From Sphingobacterium sp. LZ7M1 (GTDB lineage: Bacteria; Bacteroidota; Bacteroidia; Sphingobacteriales; Sphingobacteriaceae): a stretch of DNA of 64,000 bases. A program made the position numbers and the translations under genes. Position 1 is the stretch's first letter; each line of letters begins with the position of its first letter. The stretch lies in the NCBI RefSeq assembly GCF_024296865.1, contig NZ_CP101134.1:2046001-2110000 (forward strand). Reading direction: 5' to 3'. The notes beneath the pieces were generated by a model that was given only the letters and a program-made list of their open reading frames with translations, searched no databases and had not been told where the DNA came from. Shown one piece after another: positions 1-64,000 of the stretch.

Positions 1-185
1 AATAAACTGCATAATACAAAAAATGAATAGCAATAGGAAGGATTCAATGACATAATTAAAGAAAGATGGACAAACCTTCTTTTCATTAACCTTTCCAGTG
101 TCACCTTGAGGAACGAAAGGACTCGGAACCATCCAATCTTCATTTGAAATGGTTTTCTCATCTTTGGAATGCAGTTTGACCGCAT

Positions 186-317
186 TCTCTTCGTTACTTT
201 TAGAGCCCAAAAGTAACCAAAACCAAACCGACAAAGGAGCTCACGGACACCAATTTTCTTCGTTACTTTTGAAGCCCAAAAGTAACCAAACCGACGAAGG
301 AGCTCACGGATACCAAA
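186..317. repeat. Two-copy tandem repeat with a palindromic core
   Basis: Two head-to-tail copies of a unit of about 65-70 bases. Each copy carries a perfect 9-base inverted repeat, GTTACTTTT...AAAAGTAAC (193-201/209-217 and 262-270/278-286) with a 7-base loop, followed by a shared AAACCGAC(A/G)AAGGAGCTCACGGA stretch. The copies differ by small substitutions and a short gap. The open frames across it are low-complexity by-products of the repeat, so I read it as non-coding. Similar Bacteroidota intergenic palindromes are known to me only in general terms. Confidence 0.7.
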
Positions 318-1290
318 AACAACTCGAATCCGTAAAGGCTTCGGCTCATTTAAGATGGCTTTTCGCACAATCATCTGCACATGAAAAGAACGCCTTGTTG
401 TCGGGAATATCTTCCTTCAAAATTCTCCTTTAGATGGAGAATTTTTTGAAAGCATTCCAAGGCCAATCCCATCGCAGGGCAACGGCATTCTTTCCATTTT
501 TCCGCCATTGGAAATGAGCCGGAGGCTAAAGGGCTTCCTTCGGAAGGATAATGTATATTTATATATTTTGAGAAACCCCCAGAGGGGGTGGAATCTTTGT
601 AGAAGTTGGATGTTTGAAATGGCCAACCCCTAGCGAGGGTGGAATATTTTTCCATATATTTTTTATTTTATACGGGTCTAAAAAGAAAAAAAATAGTTTG
701 CTCATCTTACGATTTGGCAATGACAACGATCCTTAAAAAAATAAAAAAATAGATTCTTCGTTTCACTCTGAATCCCTCTTTTTCGCATTTTGATTCTGAA
801 CGATTAGTGAAGAATCTGTACGGTTCTCCTCCAACAGGTCCTGTCATGCTGCACCACAGGTGCAGGAACTGTACGCTAATGCAATGATTCCCAAAAATTG
901 GTTTGGAATGTTCCGAGATCCTTCCTGCGTCAGGATGACCGGCTTAGCATTATAAAAGGTATGTTACAGATCCTTCCTTCTTTAGGATGAAGCAGATAAT
1001 ATGTGGCGGGCTATGCAATAGTCCCTACGCAAATTTGTATTAAAACCGCATTCAATGGTTTACGATCTTGGTCTATCCTCCCATCCATTCAATCCTGGTT
1101 CTTCCCCAGATCTTGGCCTATCCTCTTATCCCTTTCATCCTGGTTCAAACCTCCGGCGGGTGAGCCTGTCTAATCCAAAACCACCCCTTTTTAACACTCA
1201 GAAATCTAAAAAAATAGGATTATGGTAGATTTGAATAAGGGAATAGGTGTTTATTGATAAAATCACAATTATTTGAAATGTTTCTGACAA
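318..1290. other. Gene-free repeat-rich region, with degenerate copies of the 45-46 kb repeat family
   Basis: No credible gene was found. A hairpin AAAATTCTCC/GGAGAATTTT lies at 419-445. At about 793-880 there is a two-part element (ATTCTGAACGATTAGTGAAG..., then CTGCACCACAGGTGCAGGAA...) that matches the paired hairpin module of the array at 45.0-46.4 kb. Two related GATCCTTC...AGGATGA hairpins follow at about 927-1000. At 1064-1145 the text CTTGGTCTATCCTCCCATCC and CAATCCTGGTTC is the reverse complement of the array's purine-rich spacer. It looks like decayed and partly inverted copies of the same family. Confidence 0.6.
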
Positions 1291-1293
1291 ATT

Positions 1294-1327
1294 TATTCGC
1301 TATAATATAAAGCGAATATTAATTTTG
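1294..1327 (+). promoter_or_regulatory. Promoter and inverted repeat in front of mqo
   Basis: TAATTTTG at 1320-1327 fits the Bacteroidota -7 consensus TAnnTTTG and ends 17 bases before the mqo start. Immediately upstream is a perfect 8-base inverted repeat, TATTCGCT (1294-1301) and AGCGAATA (1311-1318), spaced by 9 bases and filling the -12 to -35 zone. No clear -33 TTTG is visible. The symmetric site in that place could be an operator for an unknown regulator. That is an inference. Confidence 0.5.
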
Positions 1328-1344
1328 TATTTCATTTAAAAACC

Positions 1345-2841
1345 ATGGGTAAGAAAACAAAAAAAACGGAGGTTGACGTCGTTCTGATTGGTGGAGGCAT
1401 CATGAGCGCGACGTTAGGTACGTTAATTAATGAGCTGAGTCCAGATATTAATATTGAGATTATCGAGCGTTTGGATGTTGTTGCTGCAGAGAGTTCAGAT
1501 GCGTGGAATAATGCCGGTACAGGTCACTCGGCACTTTGTGAACTAAACTATACACCAGAGCAGCCTGATGGAAGTGTGAAAATTGATAAGGCAATCAGTA
1601 TTGCTGAACAATATGAGATTTCCAAGCAGTTTTGGTCTTACCTAGTAGAGAAGAATATTATCAAGAACCCTAATCATTTTATCCGCCGCGTTCCGCATAT
1701 GTCGGCCGTTTTTGGCGATAGAGATGTGCAGTTCTTGAAGACCAGATTTGAGACCATGACCAAACAAAATCTATTCAAAGGTATGGAGTATACCGAGGAT
1801 AAAACTTTGTTGAATGAATGGGTTCCCTTGATGATGGAAGGCAGGTCAGCTGATGAGGCTATTGCTGCTACAAAAATGGATATCGGTACTGATGTGAACT
1901 TCGGTGCTTTGACCAGAGATTTGATTACTTACTTGGATGGAAAAGACAATATCAAGTTGTCCTTGAACCAAGAAGTTAAAGATATTGACCGTGAGGATGA
2001 TGGTAGATGGGAAGTAGAAGTTAAAGATTTGAAAACAGGCAAGAAGAGAGAAATCTTGGCTAAGTTTGTTTTCATCGGTGCAGGTGGACACTCTTTATTG
2101 TTGTTGGAGAAATCGGGAATCCCTGAAGCTAAAGGCTATGGTGGTTTCCCTGTTGGAGGACAATGGTTGAGATGCAATAATGAAGAGATCATCAAGCAAC
2201 ACCATGCCAAGGTTTATGGAAAGGCATCAGTAGGTGCTCCTCCGATGTCGGTTCCGCATTTGGATACCCGTTATATCGATGGAAAACAAGCTCTGTTGTT
2301 CGGTCCTTATGCAGGTTTCTCGACCAAATTCTTGAAAAAAGGATCTTATTTCGACTTGCCGGCATCCATTAAACTTTCCAATATCCGTCCGATGTTATCG
2401 GCAGGATTGGATAACCTACCATTGACTAAATATTTGATCACCGAGGTGATGAAAAAACCTCAGGACAAATTAGATTCCCTGAAACAATTTATGCCAACCG
2501 CTAAATTGGAAGATTGGGAAATCGAAAAAGCTGGCCAACGTGTACAGGTTATCAAAAAAGACCCTAAACATGGTGGTATCTTGGAGTTCGGAACTGAGGT
2601 AGTTTCCAGTGCCGATGGATCCATTGCTGCCTTATTGGGCGCTTCACCAGGTGCATCAACTTCAGTAGCAATCATGATCAACTTATTGAAAAGATGTTTC
2701 CCTGACCGTGCAAAATCTGATTCTTACCGTAAGAAATTGCGTGAGATGATCCCATCTTGGGGCAAGAAGTTAAATGATGACGCCGAGCTGTGTCAATCAA
2801 CAAGAAATCGTACCTCTGCAATTTTGCAGATCGATAAATAA
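1345..2841 (+). CDS. mqo: Malate:quinone oxidoreductase
   Basis: Membrane-associated FAD enzyme that oxidises malate to oxaloacetate and passes electrons to the quinone pool, a TCA-cycle step that bypasses NAD. The 498-residue length is normal for Mqo. The N-terminus has a dinucleotide-binding loop VLIGGGIMSATLG (about residues 13-25), followed by the family block with SSDAWNNAGTGHSALCELNYTP near residues 50-72; the C-terminal half contains the GASPGAST segment typical of the family. The ATG is supported by the -7 element just upstream. The gene appears monocistronic: a TPP riboswitch and an independent unit follow. Identification is from clear family motifs. Confidence 0.96.
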   Translation: MGKKTKKTEVDVVLIGGGIMSATLGTLINELSPDINIEIIERLDVVAAESSDAWNNAGTGHSALCELNYTPEQPDGSVKIDKAISIAEQYEISKQFWSYLVEKNIIKNPNHFIRRVPHMSAVFGDRDVQFLKTRFETMTKQNLFKGMEYTEDKTLLNEWVPLMMEGRSADEAIAATKMDIGTDVNFGALTRDLITYLDGKDNIKLSLNQEVKDIDREDDGRWEVEVKDLKTGKKREILAKFVFIGAGGHSLLLLEKSGIPEAKGYGGFPVGGQWLRCNNEEIIKQHHAKVYGKASVGAPPMSVPHLDTRYIDGKQALLFGPYAGFSTKFLKKGSYFDLPASIKLSNIRPMLSAGLDNLPLTKYLITEVMKKPQDKLDSLKQFMPTAKLEDWEIEKAGQRVQVIKKDPKHGGILEFGTEVVSSADGSIAALLGASPGASTSVAIMINLLKRCFPDRAKSDSYRKKLREMIPSWGKKLNDDAELCQSTRNRTSAILQIDK

Positions 2842-2854
2842 TATTCACAATACT

Positions 2855-2970
2855 TATGGGGTGCTGAATATGTCCCGTTTATGACGGGACATATTTTTAG
2901 GCTGAGATGATACCCAATTCCGGTTTTGATCGGAATGAACCTGATCCAGGTAATGCTGGCGTAGGAATAA
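2855..2970 (+). promoter_or_regulatory. TPP (thiamine pyrophosphate) riboswitch, THI element
   Basis: The conserved THI-box blocks occur in order: ATGGGGTGC (about 2857-2864), a variable P3-type stem ATATGTCCCGT/ACGGGACATAT (2868-2894), GGCTGAGATGATACCC (2900-2915), a small extra hairpin ATTCCG/CGGAAT, then GAACCTGATCCAGGTAATGC and TGGCGTAGGAA (to about 2967). These match the TPP aptamer consensus closely. Downstream, CTCC at about 2991-2994 can pair with the GGAGG at 3023-3027 at the proposed start, so control is probably translational. That folding is inferred by eye. It should repress the next two genes when thiamine pyrophosphate is plentiful. Confidence 0.93.
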
Positions 2971-3020
2971 ACAAAGATCCTTTCCCTTATCTCCATAAGT
3001 GCTTATACCATTCAGCGAAA

Positions 3021-3644
3021 TTGGAGGAAATCTTTAATAACATTATTCAAACATTGCAGCAAACGTCCTGGTTGGAAAGGTTTTCTGTGATCTGTGGCAT
3101 TATCCAAGTCCTATTGTCCAAGAACAATAAGGTATCCAATTACCTGTTTGGGATAATGGGGATTACGACTGGGATGCTGGTTCTGTACAATGCCGGGCTA
3201 TATGCTGAAATTGCTTTACAAATCTATTATTTGGTCATGAGTATCTATGGCTGGTGGTTTTGGATAAGCAATAAGACCGCAAAGGAACAGCCCATTACCC
3301 ATTCGACTAAGCAAGAATGGGTTACCGTCCTCAGCATCGTATTTGGAGGTTTCTTGATCTTTTACTTTTTGCTTCGCAGCATTACCAATTCCGATGTGCC
3401 TATTTGGGATGCTTGGGTGACCTCCACAGCCTGGGCTGGTATGTGGCTTTTGGCGAAAAGAAAAATTGAAAATTGGATCTTGCTCAATATCAGTAACCTT
3501 TTTGCCGTACCACTTTTGATCCATAAAGACCTTTACCTATTCGCAGCACTGACCACGTTTCTATTTATAGTTGCCATTTTCGGTTACCTAAATTGGAAAC
3601 GAATCATGAAAATCCAAAAATTAGAATTAAATACAGACAATTAA
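3021..3644 (+). CDS. pnuT: PnuT-type thiamine transporter (PnuC family)
   Basis: Integral membrane protein of the PnuC family, 207 residues from the start chosen here, with about seven hydrophobic segments and the family-like stretch QIYYLVMSIYGWWFW. PnuC-family members under TPP riboswitches are assigned as thiamine uptake facilitators (PnuT), and that is the basis for the substrate. The longest open frame begins at an ATG at 2907, but that ATG lies inside the riboswitch aptamer, so it cannot be the real start. TTG at 3021 gives MEEIFNNIIQTLQQTSWLE, a family-like N-terminus, and there is no in-frame ATG until well inside the first membrane region. The stop abuts the next ATG, so the two genes are co-transcribed. 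Confidence 0.88.
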   Translation: MEEIFNNIIQTLQQTSWLERFSVICGIIQVLLSKNNKVSNYLFGIMGITTGMLVLYNAGLYAEIALQIYYLVMSIYGWWFWISNKTAKEQPITHSTKQEWVTVLSIVFGGFLIFYFLLRSITNSDVPIWDAWVTSTAWAGMWLLAKRKIENWILLNISNLFAVPLLIHKDLYLFAALTTFLFIVAIFGYLNWKRIMKIQKLELNTDN

Positions 3645-4721
3645 ATGTTGATATCAGAACAAATTCAGATCATAAAGGAATTACAGGCCGAAGGAATCAA
3701 GAATAAGGCGCTTACGAAAGAGCAACTTGACCTTGTGTACCAAAACAACTGGTTTAATCTTTGGGTTCCGAAAACATTAAACGGCTTGGAAATGTCCTTT
3801 CCAGAAGGCTTGGACTTATTGGAAGAGCTGGCTTATTGGGATGGCGGATTGGCCTGGACGGTAACCTTATGTGCTGGTGCGAATATGTTTGCAGGCTTTA
3901 TACAACCTGAATTTGCCAAAAGCCTCTGGTCTGATCCCAAGATCTGTTTGGGAGGCAGCGGAAGAGTCGGAGGGAAGGCAATTGATGCTGGAGAATATTT
4001 TGTGGTTTCTGGTTATTGGAACTATGCCACCGGTGCTCCTCATTTAACCCATTTCACTTTCAATGCTGAAATCATTAATAATGGAGAGGTACTGAAAAAT
4101 GAATCAGGCGAGAATTTATATTTTTCCTTCCTGGTCCCAAAGGATGATGTACTCATCCATTATGATTGGGATACCATAGGGTTGGAATGTACCGCGAGCC
4201 ATTCCTTTTCCTTTCAGGACCTGAAAGTGCCCAAGGAAAATGCTTTTGTACTTGATCCTAAAGCTAAACAGTCTAATTCGACCCTTTTTAATATTCCTTT
4301 TATGCCATTTGCAGAATTGACCCTATTGGTGAATTATGTAGGTATGTTCAAGCGGTTTTTAGACCTGTGCGAAAAGTATTATTTCGAGAAATCAAAAGAT
4401 AGCCATTGGGCGGAGAAACATAGTAAAACTAGGTTTAAACAGCTGGATCAATTACGCACAAAATTTGAAGGGAAGGTAGGCCAGGTGAAGGCTTATGCTG
4501 TTGAGCTATGGCAAAATGCCAGTAAAGGGAAAGAGGTTGAGGCGGATCTGTATTTGAAAATTGGAGAATTATCGAGAGAAATTGCAAAAGATGTGCGTAT
4601 GGATTGTGCCGAGATATTGCCTTTGTTGGGAATCAGAGCAGCGCAAAAGGAAAATGAATTGAATATCGTATTTCGGAATTTATTTACGGCAAGTCAGCAT
4701 AGTTTGTTGAATGTGTGGTAG
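3645..4721 (+). CDS. Acyl-CoA-dehydrogenase-like flavoprotein under the TPP riboswitch
   Basis: A 358-residue protein with the acyl-CoA dehydrogenase fold signature: an N-terminal helical part with WVPKTLNGLEMSFPEGLDLLEEL (about residues 40-62, split here only for reading), a middle beta domain with GGSGRVGGKAIDAGEYFVVS, and a C-terminal helical part. Relatives include both dehydrogenases and flavin-dependent monooxygenases of the DszC/HpaA-type group; I cannot tell which, and I do not see an obvious catalytic glutamate. It starts at the base after the pnuT stop and shares the TPP riboswitch, so it should respond to thiamine status. A thiamine kinase or pyrophosphokinase, often found beside pnuT, is not here. 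Its substrate is unknown. Confidence 0.78.
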   Translation: MLISEQIQIIKELQAEGIKNKALTKEQLDLVYQNNWFNLWVPKTLNGLEMSFPEGLDLLEELAYWDGGLAWTVTLCAGANMFAGFIQPEFAKSLWSDPKICLGGSGRVGGKAIDAGEYFVVSGYWNYATGAPHLTHFTFNAEIINNGEVLKNESGENLYFSFLVPKDDVLIHYDWDTIGLECTASHSFSFQDLKVPKENAFVLDPKAKQSNSTLFNIPFMPFAELTLLVNYVGMFKRFLDLCEKYYFEKSKDSHWAEKHSKTRFKQLDQLRTKFEGKVGQVKAYAVELWQNASKGKEVEADLYLKIGELSREIAKDVRMDCAEILPLLGIRAAQKENELNIVFRNLFTASQHSLLNVW

Positions 4722-4728
4722 GATAAAA

Positions 4729-4766
4729 CAACTCCCTAAAAGGAATAATATCTAGGGAGTTGGTAA
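4729..4766. terminator. Bidirectional hairpin terminator
   Basis: Perfect 10-base arms CAACTCCCTA (4729-4738) and TAGGGAGTTG (4753-4762) lie between the convergent ends of the flavoprotein gene and the minus-strand lipoprotein operon. Flanking A/T runs are weak, but the position suits a shared terminator. Confidence 0.7.
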
Positions 4767-4773
4767 AATAAAT

Positions 4774-6045
4774 CTAAGATACATCAGCGTTATCTTGGAA
4801 GTATGCCCAAGTTAATCCATCTGTTGCATCGACTATCGTATAACCAAGACCAGTTTTAATGATATAAAACCCATTAGGGTTATAGATATAACTTGTAGTG
4901 ATATTCATGGCTCGGAGTATTGCAGGGTTAGTAGAGGGGATGCCTTCCAAAAATGGAATAAACCTAAGGATACCATTATCTCCAAATCTAGCTACAGGTC
5001 CATGGTTACTACCAGCTGTGGCCCCTCTTAAACCAATAGCCATAAACCAGAAATAGGTTTTATATTGCTCATTATAATCATAATTTGGCACAAGAGTAAA
5101 CGAAGTGAAGTTTGGTAGTTTTTGAAAGCCTGCAATATCAGGTTGATTTCGCTTTCCAAAGCCTTGAGAAGATGTCCACCATAAAATTTTCGTGCCGGCA
5201 ATGGTAAATTCCTTTGCTGTTTTTATGTCGTAAACTTGTGGTTTGCCGACATTCGAGATATTTATGCCATCTTTAGAACTTAGCGAAGTTGAGTTGAGCC
5301 TTAAACCTTCCATCAATTTTATTTTCACACCATCAATTTCAATTGGTCTAACTAGGGATAATCCATTGCCATTAAAGAAATAATTTGATTTCGTAACGAC
5401 TGGATTTTGATTGGTTCCAGAATAAAATAAAAATTGCCGTGAATTGGTGTCGATTTCTAAACCAAAGGTTTTGCCGTTTTGCTTATAAGAAAAGAAGAAT
5501 TTCGGCATTTCCATCAATTTCTTAATTTTTTCTTGGTCTGCAATAATAGAATTACCTTTCAACTTGGTTAATTTTTCTGGAGTACATTTTGTCAAAGTCA
5601 ATATTGATTTTTTGGTTTCACCTTCCAAGATAATCGTATCATTCTTGATGATCTTGTACGTGAATAAGGTGTCGATATGTAGAGCATCAGCAGCGAGATT
5701 ACCAAATTTACTGGTTTTTGGAAATGACAATGAAGCATTGGTATTTACAATTCCAATGTGATAATCTGTATTGTCAAATCTTAAAAAATTCCTGGAGAAA
5801 TCACTCATGAATTCAGAAGACTTTTCTGTGTTAAATCCAAGATAACCATAGGTTGCAGTTTGATTTGGACCATATTCAAGGGTAAATTCCCAACCTGTTT
5901 TATGAGCCGCTATGGCATCTTTTAATTGTTGTAATTTTACTTCCGGTTTCTCCCAGACTTCCTCAACTTCAAAAGTTTTCAGTTCTCCTTTTTTACAAGA
6001 AAACAGGACACAAAGGGATAATATTAACCATATATATTTTTTCAT
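4774..6045 (-). CDS. DUF4302-like surface lipoprotein (distal copy)
   Basis: A 423-residue secreted lipoprotein: the N-terminus MKKYIWLILSLCVLFSCKKG is a signal peptide with a lipobox cysteine at residue 17. After a short linker there is a GWEFTLEYGPNQTATYGYLG segment equivalent to the GW...YLYP opening of DUF4302 in the neighbouring gene, followed by beta-rich sequence with no catalytic motif that I recognise. It is the last gene of the SusCD operon, 8 bases after its paralogue. The two share layout but are well diverged. It probably sits on the cell surface and helps bind or process the imported substrate. That role is inference from context; the family has no known function. Confidence 0.65.
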   Translation of the reverse strand: MKKYIWLILSLCVLFSCKKGELKTFEVEEVWEKPEVKLQQLKDAIAAHKTGWEFTLEYGPNQTATYGYLGFNTEKSSEFMSDFSRNFLRFDNTDYHIGIVNTNASLSFPKTSKFGNLAADALHIDTLFTYKIIKNDTIILEGETKKSILTLTKCTPEKLTKLKGNSIIADQEKIKKLMEMPKFFFSYKQNGKTFGLEIDTNSRQFLFYSGTNQNPVVTKSNYFFNGNGLSLVRPIEIDGVKIKLMEGLRLNSTSLSSKDGINISNVGKPQVYDIKTAKEFTIAGTKILWWTSSQGFGKRNQPDIAGFQKLPNFTSFTLVPNYDYNEQYKTYFWFMAIGLRGATAGSNHGPVARFGDNGILRFIPFLEGIPSTNPAILRAMNITTSYIYNPNGFYIIKTGLGYTIVDATDGLTWAYFQDNADVS

Positions 6046-6053
6046 GATATTTA

Positions 6054-7319
6054 TTATTTAAATCTTATCCAAACCCTACTATCTTTCACACTTACAAAAT
6101 CGAATTGTTCATCTCCCGTTTCAAAAACGTAAAATCCTTTTGGTTCAAACCAAACCTGATTTTGATTTTTAACTATTTCTTCAAATTCTGGCCCAAAGCT
6201 CTGTCCCGCCATTTCACGAACTACCTTGAAGGATAAAATACCTTGATTGTTATATAAAGTGGTAAAGACGGGGCCAAGATTGTACTCGTTGAAAAATATG
6301 ATAAACAAGGCATCAAAAGGATCTATGTACATTCTTGGGATATATAGAAGGAAATTGAAGCCAGGAAAAGTTCTAATACCTAAAGCGTCTTTTTTTCCAG
6401 CGATCGTAAACCCAAAAGAGGATGCATATCTTTTATTGATCAGGTACATTCTTCTTGGTGCATCTTTATCGATAGAAACTGGTTTGTTTTGATCAAGGAT
6501 TTCAATATCTACAGTACCATTTAATTTTGCTGTTGTTTTATTGTTGGTCTTGTTGATGATGAAGTTATCAAAACCTTTCACGGCCAAGCCACCTGCATTT
6601 AATGGGTCCTTTAGAAAAATGCCTTTATCGGTAAGGGCATACTCTGTAATAAAGCTTTTGAAAGTAGAGTTCTCTTCATAATAAAAAGCAATATTGTTGG
6701 TTTCAGTATTGAAAATCACACCATAATCCTTATTGTTGATTTTTACAGTTTTATAATAGTTTGTCAACTGGTTGATTTCTTCGACTTTTGCATTTAAGAG
6801 AAACGCTTTTCTAATATAGTCGTCACCTTCATTTTCCTTGGCTCTGACTAAAGTCAAGGTGCTTTCATTATGATTTCCAACTAATTTTATGGTATCTGTA
6901 GAAGTTTCAATGATTGAAAATTCAAAATCAGAAATCAAACCACCACCTCTTAATCCTCCACTTTTTTGTTCATCTGGGTCAGACAGCTGATGTATGTAAG
7001 AATATGTATCAAAATATAGACTGACAACCTGATCCGCTGCTAAGCGGTAAGAACTTTCGTCGGAGGTGCCAGCTTTGATATTATCAATAGTGGCAAAGCT
7101 TTTAACCCTGTTTTTATCGTCGAAATTGAACTTAAAAGTATAACTTCCGCCACCTTTTGGATATAAATATCCGATCCATCCATTTTTCGAGCCTGTTAAT
7201 TGCTTAGCATATTCGTCTTTTAATTTATTCAATTTGGCGTCAGGTCGCACTCCTTCAAATTCCTTTTTACAAGAAATTAGGAGCAAGCACATGATCAATG
7301 AGAAAATTATTGGTTTCAT
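6054..7319 (-). CDS. DUF4302 family lipoprotein
   Basis: A 421-residue lipoprotein, signal peptide MKPIIFSLIMCLLLISCKKE with the lipobox cysteine at residue 17. The domain opens with KNGWIGYLYPKGGGSYTF and FNFDDKNRVKSF, which is the typical start of DUF4302 (a Bacteroidota family of unknown function often found with TIGR04549 metallohydrolases and SusCD pairs). Its start overlaps the stop of the metallohydrolase gene by 4 bases, so the two are translationally coupled. The downstream gene is a divergent paralogue. I infer an accessory substrate-handling role at the outer membrane. Confidence 0.8.
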   Translation of the reverse strand: MKPIIFSLIMCLLLISCKKEFEGVRPDAKLNKLKDEYAKQLTGSKNGWIGYLYPKGGGSYTFKFNFDDKNRVKSFATIDNIKAGTSDESSYRLAADQVVSLYFDTYSYIHQLSDPDEQKSGGLRGGGLISDFEFSIIETSTDTIKLVGNHNESTLTLVRAKENEGDDYIRKAFLLNAKVEEINQLTNYYKTVKINNKDYGVIFNTETNNIAFYYEENSTFKSFITEYALTDKGIFLKDPLNAGGLAVKGFDNFIINKTNNKTTAKLNGTVDIEILDQNKPVSIDKDAPRRMYLINKRYASSFGFTIAGKKDALGIRTFPGFNFLLYIPRMYIDPFDALFIIFFNEYNLGPVFTTLYNNQGILSFKVVREMAGQSFGPEFEEIVKNQNQVWFEPKGFYVFETGDEQFDFVSVKDSRVWIRFK

Positions 7320-8176
7320 TTTGTAGTTGGTTTAGTTAACGATAAGAATGCGGCTCGAACTTCCCTTTGAAGAGCCCTGAAATCAATGTTGAAAACTTCC
7401 TTGTAGTACTGGACAACAATGCTCTCTTTAAGACGAAACGTCGCCTCAACTGGAGTATTGGCTTTTACTAATGCATCGAATTTTTCTTGTCCTTCCACCA
7501 ACAAGTAAGCAATCGTTTCAACGAAGTCTTCTTGTTCCGCAGATTTTGCATAACTCGACACAAATCCCTGTGCATTTGCTGTTTCTTCTGGCGTATTGAA
7601 CCAAGTTTGTGTATACCATGCTGTACTTATGCCTCTCCATGCCTGAGGGTAATGAATATTCTGATGCAGAATATGGGCAAACTCATGGTGAATGGTATGG
7701 AGCATCTGACTGACTGTCTCAGGTTTTGAAAAATCAAAGTCATTTACTACATATAAAACGACCTTGGTTCCGCCTTCGGCAGTCCCCAAAATAATAGTAC
7801 CGTTGTTTTGGTATTCCGCACTGCCAACCAAAATAAACTTGGATAGAGAGTACCTTTTCAGAAATTCTTTCCCAGCAACTTTTTCATAGGGTTTCATCCA
7901 GATATCCCTAACAGCCGTTAGTACAGGAATCACTTTTTTTTCTTGGGGCGGAACTAGCGTCCTATTAAAATTGATTTCGAAGGGAGTCCATTTGTATTTG
8001 ATCTCAATATTATAGGATTTAATAAATTCTTGGAAGATAAATCTATCAATTGGACCGTTTGCCCATCTTTCACCGCCTAAATCCACAATTGGTTCGTCTG
8101 GCAAAGTTTCCTCTTTGGCACAAGAAGTTAATAGGGAAATTAGTAGTAGGAATATTGCACATTTATAATGTTTCAT
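7316..8176 (-). CDS. Substrate import-associated zinc metallohydrolase lipoprotein (TIGR04549-like)
   Basis: A 286-residue surface lipoprotein (signal peptide MKHYKCAIFLLLISLLTSCA, lipobox cysteine 19) with a zinc-protease signature HHEFAHILHQ at about residues 164-173, where HEFAH is the HExxH zinc site. A third ligand probably lies in the EETANAQGFVSSYA or EDFVETIAY segments; the latter has a Glu-aspartate cluster about 50 residues on. Proteins of this type are found next to SusC/SusD pairs, as here (12 bases after susD). It may cleave a peptide or protein substrate before import. What it cuts cannot be read from the sequence. Confidence 0.85.
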   Translation of the reverse strand: MKHYKCAIFLLLISLLTSCAKEETLPDEPIVDLGGERWANGPIDRFIFQEFIKSYNIEIKYKWTPFEINFNRTLVPPQEKKVIPVLTAVRDIWMKPYEKVAGKEFLKRYSLSKFILVGSAEYQNNGTIILGTAEGGTKVVLYVVNDFDFSKPETVSQMLHTIHHEFAHILHQNIHYPQAWRGISTAWYTQTWFNTPEETANAQGFVSSYAKSAEQEDFVETIAYLLVEGQEKFDALVKANTPVEATFRLKESIVVQYYKEVFNIDFRALQREVRAAFLSLTKPTTK

Positions 8177-8188
8177 AACGATTTTATT

Positions 8189-9661
8189 TTATCTTGGATT
8201 GGGTTGAACACCTGATAAAACGACCTCAGCAGGTAACTGGAAAAGTCGCATTGGGCTATTTGCACTTAGAATGTAGGTTTCTTTTTCATCATGAGTTTTA
8301 TGTACCACAACGATTTTATGTCGAGCGATATCAAACCATCGAAGTCCTTCAAAAAGAAATTCCCTTCTCTTGAAGTCTAGGGCAGCTTTAATAATGTTTT
8401 CTTCAAGATTTAAATTCCCGTAAAATGAGTTTAATCGATTGACATTGACATTATGGATATTTGGTTCATAAACAGGGATATCTGCACCGTAAAAGACTTT
8501 TCGACTGATGAACGTATTTAAGTCTTTGATTCCTTTGTCGTAGTTTTTAATGCGAGCATATGCTTCCGCACGGTTTAATAGTAACTCATCTGCAGTCAAG
8601 AGTGGTATCATATTATAAGGTATACCGTAGGCTGCATTTAGACTACCTTTTACAAAATGTTCTCTAAATTTTGGGATATTCAAGGAATAATCCGTTCCAC
8701 CATATATAGGGTATGCAAAACGACCCGTGGTAATATTGTCTCCATAGATTAATTCAGCAAGTATAGGAGCGGTAAATCCAAATCTATTGAATGCTAAATC
8801 TCTACCCCAAGATGAAACGGCTTCCACTAACAAAAGATTGGTTGGGTTTTCCGTGCTTGAATACCATTGTTCCAGAGTCAAGTATTCCAAACCAGCAAAG
8901 GCTCTATTATTTACTGGCCTAATATAATTGGAAAGGTCCTCGCCAAGTGCAAGATTGCCATGTTCAACCGCTTTTTGATAGTTATGTTTAAATAAATAAA
9001 AGCGAGTTGCAAAGGCATGGGCTGCAGCTTTGGTAAAATGGTATTTTTTAACCTTATATCTATTGTCATCAAGTAAGGGAAGTCCTTCCACGATATCTTT
9101 TTCAATGAGGTCATATAGACCCTTAACTGTTCCTCTTTCATATTTATTAAGTACAAATTTTTCAGGAACAGCTATGAAAGGAATACCTGGATCTGTGCTG
9201 GAGGTAATAGGATCATAATCTTTGCAGAACAAGATGGCTAGCATATGATGTGCATAGGCTCTAGTCAAAAGGGCTTCGCCTTTTAAAGACTCAGTTTGTT
9301 TGTTTAACCCAATTTTTTCTATGGCTTCCAATGCATGATTAGACGCACTGATGGCCTTGTATGCGGCATACCAATAAAAAGTGGGGGAATCGGAATCATT
9401 GGTCTCCACATCGATGAACATCCAAGGGTTCATATTCGTTTGAACGTTTGAACTGCTGGTCATTCCCTTATCTCCAGCGTTATCTGATGCAGATTCCGTA
9501 AAGGGAATATAATTTCCCCTAGGATATGCAGAAGTTAGAAGTTCTGCAATCTTGCTGGGAGAATCTAATTCTGTCCTTAAATCTGGTGGGGTTTCCAAAA
9601 ATTTAGAACATCCCAACAATAGAAAGGCAGAAAGGACTGTTAATAATACATTTGTTTTCAT
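8189..9661 (-). CDS. SusD/RagB-type substrate-binding lipoprotein
   Basis: A 490-residue outer-membrane lipoprotein (signal peptide ending LLGCSKFLETPPD, cysteine 18). It has the SusD hallmarks: an N-terminal helical TPR-like part, the block ALLTRAYAHHMLAILFCKDY (about 129-148), ADELLLNRAEAYARIKNYDKG near 360-380, and a C-terminal region with KRREFLFEGLRWFDIARHK. SusD proteins form the lid over the SusC barrel and bind the nutrient. It lies 12 bases downstream of susC and upstream of the metallohydrolase. With a protease-like neighbour and no glycoside hydrolase in the operon, the substrate is more likely peptide-like than a polysaccharide (inference). Confidence 0.92.
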   Translation of the reverse strand: MKTNVLLTVLSAFLLLGCSKFLETPPDLRTELDSPSKIAELLTSAYPRGNYIPFTESASDNAGDKGMTSSSNVQTNMNPWMFIDVETNDSDSPTFYWYAAYKAISASNHALEAIEKIGLNKQTESLKGEALLTRAYAHHMLAILFCKDYDPITSSTDPGIPFIAVPEKFVLNKYERGTVKGLYDLIEKDIVEGLPLLDDNRYKVKKYHFTKAAAHAFATRFYLFKHNYQKAVEHGNLALGEDLSNYIRPVNNRAFAGLEYLTLEQWYSSTENPTNLLLVEAVSSWGRDLAFNRFGFTAPILAELIYGDNITTGRFAYPIYGGTDYSLNIPKFREHFVKGSLNAAYGIPYNMIPLLTADELLLNRAEAYARIKNYDKGIKDLNTFISRKVFYGADIPVYEPNIHNVNVNRLNSFYGNLNLEENIIKAALDFKRREFLFEGLRWFDIARHKIVVVHKTHDEKETYILSANSPMRLFQLPAEVVLSGVQPNPR

Positions 9662-9673
9662 AATAGTTTTCGT

Positions 9674-12600
9674 TTATAATCCTGCTTTAATGGAAAGGGT
9701 AAATTGACGAGGTATTGGCAATGCCATTCCTCCGGATCCATAAAACTCAGGATCTTGGCCATTCAACTTTGGATCTGAGTAAATCAAGAAAAGATTGTTA
9801 GCAACTAGATTTAATGAAAGGTTATTGAAGATTGATTTCCCAAAGAATTTTTTTGGAAATTGATAACCTAATGTTACTTGTTTCATTCTGATAAATCCAC
9901 CATCTGCCACTCGTTGATCGGTATAGTTGTAGGCATTATACACTTGGTCTCCAGGTAATCTAGAAGAGGTCCTTGAAGTCGCGATAGAAGGGGATAAATT
10001 TTCATAAGGTGCAAGGAATCTATCCAAGAAATCATAGGACATCGCATCCAATTCGGAGTATTGATTTTTATAGATAGGATTCAGTCTTACTTTGTTTCCT
10101 GCACTATAAGTTACTAAGAATGAAAGGTTAAGGTTCTTATAATTGAAATTGTTATAAAAACCACCATTGAATGTTGGATCTACAGGACCTTCATATTTTA
10201 AGTAGTTGGTCTGTATACTTTGAAGGAAAACATTGTTGGAGATTTCATTATTTTCATTGACAAATACGGGTGTTCCATTGAATTCGTTCAATTTCTCAAA
10301 ATCAATAGAAAATAGACCTCGATGTGGATGACCTTCTTTCGCCGCTCCAACAGAATTTACCAAATTCCAGATATTGGGTTCATTTCTTATCGAAGTTATT
10401 TTATTGTCATAAAAAGCATTGGTCAATTGGGTTTTCCAGCCCCAATCCTTTCTATCAAATACTGTTGCCTTGAACAATAGCTCTATTCCTCGGGATTTCA
10501 TATCGGCGTAATTGGCAAATTTTATCGCTTCACCTCCAATTCCTGAAATGCGCATTGGTCCAATTAGATCAAATGCATCCCTTTTATATAAATCTAAGAC
10601 AATCTGATACCGTCTATTGGCGAATGTTGCGTCAAGTCCAATATTGGTTTCATATTGCTTTTCCCAGGTCAAATCTTGGTTTTCTAAGAAATCGATGTTG
10701 ATTACTGGTTCTTGTTCATGGATAAATGGGCGGTTGACCGATCCGGAGCGTAACACCAAACTCGCATTGGTGGCAGGTCCCATACTTGCGGTCAAACCAT
10801 AAGTACCTCTCAAGGTTAAGGTGTTGAAGAAAGTCTGGTTCTTGAAGAAGTTTTCCTGGTCGATGTTCCATGATCCCGAAAGGTTCCAGGTAGGAAGCCA
10901 TCTTGCTACACGGCTTCTGCCTAATTGATTTGACCCATCATATCGCGCTGTTCCGGTGAATTGATATCGGCTATCGAAAGAGTATGTTCCATTTGCGGCA
11001 AAAGCAACAAAGCGGTCAGAAAAGACTTGCATTTTATAGTAAGGTAAATTTCCTTCAACAGTCATTTTGATGATATTAGGGTCAATAAAAGGAACACCGC
11101 CTTTATCAAACTGGTATCCATAGCCCGTCATATCTTTAGTCATCCTGTCCAAGAATCTTATCTCTTGGGTGGCAAATGCGGTAAAATAGTGTTTTTGGGA
11201 TGTTAAGTTCCAATTGAAACTATTTCTTAAATAAAAGCTCTTTAGGATGTTTTCATTGGTAATATAAATACCTCCATAAGGCAAAACAGACATGGGTCTG
11301 GCGTCCGGATTTGCAGGGTCTCTATATAAGAACCTGTTTTGGTTTGCAATGATGCTATTTTCAATTCCATCAACTCCATATATTGTTCCTGCACGATAAG
11401 CATTTGATAAATTTGAGGTTTCGTTTATTTTATGCTCATTTCCAGTACTTGCATAACGATATGCACCAATGAAATTGTAATTAATGTTTTTAGGAAGTTT
11501 ATAGTTTAGTTCCCCTTGGACCTTCAGGTCTATCATTTTTAACTCCATGTAATTTTTGTCCAGTTCATTTAATATGTTGAATGGAGCATAATTCATGGTT
11601 ACATTTTCTCTATTTCCTTGTTCATCGAAAGGAGCAATGACCCTTGAGGTATTCATGGCATAGGAGAAAGGGTTGATGTCGAAATTTCTTGATACAACAC
11701 CTGTAACGGGGTTGCTATCTTGCCCTAATGTGCCGGGTGCTTTTTGATCTCGGATGGAACCTGTTGTCAACAAGCCAATCGATAGCTTATCTGTGATGTT
11801 GTAATTTCCTCGAATGTTTGCGGTGTATCTTCTTACTCCATTTGCTTTTGCCCAACCATTATCCTGTAAAAATGAGGTTGAATAGTAGGTTTGGACCTTA
11901 TTGTTACCATTGGAAAAACTCACAGAATGTTCCTGTAATAATGAATTGTTGAATAGGGTTTTGAACCAATCCGTGTTTTGATAGATGTATCTCTTCAAAA
12001 AGGCTTCACGGCCTTCAGGAGTGTTTTCGATCAGGGGAGTTCCGTCTTCTTTCCAAGTTGATAGTCCCCTTGATAAGTTTCCGAAAATTCCGGAATTCAT
12101 ATTGTTCCTGATCAACGCATAATCTATGGCCCCCTTTCTAGCAATTTCTGAATAGATTGACATTTGATCGTAGGAATTTACAATGTCAAATTGAGAATAG
12201 GATGGACGAAGGTAGGTCGTATAATTTCCTAGATAAGACACCGCTTGGGTACCGGCTCTACCTTTTTTGGTTGTAATAATAATTACGCCATTCATTGCCC
12301 TTGCTCCATATAGGGAAGTGGCGGCAGCATCTTTAAGGATTTCGAAACTTTCTATATCATCTGGGTTTATTCCGGCAACGGAAGATCCCAATAGGGTATT
12401 GGCATCACCTGTAGATAATTGATCGTTAGAAATGTTGACTACATCTTCCAAAATAATCCCATCGATTACCCATAGAGGTTTGTTGTCTCCAGTAATTGAA
12501 GTCGCACCCCGTACACGAATTTTTGGTGCAGCTCCAAATGTTCCCGAGACATTCTGAACACTGACACCAGAGACTTGACCTTCCAACATTCTGGAAACAT

Positions 12601-13342
12601 CGGGGACACCAAAGCGTTGTGCGTCTTCGGCTTTTACTTTCGTAGCAGCGCCGGTGAACTTCCGTCTGTCGATGGTCTGATATCCAGTGGCGACCACATC
12701 AACAACTTCTAAGGTCTGTTGATCTCTTTGCATATTGATGTTAACTGTTTTTCTACCAGCAATGGAGATTTCCTGCCTTTTGTAGCCTAAGAAACTGATA
12801 ATGATAACGTCTGTCGGTAAAGCACTGATTTCAAATTTTCCATTTTGATCAGTCGAAGTGCTTTTGTTAGTTCCTTTGATACTAACGGAGGCGGCTGGAA
12901 GAGGCTTTCCTTCAGCATCCCTGACCGTACCTTGAATGTTTTCTTGTTGACTTACAAGGGAGTTGAGGATGTTCTGCTTACGGATACTGATAGTAATCTG
13001 ATTATCAAATATTTGATAAGCTAGTTTTTCTTTAGGTAGGATCAGCTCCAAGACTTGGACAACGGTTCCCTTCTCTATATTTATAGTGATGGGTCCTGTA
13101 ATTAGATTTATGCGGTCGTTATAGAAAAATTGGTAATCAGTTTGATTAGCAATAGCCTTTAGGACCGTGTTTAATTTTGCCTTTTGGAACTTTACGGATA
13201 TTAATTGTTCATTAGCCTTTACGATGATGCTATAAAGCATCAGAAGGGTCAATAGAATAATGAACTTTAGGATCTTTACCAGGAATTTAAGGTCAAAACC
13301 TTTCTCTTTTCCTAGTTTTTTGTGAACTAAAAAGTACAGCAT
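9674..13342 (-). CDS. SusC/RagA TonB-linked outer-membrane transporter with STN signalling domain
   Basis: A 1222-residue TonB-dependent transporter. In order: an N-terminal signal/anchor segment (about residues 22-43), an STN domain (about 46-125, VKFQKAKLNTVLKAIANQTD...) of the kind that contacts a FecR anti-sigma factor, a carboxypeptidase-D-like regulatory domain (about 135-215, IQGTVRDAEGKPLPAASVSI), the plug (VSRMLEGQVSGVSVQNVSG, IRVRGATSITGDNKPLWVID, SFEILKDAAATSLYGARAMN) and a barrel ending in an aromatic-rich strand. Import is driven by TonB. FecR and an ECF sigma gene lie immediately upstream on the same strand, fitting substrate-induced self-expression. The signal peptide is preceded by about 20 polar residues, so the start may be a little further in. 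Confidence 0.95.
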   Translation of the reverse strand: MLYFLVHKKLGKEKGFDLKFLVKILKFIILLTLLMLYSIIVKANEQLISVKFQKAKLNTVLKAIANQTDYQFFYNDRINLITGPITINIEKGTVVQVLELILPKEKLAYQIFDNQITISIRKQNILNSLVSQQENIQGTVRDAEGKPLPAASVSIKGTNKSTSTDQNGKFEISALPTDVIIISFLGYKRQEISIAGRKTVNINMQRDQQTLEVVDVVATGYQTIDRRKFTGAATKVKAEDAQRFGVPDVSRMLEGQVSGVSVQNVSGTFGAAPKIRVRGATSITGDNKPLWVIDGIILEDVVNISNDQLSTGDANTLLGSSVAGINPDDIESFEILKDAAATSLYGARAMNGVIIITTKKGRAGTQAVSYLGNYTTYLRPSYSQFDIVNSYDQMSIYSEIARKGAIDYALIRNNMNSGIFGNLSRGLSTWKEDGTPLIENTPEGREAFLKRYIYQNTDWFKTLFNNSLLQEHSVSFSNGNNKVQTYYSTSFLQDNGWAKANGVRRYTANIRGNYNITDKLSIGLLTTGSIRDQKAPGTLGQDSNPVTGVVSRNFDINPFSYAMNTSRVIAPFDEQGNRENVTMNYAPFNILNELDKNYMELKMIDLKVQGELNYKLPKNINYNFIGAYRYASTGNEHKINETSNLSNAYRAGTIYGVDGIENSIIANQNRFLYRDPANPDARPMSVLPYGGIYITNENILKSFYLRNSFNWNLTSQKHYFTAFATQEIRFLDRMTKDMTGYGYQFDKGGVPFIDPNIIKMTVEGNLPYYKMQVFSDRFVAFAANGTYSFDSRYQFTGTARYDGSNQLGRSRVARWLPTWNLSGSWNIDQENFFKNQTFFNTLTLRGTYGLTASMGPATNASLVLRSGSVNRPFIHEQEPVINIDFLENQDLTWEKQYETNIGLDATFANRRYQIVLDLYKRDAFDLIGPMRISGIGGEAIKFANYADMKSRGIELLFKATVFDRKDWGWKTQLTNAFYDNKITSIRNEPNIWNLVNSVGAAKEGHPHRGLFSIDFEKLNEFNGTPVFVNENNEISNNVFLQSIQTNYLKYEGPVDPTFNGGFYNNFNYKNLNLSFLVTYSAGNKVRLNPIYKNQYSELDAMSYDFLDRFLAPYENLSPSIATSRTSSRLPGDQVYNAYNYTDQRVADGGFIRMKQVTLGYQFPKKFFGKSIFNNLSLNLVANNLFLIYSDPKLNGQDPEFYGSGGMALPIPRQFTLSIKAGL

Positions 13343-13443
13343 TTTAAGAAATTGATTAGATGTTTAAAATTGGTTCTTGCTTGTATCGGGATTAGCCACA
13401 GGTAGCGTTATATCCCTAAAATAGATGTTATGTGCTCATGATA

Positions 13444-14604
13444 TCAATGTTTAAGTGTTGAAATTAATTGGTTATCTATAATCAGGAAATTGTATTTGGA
13501 GGTGTTATTTAAGATGTCTAGGATCTTGGAAAGCTTTACATCTCGATCGATAGTACCGGTGAAAGTTTCATCATTATTTTGGATGGATTGATAGTTTGTA
13601 TTAATACCATACCAATTCTCAATTTGGAAAAGGATATCCTTGAGATTGTCCTTGCTGAAAATGAATTTATTGTTTTTCCACGCTAATTCTTTCTGTAAAT
13701 CGGATTCTGATACGATGAGCCTATTCGCGATAAGCTCAACTTTTTGTAAGGGCTTCAATTCCTTGAAATCTGATTTTGATCTTATTTCAATTTTTCCTTC
13801 TTCAAGAGAGGCTATTAAACTGTTGTTATAATTATTGACATTAAAGGAAGTCCCTAAAACTTTAATTTCTGCATCGGCTGTTTTGACGATAAAAGGTTGT
13901 TTTGGACTGTGCTTGATCTGGAAGTAAGCTTCACCGCTTAAGTTGATCATTCTAATTTGCTGATCGAATCGTGAAGGAAATTTTATGGTTGAGTTGGAAT
14001 TTAACCAGACCTTGCTGCTATCAGGTAGTACGATCGAATAATATTGGGCTGCAGGGACTTGGATCTCAAGCCATTTTATCTTCTCATTTTTTGTCGGTTG
14101 GTTGACTGTAGTTATGATTTTTTGATCTGAATTCAGAATTTCCCCAGAATGTTTCACCTGTAAAGGCTTATCCAACAGGATCTTTTCTCCATTTGATAAG
14201 ATTAGTTGGGCCCCAACTTTGGCTGGATATTTATCCTTGTAAGCTGAGTCTACTTTTCTTTCATTTTGAGAAAGCTGTATAGTTTCTTCGTTGTTAAGCC
14301 AAGAAGAAGAGTATAATAATAAGAAAGAAAGAGCAAACAGTGTTAGAGATGCAGCAATAGACCATATGAATATTTTAGTTTTCTTTTTTCTTTGTCTCTT
14401 GTTCCAAGATTTTTCGGCATCGAAAGAATTTAGTAAGTCAAGATCCTCTTTCAATTGAACGGTGTTAACCGCATCTCGGAAAAAGTCTTTGTTTTCCATG
14501 TTTTCTTCCAGCCAATTATTCAGTTTCCTGATATCACGGACCGTACAAATACCTTGAATGTATTTGAAAATCAGAATGGCGATTAGTTTCTCCTTTTGGT
14601 TCAT
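13444..14604 (-). CDS. FecR-type anti-sigma factor
   Basis: A 386-residue inner-membrane protein. Residues 1-80 form the cytoplasmic sigma-binding part, a single membrane helix IFIWSIAASLTLFALSFLLL sits at about 79-98, and the periplasmic part holds the FecR domain (YYSIVLPDSSKVWLNSNSTI, LSGEAYFQIKHSPKQPFIVK, LGTSFNVNNY) and a C-terminal DUF4974-like STN-fold segment. It should hold its cognate sigma factor until the SusC STN domain signals substrate. The sigma gene is 56 bases upstream and susC about 100 bases downstream on the same strand. Confidence 0.94.
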   Translation of the reverse strand: MNQKEKLIAILIFKYIQGICTVRDIRKLNNWLEENMENKDFFRDAVNTVQLKEDLDLLNSFDAEKSWNKRQRKKKTKIFIWSIAASLTLFALSFLLLYSSSWLNNEETIQLSQNERKVDSAYKDKYPAKVGAQLILSNGEKILLDKPLQVKHSGEILNSDQKIITTVNQPTKNEKIKWLEIQVPAAQYYSIVLPDSSKVWLNSNSTIKFPSRFDQQIRMINLSGEAYFQIKHSPKQPFIVKTADAEIKVLGTSFNVNNYNNSLIASLEEGKIEIRSKSDFKELKPLQKVELIANRLIVSESDLQKELAWKNNKFIFSKDNLKDILFQIENWYGINTNYQSIQNNDETFTGTIDRDVKLSKILDILNNTSKYNFLIIDNQLISTLKH

Positions 14605-14660
14605 AATTATAATTAAGAAAACTTAATTACGGAAAAGGATGAAAGCTTATTAAAATAAAT

Positions 14661-15203
14661 TTAATTTGAAGTTAAGAAATTGATAAATATTAAGAAGTAT
14701 TCTGGGTTAAGATGCTTCTGTAGAAATGCAAGACCTCTTTTTTTGTGGGTTTTGACCGTGTTGATACTGATATTTAATTGGTCTTTAATTTCATTGTTGG
14801 TTAATCCTTCAAAAAAGCTTAGTTTGATTACCTGTTGGCACATGTTGGGCAGGGCATTGACAAGTCTATCGATTTCTTGCAATAATTCGGTGTAGATTAC
14901 GAGGCGGTCTATATCTTGGGGATCTTTTTCATCAAATCCCGTAATTCTCCAATACCTTTGACTTATTTCAGTCCTTCTATGTTCGTTGATCAATTTATTT
15001 CTCACGGCAGTATATAGGAAGGATTTAATGGCCGATGGGTTGCTGGATATTTTAGATTTGTTCAATAGGTAAGAAGTGAATGCGTCCTGTGTTAGATCTT
15101 CTGCGCGTTCATAATCCCCTGTTAATTTGAATGCATAAAAATTTATGAATTTGTAATATTTGATATACAAATTTTTGTCAGACATATTGACTGGAGTGTT
15201 CAT
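14661..15203 (-). CDS. ECF RNA polymerase sigma factor (FecI-like)
   Basis: A 180-residue sigma-70 family factor with the two ECF domains: region 2 with GDYERAEDLTQDAFTSYLLN (about 28-47) and LYTAVRNKLINEHRR, and region 4 with LPNMCQQVIKLSFFEGLTNN and ISINTVKTHKKRGLAFLQK (about 145-163), the helix-turn-helix that reads the -35 element. It is the first gene of the sigma, FecR, SusC, SusD unit and should be the activator of that operon. An ATG at codon 7 (MSDKNLY) is an alternative start. Confidence 0.95.
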   Translation of the reverse strand: MNTPVNMSDKNLYIKYYKFINFYAFKLTGDYERAEDLTQDAFTSYLLNKSKISSNPSAIKSFLYTAVRNKLINEHRRTEISQRYWRITGFDEKDPQDIDRLVIYTELLQEIDRLVNALPNMCQQVIKLSFFEGLTNNEIKDQLNISINTVKTHKKRGLAFLQKHLNPEYFLIFINFLTSN

Positions 15204-15415
15204 TTTTGAATGATAAAGGTATTGTTATAATGGTTTAATATGAATAAATATATGTAATTAAAAATTAAATATATTGCATGATATTGAAAAAGAGTTTTAT
15301 AGTTTGATGCTTCAGCGCTTAAAGCCTGAAAACAGAAAATTATTCGATTCTTCTAAAATCGAATTGTAAAAATTAAGAAGTGTAATGGGGTTGGTTTTGT
15401 AAATGGGGGAGGGGT

Positions 15416-15470
15416 AAAAAAAATGATGGTGGATTTTAATCCTCTTCTGAATTAAAATCATCACCATCAT
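15416..15470 (-). terminator. Strong intrinsic terminator after the FAD-binding protein gene
   Basis: On the minus strand an 18-base-pair stem with a 2-base bulge (15451-15470 against 15423-15440) is followed by eight T (15416-15423 region). It ends transcripts coming from the 15578-17479 gene. The 15204-15577 interval otherwise holds the sigma gene's upstream sequence, an A/T-rich block, a perfect 9-base palindrome GAATTCTAT/ATAGAATTC near 15476-15497, and the doubtful small ORF listed next. Confidence 0.8.
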
Positions 15471-15528
15471 ACAGGAATTCTATCAATATAGAATTCGATT
15501 CTTGTGTCAATACTTCGTCTTTTATCAT
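15436..15528 (-). CDS. Possible 30-residue acidic peptide ORF overlapping a terminator
   Basis: ATG at 15528 to TAA at 15436 encodes 30 residues beginning MIKDEVLTQESN and ending YDGDDFNSEED. It lies 49 bases after the stop of the FAD-binding protein gene on the same strand and has a purine-containing leader. Against it: the second half coincides with the stem of the terminator at 15423-15470, which would explain the apparent coding sequence, and no family is recognised. A real peptide would be acidic and short. I list it only because it is co-directional and closely spaced. Confidence 0.2.
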   Translation of the reverse strand: MIKDEVLTQESNSILIEFLYDGDDFNSEED

Positions 15529-15577
15529 CTTTAATAAATTTTATTATCAAAAATATAAATAGACTTTAATCTGTGTA

Positions 15578-17479
15578 TTAATTCGGTGTTAAGTTTGTGT
15601 AATTAACATTGGAAAAGGCTAGACTATAATTTGGTCTGCTTTCCAATATCGATTTATTCTTTATCCTTTCTAATGTAGCCTGACACCAGGTATTGCTGAA
15701 ATTATTCGTTTCTCTTGATAAGCTGTCATTTTGTAAGTATGTTCCATCGGTTGGGATTCCATACAGGTAAATAAGCCCATTCTGTATATTGCCAATAAGT
15801 TTTCCTTCCTTATCAACAGCTATTTTTCCATTACTATAGTTTCCATTGACAATTTCCTGCACATATCCTTTCCTTCGCATCCGTTCGTATAGCTTGTTGT
15901 TTTTTAGCTTCAGGTTGCCTTTTGGTATCCGGGCATCGATCAGGAAATTAAATTCTTTTTCTACATAGGAATTCTTTAATAGTAATGCTTCTGGTTGGAC
16001 TTCGATAACTGGTTCTTCAGAAAACATAAACTTTACATAGCCATCCTTGGCCAAGCAGAACAATTTATCGATACTATCCCTTGGAGGTCCAAAAGCGGTA
16101 TGGTTAATGAATCCTTGCCAATATTTTTCAAAGGATTCCTGGGATTCCTCGTCAAAACCATTATGGGAGAAGAGCTCGGCAATAAGGTAGAAGCCTTCCC
16201 GAATTGCTGCAATTGCAGCAGCCATTGGACTTTTTAGCTCACCTTGTTCTGAAAGCTTCATGCTGTAAATGCTAAGATCGACAATGAACTCATGGTAATT
16301 TGTTTCCATCTGCACCTTAGAATAGGTCATCGGATCGATGAGTGCGGAGATAGAAAAAAGTTTGGTCGCATCAAAAGTGTCAATGAATTCCAGGATTTCT
16401 GCTGAAGTCAGCTCTTGGGTCGCATGTGTATAGGTGTAGAAGGCCAATTGTGCTTCAAGGTTATAGGTAGGCAGTATATCCCTTTCAAAATTTAGGGGTT
16501 CATTTCTACTTTTCAACAAATTGAGCCAGTCCTCATTCATTATTTTTAGTTCATATTTATTTCCATTCCAGAATGCATTTCGCGGTAGCATAGGGAGGTT
16601 TCTTCTTGAAAAAGGATAGATAATAGGTTCATATCCAGATGGAAGATAGCGGTATTCATGGTCCTGTTTATAAAATATTCCTCCTCGGCCTTCAGTAAGG
16701 TGTAGGACAGCATCCATAAAGGTCAAGCCTATTCCTTTGATGGCAACATCGACCTGTGCTGGAATCTCATCCAATAGCTCCACAGGGTAAGTTTGCGGAA
16801 GATAGAGGATGTTTTCATTGCAATCAGATGCTAAAAGATCTTCTTCCTCCATATTGGAATAACTATGGCCAGTACAAAAAATCGCTGATTCGTATTGGAA
16901 GGGCAAAGTCATTTTCGAACTTGTCAGTTGTACTCTGTCCATGTGTATATCCATGTCCAAGATATTGCTGTTGACCAGGTTGACTTCAATCTGATTGGGT
17001 TTATGGCTTAAGGTCTTGTGCAAAGCATCCATTAAGTAGAGCCCCATCAGCTCCCTAGAACAGAAGTCAGAAGGGTTAGGGCTGCTTTCTGCAGATTTGT
17101 TTTGATGGATCCAATCAATAAGTTTTAATCTGTTTGGAATATAATGTGACGATTCCGGCTCTTCCCAACAGCTTATTTCTGCTATGCAATCATTCATGAT
17201 GAGATAGGAAGGCAGGGTAGGTTGGAAGTGAGGTCCAGAGGCAAATTCTCGGTTGTGATTAAACCAATGAATGTTGATGGGTTTATGGATGTTTTGGTCT
17301 ATAGCTTTAGAAATAAAACGGTCTAGAGCATAAAAACCTTTGGGACCACCTCCAATAATAGCAATGTAAATTGCGTCTGATTTTTCGGCAGGCAATTCCT
17401 CGTCATTCACAATTTGGCTGTAAATGTGTTTAGGCACCTTACTCAGGTGTGGGTCTAGATATGCAGAATTCCAAATCAT
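15578..17479 (-). CDS. FAD/NAD(P)-binding protein (NAD_binding_9-like)
   Basis: A 633-residue cytoplasmic flavoprotein candidate. A Rossmann-type loop IAIIGGGPKGFYALDRF at about residues 39-55 and SAIFCTGHSYSN near 200 are typical of the FAD-NAD(P)-binding family PF13454, whose members are longer than ordinary two-dinucleotide reductases and poorly characterised. The middle contains IKGIGLTFMDAVLHLTEGRG, and the C-terminal part has a conserved-looking YLYGIPTDGTYLQND segment. The substrate is unknown. It has its own terminator and a palindrome upstream (17559-17580), so it probably forms a one-gene unit. Confidence 0.75.
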   Translation of the reverse strand: MIWNSAYLDPHLSKVPKHIYSQIVNDEELPAEKSDAIYIAIIGGGPKGFYALDRFISKAIDQNIHKPINIHWFNHNREFASGPHFQPTLPSYLIMNDCIAEISCWEEPESSHYIPNRLKLIDWIHQNKSAESSPNPSDFCSRELMGLYLMDALHKTLSHKPNQIEVNLVNSNILDMDIHMDRVQLTSSKMTLPFQYESAIFCTGHSYSNMEEEDLLASDCNENILYLPQTYPVELLDEIPAQVDVAIKGIGLTFMDAVLHLTEGRGGIFYKQDHEYRYLPSGYEPIIYPFSRRNLPMLPRNAFWNGNKYELKIMNEDWLNLLKSRNEPLNFERDILPTYNLEAQLAFYTYTHATQELTSAEILEFIDTFDATKLFSISALIDPMTYSKVQMETNYHEFIVDLSIYSMKLSEQGELKSPMAAAIAAIREGFYLIAELFSHNGFDEESQESFEKYWQGFINHTAFGPPRDSIDKLFCLAKDGYVKFMFSEEPVIEVQPEALLLKNSYVEKEFNFLIDARIPKGNLKLKNNKLYERMRRKGYVQEIVNGNYSNGKIAVDKEGKLIGNIQNGLIYLYGIPTDGTYLQNDSLSRETNNFSNTWCQATLERIKNKSILESRPNYSLAFSNVNYTNLTPN

Positions 17480-17903
17480 AATCTAATTTTTTATTAATCA
17501 TTGGAGCTCAATTAAATTCACTAATAGATATAAAGCGTTTTAGTGCAATGCAAATCTTGCTATGATTGGATAATCATAGCCTAACAGTTTAGATTCACTT
17601 GTTTAGAAATTCACTTTTTTTGCTTCAATCAATGTTTTAACCCTTTGGATAAATTCATACCCCTCCAAGGACATCTAACTGATATCTCCAAAATTGTTAA
17701 TTACTAAATCACATTAATAATATTTGTACCTTATTAAGCTAGACAAGCGTTAATGTGCCACTTGTTTCGCAATCTTTTTAACAAAGATTTAGTTTTGTGT
17801 GATGTAGTAAATATAACAGTAAATAACCATAAACGTTTTAGAGAAATGTGTTTTTTGAGTTTATTTTATTAATATTTTTTATCAATACCCTAATGTTAGG
17901 GTA
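17480..17903. other. Gene-free upstream region with two palindromes
   Basis: No coding sequence is seen. A perfect 9-base inverted repeat GCTATGATT (17559-17567)/AATCATAGC (17572-17580) stands about 80 bases before the FAD-binding protein start and could be an operator. A second, TACCCTAA/TTAGGGTA at 17886-17903, has a 2-base centre and sits beside the terminator of the luciferase-like gene. No convincing TAnnTTTG element was found on the minus strand. Confidence 0.5.
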
Positions 17904-17935
17904 TAAAAAAAGGGATTTACGTTAAATCCCCTTTT
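17904..17935 (-). terminator. Terminator of the luciferase-like oxidoreductase gene
   Basis: Arms GGGATTTA (17912-17919) and TAAATCCC (17923-17930) with a 3-base loop; on the minus strand the stem is followed by seven T. It lies about 30 bases after the gene's stop. Confidence 0.75.
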
Positions 17936-17963
17936 ATTTATTGCCTGAATGTGTTGAAATTGC

Positions 17964-18968
17964 TTATTCTTTGTTAATTAAATCGAAAGTATCCTTAATC
18001 AATTCAAAAGATTTCAATCTTTTTTGGTCATCATATATATAATTAGTGGTCATGATCTCTTGTGCATTTACCTCCTCAATCAATTCTTTAAGTGTCCTGG
18101 CCAATTGTTCAGGGTTGCCTGTATAGGTACTGGAAGTCATGGATTGGACTGCTTGCTCGATTTCAGGTATTCCGTGGAAAATGGGTTTTTCCGTTGGTGC
18201 TGATAAAGGCATCCTCCGGTTGGTCACTATTCCTGCAAAAAGGTTCTGCAAGCTGCTGGATAAAAATATGGCCTCTTCATTGGTCTCTGCTGCCACTATA
18301 TTTACACAAACCATAAAATAAGGCTCCTGCAATTGTTCGGATGGTTTGAAGTTCATTCTATAGATATCGGCCGCAGCCTTTAACATATTTGGGGCGAAGT
18401 GTGCCGCAAATGCATAGGGTAAACCTAATTCCGCAGCAAGAAAGGCACTGTCCGTGCTGGACCCCAGAATCCAGATAGGGATTTCTAAACCTTCTCCAGG
18501 GAATGCGCGAACCTTGGAGCTGTGGTTGTCGGAACTGAAATAGCGTTGGAGGGACTGCACATCATCCTTGAAGTAAAATGCCGTATTTAAATTATTCCTC
18601 CTAAGTGCCATTGCGGTCACCTGATCGGTGCCGGGAGCTCGCCCAAGACCAAGATCAATTCGGTTGGGATAAATAGATTCTAAAGTTCCAAATTGTTCCG
18701 CAATCACCAAAGGGGAGTGGTTAGGGAGCATAATCCCTCCGGAACCAACCCTGATGTTTTGCGTTTGGCTCGCAATATGGCCGATCAAAACTGAAGTGGC
18801 CGAACTGGCAATAAATTCCATATTATGGTGTTCGGCGAGCCAGATCCTGGTATAACCTAGTTTGTCAATATGTTTGGCGCCTTCTGAAGCTCTTTCTATC
18901 GCTTCAGTGGCTGTATTATTCTTTCTTAAAGTGGCTAATTCCAGTAGAGAATATTGGATGTTCTTCAT
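17964..18968 (-). CDS. LLM-class flavin-dependent oxidoreductase (MsnO8-like)
   Basis: A 334-residue luciferase-like monooxygenase that should use reduced FMN. Motifs: YTRIWLAEHHNMEFIASSAT (about 39-58), GSGGIMLPNHSPLVIAEQFG (about 75-94), IDLGLGRAPGTD (about 104-115) and PIWILGSSTDSAFLAAELGL. These match the MsnO8/YhbW branch of the family, in which the physiological substrate is generally not known. The 530-base gap upstream leads to the divergent pckA gene. Confidence 0.88.
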   Translation of the reverse strand: MKNIQYSLLELATLRKNNTATEAIERASEGAKHIDKLGYTRIWLAEHHNMEFIASSATSVLIGHIASQTQNIRVGSGGIMLPNHSPLVIAEQFGTLESIYPNRIDLGLGRAPGTDQVTAMALRRNNLNTAFYFKDDVQSLQRYFSSDNHSSKVRAFPGEGLEIPIWILGSSTDSAFLAAELGLPYAFAAHFAPNMLKAAADIYRMNFKPSEQLQEPYFMVCVNIVAAETNEEAIFLSSSLQNLFAGIVTNRRMPLSAPTEKPIFHGIPEIEQAVQSMTSSTYTGNPEQLARTLKELIEEVNAQEIMTTNYIYDDQKRLKSFELIKDTFDLINKE

Positions 18969-19469
18969 AAGGTAAATATACGTCTCAAATTACATTGAAA
19001 TGGTAATCTTAATGTATGGAATTATTTAAGCTTTGTCACGATTCCTAAAATTTATAGAGAAGCAATGATGGTAGTCTAGTATTAACATAGGGTTTGAGGG
19101 ATTTTTTATTTGAGTAAGTTCAAATTTTACCTTTCATTTTTAATCAAAATTGGAATAATTTTTAACATATATTGTCAATTTATTAAAGGATATTGTCATT
19201 TCATTTTAGCAAGGTAGAATTATCGCTACATTTTCATTTCAATTAAAATAATAAATACCTTAAAATCCCTTAAAAATCGCTAAAAACGTTGAAAAATGCA
19301 TTTAAACTGTTTAAAGGCACATTATAGAAAAGGCTAGTATTTGCTGTATAAAATTGCTAAATTAATTATATCTATATTTTTCATTTTATTTAATTGAAAA
19401 TAAGGTAGTTACAATTGTGTAAATTTTACAATATGCTAAATTTACTTTTTTTATTGCTAAAAATATATA
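18969..19469. other. AT-rich divergent intergenic region before pckA
   Basis: About 500 bases with no gene on either strand. It is strongly AT-rich with short direct repeats (TATTGTCA at about 19170 and 19190) and repeated TAAAAATCGCTAAAAACG-like text near 19270-19290. It carries the promoters of the luciferase-like gene (minus) and pckA (plus). The length is unusual for this window and leaves room for regulator sites. Confidence 0.5.
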
Positions 19470-19477
19470 TAGCTTTG
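19470..19477 (+). promoter_or_regulatory. -7 promoter element for pckA
   Basis: TAGCTTTG fits TAnnTTTG and ends 22 bases before the pckA ATG, giving a short leader. A TTG at 19454-19456 is the nearest -33 candidate but its spacing is shorter than usual. Confidence 0.5.
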
Positions 19478-19498
19478 TTCGCAAAATAAATCCTATAT

Positions 19499-21073
19499 AT
19501 GACAAATTTAATCAGTAGTCAATTGGAGTCACTTGGGATCCGTCCTTCAAGTCCAATTTATTTTCAACTTCCAGTACCAGAACTGGTGGAAAGAGCGATT
19601 AAAAATAATGAAGCTTCCTTAACAGAAACAGGAGCATTGAGTTTCAAAACTGGCATTTTTACAGGGCGCTCGCCAGAGTCTAGATTTATCGTAAAAGACT
19701 CCGATACAGCAGAGCACGTAAATTGGGGAAAAGTGAACAAACCCATGAGCATCGAGCTGTTTGACCTGTTGCTGGCTAGAGTAACTGAATATCTTTCATT
19801 AAATCCCATTTATGTAAGATCGATACAAGCTTGTAATCATAAAGATTATTCCCAAAATGTACTTACGGTTACCCAAAGCCCTTGTCAGGATATTTTTGTG
19901 AACAATATGTTTATCAATGTAGATGTTGAAACGCAAGGACCAATCGATTGGACAGTCTTAGCAGCTTCAAATTTAAAAGTTGATGATTACCAGGCCTTGG
20001 GCTTGCCAACTTCACACTGTGTGGTTTTGGATCTAACCCGTAAAGTGGTTATCATCATCGGAACGGCATATACAGGAGAGATTAAGAAGGGGATTTTCTC
20101 TGCACTGAATTATTACTTGCCTTTAAAGCATAACGTGTTAACAATGCACTGTTCTGCAAATGTCGGTAAGAAAAACGACACTGCTTTATTCTTTGGCCTA
20201 TCTGGGACGGGTAAAACAACGTTATCATCTGATCATGGTCGTTTATTGATCGGAGATGATGAGCATGGTTGGACGGAAAATGAGGTGTTTAACTTCGAAG
20301 GAGGTTGCTATGCGAAGGCCATTGGTTTGACGCAGCAACATGAACCACAAATCTTTAATGCTATCAAATTTGGTGCATTATTGGAGAACGTGAATTTTAA
20401 ACCTGGAACTCGTGAAGCAGATTATGACGATAGCAGCATCACAGAAAACATGCGCGCTTCATACCCAATCGAATTTTTGGAAAATGTAAATCCTAGAGGA
20501 TATGGTGCTTCACCAAAGCATATCTTCTTTTTGAGTGCGGATGCATTTGGAGTACTTCCTCCGATCTCCAAGCTTACTGCTGAACAGGCCATGTATTATT
20601 TTATCAATGGATATACAGCTAAAGTAGCAGGAACAGAAATGGGAGTAAAGACGCCTACGGCTACTTTCTCTGCTTGTTTTGGTGCTGCATTTATGCCATT
20701 GCATCCTATGCACTACGCGGAAATGTTAAGGAAGAAACTAGAAGAAAATCCGGATATCCAAGTTTGGTTGGTCAATACGGGTTGGGTAGCTGGTCCTTAC
20801 GGCGTAGGAAGAAGGATACAGTTAAAATATACCCGTCAATTAATCCGTACCGCTATGGAGGGCCATATTGGCGAAGCAGGATATGAAAAACATCCGATTT
20901 TTAACCTTCAGATGCCAAGGGAATGTCCTGAAATCCCAACTAATCTATTAAATCCTAAACGCGTTTGGGACAATCCAGAAGCTTATGAGGAGTTAGCGGA
21001 AAAATTAAAGGGAATGTTTGATGAAAACTATGCTCAATTTATCCCGAAACCAGTTGAAAAGGTATTGAGTTAA
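19499..21073 (+). CDS. pckA: Phosphoenolpyruvate carboxykinase (ATP)
   Basis: Converts oxaloacetate and ATP to phosphoenolpyruvate, ADP and CO2, the entry step of gluconeogenesis; in some anaerobes it runs the other way. The 524 residues contain the substrate loop [17 protein letters not shown] (about 49-65), the nucleotide loop [14 protein letters not shown] (about 239-252) and the metal-binding block IGDDEHGW, plus [17 protein letters not shown] downstream. These are the standard ATP-dependent PEPCK motifs. fbp follows after 11 bases, so the two gluconeogenic enzymes are made together. Confidence 0.97.
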
Positions 21074-21084
21074 TAAAAAGAGAA

Positions 21085-22110
21085 ATGGGAATTCAAACAT
21101 TAGAGCAATTTATTTCTGAGCAACAAACTCAATTTCCTCAAGCAAAAGGAGAATTGACACGATTGCTACAAGGGATTTCTTTGGCCGCTAAAATTGTTCA
21201 TAGGGAAGTAAATAAAGCTGGCTTGGCTGACATCCTAGGGAAGCAAGGTAATACCAATGCCCAAGGTGAGGAGCAACAAAAACTAGATGTATTTGCTGAT
21301 CATTACTTTATGGATGCATTGGAACGAGTTGGCGAATGCTGCTATCTAGCTTCTGAAGAACATGAAGACGGAATAGATCTGACAAAACGAAATAAATATG
21401 CTGTAGGTAAGTATATGGTTTATTTTGATCCTTTGGATGGCTCTTCCAATATTGATGCAAATGTGTCAGTAGGTACTATTTTCTCCATCTATAAAAGAGT
21501 AAGCTCTGGAGAAGAGATCGAGAACATTGATTTTGCGCAGATCGGTAGAAAACAAGTTGCCGCAGGTTATGTGATCTATGGTTCTTCAACCATGCTTGTT
21601 TATACTACTGGAAAGGGAGTGAATGGCTTTACCTTGGATCCATCTATTGGAGAATTCTGTCTTTCCCATCCAGGTTTAAGGATTCCTGAAAATGGGAAGA
21701 CCTATTCTGTAAATGAAAGCAATTACAACCAGTTTTCCCTAGCGATAAAACAATACCTGCAATTCTGCAAAGAAATCGATAAAGATACCAACCGACCATA
21801 TTCTTCTCGATATATTGGTTCCTTAGTGGCCGATTTTCATAGGAATATGATTCAAGGAGGTCTGTTCTTATATCCGGATACCTATCAGTATCCGAATGGG
21901 AAACTTCGGTTGATGTATGAATGTAATCCATTGGCATTTATTGCTGAACAAGCTGGTGGTAAAGCTACAACCGGTGAGATGCCAATCTTGGACATTGAAC
22001 CTGTCGAATTGCATCAAAGGACTCCGTTGATCATCGGAAGTAAGAACATGGTTGAAAAGGTAGAACAATTTATTGCAGAATATTCAAGTGTAGAACCGTC
22101 TTTTGTATAG
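21085..22110 (+). CDS. fbp: Fructose-1,6-bisphosphatase, class I
   Basis: Hydrolyses fructose 1,6-bisphosphate to fructose 6-phosphate, the committed step of gluconeogenesis. At 341 residues it has the normal class I length, with the metal-binding signatures LASEEHED (about 88-95) and [20 protein letters not shown] (about 112-131), and the substrate-binding [19 protein letters not shown] and [15 protein letters not shown] stretches. It lies 11 bases downstream of pckA without an intervening promoter or terminator, so the pair is an operon. Confidence 0.97.
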
Positions 22111-22137
22111 GGTATTATTTAAGTAATTGAAAATAAT

Positions 22138-22145
22138 TATGTTTG
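22138..22145 (+). promoter_or_regulatory. -7 promoter element before the DUF6265/YciI-like gene
   Basis: TATGTTTG fits TAnnTTTG. It lies 27 bases after the fbp stop and 15 bases before the ATG at 22161, suggesting a separate promoter with a very short leader. No properly spaced -33 element is visible. Confidence 0.4.
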
Positions 22146-22160
22146 CAGAAAAATCTAATT

Positions 22161-23018
22161 ATGAAAATACTATTTGCTGTACTGTGTCTGTTCTGCTTTC
22201 AGCTTTCCTATGCCCAAGATAGATTACCTCTGTTTTTAAAAGGTCATTGGGAAATACAGGGAAGCAATAGCGAAGAACATTGGGATGTTCTTTCTGACAA
22301 GAGCATGAAAGGCTTTGGTTACAAAATTGATGGTGCTATTCCTCAGGTTTCTGAATACCTGGATATCCAATTGAAAAAAGGTAAAGTGGTCTTGATGGCT
22401 ACGGTAGTGGGTCAGAATAAGGGATTGCCAATTGAATTTACTGCCGAAGGAAAACCATCTGATAAGGAGATCAAGTTTGTGAATCATAAGCATGATTTCC
22501 CGCAAGAAATTACCTATAGCAAGGCTTCAGACTCTACAGGGAATTTGATTGTAAAAATCGTTGGTCAAGGAAAGGAACATACGCAAATCTTTCTTCCTAA
22601 GAAGGTTTCAGGTGCAAAGCAGGATACTGTCTATGATGAAGCTTTAGCACAGAAGTTAGGTTCAGATGAATACGGTATGAAATCCTACTTTTATGTGGTT
22701 TTGAAGACTGGAGAAAATAAAGATCAGGACAAAGATTTGATCAATACGGCTTTCAAAGGCCATATGGATAATATCAACAGGTTGGTTAAGGAAGAGAAGC
22801 TGATCGTTGCTGGTCCTTTTGGGAAGAATTCGGATCAATATAGGGGTCTATTTATTCTAAACAATATAAAGACAGAAGAGGAAGCGAAAGCAATTCTGGA
22901 AACTGATCCAGCTATAAAAGCGGGGTACCTGGCTTATTCTATTTATACCTGGTATGGTTCAGCGGCACTTCCAATGTATCTTCCATATTCAGAGAAAATT
23001 ACCAAATCCAAATTCTAA
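22161..23018 (+). CDS. Secreted protein with DUF6265-like and YciI-like domains
   Basis: A 285-residue protein with a cleavable signal peptide (MKILFAVLCLFCFQLSYAQ). Residues about 20-145 resemble DUF6265 (LPLFLKGHWEIQGSNSEEHW..., GKPSDKEIKFVNHKHDFPQE). Residues about 170-270 look like a YCII domain, with FYVVLKTGENKDQDK, HMDNINRLVKEEKLIVAGPF and LFILNNIKTEEEAKAILETD. A TTG six codons upstream also opens the frame, but the ATG chosen gives a clean signal peptide. The role is unknown. YciI-like domains usually act in the cytoplasm, so an exported fusion is unusual. Assignment is by motif only. Confidence 0.65.
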   Translation: MKILFAVLCLFCFQLSYAQDRLPLFLKGHWEIQGSNSEEHWDVLSDKSMKGFGYKIDGAIPQVSEYLDIQLKKGKVVLMATVVGQNKGLPIEFTAEGKPSDKEIKFVNHKHDFPQEITYSKASDSTGNLIVKIVGQGKEHTQIFLPKKVSGAKQDTVYDEALAQKLGSDEYGMKSYFYVVLKTGENKDQDKDLINTAFKGHMDNINRLVKEEKLIVAGPFGKNSDQYRGLFILNNIKTEEEAKAILETDPAIKAGYLAYSIYTWYGSAALPMYLPYSEKITKSKF

Positions 23019-23034
23019 TATAGTTAAAACAGAT

Positions 23035-23073
23035 TCGGCCAGTCATTGCTCTGCAAGACTGGCCGAGTTTTTT
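23035..23073 (+). terminator. Intrinsic terminator
   Basis: Perfect 10-base arms TCGGCCAGTC (23035-23044) and GACTGGCCGA (23057-23066) followed by GTTTTTTA. Ends the pckA-fbp-DUF6265 region; it also faces the convergent peptidase gene. Confidence 0.88.
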
Positions 23074-23089
23074 ATTTAAATATTGTGAT

Positions 23090-25255
23090 TTATTTAACTC
23101 CCATTTCTTGGATGATGAATTGGGCATTGTCAACCTTATCTGCTATCCATAACACATAACGGATATCGACACCGATCGAACGACTGTAGCTCTCGTTCCA
23201 AGCGAAATCATTGATAGTAGCATCATAAGCTCTATCGAAGTTCACTCCGATCAATTCGCCGTAAGCATTCATGATAGGAGATCCTGAGTTTCCGCCCGTA
23301 GTGTCCATGTTATATAGGATGTTAACAGGTACATCATTCAAATCCTTTTTAAAGTAGTTTCCGAAGTTCTTGTCCAGCCAATTGGTCTTGATTGCTTCAG
23401 GATAGGTGAATTCATTTAAACCTGAGTTACCCTTTTCAATGATTCCTTTTACGGTAGTGAAGGGTTCCATGTAGGTGGCATCTGCAGGACTATAGCCCTT
23501 TATGTTTCCAAATGTCAACCTTAAAGTTGAATTCGCATCAGGGATAAAGCTTTTTGATTGGAACTTTTCTTTTACGGCAATATAATCCGCCATTAACTTG
23601 TTCAAATTACCTTCTCTTCTTTTTTGTTCCGCATAGAATGGCTGCATTTCCGTTTCCAGTTCTTTTTGAAACTTCATTAAATCATCTGAATACTTTAAGA
23701 AAGAATTTACATCCTTTAGGACCGTGTTCTCAAAATACTCTTGATTAGACAGTTTGGAATCTTCGATGGCCTTGCTGATATAATCAGAAGCAGCCTGTTC
23801 GTTACTGAATTTGTGAGCTGCAACAAATGGAAGGGCATTGCCATCTTTTAATTGGTAAGCTTGAGCAAACATGCTGCTTGCAATACTTTTATCTACATTT
23901 AGATTGAAGCTTTCATAAAGGCCAGCTAACTGTTTCTTGAAATTATCAATATTGGCCTTGTACAATTCTTCCTTACGTTTACTTGATAGTTCTTTGTTAA
24001 TAGCATCTTGAAAGCTATTGGTCAAGGAAGCAAATTGTAAGGATCGAATTCCAGAATAGATGTTGTTATACCATAATTCTTTTTCTGCATTTTGGAAAAC
24101 CAATCCGTAGTGTTGGCCTATATCTTTCATCAAAGAACCATATTGAGCTTTTAACGCGGCATCATTCTCAATGAATTTTGCCAATTCCTCATCCTCCTTG
24201 ATCTTGGTGTTGACAAGGTCGATGTTTCTCAAGCCTTTCAATTTACCTCTGTAATTCTTCATTACATTTGCATTCCTCTTGATCCTTGTTGCAAGTGCCA
24301 ATTCAGTAGCTTTATCATCTTTTCCTGCAAGTAGCATCTGCTGATTTTGGAAATCATAAAGTTCTGAGGTGTAAGGCAATAAATATTGCTGCTGATATTC
24401 AATATACTGGGCAGGTCTATGACGGAAAGTACGACCAGGGTAGCCAAGGATAAAAACGAAATCATTTTCATTTACACCTTTAGGATTTACCTTTAAATGT
24501 TTCTTTGGTTTATAAGGGACATTATCTTTAGAATATTTCGCAGAAGAACCATCCTTGGCAACATAGGCTCTCAAGAAAGAGAAGTCACCTGTATGTCTAG
24601 GCCATACCCAGTTGTCCGTCTCACCACCGAACTCTCCAATGTTCTGTCTAGGGATATAAACCAATCGCACATCTTCTATGGTTTTATATTTGAACAATAC
24701 ATAGCTCTTGCCAATGAACATCTCAGAAACTTCAGCCTTGATGGTTGGATCTTGGGCTTCAGCTTCTTTTGCAATTTCTTTTCTTTTGTTGGTAATGATA
24801 TCGATACGCTGGCTAGGGTCAGTGACATTTGCAACAGCTTCCAAAATTCTCTGGGATACATCTTCATAAGAGTCCGTAATCCGGATATTCAGTCCCTTGG
24901 CTTCGATTTCTTGCTCATGCGAATTCGCGACGAATCCATTTTCTAAATAATTGTGTTCGGGTGTGGAGGCTAATTGAACGGCACTGAAAGCACAGTGATG
25001 GTTGGTGATGATCAATCCATTCGGAGAGACAAATGAGCCAGAACAACCACTAACCTGTACCAAGGCATCGACTAGGCCTATCTGTCCGGGATTATAGATC
25101 TCCTTTTCGCTAATTTTTAATCCTGCTTTTTTCAGACCGGCTTTGCCCAGTTCGCTCAAAGGGAACATCCCTTCATCAGGAATGGCATTCGGAATGATGA
25201 CCGTTCCGGTGGTTAAGAAAGCAGCAATTATCCCTGCTTTGATAAAGTTTAACAT
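23090..25255 (-). CDS. S46 family dipeptidyl-peptidase, DPP11-like
   Basis: Periplasmic serine exopeptidase of 721 residues that removes dipeptides from peptide N-termini. A signal segment spans residues 1-23. The chymotrypsin-fold triad is visible: TNHHCAF (His 86/87) and GGNSGSP (Ser 657). Residue 675 in GVNFDRAYD is arginine; in this family an Arg at the equivalent position (673 in the Porphyromonas enzyme) marks DPP11, which prefers Asp/Glu at P1, while DPP7 has Gly there. So acidic-residue specificity is predicted. No operon partner is nearby. The family call is sure; the specificity is inference from one residue. Confidence 0.93.
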   Translation of the reverse strand: MLNFIKAGIIAAFLTTGTVIIPNAIPDEGMFPLSELGKAGLKKAGLKISEKEIYNPGQIGLVDALVQVSGCSGSFVSPNGLIITNHHCAFSAVQLASTPEHNYLENGFVANSHEQEIEAKGLNIRITDSYEDVSQRILEAVANVTDPSQRIDIITNKRKEIAKEAEAQDPTIKAEVSEMFIGKSYVLFKYKTIEDVRLVYIPRQNIGEFGGETDNWVWPRHTGDFSFLRAYVAKDGSSAKYSKDNVPYKPKKHLKVNPKGVNENDFVFILGYPGRTFRHRPAQYIEYQQQYLLPYTSELYDFQNQQMLLAGKDDKATELALATRIKRNANVMKNYRGKLKGLRNIDLVNTKIKEDEELAKFIENDAALKAQYGSLMKDIGQHYGLVFQNAEKELWYNNIYSGIRSLQFASLTNSFQDAINKELSSKRKEELYKANIDNFKKQLAGLYESFNLNVDKSIASSMFAQAYQLKDGNALPFVAAHKFSNEQAASDYISKAIEDSKLSNQEYFENTVLKDVNSFLKYSDDLMKFQKELETEMQPFYAEQKRREGNLNKLMADYIAVKEKFQSKSFIPDANSTLRLTFGNIKGYSPADATYMEPFTTVKGIIEKGNSGLNEFTYPEAIKTNWLDKNFGNYFKKDLNDVPVNILYNMDTTGGNSGSPIMNAYGELIGVNFDRAYDATINDFAWNESYSRSIGVDIRYVLWIADKVDNAQFIIQEMGVK

Positions 25256-25360
25256 AACTATAGATTTTGTTTCATCCCAAAAATACTAAATGTTAATTGG
25301 CAAAACAGATTTATTGCTGTAATACCTGGGGTATTATTTAACTATTCGATAAATGGTTCC

Positions 25361-25368
25361 TATATTTG
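25361..25368 (+). promoter_or_regulatory. -7 promoter element for the ClC gene
   Basis: TATATTTG matches TAnnTTTG, 106 bases before the ClC start. It lies in the divergent gap between the S46 peptidase and the ClC gene. Confidence 0.45.
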
Positions 25369-25474
25369 CAGAAAATAGGGAATTTTATTCACGCTAATTT
25401 AATAATAGGAACCTTAGCCTTTATAAATAGCAAACATTAATCTTTAGCTATCTAAAAGGGGAAATGACCAACGA

Positions 25475-27265
25475 ATGAGACAAAAATTTCTAAAGAAACT
25501 AGAGGCTTTAAATAGGTGGAGAATGCAGAAGATTTCGAACAGAAATTTTCTAATCGTTCTAGCCTTTGTGGTGGGTATTGTAGGTGGGTTGGCAGCTGCT
25601 CTCTTGAAAGGATTAACTCATTTTATCGCGGCCAAACTACAGGATGATCTTGAATGGCATTTCAAATATTCCCTTTATTTGATATTTCCGCTGATCGGTA
25701 TTTTCCTGAGTGTGCTATATGTCCGCAAGTTCATAAAGGGAAAAAAGCTTGAGCACGGAATCACACCAATCATTTACGCCATTTCCCGACGGTCCAGTCG
25801 AATCGATCTACATAATATTTATTCCCAAATTGTTACCAGTGCCATTACGGTTGGCTTTGGAGGGTCTTCAGGTTTGGAGGCACCGATTGCCTATTCCGGT
25901 TCCGCCATTGGTTCCAATATTGGACGGTTCTTCGGATTGAGCTATAAGGAAGTTACGATGCTTTTGGCATGTGGAGCTGCAGCAGGGATATCCGGAGCAT
26001 TTAATAGTCCCGTTGCTGGGATGGTATTTGCCATTGAAATCCTATTGCCCGAGTTCTCAATCCCCGTCTTTATTCCATTGTTGATTTCCTCTGCCTTAGC
26101 TGCGGTTATCTCAAGGATCTTATACAGCGAACCTTTGTTCCATACTGCTGCAACAGATTGGGAGGTGAGCTCGATATTCTTTTACATTCTATTAGCCGTT
26201 TTGGTCGGCCTCTATACCATCTATTTCTCCAAGATCAGCCAAGTAGTAAAGAATTGGTTTTCGAAAATCAAGAATCCATATAATAAGGTATGGGTCAGTG
26301 GGATTTCCTTGGGAGTCATGATCTTCGTATTCCCCGCCTTATATGGAGAGGGCTATCTGACCATACAGCAGATCCTTGATGGGCACTTTAACTCGATTGT
26401 CAAGAATTCCCTGTTTTCAGATTATCGAGACATGGCCTGGGTAGTTGTTTGTTATACAGTTTTGGTTCTATTTGGTAAATCCTTTGCATCACTATTTACA
26501 ATCAATGGGGGAGGAAACGGAGGTATCTTTGGACCTAGTTTGGTCATGGGTGGATTGATAGGCTTTGCCTTCGCCTATGGCATGAACCAAACTGGCTTTG
26601 TGCAACTCAATGTTCCTAATTTCGTGATGGCTGGTATGGCCGCCGCACTTGCAGGAATTATGCATGCGCCGTTGACAGGAATTTTTCTTATTGCCGAAAT
26701 CACCGGCGGATATACTTTGATGGTACCCTTGATGTTGGTTGCTTCGATTTCTTACTTAATCAATCGAGGGGTGATGAAGCACTCTGTCTATACCAAAGTA
26801 TTGGCAGAATCCGGAGATCTTCTTTCTTACAAAGATAAAGACCGTACTGTTCTCAGTATGATGAAACTGAGGTATGTGCTTGAAACCAATTTTGTTGTTT
26901 TGAGACCGGATCAGACCCCATTGGACCGTCAATCGGATATTTTACATTCCAAACGGAATATATTCCCAATCGTTGACGAAAAAGGAAAACTTCTAGGGAT
27001 CCTATATAGTGAGCGATTATTTTCCATTCTATTAGGTGAAGAAGAGGGAAGAGATAAAACTTTTGCCACTTTAGCTCAAAAGCCTAATGATATCATTATT
27101 GAAACGGAGAATATGGAGCATGTGATGACGAAGATGAATAAAGAGGATGTTTGGATCCTTCCAGTGGTCAATAAGGATGAACAATACCTAGGTTTTATAT
27201 CAAAGTCTTCTGTTTTCAATAAATATCGCGGGCTTTTAATTAGACAAGGCCAATATTTGGAGTAA
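25475..27265 (+). CDS. ClC-family chloride channel/exchanger with CBS domains
   Basis: A 596-residue inner-membrane protein: about ten or more hydrophobic segments over residues 25-450, then a soluble C-terminal part (about 460-590) with two CBS-like repeats that usually bind adenine nucleotides. Selectivity-filter relatives can be seen: GFGGSSGLEAP (about 127-137), where Glu 135 sits at the gating-glutamate position, and GGGNGGIFGPSLVMGG. ClC proteins move chloride or fluoride-like anions, often in exchange for protons. A retained gating Glu is compatible with an exchanger, but channel or exchanger cannot be decided here. Confidence 0.9.
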   Translation: MRQKFLKKLEALNRWRMQKISNRNFLIVLAFVVGIVGGLAAALLKGLTHFIAAKLQDDLEWHFKYSLYLIFPLIGIFLSVLYVRKFIKGKKLEHGITPIIYAISRRSSRIDLHNIYSQIVTSAITVGFGGSSGLEAPIAYSGSAIGSNIGRFFGLSYKEVTMLLACGAAAGISGAFNSPVAGMVFAIEILLPEFSIPVFIPLLISSALAAVISRILYSEPLFHTAATDWEVSSIFFYILLAVLVGLYTIYFSKISQVVKNWFSKIKNPYNKVWVSGISLGVMIFVFPALYGEGYLTIQQILDGHFNSIVKNSLFSDYRDMAWVVVCYTVLVLFGKSFASLFTINGGGNGGIFGPSLVMGGLIGFAFAYGMNQTGFVQLNVPNFVMAGMAAALAGIMHAPLTGIFLIAEITGGYTLMVPLMLVASISYLINRGVMKHSVYTKVLAESGDLLSYKDKDRTVLSMMKLRYVLETNFVVLRPDQTPLDRQSDILHSKRNIFPIVDEKGKLLGILYSERLFSILLGEEEGRDKTFATLAQKPNDIIIETENMEHVMTKMNKEDVWILPVVNKDEQYLGFISKSSVFNKYRGLLIRQGQYLE

Positions 27266-27613
27266 TCCTATCGATTTGACCAAAATATGTTGCTTTGTTT
27301 ACCATCTGTAGCAATAATATTCCCTCTAAATTTCGTTGAAATCATACAAAGGATTGCCTTTGACTGCTGATTTTCCAATTGGTTTAATTGAAAAAAATAA
27401 AGAAATCCCTTTTTTATTTTTTTCAAATGCATGGTTTTAGCCTTTGAAAACCAACGATTTATAGCTTAAATGTCTTAGAATTAACAAAATATTAACTAAA
27501 GTATAATCTGTTAACAAATGTTAAACGGTACAATAATTGTTAAATGATACGTTAATAAGATGGAAGTGTAATAAAAATATTACGAATACAAAGTACAAAA
27601 TCGGAAAATTACT
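27266..27613. other. AT-rich gene-free region before the RND operon
   Basis: About 350 bases with no coding sequence. A repeated TTAAC/GTTAA text (ATTAACAAAATATTAAC, TGTTAACAAATGTTAAAC, at about 27480-27530) lies 80-130 bases before the adaptor gene and could include a regulator site. No TetR or other regulator gene is adjacent. No clear TAnnTTTG element was found. Confidence 0.4.
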
Positions 27614-28780
27614 GTGAAGAAAACAAAGTTATCAATTTTAAAAGCAACATTATTATTAATAGGAACAGTAGGCATCATGTCCAGTTGTTCTGAAAGTAAA
27701 TCCAAAGAAAAAGAAGATACCGCAAAACCCATGGCATTACCAGTTTATACCGTCGATAAATCAGACGCTGTAACGGTAAAAGATTACCTAGGTACCATAG
27801 AAGGTAAGGTAAATGTTGAAGTACGTCCTCAAGTAGAGGGTTTGCTGCAGGAAATCTATGTAGATGAAGGTGCTTATGTTCAAAAAGGGCAGAAGCTATT
27901 CAAAATAGATCCATCTTTCTATCAAGAGGATTTAAATAATATGTATGCTGCAGAGAAAGTGGCGCAAGCCAAATTAAAGAATGCGAAGTTAGAAGTTGAC
28001 CGTTTGAAACCATTGGTAGAGAACGATGTCATTGCAGATGTTAGGTTAGCATCAGCGGAATCTGACTATCAAGTCGCAAAAGCAGGACTGGATCAAGCTG
28101 CTGCAGAAGTTCGCTCGGCACAGTTAAGTAGAAATTTTACAACGATCACCGCGCCAGTGAGTGGTTATATAGGTCGTATTCCTAAGCGTATCGGGAACTT
28201 GATTACCAAAGGTGACAAAGAACCTTTGACTAATCTATCGGATATCCAAGAGGTTTATATCTATTTCGCAATGAACGAATCAGACTTCTTGTACTTCTCA
28301 AAGGCACAGGCTAAAGCTGATAGTGTCGAAGGTCGTAAATACGATAAATTGAAACGCCTGACTTTCCCAGAGGTTACCCTGATGATGGCCGATGGCGAAG
28401 AATACTCCTCCAAAGGTGTTGTAGATGCGGTTAATGGACAAGTTGATAGAACCACAGGTTCCATCTCATTGAGAGCGACTTTCCCTAATCCTAACAATAT
28501 CTTGCGTTCAGGGAGTACGGGAACATTAAAAATTGCCGAAGTCAAGAAAGATGTATTGCAGATTCCGCAGATTGCGACCAATGAATTGCAGGACAAAACC
28601 TTTGTGTTTGTAGTTGACAAAAACAACCAGGCACAACGTCGTAACATCAAATTGAACGGTTCTACCAAGGATAAGTATATCGTATCTGAAGGCCTGCAAG
28701 AAGGTGACCGCGTAATTTTAAGTGGATTCGAAGAGCTGACTGATGGCTCTGTGATCATGCCTATACCTCAACAAAAATAA
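27614..28780 (+). CDS. RND efflux periplasmic adaptor lipoprotein (AcrA/MexA-like)
   Basis: A 388-residue membrane-fusion protein that links the inner-membrane RND pump to the outer-membrane channel. Signal peptide with a lipobox cysteine (GIMSSCSES, Cys 25). The biotinyl/lipoyl hairpin parts are VEVRPQVEGLLQEIYVDEGA (about 68-87) and FTTITAPVSGYIGRIPKRIG, flanking a coiled-coil helical hairpin. It starts with GTG. Permease and outer-membrane channel genes follow in the same direction. Substrates are unknown. Confidence 0.93.
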   Translation: MKKTKLSILKATLLLIGTVGIMSSCSESKSKEKEDTAKPMALPVYTVDKSDAVTVKDYLGTIEGKVNVEVRPQVEGLLQEIYVDEGAYVQKGQKLFKIDPSFYQEDLNNMYAAEKVAQAKLKNAKLEVDRLKPLVENDVIADVRLASAESDYQVAKAGLDQAAAEVRSAQLSRNFTTITAPVSGYIGRIPKRIGNLITKGDKEPLTNLSDIQEVYIYFAMNESDFLYFSKAQAKADSVEGRKYDKLKRLTFPEVTLMMADGEEYSSKGVVDAVNGQVDRTTGSISLRATFPNPNNILRSGSTGTLKIAEVKKDVLQIPQIATNELQDKTFVFVVDKNNQAQRRNIKLNGSTKDKYIVSEGLQEGDRVILSGFEELTDGSVIMPIPQQK

Positions 28781-28863
28781 TTGTCAAATTAATTTTGCTT
28801 ATTCTGACCTTTCCATTGCGCATGCAGGAAGGGCTTAGGATAGCTAAACCCTAATATTGCTAT

Positions 28864-31800
28864 ATGCTTAAAACATTCGTAAGTCGTCCCGTTTTAGCTA
28901 CTGTTGTATCTATTATCTTGGTTATTTTGGGATTGGTTGGGATGAAGTTACTTCCAGTAACGCGTTTCCCTGAAATCGCTCCGCCAAGTGTGGTTGTTTC
29001 CTTGAGTTATCCCGGTGCAACTGCTGAAACTGTAGCCAGCTCCGTTCTATTGCCAATTGAAGAAGCGATCAACGGGGTAGAAAACATGACTTATATCAGG
29101 TCAACTGCCTCCAACTCAGGATCTGGTTAGGTAACCGTATATTTTAAAACCGGTACCAACCCTGATGTGGCTTCAGTAAACGTTCAAACGAGGATCTCAA
29201 AAGCTATATCTTCCATTCCAGCGGAAGTAAACGAAGCTGGTATCACCACGATGCCACGGCAAAGTGGGGTTATCATGACCATCAATATCTTCTCTAACCA
29301 GAAAGATTCGGTCTATGATGAAACATTCCTACAGGCATTTGCCCAGATTAACTTAATGCGCCCATTGCTTCGTGTTGATGGGGTGGCCCAGGTTTCCAGG
29401 TTAGGAGCAAGGGATTACGCCATGCGTGTTTGGTTAAATCCCGAGAAATTAGCCCTGTACAATCTGGTGCCGAAAGATATATCGGATGCCATCAAGGATC
29501 AAAACTTTGAGATTGCACCTGGTAAATTTGGTGAAACATCAGATGAGGCCTTTGAAACCGTTATTAAACACAAAGGACGATTTAGTCAACCGGAAGAATT
29601 CCAGAATATTGTCATCAAAACCAATAATGATGGTTCCGTTCTATACCTGAAAGATGTTGCCCGGGTCGAGTTTGGTGCTACCAACTTAAACTCTGATAAC
29701 AAGGTTGACGGGAAACCAGGTTTGACGCTTAACTTAACTCAGACCAGTGGTTCCAATGCCCATGATATTGATGTTGAGGTGCGCAAGGTATTAGAGGAAC
29801 AAAGGAAATACTTCCCGAAAGGAATTGACTATGACATCACCTATTCCGTGCGTGACCAGATTGACCAATCCATCGATCAGGTAAAACATACCCTTTTCGA
29901 GGCGTTTATCTTGGTATTTATCATCGTATTTATCTTCTTGCAAGATTTCAGATCTACCTTGATACCTGCCATTGCGATTCCTGTATCCCTCATCGGTACC
30001 TTCTTTTTCTTGCAGCTCTTTGGCTTCTCGCTGAATGTACTGACGATGTTTGCACTCGTCCTCGCCATTGGTATTGTGGTCGATGATGCCATTGTCGTCG
30101 TCGAGGCCATCCACCATAAGATGCATGCCACGGGACAAAAACCGCGACAGGCGACTTTATCGACCATGTCGGAGATTACTGGAGCCATCCTTTCCATTAC
30201 GATGGTTATGGCGGCAGTATTCTTACCTGTAGGGTTTATGGAGGGACCGGCCGGTATATTCTATCGACAGTTTGCCTATACCTTGGCTACGGCCATTTTG
30301 ATTTCCGCCTTGAACGCTTTGACCTTAAGCCCTGCATTATGTGCATTGCTTCTTAAGGCACCTCAAGATGAAAAGGAAATCGGTAAGAAGAAAAATAAAT
30401 TCAATACTTATAAAGACAGGTTCTTTACGGCCTTTAATACCTCATTCGATAGGTTCACTGATAAATATATCATTGGCGTTAAGAAGTTGATCAAAAATCA
30501 AAAGGTAGCATGGGCTGGTTTAGCTGTAATTACGGCTATCGGAGCATTCTTGATGATGAAATCACCAAAGTCGTTTATCCCGACTGAGGATGATGGATTC
30601 GTGACCTTTAATATTGCCATGCCTGCTGGTGCTTCCTTGGCCAGAACGACAGAAGTTCTCAAGAAAGCTGATAGTATCTTGAGGAGGCATAAAGATATCG
30701 AAGGAATGACTTCCGTATCAGGTTATAATGCCCTGGATGCGAGTTCCAGTCCCGCATTTGCTGCTGGCTATATTACTTTAGTTCCGCATGCTGATCGTAA
30801 GTATATCAAGAATATCCAAGACTTTATGGATACGGTCAGGAATGATCTTTCCCAACTTCATGAAGCTAAATTTACGGTATTCCCAAGACCAACCGTTCAA
30901 GGTTTTGGTGACTTCGCCGGTATCGAGCTGGTTCTACAGGATAGGTTAGGAGGTGATATCCGAGATTTCAACGTCTTGGCTGATACCTTTATCAATCAAC
31001 TGAATGAATTACCGGAGATAGGAAATGCCTATACCAGTTTTAAATCAACCTTCCCGCAATATGAAGTCAATATTGATGTAGTTAAGGCTAAATCATTGGG
31101 TGTTAGTATCAATAGTTTGATGTCGACCATCCGTTTATACTTCGCAAGGGTACAGGCCTCAGATTTTAGCCGATTTGGTAGACAGTACCGTGTGTATGTA
31201 CAGTCAGATTTTGATTTCCGTACCGATCCGGAATCCTTTAGTTCTATTTTCGTAAGGAATACTGAAGGAAAAATGGTGCCTATCAATACCATAGTCACAT
31301 TGAAAAAGATCGTTGGACCTGAAACCATTACGCGTTATAACTTGTACAATGCGATCGTTGTCAATGCTGAGCCAGCTAAGGGCTACAGTACAGGTGATGC
31401 CATGGAGGCCATTGAGAAATTCTCTCAAGATAAGTTGCCGGGAAATATCGGTTATGAATGGACCGGTATGAGTTTAGAAGAAAGTCAGTCCGGCTCACAG
31501 ACCATCCTCATCTTTGCATTGAGTATCCTGTTTGTGTACTTTTTATTGGCTGCGCAATATGAAAGCTATATCCTCCCTTGGGCGGTATTGCTATCCATTC
31601 CAGTAGGTCTGATCGGAGTTTATGCAACGATTGGTCTGGCAGGACTTCAAAATAATATCTATGTGCAAGTCGGTTTGATCATGTTGATTGGTTTGCTGGC
31701 GAAAAATGCCATCCTTATCGTCGAGTTTGCCGTGCAGGAAAGAGACAAGGGAATGAGTATAGTGGATGCCGCTATCAATGGTGCAAGGTTAAGGTTAAGA

Positions 31801-32022
31801 CCTATCCTAATGACCAGTTTGGCATTCGTAGCAGGTTTGATCCCATTGATGTGGACTGTTGGTCCATCAGCTATCGGTAACCATTCCATCAGTTTCAGTG
31901 CCGCCGGCGGTATGTTGTTCGGAGTAACCTTTGGTATTTTCATTATCCCAGTGCTATTTGTTGTTTTCAAATCCCTGGACGAAAAGGTTCGTAATAAAAT
32001 TAAAACGGAAGAAGAAGAATAG
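28864..32022 (+). pseudogene. RND (HAE-1/AcrB-type) efflux permease interrupted by an in-frame amber codon
   Basis: Read as one frame, 28864-32022 gives 1052 codons, the normal AcrB length, but codon 89 (29128-29130) is TAG. The two sides join without a frame change: GVENMTYIRSTASNSGSG, stop, [20 protein letters not shown]. The first piece is 88 residues; reinitiation at a GTG (29167) would give 951 residues lacking TM1 and part of the porter domain, so it should not form a normal pump. One substitution (for instance TCG to TAG) explains it. Elsewhere it is intact, with [14 protein letters not shown] and the permease repeats to the end. A base-calling error is also possible. Adaptor and channel genes flank it intact, which suggests a recent event. 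Confidence 0.9.
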
Positions 32023-32029
32023 ATCATCA

Positions 32030-33496
32030 ATGAATAAGAAAATAATATTTAGAGTTTTAATCGGTTGTCTTTGTGCTGCATTCTTTATGGTGCAGGGCTG
32101 TAAGGTAGGGCAGAAATACCAGCAACCCGATTTAAACATGCCTGAAAAATTTAGGGGCGATACCCTGGCATATTTTGGTGATACTTCGAGTATCAGCGAG
32201 ATCTCTTGGAAAGAATTTTTCCATGATCCTACCCTAAAAGATTTGATTGATTCTGCATTGACCAATAACTATGATATGCAAACAGCATTGAAAAATATTG
32301 AGATTGCTAACAAATGGATGCGCCAGAACAGGTTTAATTATCTCCCAGAAGTGGATGCAACCATTGCCGGGGTCAATAAACAGTACAGATCCAAGCACTT
32401 TGGTTCTGGTCCATCAACCAGATGGTATGAGTTCAATGGTAAAAAAGCTCCTGAGAACATGTTTACTTATACTTCCCAATTTGGTACAGAAATAGGCTTC
32501 AGTTGGGAGATTGATATCTGGGGCAAGATCAGCAATGCCAAAGACCAATTGGTTGCAGAATACCTGAATACACAGGAGGCGAAGAATGCCATCCAGACCA
32601 ATTTGATCGCTAGTGTTGCCAAAGGCTATTTTAACTTATTGATGTTAGACGCCAAAATCGAAGTTGCTAAGCGAAATGTGCAACTGAACGATAGCACCCT
32701 TCAGATGATCAAATTGCAATATGATGCAGGTGAAATTACAGCATTAGCTATCCAACAAACCGAGTCCCAGCGATTGATCGCTGCCTCCTTGGTGCCTGAA
32801 TTGGAGAAAGAAATCGTCCTTCAGGAAAATGCATTGAGGATTTTGATTGGTGAGATGCCAGATTCTGTATCTAGAGGGACCAGTTTTGAGCACTTATTTG
32901 CTGAAAACAAAGATATTTCTTTAGGCTCTCCGCTTGAGATCATCCGGAATAGACCTGATGTGAGGGGCGCGGAGTTAGGTTTGATTGCCGCTAATGCCAA
33001 TGCAAATATCCAACAAGCCATGCGTTATCCAAGCTTATCTCTTGAAGGGGTATTTGGAGTCAACTCTAGTTTGCCAAAGAACTGGTTTTCCATTCCAGGT
33101 TCCCTATTAGGTGGAATTGGAGGTAGTTTGACTGCTCCAATCTTTAAGAACAGAAAATTAAAGACCGAGTGGGAAGTTGCAAAAATTGAAAGAGACAAGG
33201 CTGAAATAGATTTCCAAAAAACGGTATTAGAAGCTGTTTCTGAGGTTTCAGATGCCGTAGTGACCGTAGAGAAATTAAGAGAACAATTAGAATTTGCAAG
33301 ATTAAGAGTCGAGAACTCTGAAAAAGCAGTAAAAAATGCAGGATTGTTGTTCAAAGGTGGTTATGCTACCTACTTGGAGGTGATCACTGCACAAGGTAAT
33401 GCACTTGATTCAGATTTGGCTTTGGTTGAATTGCGTCAAGAACACCTGGAATCCTATGTTGACCTTTATAGGTCCTTAGGCGGTGGCTGGAGATAA
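32030..33496 (+). CDS. Outer-membrane efflux channel lipoprotein (NodT/OprM-like)
   Basis: A 488-residue TolC-family outer-membrane factor. The lipoprotein signal ends MVQGC (about 19-23). Helical repeats with ALTNNYDMQTALKNIEIANK, GTEIGFSWEIDIWGKISNAK, SVAKGYFNLLMLDAKIEVAK and LLFKGGYATYLEVITAQGNA are diagnostic. The longest open frame begins 99 bases upstream inside the permease gene; the ATG at 32030, 8 bases after the permease stop, is chosen because it begins the signal peptide. Completes the tripartite pump operon. Confidence 0.94.
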   Translation: MNKKIIFRVLIGCLCAAFFMVQGCKVGQKYQQPDLNMPEKFRGDTLAYFGDTSSISEISWKEFFHDPTLKDLIDSALTNNYDMQTALKNIEIANKWMRQNRFNYLPEVDATIAGVNKQYRSKHFGSGPSTRWYEFNGKKAPENMFTYTSQFGTEIGFSWEIDIWGKISNAKDQLVAEYLNTQEAKNAIQTNLIASVAKGYFNLLMLDAKIEVAKRNVQLNDSTLQMIKLQYDAGEITALAIQQTESQRLIAASLVPELEKEIVLQENALRILIGEMPDSVSRGTSFEHLFAENKDISLGSPLEIIRNRPDVRGAELGLIAANANANIQQAMRYPSLSLEGVFGVNSSLPKNWFSIPGSLLGGIGGSLTAPIFKNRKLKTEWEVAKIERDKAEIDFQKTVLEAVSEVSDAVVTVEKLREQLEFARLRVENSEKAVKNAGLLFKGGYATYLEVITAQGNALDSDLALVELRQEHLESYVDLYRSLGGGWR

Positions 33497-33583
33497 AACC
33501 ACCTATTAAACAAGCTTCACAGTATCATTATGATACATTTCCATCGTTCTTAGCTTTCCGATTAAAAGCAAAGAACACCAAAA

Positions 33584-33626
33584 AAATGGGTTGGGTTTCG
33601 ATGAGATTCCCACCCATTTGCTTTTT
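33584..33626 (+). terminator. Terminator of the RND operon
   Basis: AAATGGGTTGGG (33584-33595) can pair with the CCCACCCATTT around 33609-33619 with one mismatch or bulge, followed by GCTTTTTA. About 90 bases after the channel gene's stop. Confidence 0.6.
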
Positions 33627-33772
33627 AACCGAAAAATTAATTCCTTACCGATTTTCAACACTCCAATTCAGCTCAATAACCTAAATTCTACCTGCTAAAT
33701 AGTATATTTGAATACCGACCAGCAATTTATTGCATGAAAAACATTATTAACTGTTAACCGAATATTCTTCAG

Positions 33773-34513
33773 ATGGAGAGGTATTTTATTTTCTTGGTTT
33801 TAGCACTGATCACAGAGATTATTGGCACAGTGTCTGGGTTTGGCTCGTCCATTTTATTCGTTCCGACCGCTTCCTTGTTCTTTGATTTTAAAGCCGTATT
33901 GGGGATTACTGCTGTTTTCCATGTATTCAGTAACCTTTCCAAGATCACTTTATTCCGGAAAGGTATCAATAAAGATATAGCACTGAAACTAGGCATTCCC
34001 GCTGTATTATTTGTGATAATCGGAGCTATGTTGACCAAATATGTTCCTGTCAAGGAAATGGAATTGGGAATGAACCTGTTAATTGCCAGCCTTGCCGTAT
34101 TCCTTCTTTTCCGATTTGATAAACCCTTGAAACAGACCAATCAGAACTTATATTTAGGTGGGGTGATATCCGGATTTTTTGCGGGTCTTGTTGGGACTGG
34201 CGGAGCCATCAGGGGAATCACTCTCGCGGCCTTCAATCTGCCCAAAGACATCTTTATTGCCACTTCTGCCTTGATAGATCTTGGTGTCGATTTCAGTAGG
34301 GCTGTCGTATATGTATCCCAAGGCTATTTTCCTTCAGAATATATCAAGCTGATTCCTTTTCTGATCCTTGTGAGTATTTTGGGAAGTTATTTGGGTAAAG
34401 TAATCTTGAAACATACATCAGAAAGGGTCTTCAAATACATTGTCTTAGGGGTAGTCATCTTAACTTCGGTATTTCAGTTTATCAACTATTTCACCAAAGC
34501 CTCAGGATCTTAA
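33773..34513 (+). CDS. TauE/SafE family anion transporter
   Basis: A 246-residue inner-membrane protein with about seven to eight hydrophobic segments and the two-repeat TauE/SafE layout: TEIIGTVSGFGSSILFVPTA (about 14-33) and VISGFFAGLVGTGGAIRGIT (about 130-149). The family exports or takes up sulfite, sulfonates and related organic anions; the substrate here is unknown. Its stop overlaps the stop of the convergent gene by 4 bases. Confidence 0.87.
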   Translation: MERYFIFLVLALITEIIGTVSGFGSSILFVPTASLFFDFKAVLGITAVFHVFSNLSKITLFRKGINKDIALKLGIPAVLFVIIGAMLTKYVPVKEMELGMNLLIASLAVFLLFRFDKPLKQTNQNLYLGGVISGFFAGLVGTGGAIRGITLAAFNLPKDIFIATSALIDLGVDFSRAVVYVSQGYFPSEYIKLIPFLILVSILGSYLGKVILKHTSERVFKYIVLGVVILTSVFQFINYFTKASGS

Positions 34514-34968
34514 AATCTAAAGTTAGGACGGTTGGTAAAAGGAGAAAATGACCAAGGAATGGAACTTAAAATGATTAGACTGATCCATATGTATCTTTTC
34601 CATAAATAAGTAAAACCATTGCTGCCAATCTTTTTCTTTACTAGGTTGTTCACGATATTGATCATGAATACCGCCAAAGTCATCATTGACATATGCTCCA
34701 AACCGAAGAATCTAAGTTGACGAGTTTTTACTCCTACTGAAATATCATTCCAAAAGGCCGTAACGATGGGGCTGTTCAAGTATAAAATCCAGCCAATCAG
34801 AAATTGTATATTATAGATCGTGGTCAATCTAAGTAAGATCTGATAATCCTTCAAACTAAAGATCTTGTTATTTCTATGGTTGATAAATATCCAGGCGATT
34901 TGAAATAGGAGCGCAAATAAAACCAGCCAACGGAAATAGGAGTGAAGGATTAGAAGATAATGGTACAC
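34510..34968 (-). CDS. Small four-helix membrane protein, function unknown
   Basis: A 152-residue integral membrane protein with four hydrophobic segments: about 5-30 (YLLILHSYFRWLVLFALLFQ), 48-65, 90-107 and 126-142. Histidines in the first helix (His 9) and in FGLEHMSMM (about 89-97) resemble haem-ligand positions in cytochrome b-like proteins, and some relatives carry that annotation, but this is weak. It ends against the TauE/SafE gene. I do not assign a function. Confidence 0.6.
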   Translation of the reverse strand: MYHYLLILHSYFRWLVLFALLFQIAWIFINHRNNKIFSLKDYQILLRLTTIYNIQFLIGWILYLNSPIVTAFWNDISVGVKTRQLRFFGLEHMSMMTLAVFMINIVNNLVKKKIGSNGFTYLWKRYIWISLIILSSIPWSFSPFTNRPNFRF

Positions 34969-35051
34969 AGATAATGAATAAGTAAAATGATGCTAAAATT
35001 ACATACGAATAATTAAATTCGTGTCGTTTTTACATTGGAAAATATATTTAC

Positions 35052-35567
35052 ATGAAGAAATTGACTTTAATATTAGGATTTAGCCTAGTGATGCTACTTA
35101 CAGCATTCCAAACACAGAGTTTTGCCCAAACCAAAAAAGTAAATCCAGAATTGGATTCCTTAGCAAAACCTTATCATCCTGAGGCGGATGCTCAAAAAGA
35201 TATTGATAGTTTAGTTGCATTGGCTAAAAAAGAAAACAAGAATATTATCATTCAAGCTGGCGGTAACTGGTGTATTTGGTGTCTGCGGTTCAATAATTTT
35301 ATTCACCAAAACAGCAAAATAGCCAATCTGCTCCAGGATAACTTTGTGTATTACCACCTGAATTATTCTCCTGAAAATAAAAATGAAGTGGTATTTAATA
35401 AATACGCAGCTGGTAAAGGAGAGGAATATGGCTTTCCATTTTTTATCGTTATGGACAGCAATGGCAAAGTCCTTTTCACACGAGAAAGTGGTAGTCTAGA
35501 GTCAGGAAAAGGCTATGATGAAAACAAAGTAATGGCATTCTTCAGTGAATGGCTTCCGAAGAAATAA
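35052..35567 (+). CDS. Secreted thioredoxin-like protein with a CIWC active site
   Basis: A 171-residue periplasmic protein. The signal peptide is MKKLTLILGFSLVMLLTAFQ and runs to about AQ 26. The thioredoxin fold follows, with IIIQAGGNWCIWCLRFNNFI: the redox pair is Cys 74 and Cys 77. A cis-Pro segment FPFFIVMDSNGKVLFTRESG occurs around residues 135-154. This layout resembles the periplasmic DsbD-gamma/thioredoxin_7 group that reduces or repairs disulfides. A very strong terminator follows. Confidence 0.86.
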   Translation: MKKLTLILGFSLVMLLTAFQTQSFAQTKKVNPELDSLAKPYHPEADAQKDIDSLVALAKKENKNIIIQAGGNWCIWCLRFNNFIHQNSKIANLLQDNFVYYHLNYSPENKNEVVFNKYAAGKGEEYGFPFFIVMDSNGKVLFTRESGSLESGKGYDENKVMAFFSEWLPKK

Positions 35568-35583
35568 AATATTAGACTAAAGT

Positions 35584-35620
35584 AAAAAGAGCTATAATTT
35601 TAAATTATAGCTCTTTTTTT
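35584..35620 (+). terminator. Intrinsic terminator after the thioredoxin-like gene
   Basis: A perfect, almost loopless inverted repeat of 16-17 bases (35584-35600/35602-35618: AAAAAGAGCTATAATTT and its complement) followed by a run of T. Confidence 0.9.
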
Positions 35621-35706
35621 TTGCCTTTTTTAGGCGTAACAACTTCTCGTCTTGCATTGCTACAAGATGGAAATTCCTATCTAAATAGTTGTTATATGGT
35701 TTTGAT

Positions 35707-36105
35707 TTAAATTAGTGGCTTTAAATTGTTCTGCTGATAGTATTCAATTTTATATTGAAACATTTCAGCCATTCTAGCACCTTGCCATTTTGCCCTTTCT
35801 GCCTTCTCACCTTCATATAAACTGTCCACAGTCTTAGAAAACATGCCAACCCATTGGTCGAAATGTTTCTTTTCTACTGGCATCTTTGCATGAGGTGGAA
35901 ATGGACTTCCATAATAGGTGTGCTCTTCCAAAAGAACGGTTTGCCAGAAACGGTACATTTTTTCTAGGTGTTCCGGCCATCGATCTTGAATGATTCCATT
36001 AAAGATCGGTCCCAACAACTCATTCTCCCTTATTTGGTCGTAAAATGTATTGACCAAGACTTTGATATCCTCTATATTCCGAATATCATGTTTAATGCTT
36101 TCCAT
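35707..36105 (-). CDS. Group III truncated haemoglobin
   Basis: A 132-residue haem protein of the TrHb3 group. Comparison from memory with Campylobacter Ctb places Tyr B10 at residue 22 (NTFYDQ), His E7 at residue 46 (WPEHLEKMYRFWQTVLL) and the proximal His F8 at residue 72 (PFPPHAKMP), so the distal pocket looks complete. Such proteins bind O2 and NO and are linked to nitrosative stress or low-oxygen growth. The Rrf2 regulator gene lies immediately upstream on the same strand, 47 bases away, which supports an NO- or redox-linked role. Confidence 0.9.
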   Translation of the reverse strand: MESIKHDIRNIEDIKVLVNTFYDQIRENELLGPIFNGIIQDRWPEHLEKMYRFWQTVLLEEHTYYGSPFPPHAKMPVEKKHFDQWVGMFSKTVDSLYEGEKAERAKWQGARMAEMFQYKIEYYQQNNLKPLI

Positions 36106-36152
36106 GCTTAAATTCCTTTAACTTCTTAGGCCTATTGGCCTCCAAAACTGCA

Positions 36153-36587
36153 TTACCTCATTAAGATACTTTCACCGGAAATAATGCCTACAGCCAATTC
36201 ATAGACCGTAGTTTTTTCCAACATATTCTTTAAATCGGTCCTGATCTTCACAAAACTATTGTGCATAGGACAAGGTTTTAAAGCATTACATTCTTTCAAA
36301 CCTAATCCACAGCCCATGAAGATCTGATCTCCGTCTACCGCTTTCACAATTTGCGATAGACTGATATTATGTATCTGATTATGGTCCATCTCAAATCCTC
36401 CGAATGGTCCTTTAATCGAATGTAAGATCTGATGCTTGGTCAATAGCCCTAAAACCTTTGCCGTAAAGGCTTCTGGCGTACCAGTATGCTCAGCTACCGC
36501 CGTAATCTTTACGCGGTTTCCTTCTAATGATTGCGTGGCAATATAGATGATTGCCTTAATTCCGTGTTCACAAGCTTTTGAAAACAT
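36153..36587 (-). CDS. Rrf2-family regulator with a three-cysteine cluster (NsrR-like)
   Basis: A 144-residue winged-helix regulator of the Rrf2/IscR/NsrR family. Counting from the ATG at 36587, cysteines 93, 100 and 106 in FMGCGLGLKECNALKPCPMH give a C-x6-C-x5-C pattern, suited to an iron-sulfur cluster as in NsrR and IscR. The longest frame uses a TTG two codons earlier, but the ATG beginning MFSKACEHG is preferred. It precedes and probably controls the truncated haemoglobin, so NO sensing is the most likely role (inference). Confidence 0.87.
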   Translation of the reverse strand: MFSKACEHGIKAIIYIATQSLEGNRVKITAVAEHTGTPEAFTAKVLGLLTKHQILHSIKGPFGGFEMDHNQIHNISLSQIVKAVDGDQIFMGCGLGLKECNALKPCPMHNSFVKIRTDLKNMLEKTTVYELAVGIISGESILMR

Positions 36588-36697
36588 AATCAATACCTAA
36601 AGTTCAAAGATAAGCAGTATTTTTTATTAAAGAGTATTTTGTCTTAAATAACCTCCGTTATTACAATTATTTGATAATCTACAGATTGTAATACCTT

Positions 36698-37591
36698 CTA
36701 ATTAGCTGGAAAAGGAGTGAAGTCCTTTTCATAATGGTTCCAGATGATATTTGCAATTTTTCTCGTCAGGACCTCGGCCTCATTGTTTTTTGTCCAACTT
36801 CTATCTTTGTTGTTATTGCTGAAAAAGGAGAAAACAAAATCACCATGTGGCGCATTCACCAAGACGACCTCAGAACGCACTTCATCCAAAGATCCTGTCT
36901 TTCCTATCCAGCTGACTTCAGCAGGAAACTGTGATAGTGCCCTTTCATTATAGAATTGGTTCTTTAAGAACCGATACATCTTATCTGAATGTGCAGGAGA
37001 GATCACTTTACCCTTTCGGATCATTTCATATAATGTTGCCATTTCCCTTGGCGTAGTTTGTCCCCAACCATACTTCTTCCAAATTTCTTCACGTCCGGGA
37101 GTCCTCGAATTGACCTTTGTGTTTTTAAGGCCTAACTGGTCCAAAATAGGATTGATGCTTTGACCTCCACCTGCCAATTCCTGACACCAAATGGAAGTTA
37201 CATTATCGCTATAGCTTAACATTAATCCAATCAAGGTGGTTAGGTCAGTTTCGGTACTGTCCTTGAAAAATTGCATGAGTCCAGAACCTCCATAAGCCCG
37301 GGAATCTCGGTATATAAACTTCTGGTCTAAGCTTAAATCCCCGTCTTGAATTTTTTGAAAAACACCTACCAGTATCGGAACCTTTACTACACTTGCTGTA
37401 GGGAAGGTGCTGTCAGCATTGATGTTAACTATCTTGTTTTGCTTCAGGTGTTTAACATAAATCCCCAAGTCCCCCTCAAAACCCGCAATAGCTTGATTGA
37501 TTTTCTCGGTCAGCTTTTTGTCGATCTTCTGAGCATGGGCTTGACAGATAATTGATAAAAAAATAATGCACAGACTGAATAGTTTTTTCAT
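36698..37591 (-). CDS. Class A beta-lactamase-fold serine hydrolase
   Basis: A 297-residue secreted enzyme, signal peptide about residues 1-21. Class A signatures are complete: SVVK at 67-70 (SxxK, acylated Ser 67), SDN at 128-130, and KTG at 231-233; GREEI near 167-171 may supply the general-base Glu of the omega loop. Members hydrolyse beta-lactams or act as peptidoglycan-related hydrolases; this one is distant enough that the resistance phenotype cannot be predicted. Neighbours do not include a regulator. Confidence 0.85.
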   Translation of the reverse strand: MKKLFSLCIIFLSIICQAHAQKIDKKLTEKINQAIAGFEGDLGIYVKHLKQNKIVNINADSTFPTASVVKVPILVGVFQKIQDGDLSLDQKFIYRDSRAYGGSGLMQFFKDSTETDLTTLIGLMLSYSDNVTSIWCQELAGGGQSINPILDQLGLKNTKVNSRTPGREEIWKKYGWGQTTPREMATLYEMIRKGKVISPAHSDKMYRFLKNQFYNERALSQFPAEVSWIGKTGSLDEVRSEVVLVNAPHGDFVFSFFSNNNKDRSWTKNNEAEVLTRKIANIIWNHYEKDFTPFPAN

Positions 37592-37642
37592 GGATTAGAA
37601 TTAAATTAGTTGAACCTCGAATTTAAGGAATAATAAAATACT

Positions 37643-38188
37643 ATGGAATTATTTATGGTGGTAATTGGCGGAAAGCCAGAAGGAAGGTTTACCGAACAGC
37701 ATGATGTTTTCTTTGGAATTGCTGATGAATTGAAGGACTTAGTGCCGGAAATGAATGAGTTTTGGCCAGCTCTAGAAGGGAGGATGCATATCGATTCCTG
37801 GAGAAAGGTAAGCAAGGTTACTGGTTATAAAATCCAAATCGTAGAGAAGGGACCGCAAACGGACGGTAATTTCAAGAAGTTATTTTTTGTCAATTTAGGA
37901 GGATACAAACCCAATGACATGGAGGAATATCATTATAAGCAATTGGTGGTGGCAGATGATTTAGCTGAAGCGACCAGGGTTGCCAAGGATACCGTTTTTT
38001 GGAAACATCATGAATCATCCCACATCGATGATAAATATGGGATCGATGTAGATGATATCTATGAAGTGTCTGACTTGTTAAACCCCAAATTCAAAGCCCA
38101 ATATCATATCAGCATACAGGGGACGACCGATACATCTGAAGATATACTTGAAGTAGGTTATTTAAAGATCAGTAAGCTAGTGGGCTAG
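37643..38188 (+). CDS. DUF1543 domain protein
   Basis: A 181-residue cytoplasmic protein. The opening MELFMVVIGGKPEGRFTEQH matches the DUF1543 start (LFMVYLGG...), and a second block VNLGGYKPNDMEEYHYKQLV (about 92-111) fits the repeat half of the domain. No catalytic residues are recognised. It lies alone between two minus-strand genes. Function unknown. Confidence 0.78.
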   Translation: MELFMVVIGGKPEGRFTEQHDVFFGIADELKDLVPEMNEFWPALEGRMHIDSWRKVSKVTGYKIQIVEKGPQTDGNFKKLFFVNLGGYKPNDMEEYHYKQLVVADDLAEATRVAKDTVFWKHHESSHIDDKYGIDVDDIYEVSDLLNPKFKAQYHISIQGTTDTSEDILEVGYLKISKLVG

Positions 38189-38198
38189 AGGTACACTC

Positions 38199-38849
38199 TC
38201 AATAGCCGGCTGTAAATCTCTTTTTGATGAATTTATTGTTTTCAACTTCATCTACCACAGCTACGGCCAAATCTTCCACGGAGATATTGGAATGACCATC
38301 ATGATCAAAAACAGGATGGTCTGTTCCAGTCCTATATTTTCCAGTCCTTTTTCCCTTTTTACTTGGATTCATCTCAATGGCTGGACTGATAAAGGTCCAA
38401 TCCAATTCTTCTTCCCGTTGGATAACCTCATAAAAATCCGCTGCTGCCAGGGCGCCAGATTTAATCTCCTTTGGAAAATTAGGGTCATCCACAAGCCTAT
38501 TGTCATTTTCATCCAAGAGACTTCCTGCACCTCCAATGACAATGAAACGTTTTATTCCGGTCTCCTTTAATTCTTTTAGAATATGTCTGGATCCTTCTAG
38601 GTAATCATCATAGATCTCAGGATTGGTCCAGCCTGCATTAAACGCCGAGATTACTACATCATTGCCATTTAATGCACTGCCAAGGCTAGTGTCATGCATC
38701 ACGTCCATTTGTACCGCTAGGACATGAGGTTTATTTTTGAGGTTTTCTACATCCCGAGCGATCGCTGTCACTTCCATGTTTCTGTGTACCAATTCTTCCA
38801 ATATATGGGAGCCAACAAACCCTGTTGCTCCGATCAATGCTACTTTCAT
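38199..38849 (-). CDS. NAD(P)-binding SDR-like protein (YwnB-type)
   Basis: A 216-residue Rossmann-fold protein. VALIGATGFVGSHILEEL at residues 3-20 is the nucleotide-binding loop, and FIVIGGAGSLLDENDNRLVD (about 103-122) with WTFISPAIEM is typical of the NAD(P)H-binding atypical SDR group that includes YwnB and NmrA-like proteins. The usual Tyr-x-x-x-Lys pair is absent, as in that group. The substrate is unknown. It ends 11 bases from the convergent DUF1543 gene. Confidence 0.83.
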   Translation of the reverse strand: MKVALIGATGFVGSHILEELVHRNMEVTAIARDVENLKNKPHVLAVQMDVMHDTSLGSALNGNDVVISAFNAGWTNPEIYDDYLEGSRHILKELKETGIKRFIVIGGAGSLLDENDNRLVDDPNFPKEIKSGALAAADFYEVIQREEELDWTFISPAIEMNPSKKGKRTGKYRTGTDHPVFDHDGHSNISVEDLAVAVVDEVENNKFIKKRFTAGY

Positions 38850-38870
38850 ATATGTCCTATTTTATTCAAT

Positions 38871-38915
38871 AAAAAACAGGTTAGCAAACCTCTCTCAAAG
38901 TTTGACTAACCTGTT
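38871..38915 (-). terminator. Terminator of the M1 peptidase operon
   Basis: On the minus strand AACAGGTTAG (38906-38915 complement) pairs with CTAACCTGTT (38875-38884 complement); the stem extends with one bulge and is followed by six T. It is 42 bases after the stop of the carboxypeptidase-regulatory-like gene. Confidence 0.82.
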
Positions 38916-38956
38916 ATTAATACAAATTATTGTATAAAATGTTTATTCCAAAAAAC

Positions 38957-39661
38957 TTATTGCTTTATTGGCTCAACCTTATTTTTTTTGAATTTAGCAT
39001 AGGAATCCAAGATATAAGCTTTTAGATCTTCTGGTGAAGCTTGCTTGATAAACTCATAGGAAGGCCTATAGCCATCTTTGAACAACAGAAGGTCTTGTCG
39101 CTCCATTGGAATCAGTGAAAGGATGACATCGTTTGTAAACACGCGGTCTACATTTCGTTGTTCTCGCTCTATTTCCAAGATATCTATCGATGCCCTTGCC
39201 TGTTTGGCTTCCTTGCCAAATAATCGGGAAGGGGATATCCTCAAACCTCCACGGGTTGTGCTGGTTTCAACAGCTTTACTGTTGTTCTTGGCCCTTTCGA
39301 TTTCTCTGGTCAATCGGCTGTCCGTAATCTTAGAAACAACAACTTCATCAATCGTAATGGTGCTTTTGTCGTTTACTAAATAGATACGGGTAATTCCTTC
39401 CTGATAGATAAATGCAGTATCTCGGTCATAACCTTGGGCGGTTAGACTTAAATAATCACTCATCTTTCCAGGGATTGTGAAATTCCCCTGTAGGTCGGTC
39501 TTTACTTGATCGTTTGTTCGCAGGTTCTTGATCAGTACATCAGGCAATTTCTTGCTGGTTTCCAGATCATATACTATTCCTTTGATCTCTTGTGCAAATG
39601 AAATGGTTATGTTGCCCAAAAGTAACATAACCAATAGCAATAAATTTTTGTGAATCTTCAT
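38957..39661 (-). CDS. Secreted protein with carboxypeptidase-like regulatory domain
   Basis: A 234-residue exported protein. After the signal peptide (about 1-23) comes a carboxypeptidase-D regulatory-like beta sandwich, IKGIVYDLETSKKLPDVLIK (about 26-45) to YDRDTAFIY, as in the N-termini of TonB-linked receptors. The rest is helical and charged, with no known domain. The gene lies 3 bases after the M1 peptidase stop, so the two are an operon; the pair is probably periplasmic. Role unknown. Confidence 0.75.
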   Translation of the reverse strand: MKIHKNLLLLVMLLLGNITISFAQEIKGIVYDLETSKKLPDVLIKNLRTNDQVKTDLQGNFTIPGKMSDYLSLTAQGYDRDTAFIYQEGITRIYLVNDKSTITIDEVVVSKITDSRLTREIERAKNNSKAVETSTTRGGLRISPSRLFGKEAKQARASIDILEIEREQRNVDRVFTNDVILSLIPMERQDLLLFKDGYRPSYEFIKQASPEDLKAYILDSYAKFKKNKVEPIKQ

Positions 39662-39664
39662 ATA

Positions 39665-41626
39665 TTATTTTGATGTCCAGTTATTGTTCTCTGGATTGAT
39701 ATCCGGATAAACATTGTCTGGATCTATTTTAACGCTAGTAAGCTTCTCGGTAGTATCTAAAACAAACTTCCAAGAGGTATTTCTTTCCCAAACTTCAACT
39801 GGTAATTTCTTTCTCACTTTTTTACCACTTGCTGTTGTTGCTTCAACCACAACGGGCATCGCCATTTTTTGAAGGTTTTCGATCGTGATCACGGAACCTT
39901 TAGCTGGATCTAAATCTACGTAGCTTACATCGCTAATCGCTTGATCTAAAGACCAATTGTTCAAGAACCAACCTCTCCAGAACCAATTTAAATTTTCTCC
40001 GGTTTCATTTTCAATGGTACGGAAGAAATCATTTGGTGTCGGGTGTTTGTAAGCCCAATAGTCGATGTATTTTCTGAAGGCAGCGTCAAATCTTTCAGGA
40101 CCTAAAACCTCATCTCTCAAGATCCTAAGCGCAAATCCCGGTTTATAATAAGCCAATAAGCCAATGTTTCTTTCTTTCATGCCCTGTGGACTGGTGAAAA
40201 TTGGCTCTAGGTTTGGATGCATTAACGCTTTCGCCATGGCATTTCTATCGCCCATCCTGCGGAAATATTCGCCGTTGTTGAAGGCCTCTGTGGAAAGGTC
40301 ATTGATAAAAGTGTTGAAACCTTCATCCATCCAGGCATATAGGCGTTCATTCGAACCTACGATCATTGGGAACCAAATATGGCCAAATTCATGGTCAGTT
40401 ACTCCCCAAAGGCTTCCTGCTTTAGCTTTACTACCACAGAACACAATTGCAGGATATTCCATACCCCCAACATTGGATGCTACATTCACGGCAACTGGAT
40501 ATGGGTAATTATGCCATTTCTTTGAATAATATTCTATGGAAGCTTTGGTATATTCTGTAGATCTTTCCCATGCATTTCCACCATTGCTCTCTTTTGGATA
40601 AGCAGATAGCGCCAGTGCTTTTTTGCCATCTTGCAGGTTAATCTGTGCTCCATCGATGATAAATGCCTTAGAGGAAGCCCAAGCTACATCTCTTGCATTT
40701 TCCAATCTATATTTCCAGGTCAATGTGCTTTTGTTTGGCCTAGAATTTTTATTCGTCACTTCATCTTGAGAACGGATAATGACGGTTTTATCACTTGATT
40801 TTGCTTTGTTGTATCTTTCCAGCTGTTCTTTGGTCCATACCTCTTGTGGGTTCAATAATTCACCACCAAGTACAACGATGTGGTTTGCAGGAGCAGTTAC
40901 CTCCACATTGAAATCTCCATATTCAAGGTAAAACTCACCTGGACCAGAGTATGGTAAAGTATTCCAGCCAGTTACGTCATCATAAACAGATACTTTAGGG
41001 TACCATTGTGCAATAGCATAAATATCTCCGTTTTCCGTAGGAAGGATACCGGTACGGTCAGCGCCATACTGAGGGACGATATAGGAGAAATCCATGCTGA
41101 TTTCTGTTTTTCCGCCGTTAGCTGCCAATGGAGTAGGAAGGTCGATTCGCATGCGGGTATCGTCGATGCTGTACTTTACATCAGCCTTACCACCGCCTGA
41201 AACATTGGAAATCGTATATCCACCATTGAAATCGGATCCTGCGTCACCATAGCGACTGTTTGTCAATGGGACCACGGCTTGACCGATGGATTTTTGATTG
41301 AACAGGTTTTGTTCCAATTGCAACCAGATGAAATCCAATTGGTCGGGGCTATTATTTGTATAATGGATTTTTACAGTTCCTTTTACCTCATGGGTCTTAT
41401 CGTCCAAGCTTACTTTGATATCATAACTTGCCGCATTCTGCCAATAAAGTTGGCCTGGTTTCCCCGAAGCAGAACGATAAACATTTCCATTCTGTGTATA
41501 AAAACCAGGTTTAAAAGCCTCTTTGTAATCGTATTTACTCTCGACTTTTTGTGCAAAACTGCTTTGTAAAATACCAGCTTGGGCCAATAGGAGGCCTAAG
41601 GATATCTTAATAATAGATTTATTCAT
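39665..41626 (-). CDS. M1 family zinc aminopeptidase
   Basis: A 653-residue secreted metallopeptidase. The active site is complete: HEFGH with the third zinc ligand Glu 18 residues on, DHEFGHIWFPMIVG and MDEGFNTFI (HExxH-x18-E). The gluzincin signature GGMEYPAIVFCGS upstream corresponds to the GxMEN-like substrate-binding motif. M1 enzymes remove N-terminal residues from peptides. A signal peptide occupies residues 1-25. It is the first of a two-gene operon and, with the S46 peptidase, suggests peptide scavenging. Confidence 0.92.
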   Translation of the reverse strand: MNKSIIKISLGLLLAQAGILQSSFAQKVESKYDYKEAFKPGFYTQNGNVYRSASGKPGQLYWQNAASYDIKVSLDDKTHEVKGTVKIHYTNNSPDQLDFIWLQLEQNLFNQKSIGQAVVPLTNSRYGDAGSDFNGGYTISNVSGGGKADVKYSIDDTRMRIDLPTPLAANGGKTEISMDFSYIVPQYGADRTGILPTENGDIYAIAQWYPKVSVYDDVTGWNTLPYSGPGEFYLEYGDFNVEVTAPANHIVVLGGELLNPQEVWTKEQLERYNKAKSSDKTVIIRSQDEVTNKNSRPNKSTLTWKYRLENARDVAWASSKAFIIDGAQINLQDGKKALALSAYPKESNGGNAWERSTEYTKASIEYYSKKWHNYPYPVAVNVASNVGGMEYPAIVFCGSKAKAGSLWGVTDHEFGHIWFPMIVGSNERLYAWMDEGFNTFINDLSTEAFNNGEYFRRMGDRNAMAKALMHPNLEPIFTSPQGMKERNIGLLAYYKPGFALRILRDEVLGPERFDAAFRKYIDYWAYKHPTPNDFFRTIENETGENLNWFWRGWFLNNWSLDQAISDVSYVDLDPAKGSVITIENLQKMAMPVVVEATTASGKKVRKKLPVEVWERNTSWKFVLDTTEKLTSVKIDPDNVYPDINPENNNWTSK

Positions 41627-41632
41627 GCGTGT

Positions 41633-41977
41633 TTATAATTTAGATTTGTATTCGTCTTCATCAAAACCTAATAAAATACCCTTTGGACTTTCGATCAAGG
41701 GTCTTTTTATCATACTATTGTTACCAAGAAGGACTGCATTTGCACTCTTTGCATCCTTAACGGCAGCCTGTTCTTCAGGGCTCAGCTTTCTCCAGGTTGT
41801 TCCTTTTTTATTCACTAATTGTTCCCAAGAAACTTCTTTTTCCCATTCTTCAAGTTTGTTTAAGGTTGCCGGTTCTTTCTTATAGTCGTGAAAAACATAC
41901 TCTTTATGGTTCTCATTTAACCAATCTATTGCCTTTTTTACTGTATTACAATTTTTAATTCCGTAGACCTGAAGCAT
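41633..41977 (-). CDS. ArsC/Spx/YffB-family thioredoxin-fold protein
   Basis: A 114-residue protein of the ArsC family. The N-terminal block VYGIKNCNTVKKAIDWLNEN has the single redox-type cysteine (Cys 10) followed by NTVKKA, as in YffB. PLIESPKGILLGFDEDEY is the typical C-terminus. YffB-type members are small thiol proteins of unclear function; arsenate reductase activity is not implied. It lies 6 bases upstream of the M1 peptidase start and may be co-transcribed. Confidence 0.85.
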   Translation of the reverse strand: MLQVYGIKNCNTVKKAIDWLNENHKEYVFHDYKKEPATLNKLEEWEKEVSWEQLVNKKGTTWRKLSPEEQAAVKDAKSANAVLLGNNSMIKRPLIESPKGILLGFDEDEYKSKL

Positions 41978-42073
41978 AGCTATTATAATATTAGAAAGTT
42001 ATATTCAGCTAAAGATATTAATAAAATCTTTAATAGCTACGGAAGGAGGGTATGGAGGATACCTAAAAAGTTC

Positions 42074-42094
42074 ATAGTGTATTTTTTACACTAT
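42074..42094. promoter_or_regulatory. Inverted repeat just upstream of the fbaA promoter
   Basis: Perfect 8-base arms ATAGTGTA (42074-42081) and TACACTAT (42087-42094) around a T5 loop, nested in an AGTTC...GAACT frame (about 42070-42105). It ends 5 bases before the -33 element of the fbaA promoter, a position suited to a regulator. Identity unknown. Confidence 0.4.
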
Positions 42095-42098
42095 ATTC

Positions 42099-42127
42099 TT
42101 TGAACTCACAAAAAAACTTTATCTTTA
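42099..42127 (+). promoter_or_regulatory. Promoter of fbaA
   Basis: TTTG at 42099-42102 and TATCTTTA at 42120-42127 with a 17-base spacer, one mismatch from the Bacteroidota TTTG/TAnnTTTG pair. The ATG is 30 bases further on. Confidence 0.5.
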
Positions 42128-42157
42128 TTGGTATTAATAAAATTTAGAAAATATACT

Positions 42158-43237
42158 ATGAGCCTAAAAGATTTCAAAGGAGTTTTAACTGGAGATCAAG
42201 TTCAAGAGCTTTTTGAAAAAGCAAAAGAGCATAAATTTGCATTACCTGCAGTAAACATTATCGGTACAGATTCTATCAATGCTGTTATGGAAACGGCTAA
42301 GAAAGTTAATTCACCTGTGATCATTCAATTGTCAAACGGTGGAGCACAGTTCTACGCTGGGAAATCCCTGAATAATGATAATTTACAAGCATGTATTCTA
42401 GGAGCTGTTTCAGCTGCTCAACACGTACATTTATTAGCAGAGCACTATGGTGTTGCCGTTATTTTGCACACTGACCATGCTGCCAAAAAATTATTGCCTT
42501 GGATTGATGGATTGTTGGACGCTGGTGAGAAATTCTTTGCTCAACATGGCAAGCCATTGTTTTCATCTCATATGTTGGACCTTTCTGAGGAGCCTTTGGA
42601 AGAGAACATCGAAATCTCTAAAAAATATCTAGAGCGCATGAAACCACTTGGTATGACTATCGAAATTGAATTAGGCGTTACTGGTGGTGAAGAGGACGGA
42701 GTGGATAACTCTGACGTTGATAGCTCAAAACTATATACTCAACCAGAAGAGGTTGCTTATGCTTTTGAAGAGCTTTCTAAAGTTTCTGATAAATTCACGG
42801 TAGCTGCTGCATTTGGTAATGTACATGGTGTTTATAAGCCAGGAAACGTGAAGTTACAACCTGTTATCTTACATAACTCTCAAGAATACATCCGTGAGAA
42901 ATTCAACTTAACGGCTGAAAAACCAGTTAATTTTGTATTCCATGGTGGTTCTGGTTCTTCTCCTGAAGAAATCGAAGAAGCAATTTCCTATGGTGCTATC
43001 AAAATGAACATCGATACAGATATGCAATGGGCTTTCTGGGACGGTGTAAGAAAATACGAAGCTAAAAACCACGATTACCTACAGGCGCAGATCGGTAACC
43101 CAGAAGGTGCTGATTCTCCAAACAAGAAATATTACGACCCTCGTGTTTGGTTGCGTAAAGGTGAAGAAGCTTTCGTTGAGCGTTTGGAACAAGCTTTTGC
43201 TGAATTGAACGCTGTAAATGCTACAGATAAAATTTAA
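42158..43237 (+). CDS. fbaA: Fructose-bisphosphate aldolase, class II
   Basis: Zinc-dependent aldolase that splits fructose 1,6-bisphosphate into dihydroxyacetone phosphate and glyceraldehyde 3-phosphate, or the reverse in gluconeogenesis. From the ATG at 42158 it has 359 residues, matching the E. coli-type class IIA length; the frame is open a further 30 bases upstream. Zinc and catalytic blocks are visible: VILHTDHAAKKLL (about 104-116), GNVHGVYKPGN (about 225-235) and VFHGGSGSSPEE (about 262-273). Promoter and operator-like repeat precede it; a terminator follows. Confidence 0.96.
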   Translation: MSLKDFKGVLTGDQVQELFEKAKEHKFALPAVNIIGTDSINAVMETAKKVNSPVIIQLSNGGAQFYAGKSLNNDNLQACILGAVSAAQHVHLLAEHYGVAVILHTDHAAKKLLPWIDGLLDAGEKFFAQHGKPLFSSHMLDLSEEPLEENIEISKKYLERMKPLGMTIEIELGVTGGEEDGVDNSDVDSSKLYTQPEEVAYAFEELSKVSDKFTVAAAFGNVHGVYKPGNVKLQPVILHNSQEYIREKFNLTAEKPVNFVFHGGSGSSPEEIEEAISYGAIKMNIDTDMQWAFWDGVRKYEAKNHDYLQAQIGNPEGADSPNKKYYDPRVWLRKGEEAFVERLEQAFAELNAVNATDKI

Positions 43238-43264
43238 TTCTTAATCGAATTACAAGTATAATAA

Positions 43265-43298
43265 GGGAGCTTTCCATTGCGGAAAGCTCTCTTTTTTT
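43265..43298 (+). terminator. Intrinsic terminator of fbaA
   Basis: GAGCTTTCC (43267-43275) pairs with GGAAAGCTC (43281-43289), followed by TC and seven T. Confidence 0.88.
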
Positions 43299-43327
43299 GT
43301 CCTGTTATCGGCTTTAATCCTGACCTC

Positions 43328-43387
43328 ATTCGAGGCATATTCGAGAACGCCGAATTGGGTAAAGGATTTCTCGAATATGCCTCGAAT
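43328..43387. repeat. Perfect 20-base inverted repeat
   Basis: Arms 43328-43347 and 43368-43387 are exact reverse complements: ATTCGAGGCATATTCGAGAA and TTCTCGAATATGCCTCGAAT, with a 20-base loop. It lies in the 420-base gap between fbaA and xerC, 30 bases after the fbaA terminator, and has no T-run, so it is not a classic terminator. The short minus- and plus-strand ORFs over it are by-products of the repeat. The rest of the gap (43388-43659) is AT-rich without a visible gene. It could be a small mobile-element remnant or a protein-binding site. Confidence 0.85.
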
Positions 43388-43659
43388 AATACCCGATGCG
43401 AAGTAAGTAGATTTCTCTCGGAATGTTGGAGGGTAAAAAGGTCTTTTGGCCATTTTATTCTCCTTATCATGGAAAATCTGAATCTGTTGAAAACAATTCC
43501 GGTATCAGCATACTAAGCTAAGTTTAAACTCGTATATATTAATAGGAATACCTTATAAGAGGGGTTAAGAAATTGTGAAGTAAGTCAAATGTAAAATTGT
43601 CCTTTATCACATGTTTTATGCTATATAATCCTTAATATTACAATAAGAAGCAAATAAGA

Positions 43660-44541
43660 ATGTATAAGGATCGATTTATAAATTATTTAAAATTTGAGAA
43701 GCGGTATTCTGAACATACGATCATTGCTTATGAGCGTGAGATAGATGGGCTGTTCCAATTTTTGGAAGTCGAGTCCATGCCCTTTGAGGAAATTGACTAT
43801 CGATTTTTGAGGTATTATTTTTCCAATTTAAAGGAGCAGGGCAAGGAGGCCACTTCGGTGAATCGGGCGATATCTTCATTGAAATCATTCTATAAATTTT
43901 TAATGCGCGAAGGTCTGGTCAAGCAGAATCCGATTGCCTTGATCAAATCCTTGAAAACAGCCAAGAAACTGCCCGTAGTCGTCGAGAAAGAAAAGATGAT
44001 CAAGTTATTGGACCATATGAATTCATCGTCTGAGGATTTTGAGCAAATCCGTGATTTCATCGTTTTGGAACTCTTGTTCGGAACCGGTATTCGTTTGGCG
44101 GAATTGTTAAAAATAAAGGAGCAGGATATTGATTTTTATAATAAAAAAATACTTATATTCGGAAAAAGGAGCAAGGAGCGTTTTGTTCCCATACACCAAA
44201 CATTGGCCAACGAATTGAGGAAGTATTTGGATTTGAAAAAAGCAAAAGATTTTCAAAACAAATCAACAGAATTGATCGTTAGCAAAGAAGGGAAGGAAGC
44301 TTATCCTAAACTGATATATCGAATTGTCAAGAAATACTTAAGTACGATCACTTCCCAAAAGAAAAGGAGTCCGCACGTATTGCGGCACAGCTTTGCAACC
44401 GCCCTGTTGGACAACGGCGCAGATTTAAATGCAATCAAGGAATTATTAGGTCATGCTGGGTTATCGGCAACACAAGTGTATACCCATAATTCGGCAGAAC
44501 GTTTAAAATCAATTTATAAACAAGCTCATCCAAAAGCTTAA
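43660..44541 (+). CDS. xerC: Tyrosine recombinase XerC-like
   Basis: A 293-residue site-specific recombinase. An N-terminal SAM-like core-binding domain spans about 1-85. The catalytic residues are all present: Arg 145 (GTGIRLAEL), Lys 169, His 239/Arg 242 (SPHVLRHSFAT), His 265 (LGHAGLSATQ) and Tyr 274 (VYTHNS). It resolves chromosome dimers with its partner at dif. It is followed after 13 bases by the hibernation factor gene with a strong SD, as in many Bacteroidota. The upstream gap is not promoter-resolved. Confidence 0.93.
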   Translation: MYKDRFINYLKFEKRYSEHTIIAYEREIDGLFQFLEVESMPFEEIDYRFLRYYFSNLKEQGKEATSVNRAISSLKSFYKFLMREGLVKQNPIALIKSLKTAKKLPVVVEKEKMIKLLDHMNSSSEDFEQIRDFIVLELLFGTGIRLAELLKIKEQDIDFYNKKILIFGKRSKERFVPIHQTLANELRKYLDLKKAKDFQNKSTELIVSKEGKEAYPKLIYRIVKKYLSTITSQKKRSPHVLRHSFATALLDNGADLNAIKELLGHAGLSATQVYTHNSAERLKSIYKQAHPKA

Positions 44542-44554
44542 AAAAGGAGGAAAA

Positions 44555-44896
44555 ATGAACATTACAGTGCAATCTATTAAATTTAATGCTGACAGTAAGC
44601 TAATCGAGTTCATTAAGAAGAAAGCGGAAAAACTAAATCAGTTCTTGGATAACATCATCGAAGGTGTATGTTATTTGCGACTGGAAAACGTAGAAGATGA
44701 AGCCAACAAAATAGTAGAACTTAAATTTAATGTTCCCGGCAATCAATTGTTTGCCAAAGCACAAGCTAAAAGTTTCGAGGAAGCAACGGATATTGCAATT
44801 GAATCTATTAGACGACAAATCAACAAACACAAAACCAAAACAAGAACTAATCTGAGTAATCACAAAGAAGTATTAAATCAAGAAGAAGAATTTTAA
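44555..44896 (+). CDS. raiA: Ribosome hibernation promoting factor (HPF/YfiA family)
   Basis: A 113-residue short-type HPF that binds the 30S subunit in stationary phase. MNITVQSIKFNADSKLIEFI and ELKFNVPGNQLFAKAQAKSF fit the beta-alpha-beta fold, with IRRQINKHKTKTRTN as the basic tail. There is an excellent AAGGAGG (44544-44550) 4 bases before the ATG, unusual for this genome. Operon partner of xerC. A strong terminator follows. Confidence 0.92.
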   Translation: MNITVQSIKFNADSKLIEFIKKKAEKLNQFLDNIIEGVCYLRLENVEDEANKIVELKFNVPGNQLFAKAQAKSFEEATDIAIESIRRQINKHKTKTRTNLSNHKEVLNQEEEF

Positions 44897-44907
44897 CTAC
44901 AATATTT

Positions 44908-44952
44908 AAAAACACGAAAAGGCTCCTGATGAGGGAGCCTTTTCGTGTTTTT
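44908..44952 (+). terminator. Terminator of the xerC-raiA operon
   Basis: A perfect long hairpin, ACACGAAAAGGCTCC (44912-44926) with GGAGCCTTTTCGTGT (44934-44948), ending in T5. The A and T flanks extend pairing further. Confidence 0.9.
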
Positions 44953-44999
44953 AGACATTAGACAATAGACATCAGACATCAGACCGTTCTGGGGGTATA

Positions 45000-46405
45000 T
45001 CTGGGATAGATGGGTGGATGGGTAAAGATTTAAGGTTCCGCAGGAAGTTTTGTTAGCACACTGCTATTCTGAACGATCAGTGAAGAATCTGTAGACTTTT
45101 TTTTTAAGGACGCTGTCATTCTGCACCGAAGGTGCAGGAACTGTACGCTATGTTGAACCAGGATGCCCTTCGCGTAGCTCAGGGAATGGGATGGGAGGAT
45201 GGACCAAGATTTAAGGTTCCGCAGGAAGTTTTGTTAGCACACTGCTATTCTGAACGATCAGTGAAGAATCTGTAGACTTTTTTTAAGGAGGCTGTCATTC
45301 TGCACCGAAGGTGCAGGAACTGTACGCTATGTTGAACCAGGATGCCCTTCGCATAGCTCAGGGAAAGGGATGGGAGGATGGACCAAGATCGGGGTCTTGA
45401 ACCAGGATGCCCTTCGCGTAGCTTAGGGAATGGGATGGGTGGATGGGTAAAGATCTAAGGTTCCGCAGGAAGTTTTGTTAGCACACTGCTATTCTGAACG
45501 ATCAGTGAAGAATCTGTAGACTCTTTTTTTTAACGAGGCTGTCATTCTGCACCGAAGGTGCAGGAACTGTACGCTATGTTGAACCAGGATGCCCTTCGCA
45601 TAGCTCAGGGTAGGGATGGGAGGATGGACCAAGATCGGGGTCTTGAACCAGGATGCCCTTCGCGTAGCTTAGGGAATGGGATGGGAGGATGGACCAAGAT
45701 TTAAGGTTCCGCAGGAAGTTTTGCTAGCACACTGCTATTCTGAACGATCAGTGAAGAATCTGTAGACTTTTTTTTTAAGGAGGCTGTCATTCTGCACCGA
45801 AGGTGCAGGAACTGTACGCTATGTTGAACCAGGATGCCCTTCGCATAGCTCAGGGAATGGGATAGGAGGATGGACCAAGATCTGGTTTTGAACCAGGATG
45901 CCCTTCGCATAGCTTAGGGAATGGGATGGGAGGATGGGTAAAGATTTAAGGTTCCGCAGGAAGTTTTGTTAGCACACTGCTATTCTGAACGATCAGTGAA
46001 GAATCTGTAGACTCTTTTTTTAAAGGACGCTGTCATTCTGCACCGAAGGTTCAGGAACTGTACGCTATGTTGAACCAGGATGCCCTTCGCGTAGCTTAGG
46101 GAATGGGATGGGAGGATGGACCAAGATTTAAGGTTCCGCAGGAAGATTTGTTAGCACACTGCTATTCTGAACGATCAGTGAAGAATCTGTAGACTTTTTT
46201 TTTAAGGAGGCTGTCATTCTGCACCGAAGGTGCAGGAACTGTACGCTATGTTGAACCAGGATGCCCTTCGCATAGCTCAGGGTGCGGGAAGGGAGGATGG
46301 GCCAAGATCGGGGTCTTGAACCAAGATGCCCTTCGCGTAGCTCAGGGAATGGGATAGGAGGATGGACCAAGATCTGGTTTTGAGCCAGGATGCCCTTTGG
46401 CAGAG
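45000..46405. repeat. Composite repeat array of six hairpin-pair modules
   Basis: Six copies of one module start at 45066, 45247, 45491, 45737, 45982 and 46164 (ATTCTGAACGATCAGTGAAG), so the period is 181, 244, 246, 245 and 182 bases. Each module has: TTTAAGGTTCCGCAGGAAG, hairpin 1, a run of 7-9 T, hairpin 2 (CTGCACCGAAGGTGCAGGAA), GAACCAGGATGCCCTTCGC, and a GGGATGGGAGGATGGACCAAGAT spacer. Long units carry the last two parts twice. Hairpins 1 and 2 resemble each other. Copy 5 has a G-to-T change that weakens hairpin 2 (GGTTCAGG). The only coding-like ORFs are on the minus strand and repeat-derived. Related diverged copies occur at 0.8-1.15 kb. Confidence 0.88.
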
Positions 46406-46509
46406 CTCATATTCTGGATATAAGAACAAGATAGTTAGCCAACTTTGAAAATTCTGTTGCCTTATGTCTTATATCTGTTAGTCTAAACTAAACAATATGT
46501 CTATTTTAA

Positions 46510-46541
46510 TTTGGAATAATTCTTAACAATATTTAGATTTG
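46510..46541 (+). promoter_or_regulatory. Promoter before the small conserved gene
   Basis: TTTG at 46510-46513 and TAGATTTG at 46534-46541 with a 20-base spacer are an exact Bacteroidota-type pair, 21 bases before the ATG at 46563. Confidence 0.65.
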
Positions 46542-46562
46542 TTCCAAATTAAAAGAGAGCAC

Positions 46563-46925
46563 ATGATTTGTCCATTAGCAAATTTTGAAGAGATTTTCCA
46601 AACTGAGGATGGGGCTGTATACCAATGTAGCCGTAGGAACTGTTATTGGTTAGATTTTCAAGGGTCTACAACTGCTTTTAGGGTTAGGGACTTTTTTGCT
46701 TTTAAGAAGAGGGTAGATGCCATTGATCTGGAAATGATGCTGAGCAATTCGGCTAGAGCATTTGATTTTGAGATCATTATGCCCTTCAGGACCGATAGTA
46801 TCTTTGTTTTATCTGTGCAAGACATCATTAAATTAAAGGCTGTACTTTCTGGTGCGAAATTTATGATCGAGCTGAATAGCGAAATCAAAGCCTGCCTACA
46901 GGCCAAAGCCTTGATTGCCATTTAA
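46563..46925 (+). CDS. Small conserved protein of unknown function (DUF6686-like?)
   Basis: A 120-residue cytoplasmic protein with no signal peptide. It contains VYQCSRRNCYWLDFQGSTTA with a C-x4-C pair near residues 23-28 and then FRVRDFFAFKKRVD. This layout recalls a Bacteroidota family of short CxxC-like proteins (DUF6686), but I am not sure of the match. An open frame runs from a TTG 24 bases upstream, but that codon lies in the -7 element; the ATG at 46563 is the better start. Ferritin follows 168 bases downstream with its own promoter. Confidence 0.6.
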   Translation: MICPLANFEEIFQTEDGAVYQCSRRNCYWLDFQGSTTAFRVRDFFAFKKRVDAIDLEMMLSNSARAFDFEIIMPFRTDSIFVLSVQDIIKLKAVLSGAKFMIELNSEIKACLQAKALIAI

Positions 46926-47030
46926 TATTCTTTATAATTATACTGATTCTAAATAGCTTAGCTAATATTATGGCTAATTTAGACTGAATTTGTATTACAT
47001 ATTTTTCCTACAATTTCTTTCGTTTAGCTT

Positions 47031-47038
47031 TATCTTTG
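47031..47038 (+). promoter_or_regulatory. -7 promoter element for ferritin
   Basis: TATCTTTG fits TAnnTTTG, 55 bases before the ferritin start. The -33 match is poor. Confidence 0.5.
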
Positions 47039-47093
47039 TGTTAAGGAAATCGACATAAGGTTTCTTGTTATTACATAAAAAGGAAAATATATT

Positions 47094-47621
47094 ATGAAAG
47101 ATTTATTGAAATTAAAAACATCTATCTCAGAAGAGATTGAAAACATATTGAATGAACAAGTTAAAGTAGAAGCACACTCATCAGCATTGTATTTGGCAAT
47201 GTCAGCATGGTGTGATGATCAAGGCTTGGACAATGCAGCAGATTTCTTTGCTAAACAATCAGATGAAGAGCGTACTCACATGCTAAAGATCTTCAAATAC
47301 ATCAGCGACCGCGGTGGACGTTCTATTTCACCTGAAATCACGAATGTACCAGTTGATTTTGAATCTTTCAGAGGTGTATTCGAGCAAACATTGGAGCAAG
47401 AGATGTTTGTAACGGAACAATTTAACAAGATCGCTGACAAATGTTTCAAAGCAAAAGATTTTGTAACATTCAACTTCATTCAATGGTTCCTAGAAGAGCA
47501 AGTAGAGGAAGAATACATTGCCAGACGCATCCTAGAACTATTCGACGTAATCGGCGAAGAAGGTACTGGACGTTGGGAAATTGACCGTCATTTAGTGAAA
47601 GTAACTTTCGATGGAGAATAA
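47094..47621 (+). CDS. ftnA: Ferritin (bacterial FtnA-type)
   Basis: A 175-residue iron-storage four-helix protein. The ferroxidase ligands are visible in NEQVKVEAHSSALYLAMSAW (Glu and Tyr), KQSDEERTHMLKIFKYISDR (Glu-x-x-His) and IQWFLEEQVEEEYIARRILE (Gln-x-x-Glu). It oxidises Fe(II) and stores ferric mineral, limiting Fenton chemistry; the catalase and truncated haemoglobin elsewhere in the window suit this. Own promoter and a strong terminator make it a single-gene unit. Length and motifs are those of non-haem bacterial ferritin rather than bacterioferritin. Confidence 0.95.
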   Translation: MKDLLKLKTSISEEIENILNEQVKVEAHSSALYLAMSAWCDDQGLDNAADFFAKQSDEERTHMLKIFKYISDRGGRSISPEITNVPVDFESFRGVFEQTLEQEMFVTEQFNKIADKCFKAKDFVTFNFIQWFLEEQVEEEYIARRILELFDVIGEEGTGRWEIDRHLVKVTFDGE

Positions 47622-47640
47622 AATTCTTTAAAAAGTAAAA

Positions 47641-47678
47641 AAAAGGGGCTAACATCACATTTTAGCCCCTTTTTTTTA
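47641..47678 (+). terminator. Intrinsic terminator of ferritin
   Basis: Arms AAAAGGGGCTAA (47641-47652) and TTAGCCCCTTTT (47662-47673) followed by T5. Confidence 0.9.
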
Positions 47679-47770
47679 TACAATTATTTTCAGTTTATAC
47701 GTTTTAATAGTAAATTTCAGTTTATAGTTATTTAGTGAATTTTTAGATTGCCAATTTAGTCTATAGCTTT

Positions 47771-50500
47771 GTGAGAAATTACTGTTTAGGTATACTTATT
47801 TTGCTTCTAACATTTTTAGGATTTCATGAGCTCCATGCTCAAGAAGCCTTGAAAAATGTAGAAGGTGTGGTAGTTGACAGTACGGGGCTGGGGATGAAAG
47901 ATGCATCGGTAAGGTTGATTAGCAATATCGATACCATGAGCACGACCACGGATGCAAATGGCTTCTACCAATTCAGGAATGTCAAAGGGAAAAACCTCAA
48001 TATTTCCTATAGTATGTTGGGATACCAGATCGTAAACAAGAGTATTCCTACTACCGTATTCATCAATAAGATTTTCGTACCGCGAGTTGTACTATACCCA
48101 CAGTCCACATTAATTCCCGAGGTTAGGGTAGTAAAAGTCATCCCTGTCGTGGATCGCGGGGATACGATCCAATTCAATATGTCCGCATTTTCTTTTCCTG
48201 AACATTCACTTCTTGAAGAGGCCATCAAGCAATTGCCAGGTTTTCAGGTCCTGCGTGATGGTACAACATATTATAATGGTCAATTGATTCGGGGAGTACG
48301 AGTGGATGGCAAGAAATTCTTTGGTGGTGACCTGCTGACTGCTACGCGAAACCTCCCTTCGGAGTTTGTAAAACAGGTTGAAGTCATCAATGACTATGGC
48401 GATCTCTCTATGGCAAAAGGTATTAAGACATCAGATCCGGAAAAGATCATCAATATTATCCTAGAGGAAGATAAGAAGCGGATTACCTTTGGGCAGGGAA
48501 CGATTGGTGCGGGTACACGGGACCGATTTATCGGTAGTTTAGGTATCAATAAATTCAATGATGGTCAGGAAATGTCCATTATTGGTTCCTTGAACAATAC
48601 GAATACCAGTCTATTCCTTTTTGGTTCGCCAGATGGAGCTGGAGGTAGAAATACGGACCTTTCTGAGGTGGGAGACTTTTCAGACCCTAATGATGGTTTG
48701 AACAAATTAGGGTCGCTAGGGATTTCTTTTACCGATAACCTAGGCGATAATATTACCTTGAATGGAGGATATTCCTATCAAAGTAAGTTTAACCTAACGG
48801 AAGGAAATTCTTTGTTGACCTCTTCATATGCAGGCTATAAGATCCACCGTTTCGAGAAGTACCAAAGCCGTTCCTATGATAACTTGCATACCTTGAATTT
48901 GGAGATGAATGCCAAGTTCAAAAATAACGATGTATTAAAGATCAATCCAAAAGTTGCCTATAATCGGGAGTATTTCTATAACCATAGAACGACGGATTTG
49001 ACCAACCGAAGATTGCATGATATAGGTGAGAGACAGGATACGACCATCAATAGTAAGCCTTCGGCTGATATTTCAGTTCTCTATTCCAAATACTTTCACA
49101 AGCCGGGAAGAAAGCTCGTTGGTGATCTGAAATTAAATTATCAATCATTGACCAAGGATGATGTGGTATCGGAATACTATGAAAGTTTTGATTCTACTGG
49201 AACCATTCCTACGATGACGAGTTATCGACAGCGGCAACTGGTGGATGCAAGAAATGATGTTGCAGGAGTAAAGAGTTCGTTATCATATGTGGAGCCTTTC
49301 TATGAACATAGTTTATTGGAGATATTCCATGAAATGGACATCAATAATATTGAAGCTGTTCGTACCGTGCGGGATCCGTATTACCTAGGTGGGGAATTTG
49401 TTGATTCCTTGGCCATGGACTATGCCTATCAGTTTAGGAGCTTTAAAACAGGATTGAACTATCAATATGAACCTAACAAGAAATTTAGGGTCAATATGGG
49501 TTTTTCGGTACAACCTGTCAATCTATCCGGAAGGGTGCGAGGTGATACCACGATCTATAAATATAATAACGTGAACCTGGTACCCTCTACCACCATCCGT
49601 TATAAATTCAGCAATGACCTGGAAATCAAATTGGCCTATTTGGGAAGAAACGTACAACCGACTTTTTTACATATCTCGCCAGTAAGGGACAACTCGAATT
49701 CAAGGAACATTATTATCGGTAACCCTTCATTGAAAGCTGAATTTTCCAATCAGTTTTCTACCACATTAAGGAAGTTCGTGCCGACCCGTGGAAAGTATTT
49801 CCAGACCGATTTTGCCTATACCTTTATTGCGAATAAGATCGTAACAGCAAAGAAATCATTATCCAATGAAACCATTCAGGAAACTACTTTCGAGAATACC
49901 GATGGCTATTACGATATCAAGTGGTATTATGAGTTTAATTCGCCTATTTTTTCGGATGAGCTGAACTTAGGACTTTCAGGAAATGTAGATTATTATAATA
50001 ACCTGTCCTATATCAACGATAGGAAGAGTACGACGCAACAGGTGTTATTTAACCAAAATGTGCAGTTTAGGTACTTGCCGAATGAATATTTTGAATCGGT
50101 TTTCAATACCAATTATTTCCTGAACCGTGCTGTTTACGAGCTTCCCTATAAAAATAAGATTGCTGCCCATTCCTTTTTGTTGAGTTTGGCAGGTAGAGGT
50201 TATCTTTCGGAGAATTTTGTTTTAGGTGCTGAGATGTCGCAAAAGTTTTATAATGGTTATGTGAGCGAATTGAGTGATGTAAATCCAACTATTATCAATA
50301 CCTACCTAGAATATAGCTTTTTGAAAAACAAAGCAGCATTAATTAGGTTACAATGTAATGATATCATGGACCAGAACAAGAATGTGGGGGTAATGACTTC
50401 ATATGTTGGTAACGATGTATTTGAATCTAGGAACAATAGGTTGGGGCGATACTTTATGTTGACCTTTAACCTACGTTTGCAAACTTATCCGAATAAATAA
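47771..50500 (+). CDS. TonB-dependent receptor-like outer-membrane beta-barrel
   Basis: A 909-residue outer-membrane protein. After the signal peptide (about 1-23) there is a carboxypeptidase-D regulatory domain (GVVVDSTGLGMKDASVRLIS, about 31-50), a plug-like part with QLIRGVRVDGKKFFGGDLLT and ILEEDKKRITFGQGT, and a barrel of the OMP_b-brl_3 kind ending in an aromatic-rich strand. No SusD neighbour exists, so it is not a SusC. The GTG start overlaps a TAGCTTTG element (47764-47771) whose own transcript would begin inside the gene, so either the promoter lies further up or that match is chance. Substrate unknown. Confidence 0.85.
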   Translation: MRNYCLGILILLLTFLGFHELHAQEALKNVEGVVVDSTGLGMKDASVRLISNIDTMSTTTDANGFYQFRNVKGKNLNISYSMLGYQIVNKSIPTTVFINKIFVPRVVLYPQSTLIPEVRVVKVIPVVDRGDTIQFNMSAFSFPEHSLLEEAIKQLPGFQVLRDGTTYYNGQLIRGVRVDGKKFFGGDLLTATRNLPSEFVKQVEVINDYGDLSMAKGIKTSDPEKIINIILEEDKKRITFGQGTIGAGTRDRFIGSLGINKFNDGQEMSIIGSLNNTNTSLFLFGSPDGAGGRNTDLSEVGDFSDPNDGLNKLGSLGISFTDNLGDNITLNGGYSYQSKFNLTEGNSLLTSSYAGYKIHRFEKYQSRSYDNLHTLNLEMNAKFKNNDVLKINPKVAYNREYFYNHRTTDLTNRRLHDIGERQDTTINSKPSADISVLYSKYFHKPGRKLVGDLKLNYQSLTKDDVVSEYYESFDSTGTIPTMTSYRQRQLVDARNDVAGVKSSLSYVEPFYEHSLLEIFHEMDINNIEAVRTVRDPYYLGGEFVDSLAMDYAYQFRSFKTGLNYQYEPNKKFRVNMGFSVQPVNLSGRVRGDTTIYKYNNVNLVPSTTIRYKFSNDLEIKLAYLGRNVQPTFLHISPVRDNSNSRNIIIGNPSLKAEFSNQFSTTLRKFVPTRGKYFQTDFAYTFIANKIVTAKKSLSNETIQETTFENTDGYYDIKWYYEFNSPIFSDELNLGLSGNVDYYNNLSYINDRKSTTQQVLFNQNVQFRYLPNEYFESVFNTNYFLNRAVYELPYKNKIAAHSFLLSLAGRGYLSENFVLGAEMSQKFYNGYVSELSDVNPTIINTYLEYSFLKNKAALIRLQCNDIMDQNKNVGVMTSYVGNDVFESRNNRLGRYFMLTFNLRLQTYPNK

Positions 50501-51475
50501 ATGAGAGCAGCAGTAATGACAACATTTGGAGGGCCTGAGGTTTTTCAAATTGAAGAAAGGGAAGATTTAACACCGACTGGGGATGAGCTAGTGATTGAGG
50601 TCAAGGCTGCTGGAATTAACCGTCCAGATGTCTTTCAAAGAAAGGGGCATTATCCAGCTCCAGCGCATGTCATCCAGGAAATTCCAGGTTTGGAAGTTTC
50701 CGGTATCGTTAGCTCCATTGGACCAGAGGTGCACAGATTTAAGGTTGGGGATGAAGTGATGGCTCTGTTGCCAGGTGTAGGTTATGCGACCCAAGCTTGC
50801 GTATCAGAAAGAGCATGTTTGCCAAAGCCCAAAAACTTGAGTTTTGAGGAGGCAGCTTGTATTCCGGAGACGGTTTATACTGTTTGGCATAATGTCTTTC
50901 AAAGGGGGCGATTAAAGAGGGGTGAGCGGGTACTGATCCATGGAGGAACAGGAGGCATTGGGACCACGGCAATTCAGATTTGTAAGCAATTTGGTGCCAT
51001 AGTCTATTGTACCGTAGGGTCAGAAGAAAAAAGAAAGGTAGCTTTGGACCTTGGTGCTGATAAAGCCATTAATTATAAGACTGAAGATTTTGTTGATGTC
51101 CTCAAGCCGGAAGGTCTGGATGTAATATTGGACAGTATAGGTGGGGTATATTTCAACAAGCACATCGCATTGCTGCATGAAGATGGAAGGTTGGTACAGA
51201 TCAATGCCATGGAAGGCGGAAAAGTGGAATTGAATCTTCTGAAGCTGATGCAAAAACGGATCACGGTGACGGGTTCGACATTGAGAGGGCGAGACCTTTC
51301 GTTCAAAGGAGAGTTGACAAAAGAAATTGAAACAAATATTTTACCTCTTTTAGAAAAAGGGGTGATCAGACCACTGCTAACTAAAATCTTTCCCTTTGAG
51401 GAGGTAATTGAGGCACATCGCTATTTTGAGAGTCCAGAACAGTATGGGAAAATAGTGCTTAGAATGGATAGCTAA
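50501..51475 (+). CDS. NAD(P)H:quinone oxidoreductase, medium-chain family (PIG3-like)
   Basis: A 324-residue zinc-independent MDR-type reductase. Motifs: AGINRPDVFQRKGHYPAPA (about 37-55), GLEVSGIVSSIGPEVHRFKV (about 64-83), and the cofactor loop GERVLIHGGTGGIGTTAIQI (about 140-159). These match the TP53I3/quinone oxidoreductase branch, which reduces quinones with NADPH. The ATG immediately follows the previous stop, so it is co-transcribed with the receptor. Why a barrel and a quinone reductase are joined is not clear. Confidence 0.9.
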   Translation: MRAAVMTTFGGPEVFQIEEREDLTPTGDELVIEVKAAGINRPDVFQRKGHYPAPAHVIQEIPGLEVSGIVSSIGPEVHRFKVGDEVMALLPGVGYATQACVSERACLPKPKNLSFEEAACIPETVYTVWHNVFQRGRLKRGERVLIHGGTGGIGTTAIQICKQFGAIVYCTVGSEEKRKVALDLGADKAINYKTEDFVDVLKPEGLDVILDSIGGVYFNKHIALLHEDGRLVQINAMEGGKVELNLLKLMQKRITVTGSTLRGRDLSFKGELTKEIETNILPLLEKGVIRPLLTKIFPFEEVIEAHRYFESPEQYGKIVLRMDS

Positions 51476-51546
51476 ATACTTTTAGCGATTGGCTTTGTCA
51501 ATTATTTTCCTATATTTAGAAATTGATAAAACCTATTTTTCACAAA

Positions 51547-53841
51547 ATGAACTTAAAATTTATTACTACAGCTTTATTGATAGGTACGACTGTCTTATCA
51601 GGATTTGCTCAAAAAGTTGGGAAGGTTGAGAAACCGATCGATTTGGTGAGCACCTTGGTGGGTACACAATCTACTTATTTTTTATCCAGCGGTAATACTT
51701 ATCCAGCGATAGCCCTGCCATGGGGGATGAACTTTTGGAGTCCCCAAACCGGAAAGATGGGCGATGGATGGATGTACACCTATACCGCAGAGAAATTGCG
51801 TGGAATAAAACAGACCCATCAGCCATCACCTTGGATGAACGATTATGGTCAATTTTCCATTATGGCGATGGTCGATAATAAGACTTTCGATCAGGACAAA
51901 CGTGCGAGTTACTTTTCGCATAAGGCCGAGGTTGCAAGACCACATTACTATTCAGTATACCTTGCTGACTATGATACCAAGGTGGAGCTAACTCCGACAG
52001 AACGTGCTTCATATTTTAGGTTTACTTTTCCAAAAACAGATTCAGCTTTTGTATTGATCGATGCTTTTGATAAGGGTTCTTACGTAGAAGTTATTCCTAA
52101 GGAGAACAAAATCGTTGGTTATAGTACGAAGAACAGCGGTGGAGTTCCTGAGAACTTCAAGAATTATTTCGTGATGACCTTTGATAAGCCATTTGCGAAT
52201 GTTTCAACTTTCGCTGATTCAGTTTTGACTGATGGCCGGTTTATGGTAAAAGCAGACCACGTGGGCGCTATTGTAGGGTTCCAGAATGCGAATGCAGGTG
52301 AACAAGTGTTGATGAAAGCTGCCTCTTCTTTTATTAGTCCTGAACAAGCGGTTCAAAACTTGAAGGAGTTAGATGGTGTAACATTTGACGAACAGGTTAA
52401 AAAAGGAGAGGATATCTGGAATAAGGAATTAGGAAAGATTGAAATAGAAGGAGGAAACATTGACCAGATGCGTACGTTCTATTCTTCCCTGTACCGATCG
52501 TTATTGTTCCCAAGGATGTTCTATGAGATCAATGCACAGGGCGAGGTGGTTCACTATTCTCCATATAATGGGAAAGTGCTACCAGGCTATATGTTTACTG
52601 ATACCGGATTTTGGGATACGTTCAGGGCCTTATTTCCATTCCTGAACTTGATGTACCCAGAGATCAATGAAAAGATGCAGGAAGGCTTGGCAAACGCCTA
52701 CCGTGAAGGTGGTTGGTTGCCTGAATGGGCGAGTCCTGGTTATAGAAATATCATGGTCGGTAACAATTCTGCTTCTGTAGTAGCTGATGCGTACATCAAA
52801 GGGGTTAGATCTAAAGATATTGAGACCTTGTATGAGGCGGTATTAAAAGGTGCCAACAATGCAGGGCCGATAACAGCAGTAGGTAGAGCAGGGGCCGAAT
52901 ACTATAATGAATTGGGTTATGTGCCATATGATGTGAAAATTAACGAAAATGCTGCCCGTTCTCTAGAATACTCTTATGATGACTTTGCTATCTATCAATT
53001 AGCAAAATCATTGAACAAAGATTCCGATAAAGATTTCTACAAAAAGAGAGCTTATAACTATCAGAAGTTATTTGACCCATCAACAGGCTTGATGCGCGGT
53101 AAGAATAAGGATGGATCATGGTCTACACCATTCAATCCATTCAAATGGGGAGATGCTTTTACAGAAGGTAACAGTTGGCATTACAGCTGGTCCGTATTCC
53201 AGGACGTTGAAGGGTTTTCGAAATTGTTAGGTGGACATAAAGCAATGGAAATCAAATTGGATTCTGTATTTACCTTACCTCCAATTTTTGATGATAGCTA
53301 TTATGGCTTCCCAATCCATGAGATCCGTGAAATGCAGATTGCCAATATGGGTCAATATGCGCATGGTAATCAGCCTATCCAACATATGATCTACTTATAC
53401 AATCATGTGGGAGCTCCTTGGAAGGCTCAGTATTGGATCAGGGAAACGATGAACAGAATGTATTCGCCAAATCCTGATGGATACTGTGGTGACGAGGATA
53501 ACGGCCAGACTTCAGCTTGGTATGTGTTTTCAGCCATAGGCTTCTATCCAGTAACTCCTGCTACCGATGAATACGTGCTAGGATCGCCAGTATTTGATAA
53601 GGTCACTTTGCATTTAAGCAATGGCAAGACCGTGAATATCGAGTCTAAGAACAACTCTGACCAGAACCGTTATATCCAGAACATGAAATGGAATGGCAAG
53701 AACTATACAAAGAACTATATCAATCATAGTGAATTGTTGAAAGGTGCTAATCTGCAGTTTGACATGGGTGCAGAGCCTAATAAGAAAAGAGGGATCAATA
53801 AAGCTGACCTTCCTTACTCCATCAGTAAGGACGATCAATAG
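51547..53841 (+). CDS. GH92 family glycosidase (alpha-mannosidase-like)
   Basis: A 764-residue exported enzyme, signal peptide MNLKFITTALLIGTTVLSGF followed by AQ. GH92 enzymes are calcium-dependent exo-alpha-mannosidases that trim N-glycans. Typical blocks: NTYPAIALPWGMNFWSPQTG (about 50-69), GYMFTDTGFWDTFRALFPFL and the C-terminal CGDEDNGQTSAWYVFSAIGF with YPVTPATDEYVLGSP. The frame opens at a TTG 24 bases upstream, but the ATG at 51547 starts the signal peptide. A stand-alone GH92, with its own terminator; linkage preference cannot be judged. Confidence 0.92.
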   Translation: MNLKFITTALLIGTTVLSGFAQKVGKVEKPIDLVSTLVGTQSTYFLSSGNTYPAIALPWGMNFWSPQTGKMGDGWMYTYTAEKLRGIKQTHQPSPWMNDYGQFSIMAMVDNKTFDQDKRASYFSHKAEVARPHYYSVYLADYDTKVELTPTERASYFRFTFPKTDSAFVLIDAFDKGSYVEVIPKENKIVGYSTKNSGGVPENFKNYFVMTFDKPFANVSTFADSVLTDGRFMVKADHVGAIVGFQNANAGEQVLMKAASSFISPEQAVQNLKELDGVTFDEQVKKGEDIWNKELGKIEIEGGNIDQMRTFYSSLYRSLLFPRMFYEINAQGEVVHYSPYNGKVLPGYMFTDTGFWDTFRALFPFLNLMYPEINEKMQEGLANAYREGGWLPEWASPGYRNIMVGNNSASVVADAYIKGVRSKDIETLYEAVLKGANNAGPITAVGRAGAEYYNELGYVPYDVKINENAARSLEYSYDDFAIYQLAKSLNKDSDKDFYKKRAYNYQKLFDPSTGLMRGKNKDGSWSTPFNPFKWGDAFTEGNSWHYSWSVFQDVEGFSKLLGGHKAMEIKLDSVFTLPPIFDDSYYGFPIHEIREMQIANMGQYAHGNQPIQHMIYLYNHVGAPWKAQYWIRETMNRMYSPNPDGYCGDEDNGQTSAWYVFSAIGFYPVTPATDEYVLGSPVFDKVTLHLSNGKTVNIESKNNSDQNRYIQNMKWNGKNYTKNYINHSELLKGANLQFDMGAEPNKKRGINKADLPYSISKDDQ

Positions 53842-53864
53842 ACTGATCAATACCTAGTGAAAAA

Positions 53865-53896
53865 AAAGCTCCAAGATTAGTCTTGGAGCTTTTTTT
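53865..53896 (+). terminator. Terminator of the GH92 gene
   Basis: Arms AAAGCTCCAAGA (53865-53876) and TCTTGGAGCTTT (53881-53892), loop TTAG, then T4. Confidence 0.9.
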
Positions 53897-53918
53897 AGGT
53901 TAATAGGTTGGAGAGATT

Positions 53919-53945
53919 AAAAAAGGCTTGAAATCAATTCAAGCC
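53919..53945 (-). terminator. Terminator of the acidic small-protein gene
   Basis: GGCTTGAA/TTCAAGCC (53938-53945 and 53925-53932) with a 5-base loop; on the minus strand it is followed by six T (53919-53924). It is 100 bases past the stop of the 54045-54218 gene. Confidence 0.7.
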
Positions 53946-54044
53946 CATAAAAATTCGTTTTATCTTACCCCATACCTTAGGGCGCGCACATGTTCCTTTA
54001 CTAGATGTATTCTGGTAAATTAATTGCTTTTTGGCTAGTGAAGA

Positions 54045-54218
54045 TTAAAAATCTTCATCATCGTCATCAAAATCATCGTAGCCGCCGATCGAATCGATAT
54101 CGTCTAATCCGAATTCATCATCGTCATCAAAGTCATCATCATCGTCATCAGGACCGTTGAAGTTGAGCACTCTTTCATCAACCTTTACATCTGTTTCAAT
54201 TGCTTGCATTGTAGCCAT
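54045..54218 (-). CDS. Asp-rich 57-residue acidic protein
   Basis: ATG at 54218 to TAA at 54045. The first 22 residues are mixed (MATMQAIETDVKVDERVLNF), and the remaining 35 contain 22 Asp/Glu, mostly runs of Asp, ending DDDDEDF. It is missed by length cut-offs. The low-complexity GAT/GAC codons give long strings of ATC/GTC on the plus strand, so the coding signal must be judged with care; but it has an ATG, an AT-rich upstream region and its own terminator. Possible roles are metal or nucleic-acid-binding-protein buffering; none is known. scpB is 111 bases upstream on the same strand. Confidence 0.65.
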   Translation of the reverse strand: MATMQAIETDVKVDERVLNFNGPDDDDDDFDDDDEFGLDDIDSIGGYDDFDDDDEDF

Positions 54219-54329
54219 GTTGTTTATTATGATATTTTTCTTTTGTTATGTAAAATTATAGAAGAAAATTCAATTGATAAATTTTTTTTAAAAATAATTA
54301 AAACAAATTTTATCCTACCTTATAATGAT

Positions 54330-54890
54330 TTAATCGACGATTTCACCGATACTGTTCTCTTCAGCTACAATATCTTTAAGCTGAGGGAGATCCTTGGTGC
54401 TGGATAGCCCAAAGTGGTTCATGAACTCGCCGCTGGTCGCATATAGCAGGGGCTTTCCAATGCTGTTCGCCTTTCCTGCAATCTGTATCAAGCCTTTATC
54501 CAAAAGCCTTTGAATGGAATAATCACAGTTCACACCGCGGATCTGTTCTACTTCCAATTTGGTAATCGGCTGCCTATAGGCGATGATTGCCAAGGTTTCT
54601 AGTGCTGATTGGCTCAGTTTTTTTCTTTCTTTATGGATTTGAAGCTGATTGATAGCATCGTGGTAGGCCGGTTTTGTCAAGAACTGCAATTGATCATTGA
54701 TGGAAACCAATGCCAAGGGATAATCTTCGGATTCATACTTAGCCTTAAGTTTTCCAATAAACTCTGCTAATTCCACTTTACTGATCTCAATGGCCAAGGC
54801 TTCCTGTAAAATTTCACGCAGGTCTTTCTGGCTTATTCCTTCGGAAGATGCAAAGATGATAGCTTCAATATTTAATATAATATCTTTCAA
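54330..54890 (-). CDS. scpB: Segregation and condensation protein B
   Basis: A 186-residue winged-helix protein that, with ScpA, regulates SMC in chromosome compaction. LNIEAIIFASSEGISQKDLR (about 6-25) and SQSALETLAIIAYRQPITKL with EVEQIRGVNCDYSIQRLLDK (about 94-133) are the family signatures. It lies 8 bases after the mqnC stop on the same strand and is probably co-transcribed. ScpA is not in the window. Confidence 0.94.
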   Translation of the reverse strand: MKDIILNIEAIIFASSEGISQKDLREILQEALAIEISKVELAEFIGKLKAKYESEDYPLALVSINDQLQFLTKPAYHDAINQLQIHKERKKLSQSALETLAIIAYRQPITKLEVEQIRGVNCDYSIQRLLDKGLIQIAGKANSIGKPLLYATSGEFMNHFGLSSTKDLPQLKDIVAEENSIGEIVD

Positions 54891-54898
54891 AACGATGC

Positions 54899-56023
54899 TT
54901 AATAATTAATAACCTGTTCTTCCATCTGTTCTGGTAATTCCCTGAACCTATAGGTCTGTGTTCTAAGTTGAGGTTCAAATCCAGCTTCAATGATTGCATC
55001 CTGAATGGATTTTGAAGTGAACCTGTGGGGAGCACCAGCAGCGGAAACTACATTCTCTTCAATCATGATGGATCCAAAATCGTTAGCACCAGAATGAAGA
55101 CAGATTTGTGCAGTCTGCTTTCCGACGGTTAACCAAGAAGCTTGGATATTCTTGACGTTAGGGAGCATAATTCTGCTTAGGGCGATCATCCTGATGTATT
55201 CATCTGCCGTTACATCATTGGTGATGCCACGAAGGCGTTTCAATAAGGTTCCGTCATCCTGGAATGGCCAAGGGATAAATGCGATGAATCCATAGGCATC
55301 GGCAGGTTTTTCGCTTTGTACCTCACGGATCCATACCAAATGCTCAAAGCGTTCTTCGATGGTCTCAATATGACCGAACATCATGGTTGCTGAAGTTGGC
55401 AAGTTGATTTTATGGGCAGCACGCATGACATCCAACCATTCCTGTCCGCCACATTTACCTTTAGAGATTAATCTGCGTACTCGGTCATTCAATATTTCTG
55501 CACCAGCACCTGGCAAGGAGTCAAGACCGGCCTCTTTCATGGCCGTCAGGACTTCAAGATGGCTCATGCCTTCCAATTTTGCAACGTGGGCAATTTCGGG
55601 AGGACCTAAGGAGTGCAGCTTCAGGGCTGGGTAAAGTTCTTTTAATTGTTTGAATAGGTTGGTGTAGAAACTCAATCCTAGATCAGGGTGATGTCCACCT
55701 TGCAACAGTAATTGATCACCACCATAGCGGAACGTTTCTTCGATTTTCTGCTTATAGGTTTCAATGTCCGTAATGTAACTTTCTTCATGGCCTGGGCGTC
55801 TGAAGAAATTACAGAATTTGCAGTTAGCGATACATACGTTGGTCGTATTCACGTTCCTGTCAATCTGCCAAGTTACCTTACCATGGGGAACTTGAATCTT
55901 ACGCAGTTCGTTGGCTACAAAAGCAAGGTCTGCAGTTGCCGCTTCTTTATATAAGAAAATGCCTTCTTCTTTTGTCAAGAAGTCAAAGTTCAAGGCACGT
56001 TCTAACAGTTTGTTTACATTCAT
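54899..56023 (-). CDS. mqnC: Cyclic dehypoxanthine futalosine synthase (radical SAM)
   Basis: A 374-residue radical-SAM enzyme of the futalosine menaquinone pathway that cyclises dehypoxanthine futalosine. The radical-SAM cluster motif is CIANCKFC (C-x3-C-x2-C, about residues 63-70), followed by NFFRRPGHEESY. YGGDQLLLQGGHHPDLGL and SLPGAGAEILNDRVRR match MqnC/CofH; the absence of F420 genes and the Bacteroidota setting favour MqnC. It shows that this organism makes menaquinone by the futalosine route. scpB follows closely. Confidence 0.92.
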   Translation of the reverse strand: MNVNKLLERALNFDFLTKEEGIFLYKEAATADLAFVANELRKIQVPHGKVTWQIDRNVNTTNVCIANCKFCNFFRRPGHEESYITDIETYKQKIEETFRYGGDQLLLQGGHHPDLGLSFYTNLFKQLKELYPALKLHSLGPPEIAHVAKLEGMSHLEVLTAMKEAGLDSLPGAGAEILNDRVRRLISKGKCGGQEWLDVMRAAHKINLPTSATMMFGHIETIEERFEHLVWIREVQSEKPADAYGFIAFIPWPFQDDGTLLKRLRGITNDVTADEYIRMIALSRIMLPNVKNIQASWLTVGKQTAQICLHSGANDFGSIMIEENVVSAAGAPHRFTSKSIQDAIIEAGFEPQLRTQTYRFRELPEQMEEQVINY

Positions 56024-56309
56024 GTAATAACAAAGATACGGAGCTTTTTATGAAATCGGAAGATGTAAAATAGAATTGAAATGGATTAAAATTAACCTAA
56101 ATAACACCTAATCAAATTGTTGCTTGAAGATAAGTGCTTATTCAGGTAATCAAATTAATTTTTAGAATAAATTTTGGAATACAAAAACTTATAAATCAGT
56201 TAGTTGTTTTAATAATAAGCTTACATTTATTTTACTTACAGTTTACCGTTTTATAATAAAGTAGCGTTGAAAATTCATATATTTAAGTACACTACAAAGG
56301 AGGTCATTG

Positions 56310-56741
56310 ATGAGCCACGACATTATCCATATTGAACGTACATACCCAATTTCTACAGCTGCATTATGGCAGGCTATGACCGATAAGCAAAAGTTAAAGG
56401 ACTGGTTCTTTGATATCCCTAATTTCAGTACGGAGGTTGGTGCCCAATTTGAGTTTTCAAAGGTTGAAAGGCAGGAAAAGGATTTTCACCAATGCCAAGT
56501 TTTGGAGGTAAAACCGGAGGAACTATTTAAGTTTACTTGGCGCCATCCAAAGCAAAAAAAAGGGAATTCAGTTATTACTTGGAGGTTTATTCCAAGGAGG
56601 GGAGCAACCACTTTGCATTTGACCCATGAAGGTTTGGAACATTTCAGAGATGCCGGAGAACAATTTTCCCAAGAACGTTTTGAGTCGGGTTGGGAAAGGA
56701 TCTTGGGTGATTCACTAACAAAATTTATCGAAAAATTGTGA
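56310..56741 (+). CDS. SRPBCC/AHSA1-like domain protein
   Basis: A 143-residue START-like protein with the typical opening IIHIERTYPISTAALWQAMT (about 5-24), then LKDWFFDIPNFSTEVGAQFE and a C-terminal GWERILGDSLTKFIEKL helix. The fold binds small hydrophobic ligands. An exact AAAGGAGGT (56296-56304) lies 5 bases before the ATG; the frame also opens one codon earlier with TTG. No ligand can be named. Confidence 0.85.
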   Translation: MSHDIIHIERTYPISTAALWQAMTDKQKLKDWFFDIPNFSTEVGAQFEFSKVERQEKDFHQCQVLEVKPEELFKFTWRHPKQKKGNSVITWRFIPRRGATTLHLTHEGLEHFRDAGEQFSQERFESGWERILGDSLTKFIEKL

Positions 56742-56888
56742 CACAGGGTTTTGTCATAACCCTTTGAATATCATTTTTCTACTTCTTAATTAATGAATTC
56801 TTGCTGCGAAGAATAGCAATGGGAATTCATTTTTTTTTACATTTAGTTTTGAAACCTATTCTATTCGTTCACGGATCTAAAGATTTAT

Positions 56889-58163
56889 ATGAAGAAAATT
56901 TTCTCCAGTTTATATGTACAAGTCATATTAGGCATCCTTATCGGTATTTTATGCGGAGTGTTCTATCCTGATTTTGCTGTTAAACTAAAGCCTCTCGGTG
57001 ACGGATTCATTAAGTTGATCAAGATGATCATCGCCCCGTTGATCTTTAGTTCCATCGTAATCGGTATCGCCGGAATGCAGGATATCAAGAAAGTCGGAAA
57101 GATTGGTTTGAGTTCCTTGATCTATTTTGAGATCATGACCACCATTGCCCTGATCATCGGATTGGTATTTGTGAACCTGATCCAGCCAGGCACGGGGATG
57201 AACGTTGATCCCAAGACTTTAGATCCTTCAGCCGTTTCTCATTATATACAGGAGTCCAAGGAACATAATAGCGTGATGGATTTTATCCTGAGCATTATTC
57301 CCAATAATGTTATTGCAGCCGTCGCATCAGATAATCTTCTACAAGTGTTATTGTTTGCTGTTTTGTTTGGAATTGGGCTTACGAAAATTGGTGAAAAGGC
57401 TTCAGCCCCAGTGATCGATGTCCTGCAATCCTTCTTAAAAGGTTTGTTTGCAGTCATTAAGATGATCATGTATTTGGCACCGATTGGTGCAATGGGGGCG
57501 ATGGGCTTTACCATTGGAAAGTATGGGATCGAAGCATTATCCTCCTTAGGGTTATTGATGCTCAGTTTTTATGGCACCTGTATCGTTTTTATTGTAGGTG
57601 TGATTGGTGCCGTGCTCTATTTTTATGTGAATGTCAATATCTTCAAGTTACTAAAGTACATTAAAGAAGAGTTATTGATTGTTTTGGGTACTTCTTCTTC
57701 TGAATCGGCATTACCTGGCCTGATGCAAAAATTGGAAGATGCAGGCTGTTCCAAACCGATCGTTGGTTTAGTTATTCCTACTGGTTATTCATTCAACCTG
57801 GATGGTACCTGTATCTATCTGACCATGGCAGCTGTGTTTATTTCACAGGCCCTTAATATGCACCTCAATCTAGAACAGGAAATTACCCTGCTCTTGGTTC
57901 TCTTATTAACTTCTAAAGGCGCCGCTGGTGTAACCGGAAGTGGTTTTGTAACCCTTGCGGCAACTTTGCCCGTTGTAGGGCATATCCCTGTTGAGGCAGT
58001 GGGTTTGATCTTAGGGATTGATCGTTTTATGAGTGAGGCTAGGGCATTGACCAATATTATTGGAAATGCTACTGCTACCATAGTGGTCGCCAAATATGAA
58101 AAGGGCTTGGATGAGGACCTCCTTCATGAAAAGCTGGGTTCTGCGCATGCAGAGATTAAATAA
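56889..58163 (+). CDS. dctA: Dicarboxylate/amino acid:cation symporter (DctA/GltP-like)
   Basis: A 424-residue inner-membrane symporter with about eight membrane segments and re-entrant loops. Family hallmarks: the serine-rich loop [20 protein letters not shown] (about 260-279), [20 protein letters not shown] (about 297-316), [20 protein letters not shown] (about 343-362) and [20 protein letters not shown]. It imports C4-dicarboxylates or acidic amino acids with protons or sodium. Together with mqo and pckA this fits growth on malate or aspartate-type substrates. Exact substrate not certain. Confidence 0.92.
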
Positions 58164-58170
58164 GATCTGG

Positions 58171-58196
58171 AATCGCCTCATAAGGGCGATTTTTTA
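58171..58196 (+). terminator. Terminator of dctA
   Basis: AATCGCC (58171-58177) and GGCGATT (58185-58191), followed by T5. Confidence 0.8.
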
Positions 58197-58311
58197 TTTA
58201 AAGAATTTGATAAATCACAACACGAAAACTAAAAAAGTAAAACATTAGCCTCCTTTTATTGGTTAAAGTAATATTCCAAGTTGATATTGTATCACAGTTT
58301 AAGATTTTTAT

Positions 58312-59517
58312 ATGGATTTAAAGTCTAATGAACCTTTTTGGTTGGTCAAGAATGGAATTATTTCATCTTATCCTTCCTTGAGAAATGATTTAGCATGCGA
58401 TGTTCTGGTCGTTGGGGCTGGAATTACGGGTAGTCTGATTGCACACCAATGCGTGGAGCAGGGTTATGAAACGGTCGTGATCGATAAAAGAGAAGTCGTG
58501 AACGGGAGCTCCTCGGCTACTACATCCATGTTGCAATATGAGATTGATACCCCCTTGTATCAATTGATAGATATGGTTGGAAAGGAAGGTGCAGTAGAAA
58601 GTTATAAGGCTTGTTGTGAATCCATTGATAAGTTAGGGAAAATCGCCTCGAAGATAAAATCTGAAGCAGGTTTCAAAAAGAAATTATCCCTGTACTATGC
58701 CTGTAGAAAGAAAGATATTTCTTGGTTGAAAAAGGAATTTGAAGCCAGAAAGCAAGCTGGATTTGATGTGAGCTGGTTGGAAAAGGATGAGATAGAGAAA
58801 AAGTTGGAAATCAAAGATTCACATGGAGGGATTCTTTCCAAGCATGGCGGAAGTGTCGATGCCTTCCGTCTGGCGCATGATTTATTGCAGTACGATCAAA
58901 AAAGAGGATTAAAGATTTTTGATAAGAACGAGCTTGTGAGAGTGGAAGAGAAAAAGGATTTCAACCTTGTTCACTTGGATACCAAGGCTAAGATAAAAGC
59001 CAAACATATTATCTATTGTATTGGCTATGAAAGTGCCAATCTGATCAAGGAGAAGTTTGTCGATCTCCTGAGTACCTATGCCATCGTTTCGGAGGTAAAT
59101 CAAAAGCTTTACGAAAAGTACAATGATTACCTGATCTGGAATACCTCAGATCCCTATTTATATATGCGGACCACAGATGATGGCCGATTTTTAATAGGCG
59201 GTGAGGATGAGGAGTTCAGAAACCCTCAGAAGAGGGATGAGCTATTGGGTGAAAAATCATTGAAATTGGAAAAGGACTTAAATAAGGTCTTTGAGGATAA
59301 GTCTTTTGTAACTGATTTTACCTGGGCAGGGACATTCGGTGAGACCAAAGATGGTCTGCCATATATCGGCACTCATCCGGATTTTAAACGGTCATATTTT
59401 GTCTTAGGCTTTGGAGGGAATGGGATTACCTTCTCGGTAACAGGGATGGAAATGGTCTCGGATTGGTTAAAAGGAAAAAAACATAAACTGTCATCATACT
59501 TCGCTTTTGGAAGATAA
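58312..59517 (+). CDS. FAD-dependent oxidoreductase (DAO family)
   Basis: A 401-residue flavoprotein. The dinucleotide loop DVLVVGAGITGSLIAHQCVE lies at about residues 30-49, and GSSSATTSMLQYEID just after; the C-terminal FVLGFGGNGITFSVTGMEMV closes the FAD site. This layout is that of the D-amino-acid oxidase/glycine oxidase-like superfamily; relatives often carry a C-terminal Rieske domain, which is absent here. The substrate is unknown. katE starts 24 bases downstream, so its peroxide product could be removed by the catalase (inference). Confidence 0.85.
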   Translation: MDLKSNEPFWLVKNGIISSYPSLRNDLACDVLVVGAGITGSLIAHQCVEQGYETVVIDKREVVNGSSSATTSMLQYEIDTPLYQLIDMVGKEGAVESYKACCESIDKLGKIASKIKSEAGFKKKLSLYYACRKKDISWLKKEFEARKQAGFDVSWLEKDEIEKKLEIKDSHGGILSKHGGSVDAFRLAHDLLQYDQKRGLKIFDKNELVRVEEKKDFNLVHLDTKAKIKAKHIIYCIGYESANLIKEKFVDLLSTYAIVSEVNQKLYEKYNDYLIWNTSDPYLYMRTTDDGRFLIGGEDEEFRNPQKRDELLGEKSLKLEKDLNKVFEDKSFVTDFTWAGTFGETKDGLPYIGTHPDFKRSYFVLGFGGNGITFSVTGMEMVSDWLKGKKHKLSSYFAFGR

Positions 59518-59541
59518 ATGTCTAATTAAAATTATAATACC

Positions 59542-61620
59542 ATGAAAAAAAGAAAGAATACTGATGCACCTCATATTGACAGCCATCTTGTTGACAATAT
59601 GAACAAGGTAATGACCACTAATGACGGCGTGCCTGTTTATGACAATAACAATACGCTAAAGGTTGGAGATAGAGGACCGTCTTTACAGCAAGATCATATC
59701 TTTTTTGATAAGCTCATGCACTTTGATAGGGAACGGATACCGGAAAGGGTGGTTCATGCCCGTGGTTCAGGTGCTCATGGATATTTTGAAGCGACCGCGG
59801 ATATGAGCGAATATACTTCGGCAGACTTTCTCAAAAAAGGAACGGTGACTCCTTTGTTCGTGAGGTTTTCGACGGTTGCTGGATTTAAGGGTTCAACAGA
59901 TCTAGCAAGGGATGTGAGAGGTTTTTCCGTAAAGTTCTATACCCAAGAAGGGAACTATGATTTGGTTGGGAACAGTATTCCTGTTTTCTTTATCCAAGAT
60001 GCTATGAACTTTCCAGATGTCATCCACGCCGTAAAGCCTGAACCCAACAATGAGATTCCTCAAGCGGCTTCTGCACATGATACCTTTTGGGATTTTATCT
60101 CTTTGATGCCCGAGTCCGCACATATGTCTTTATGGGTGATGTCTGATCGAGCAATTCCAAGAAGCCTTCGGATGATCGAGGGATTTGGCGTACATACCTT
60201 TAAATTTATCAATTCTGCCGGTAAAGCTACTTTCGTGAAATTTCATTGGAAACCTAAACTAGGAGTGCATTCTGTAGCGTGGAATGAAGCCCAGAAGATT
60301 TCAGGTTTTGATGCTGACTTTCACCGCAGGGACCTTTGGGAAGCCATTGAAAATGGACAGTTCCCACAATGGGATCTAGGTGTTCAATTGATTCCAGAGG
60401 AAGATGAAATGAAATTTTCATTCGACATCTTAGATCCAACGAAAATAATACCTGAAGAATTGGTGCCAGTAAAGATCATTGGAACCATGACCCTGAACCG
60501 TAATCCTGAAAACTTCTTTGCAGAAACAGAACAAGCTGCATTTGACCCAGGAAGAGTGGTGCCAGGGATTGATTTCTCAGATGACCCACTATTACAAGGA
60601 AGAATCTTTTCCTATATGGATACGCAGAACTATAGGCTTGGAGGTCCAAATTTCCATGAACTGCCAATCAATAGGCCCATCAATGGAAAGCACAATAACC
60701 AAAAAGATGGGTTTGCGAGGATGGATATCCTAAAAGGCAATTCGAGTTATTTTCCAAATAGTCAAGGAAATGGTTGTCCATTTCAAGCGATGATGAAAGG
60801 AGAGGTGGGCTATCAGACCGGTAAGCAGCAAGTAGATGGAAAGAAAGTAAGGGCAAGGTCCAATTCCTTCGCAGATCATTTTACACAAGCCAGGTTGTTC
60901 TTTCATTCCTTGAGTACAGAAGAACAGACTCACCTGATAAATGCCTTCAGTTTTGAATTGTCAAAAGTCAATAAAGAAGATATCCGTAAAAGGGAATTGG
61001 CTATCCTTTATCAAGTTGAGCCCGCCCTTGCAAATGCAATTGGTAAAAACCTTGGATTGAAGCCTTCAAAATCCTTAGATCCATTGACGGTAAAGTTTGC
61101 GAAGCAAAACCATCCAAACTATCCGATCCAGCCTAATAAACCAGAAGTAGAAAAGTCTGCATTCCTGAGCATGAAAGTCAAGGGCGATGAAGGAACCATA
61201 GCAAGTAGAAAGATTGCTTTTTTGGTAGATGATGGTGTTAGTAAGAAGTCGGTGGATAAAATGCGCAAAGCATTGATGAAAGAAGGAGCAATGGCTGTAT
61301 TGGTTTCCTCGCATGTTGGAAATCTTAGGTATTTGGAAGGCGATATGGAAGAAGTGCAGCATTCTTACCTGACGGATTCTTCGGTTTGTTTTGATGGTTT
61401 CTATACTCCAGCTGGGGATAATATTGATAAGCTTGGTCAAAACCCAGATTATCTTCAATTTGTAAATGAGGGCTATAGACATTGTAAGGCTTTAGCCTTT
61501 GCAAAAGAAGCGGAGAAACTCATTGGGAAATCTTTTATTGAAACAGATGAAGCAGTAAATTGTGAATCTGCGGGAGCCAATTGGATCAATGATTTTATCC
61601 AGGCATTGAAAAAGCATTGA
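59542..61620 (+). CDS. katE: Large-subunit catalase (HPII type)
   Basis: A 692-residue haem catalase. Family residues: the distal His 72 in RVVHARGSGAHGYFEATAD, the Asn in DLVGNSIPVFFIQDA (about 140-154), and the proximal Tyr in GRIFSYMDTQNYRLGGPNFH (about 352-371). Length and the C-terminal extension (about residues 540-692, with RKIAFLVDDGVSKKSVDKMR) correspond to the clade 2 catalases carrying a DJ-1/PfpI-like domain, as in E. coli KatE. Degrades H2O2. Co-transcribed with the FAD oxidoreductase by spacing. Confidence 0.95.
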   Translation: MKKRKNTDAPHIDSHLVDNMNKVMTTNDGVPVYDNNNTLKVGDRGPSLQQDHIFFDKLMHFDRERIPERVVHARGSGAHGYFEATADMSEYTSADFLKKGTVTPLFVRFSTVAGFKGSTDLARDVRGFSVKFYTQEGNYDLVGNSIPVFFIQDAMNFPDVIHAVKPEPNNEIPQAASAHDTFWDFISLMPESAHMSLWVMSDRAIPRSLRMIEGFGVHTFKFINSAGKATFVKFHWKPKLGVHSVAWNEAQKISGFDADFHRRDLWEAIENGQFPQWDLGVQLIPEEDEMKFSFDILDPTKIIPEELVPVKIIGTMTLNRNPENFFAETEQAAFDPGRVVPGIDFSDDPLLQGRIFSYMDTQNYRLGGPNFHELPINRPINGKHNNQKDGFARMDILKGNSSYFPNSQGNGCPFQAMMKGEVGYQTGKQQVDGKKVRARSNSFADHFTQARLFFHSLSTEEQTHLINAFSFELSKVNKEDIRKRELAILYQVEPALANAIGKNLGLKPSKSLDPLTVKFAKQNHPNYPIQPNKPEVEKSAFLSMKVKGDEGTIASRKIAFLVDDGVSKKSVDKMRKALMKEGAMAVLVSSHVGNLRYLEGDMEEVQHSYLTDSSVCFDGFYTPAGDNIDKLGQNPDYLQFVNEGYRHCKALAFAKEAEKLIGKSFIETDEAVNCESAGANWINDFIQALKKH

Positions 61621-61663
61621 ATCTGGGAAAGGGAAAACAGTAGGAAAGTTCCTTCCTAGAAAA

Positions 61664-61807
61664 ATTAAAAGAGGCCAACTTTTTACAGTCGGCCTCTTTC
61701 TTTAAAAAGTTATCTTCTTTTTTTCTTTTTATAACTCACGTCATAATTGAAAATAAAATAACCTTTTTTGTATAATTATAAACGCCCTAGTATCTGCAAT
61801 ATTGTGT
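61664..61807 (-). ncRNA. Candidate structured small RNA, copy A
   Basis: On the minus strand: ACACAATAT (61799-61807) at one end, a 13-14 base-pair stem AAAAAAGGTTATTTT (61755-61769) with AAGATAACTTTTT (61704-61716), a purine-rich loop, then a terminator hairpin and T-run at 61664-61699. Copy B 244 bases away repeats the same parts in the same order. The stem pairs better on the minus strand (G-U wobble) than on the plus (C-A mismatch), which favours this orientation. No coding frame with a start codon exists. No -7 element is recognised, and the known 6S family is not matched. The 61808-61910 stretch between copies is AT-rich with no gene. Confidence 0.4.
61667..61700 (+). terminator. Terminator of katE (shared hairpin)
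   Basis: AAAGAGGCC (61668-61676) pairs with GGCCTCTTT (61691-61699). In the plus direction it ends katE; in the minus direction the same hairpin followed by TTTTAATTTTT would end the candidate RNA A. Confidence 0.8.
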
Positions 61808-61910
61808 ATCTATTAACTTTTTTTTAATATTTTTTTAATAATGCCCTCTATTGGGCAATAAACAAGCATTTTTTAGAAAAAAAATATTAAAAAAATCTTT
61901 CATAAAATAG

Positions 61911-62050
61911 AAAAGGTTGACATTTTTCGATTGTCAACCTTTTCACTTAAAAAGTTATCTTAACTTTTTCTTCTTGAAACTAATGTCTCAATGATTTTAA
62001 AATAACCTCTTTTGTATAATGATAACGTTATTGTTTCCAGGATATTGTGT
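61911..62050 (-). ncRNA. Candidate structured small RNA, copy B
   Basis: Second copy of the element. ACACAATAT (62042-62050), stem AAAAGAGGTTATTTT (61999-62013) with AAGATAACTTTTT (61949-61961), purine-rich loop GAAGAAAAAG, and terminal hairpin AAAAGGTTGAC/GTCAACCTTTT (61911-61921/61933-61943) followed by TCTATTTTA. Four blocks are offset from copy A by 243-245 bases, so they are one ancient duplication. The conserved stem and terminator with a freely changed middle are the pattern of a small RNA. The terminal hairpin serves no protein gene in either direction. The 62051-62171 stretch is AT-rich and has no gene. Confidence 0.4.
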
Positions 62051-62171
62051 TAATGTTAATTATTTGTTTTCAATACTTTAACTGTGTAGCTAAGCGTCCT
62101 TAAAAATTAGAAAGAAAATAATGAATTGCTCATTAAACCGTTTTACATTTGTGAGGTCTTATTAAAAACTG

Positions 62172-62558
62172 ATGAAAAACAGAATGAAAAAAAACTATTT
62201 TAACAGGGCATTGTTACTGTTTAATACTTTTAAGAATAGAAAATTAACAAACGAAGATATAGAGATCGCTGAAGGAAAAGCTCAGCATTTAGAAGGCAAA
62301 ACCAATGAGTTCAAACTATTGATATCAATGATAAAGGATACTTTCTCCGGTCGATACAAGATGAACAAATGGAATATGTCCATTATTGTGGGGACTATCG
62401 TCTATGTTATTTCCCCAATAGATGCTATTCCAGATATTATCCCTGTGTTGGGATGGTTGGATGACGCTTCCATCGTTGGCTTTGCAATTTCAAAGTTAGC
62501 AGATGAGGTAGATCGCTATAGAAAGTTCCAGAAAACTGGAATAAGCACAGTAAATTAG
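62172..62558 (+). CDS. YkvA/DUF1232-family membrane protein
   Basis: A 128-residue protein. The DUF1232 core is IVYVISPIDAIPDIIPVLGW followed by LDDASIVGFAISKLADEVDR (about 78-116), which forms a short membrane-inserted hairpin. The N-terminal part is charged and helical. An ATG at codon 5 (62184) is an alternative start. Function of the family is unknown. A terminator follows. Confidence 0.87.
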   Translation: MKNRMKKNYFNRALLLFNTFKNRKLTNEDIEIAEGKAQHLEGKTNEFKLLISMIKDTFSGRYKMNKWNMSIIVGTIVYVISPIDAIPDIIPVLGWLDDASIVGFAISKLADEVDRYRKFQKTGISTVN

Positions 62559-62581
62559 GTCAAGTAAAGTATAAGTTAGGG

Positions 62582-62616
62582 ATAGGTGTTAATGAAAATT
62601 AACGCCTATTTTTTAT
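62582..62616 (+). terminator. Terminator of the YkvA-like gene
   Basis: ATAGGTGTTAAT (62582-62593) and ATTAACGCCTAT (62598-62609) with a GAAA tetraloop, followed by T6; one G-T pair. Confidence 0.88.
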
Positions 62617-62689
62617 CTAGTTAAATAATTATTGTTTCAGGTCTTTGCAATTAATAATAATTATATTGGCTGAAATTAATACCTAAATT

Positions 62690-63820
62690 ATGAAGCAGAC
62701 CATCATTGCCATTATTTTATTATTCAATTTGCAGTTTACTTTCGCACAAGAGGATGTGAAGTCAAAGATAGATGACCTTATGAAGGAGTATTATCCCAAG
62801 GATAATGATCCAGGGATCGTACTGGAAGTTTATGATAATAACAATAAATCCATTTATGCAAAAGGGCAGGGCATTGCTGATTTAAAAACTGGAAGGAAGA
62901 TTGATGTCCAAACAAACTTCAGAATGGCATCGGTCAGCAAACAGGTTACGGCTGCTGCTATTTATCAATTGATTAAGGAGAACAAAATAGATGTTAATAC
63001 TGCAAAGTTGAGCGATTACTTCCCAAACCTTAAAGGAGAAATCAGGAATGCGACAGTACCTCAACTCTTGAACCATAGTTCTGGAATTGTTGACTATGAA
63101 GAGATCATTCCTAAAGGTCTGAAGGAACAATTACTTGATTCGGATGTGCTGAAATTAATTGAGCCTTTAGATCGAGTATATTTCAGTCCTGGAACTAAGT
63201 TTCGTTATAGCAACACGGCCTATTGCCTTATGGCATTGATTGTGGAGAAAGTATCGGGACAAGGCTTTAGCGAATTTGTTTGGGATCATTTCTTTAAGCC
63301 ATTGAATATGCACAATTCCTTAGTCTATAATCCTGAAGACGAAATTAAGGATAGAGCCTATGGATATCATTTGAAGGATAATGAGTTTGTTTTTGCAGAT
63401 CAAAGCCTTACCAGTGCTACGAAGGGAGATGGTGGGGTTTATACTTCCGCGAGTGAATATAAACTTTGGAACCAAGCTTTCATTAAATCTATGGAAGAGG
63501 GATCAAGCTTTAACGATTTTTTTGATAAAAACATCATCGCTATAAATAAGGACTGTTCCTATAGTATGGGCAAGTTTGTAGCCGCCGATCAATTTGGGAA
63601 TAAGGTGTTTTTCCATACCGGAGAAAGCACAGGTTTCAACAATTTGGTGATGAGCATTCCTTTGAGAGACATCAATATCAGTCTGTTTACCAATAGAGAT
63701 GATAAGAAAATCAATCCTTTTATAGAAGAGCTATTAAATATCTTGGATATTAAACTGATGCAACAGGAGAAAAAGCCAGTATTCAAATGGTTAAGTGATA
63801 CCTATGCTAACGAGCATTAA
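62690..63820 (+). CDS. Secreted serine hydrolase of the class C beta-lactamase/PBP family
   Basis: A 376-residue exported enzyme with a signal peptide (about 1-20). The active-site motifs are SVSK at 81-84 (SxxK), YSN at 173-175, and HTG at 309-311 (in place of KTG), the pattern of esterase/D-aminopeptidase-type members rather than AmpC. LLNHSSGIVDYEEI (about 127-140) is typical of the family. Substrate unknown. It overlaps the next minus-strand gene by 4 bases. Confidence 0.88.
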   Translation: MKQTIIAIILLFNLQFTFAQEDVKSKIDDLMKEYYPKDNDPGIVLEVYDNNNKSIYAKGQGIADLKTGRKIDVQTNFRMASVSKQVTAAAIYQLIKENKIDVNTAKLSDYFPNLKGEIRNATVPQLLNHSSGIVDYEEIIPKGLKEQLLDSDVLKLIEPLDRVYFSPGTKFRYSNTAYCLMALIVEKVSGQGFSEFVWDHFFKPLNMHNSLVYNPEDEIKDRAYGYHLKDNEFVFADQSLTSATKGDGGVYTSASEYKLWNQAFIKSMEEGSSFNDFFDKNIIAINKDCSYSMGKFVAADQFGNKVFFHTGESTGFNNLVMSIPLRDINISLFTNRDDKKINPFIEELLNILDIKLMQQEKKPVFKWLSDTYANEH

Positions 63821-64000
63821 TCATACTCCTTTACATTAGCAATCTTGATCTGATTGTTTTCTAGCACAAGTTTAATGTCACGGTGATAGTCCGTTTGCAA
63901 TTTGCAATCTGAAATAATCAGCTTTAAGTTCAATTCTGAAGCGTTTTCATCCAAGAGATCGCAGCTTGAAACCTTGATTTCTCCCCAGTCTTGTCCAGAG
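63817..64000 (-). CDS. C-terminal part of a minus-strand protein, cut by the window edge
   Basis: An open frame on the minus strand enters at 64000 and ends at TAA 63817-63819; 60 residues are seen, ending NQIKIANVKEYD. Its codons follow the gene end cleanly and its stop overlaps that of the serine hydrolase by 4 bases, so it is probably a real gene. Features such as VSSCDLLDENASELNLKLII suggest a beta-rich domain. I cannot name the family. Confidence 0.65.
   Translation of the reverse strand, partial: SGQDWGEIKVSSCDLLDENASELNLKLIISDCKLQTDYHRDIKLVLENNQIKIANVKEYD

What the first reader, a model, noticed from the sequence alone, without database searches (positions are those of the whole stretch)
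61664..62050. Tandem pair of candidate structured small RNAs with terminators
Two elements 244 bases apart share ACACAATAT, a long AT-rich stem (GGTTATTTT with AAGATAAC), a purine-rich loop and a terminator-type hairpin, all in the same order, while the sequence between these parts has changed. The stem is retained with a G-U pair on the minus strand but a C-A mismatch on the plus, which points to a minus-strand transcript. Coding is unlikely because no start codon opens either frame. Copy B's hairpin belongs to no protein gene. I know of no named RNA family that fits.
Basis: partly seen in the sequence, partly recalled or inferred. Interest (0 to 1): 0.75.

Follow-up and report, generated by a model that had tools for sequence, protein, structure and literature searches.

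The report
Tandem sibling small RNAs in Sphingobacterium
The window carries two neighbouring copies of a previously uncatalogued small RNA gene, each with its own promoter, folded body and terminator; related copies recur at the same kind of locus in at least twelve Sphingobacterium species, so it is very probably a real regulatory RNA family, though what it regulates is not known.

Summary
Two minus-strand units (A about 61664-61774, B about 61906-62017) share a 13-15-bp AU-rich stem (P1), a variable inner hairpin (P2), a purine-rich loop strand and a terminator hairpin. A covariance model of the RNA part finds 22 distinct copies in 12 of 94 Sphingobacterium genomes and no convincing copy elsewhere in the sampled order. 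P1 pairs in all 22, including double changes; covariation exceeds all 500 shuffles and every slid register. G-U pairs fix the strand as minus. The downstream gene is convergent in all 12 genomes and a DUF1232 gene is divergent upstream in 10, so these are stand-alone RNAs, not leaders or conserved antisense RNAs. Correction: ACACAATAT is not RNA but the -35-like half of a conserved promoter, ACAATA-N15-CGTT, resembling ECF-sigma promoters. The box also precedes a genus-wide second sRNA-like family and a 65-aa ORF. No Rfam family fits. Best explanation: sibling trans-acting sRNAs of a small ECF-type regulon in a genome where neither Hfq nor an RRM protein was detected. Expression, sigma factor and targets are not shown. 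New family of a known kind.

The parts
61781..61805 (-). Promoter of unit A: -35-like ACAATA (61805-61800), 15-nt spacer, -10-like CGTT (61784-61781)
   Evidence: Same spacing and boxes in all 21 distinct units with complete upstream sequence, spacer divergent; exact pattern in own genome
61813..61841 (-). A-tract/TTAA boxes phased by 11 bp upstream of promoter A (TTATTAAAAAAATATTAAAAAAAAGTTAA)
   Evidence: TTAA exactly 11 bp before ACAATA in 14 of 21 units, at both 11 and 22 bp in 11 of 21; UP-element-like, role inferred
61664..61774 (-). sRNA unit A, predicted transcript about 110 nt; 5' end estimated from the -10 box
   Evidence: CM match 61666-61773, 112.9 bits; fold z -9.7
61755..61768 (-). 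P1 5' strand of A (AAAAAGGTTATTTT)
61729..61746 (-). P2 inner hairpin of A (TTATGACGTGAGTTATAA)
   Evidence: Six of seven P2 pairs have two-sided changes across the family
61717..61729 (-). Purine-rich strand of the P1 loop of A
   Evidence: Sequence; A/G-rich in all units
61704..61716 (-). P1 3' strand of A (AAGATAACTTTTT)
   Evidence: position read from the sequence
61668..61699 (-). Terminator hairpin of A (GAGGCCGAC/GTTGGCCTC) and T-rich tail; may also end katE on the plus strand
   Evidence: Terminator scan; pairs covary
62024..62048 (-). Promoter of unit B: ACAATA (62048-62043), 15 nt, CGTT (62027-62024)
61906..62017 (-). sRNA unit B, predicted transcript about 112 nt
   Evidence: CM match 61908-62017, 98.3 bits; fold z -7.3
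61997..62011 (-). P1 5' strand of B (AAGAGGTTATTTTAA)
61974..61991 (-). P2 inner hairpin of B (TTGAGACATTAGTTTCAA)
61964..61973 (-). Purine-rich strand GAAGAAAAAG of B, the same in nearly all B-type units
   Evidence: Alignment A3
61949..61963 (-). P1 3' strand of B (TTAAGATAACTTTTT)
61910..61944 (-). Terminator hairpin of B with conserved loop AATCGAAAAAT
   Evidence: 13-bp perfect inverted repeat; conserved in B-type copies
62172..62558 (+). Divergent DUF1232 gene that marks the locus in most relatives; ATTAAAC-CGTT with a variable -35-like half lies upstream of it in the sRNA-bearing species compared
   Evidence: PF06803; synteny; upstream box

Best explanation
The locus encodes two sibling, independently transcribed, intrinsically terminated small RNAs of about 110 nt. 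Each unit has its own ECF-type promoter (ACAATA-N15-CGTT, often with 11-bp phased A-tracts upstream), a P1 stem enclosing a variable P2 hairpin and an exposed purine-rich strand, then a terminator hairpin. Shown by sequence comparison: a conserved RNA structure on the minus strand, non-coding, stand-alone locus, tandem copies (duplication and exchange between copies), conserved promoter-like box. Inferred: (1) an alternative ECF sigma factor switches both units on together, possibly with the divergent DUF1232 gene, a second genus-wide sRNA-like family and a 65-aa protein that carry the same kind of box; (2) the RNAs act in trans by base pairing to mRNAs through the unpaired purine-rich strand and the terminator loop; the constant P1 stem gives stability or a protein grip, while P2 and the terminator loops differ and give partly separate targets. 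The chaperone, if any, would be neither Hfq nor an RRM protein detectable by the Pfam models.
For: Homologous units in 12 Sphingobacterium genomes, in many 2-3 in tandem. P1 100% paired in 22 distinct sequences with two-sided changes A-U to U-A and G-C to A-U; covariation 0.379 vs 0.212 shuffled, 0/500, slides at most 0.141. Two members found by the RNA-only model and not by BLAST (L122, L137) carry the promoter box at the same spacing although the model excludes it. Downstream gene convergent (katE, FAD-oxidoreductase or symporter) in all 12 genomes; DUF1232 divergent upstream in 10. Promoter box conserved before a 65-aa ORF in 9/9 genomes and before the second sRNA-like family. A CGT -10 box is read as an ECF-sigma signature in Flavobacterium psychrophilum, where that promoter class also drives the sRNA Rfp11 (PMC9723704). 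Hfq and RRM_1 not detected.
Against: No transcript data. The box is not over-represented genome-wide (7 sites against 6 for the reversed control), so the regulon is small or the box is only part of the signal. None of 28 sigma-70 region-2 genes has a clear copy upstream, so the sigma factor is unidentified. The 65-aa gene's box also fits a TAnnTTGY-type promoter in most species. No target was predicted, and the high sequence conservation of P1 could mean protein binding rather than mRNA pairing.
Confidence: 0.72

Rival explanations
1. Protein-sequestering or protein-guided RNA: the constant P1 stem and purine-rich loop are a binding site, and tandem copies raise the dose of a decoy that titrates an RNA-binding protein (works like CsrB or 6S).
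For: P1 is conserved in sequence beyond what pairing needs (three pairs never vary); copies are amplified to three per genome; Hfq and RRM_1 not detected.
Against: One copy only in several species; no repeated short binding motif within a unit; the exposed segments differ between A and B types but are conserved within each type, as expected of separate pairing seeds.
Confidence: 0.17
2. Bidirectional terminators or 3' ends of the convergent genes, duplicated by chance, with no separate transcript.
For: Copy A's hairpin lies just beyond katE and could end katE transcription; a convergent gene always lies downstream.
Against: P1, P2 and the upstream box are conserved although the convergent gene changes (katE, FAD-oxidoreductase or symporter); copy B is not next to a gene end; P1/P2 covariation and folding favour one strand.
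Confidence: 0.05
3. Cis-acting or cis-antisense element of a neighbour (katE 3' UTR, DUF1232 leader).
For: Stable synteny with DUF1232 in 10 of 12 genomes.
Against: DUF1232 is divergent and outside the RNA; the downstream gene is convergent and differs between species; none of the neighbouring genes found lies on the RNA strand.
Confidence: 0.04
4. Short open reading frames (small proteins or a leader peptide) rather than RNAs.
For: Bacteroidota mRNAs generally lack Shine-Dalgarno sites, so small ORFs are easily missed (general knowledge).
Against: No ORF of 20 aa or more inside either RNA on the minus strand; indels break frames between copies; compensatory changes preserve pairs.
Confidence: 0.02

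Closest known systems
ECF-sigma-dependent sRNAs of enterobacteria (sigmaE with MicA, RybB, MicL; from general knowledge)
   Same: Short intergenic sRNAs with an ECF-type promoter and intrinsic terminator, several sRNAs apparently sharing one promoter class
   Different: No known sequence or structural relation; Hfq not detected here; sigma factor, signal and targets unknown
F. psychrophilum sRNA Rfp11 with an SM6 (CGT-box, ECF) promoter (PMC9723704)
   Same: Bacteroidota sRNA behind a promoter with a CGT -10 box attributed to an ECF sigma factor
FopS / GibS sRNAs of Bacteroides (PMC11697453, PMC7366714)
   Same: Multicopy paralogous intergenic sRNAs of Bacteroidota
   Different: FopS copies use the housekeeping promoter and bind the RRM protein RbpB; here a non-housekeeping box, no RRM_1 detected; Rfam GibS scores 20.9-24.2 bits against a gathering score of 115
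Tandem sibling sRNAs in general (OmrA/OmrB, Qrr, LhrC; from general knowledge)
   Same: Adjacent duplicates with shared ends and diverged middles, each with its own promoter and terminator
   Different: No known sequence relation

Membership tests
Any Rfam 15 family | Score at or above the family's gathering threshold | tested here: not met
   0 matches in the window and in related loci; best lax match GibS 24.2 vs 115 bits
GibS/FopS sRNAs of Bacteroides | Sequence/structure match to the GibS model | tested here: not met
   20.9-24.2 bits, gathering 115
GibS/FopS sRNAs of Bacteroides | RRM_1 partner protein (RbpB type) in the genome | tested here: not met
   PF00076: none in G000, control Bacteroides rings
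Bacterial intergenic small RNA (generic) | Stand-alone promoter-like box, structured body and terminator hairpin in an intergenic region | tested here: met
Bacterial intergenic small RNA (generic) | Detected transcript | not testable with these tools
   No RNA-seq available
Hfq-dependent sRNA | Hfq encoded in the genome | tested here: not met
   PF17209 none in G000 while the control rings in 5 known genomes
ECF-sigma regulon member | ECF-like -35/-10 boxes with fixed spacing, including a CGT -10 motif | tested here: met
   ACAATA-N15-CGTT (one unit ATAATA) in all 21 distinct units with full upstream sequence
ECF-sigma regulon member | Same box upstream of the cognate sigma gene (autoregulation) | tested here: inconclusive
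   28 sigma genes scanned; only one weak candidate, L231

The most novel reading that the evidence does not exclude
A small, previously undescribed ECF-sigma regulon of Sphingobacterium whose main output is RNA: two unrelated tandem sRNA families plus DUF1232 and a 65-aa orphan protein, working without Hfq or an RRM protein, in the manner of the sigmaE sRNA arm but with different machinery.
Probability: 0.3. Interest if true: 0.65.

Novelty: new member of a known kind. Interest (0 to 1): 0.45.

Why it matters
Small-RNA regulation in Bacteroidota is known mainly from Bacteroides and is poorly described in Sphingobacteriaceae. This gives a compact sRNA family with compensatory evidence, a defined promoter class and a covariance model, in a genome where neither Hfq nor an RRM protein was detected. 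It makes two open questions testable: which ECF sigma factor reads ACAATA-N15-CGTT, and which chaperone, if any, sRNAs use in these bacteria.

Tried and rejected
The first box patterns were poorly chosen: the one-mismatch search was no richer than control, and a 14-nt spacing missed the sites by one base; the corrected 15-nt pattern was used afterwards. Weak model hits in other genera or genomes (L123-L130, L138) were rejected: they share only the terminator hairpin and lack P1 and the box. DUF1232 loci of more distant relatives carry no unit. Plasmids and phages: no match. Search for an autoregulated ECF sigma gene was inconclusive. Literature on Sphingobacterium sRNAs: two papers held all terms, neither on this topic by title and abstract. 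A recurring site of the form ACAATATTGCAGCGTCAAATTCGTT in several genomes was set aside as probably coding; this was not checked.

Full report
What was claimed and whether it is there. The window is G000:C1:2046001-2110000 of a Sphingobacterium genome close to S. mizutaii. The two copies exist with 244-nt spacing and align over about 150 nt. On the minus strand each unit folds into a long AU-rich stem P1 enclosing a short hairpin P2, followed by a GC-richer terminator hairpin: A -38.6 kcal/mol (z -9.7), B -34.3 (z -7.3). No ORF of 20 aa or more lies inside either RNA on the minus strand.

Relatives. BLAST of the pair in 94 genomes of the genus gave clear loci in 11 genomes, and 20 units from them were aligned. 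A covariance model of the RNA part only (R1), run over 401 genomes of the family, recovered these and added one genome (G029, L122) and a second, diverged copy in G086 (L137), making 12 genomes; both new members carry the promoter box although the model does not contain it. The remaining weak hits are terminator look-alikes. A further search of 301 genomes of the order, which overlaps the first sample, gave nothing convincing beyond the genus. Plasmids and phages have none.

Structure test. On the model-fitted alignment of 24 matches (22 distinct), P1 pairs in 100% of cells, with two-sided changes at two positions (A-U to U-A; G-C to A-U) and only one-sided, pair-keeping exchanges elsewhere. 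P2 has two-sided changes at six of seven pairs. The whole structure scores 0.379 covariation against 0.212 +/- 0.013 in shuffles (0/500) and at most 0.141 when slid. The alignment is fitted to the structure, which favours it somewhat, but the slid and shuffled controls and the unsupervised folds of single sequences (one of the 20, L016, folded differently when its flank was included) agree.

Genome context. The gene downstream of the units is convergent in all 12 genomes: katE, an FAD-dependent oxidoreductase, or a dicarboxylate symporter, depending on the species. The DUF1232 gene lies upstream in divergent orientation in 10 of the 12; in G058 it was not found within the 1.5-kb flank and in G083 the contig ends. 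The three downstream genes are those that precede the pair in the window, so the neighbours have been lost or shifted while the RNA units stayed. This argues against a leader or a conserved cis-antisense role and supports a stand-alone RNA locus. Type A and type B copies mostly group by type across species, so the duplication is probably older than these species; G012, G018 and G031 have a second A copy, and the G021 second copy joins an A-type body to a B-type terminator, which points to exchange between copies.

ACACAATAT lies upstream of the likely 5' end. In all 21 distinct units with full upstream sequence there is ACAATA (once ATAATA), exactly 15 nt, then CGTT, while the spacer varies. 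TTAA lies exactly 11 bp before the box in 14 of 21 units and at both 11 and 22 bp in 11 of 21, one helical turn apart. The housekeeping Bacteroidota promoter is TAnnTTTG (PMC7366714), which this is not. A conserved CGT -10 box is attributed to an ECF sigma factor in F. psychrophilum, whose list of such promoters includes the sRNA Rfp11 (PMC9723704). In nine genomes searched for the box, conserved occurrences were these units, a 65-aa ORF beside nth and recA (9 of 9; no Pfam match), and a second sRNA-like family with a different body that is itself tandem and present in nearly all of the genus. Upstream of DUF1232, ATTAAAC-CGTT is constant in the ten sRNA-bearing species compared, with a variable -35-like half (ATAATG in the window), and is absent from the seven more distant homologues compared. 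The box is not enriched over control genome-wide and no sigma gene shows a clear copy, so an ECF regulon is an inference, not a result.

Mechanism. The best-supported reading is a pair of sibling trans-acting sRNAs. Shown: conserved minus-strand structure, independent promoter-like box and terminator per unit, non-coding, stand-alone locus. Inferred: ECF control, action by base pairing through the exposed purine-rich strand and terminator loop. Hfq and RRM_1 were not detected in the genome, so a chaperone, if any, is unknown. The main rival is protein binding, because P1 is conserved beyond what pairing requires.

Comparison with known families. No Rfam family matches. The closest functional parallels are ECF-driven sRNAs in other phyla and the FopS/GibS sRNAs in Bacteroides; membership in the latter fails on sequence and on the RRM partner. 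The finding is a new family of a known kind. Interest is moderate: well-supported structure and promoter-like box, unknown target and regulator.

Noticed in passing
G000:C1:1410605-1410872 (L081, L187; outside the window): A second tandem sRNA-like family, core TTTAGGTTAATAATTGGTTTGG plus terminator, with ACAATA/ATACTA-N15-CGTT upstream in many copies; 1-4 matches per genome in nearly all Sphingobacterium genomes sampled; no Rfam match.
   Followed up: partly
L004:1529-1767 (G000:C1:3756003 onward): A 65-aa orphan ORF between an S8 peptidase gene and nth/recA has the same promoter-like box in 9 of 9 genomes examined; no Pfam match.
   Followed up: partly
window 62104-62171: The DUF1232 gene divergent from the sRNAs has a conserved ATTAAAC-CGTT upstream with a variable -35-like half (ATAATG here) in the ten sRNA-bearing species compared; not found in the seven more distant homologues compared.
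   Followed up: partly
window 61813-61841: TTAA/A-tract boxes spaced by 11 bp upstream of promoter A, also seen before the 65-aa gene; could be an UP-like curved element or direct repeats for an activator.
   Followed up: partly
L012 (G021) 1705-1813: Chimeric copy: A-type body with a B-type terminator, suggesting gene conversion between tandem copies.
   Followed up: no
window 14970-15170, minus strand: One of 28 sigma-70 region-2 proteins of the genome (an ECF-size ORF, L236) lies inside this window.
   Followed up: no
L231 (G000:C1:1694226-1694417): ECF-size sigma gene with CGTTATAAT and a weak -35 about 55 nt before its start; the only faint candidate for the cognate sigma factor.
   Followed up: partly
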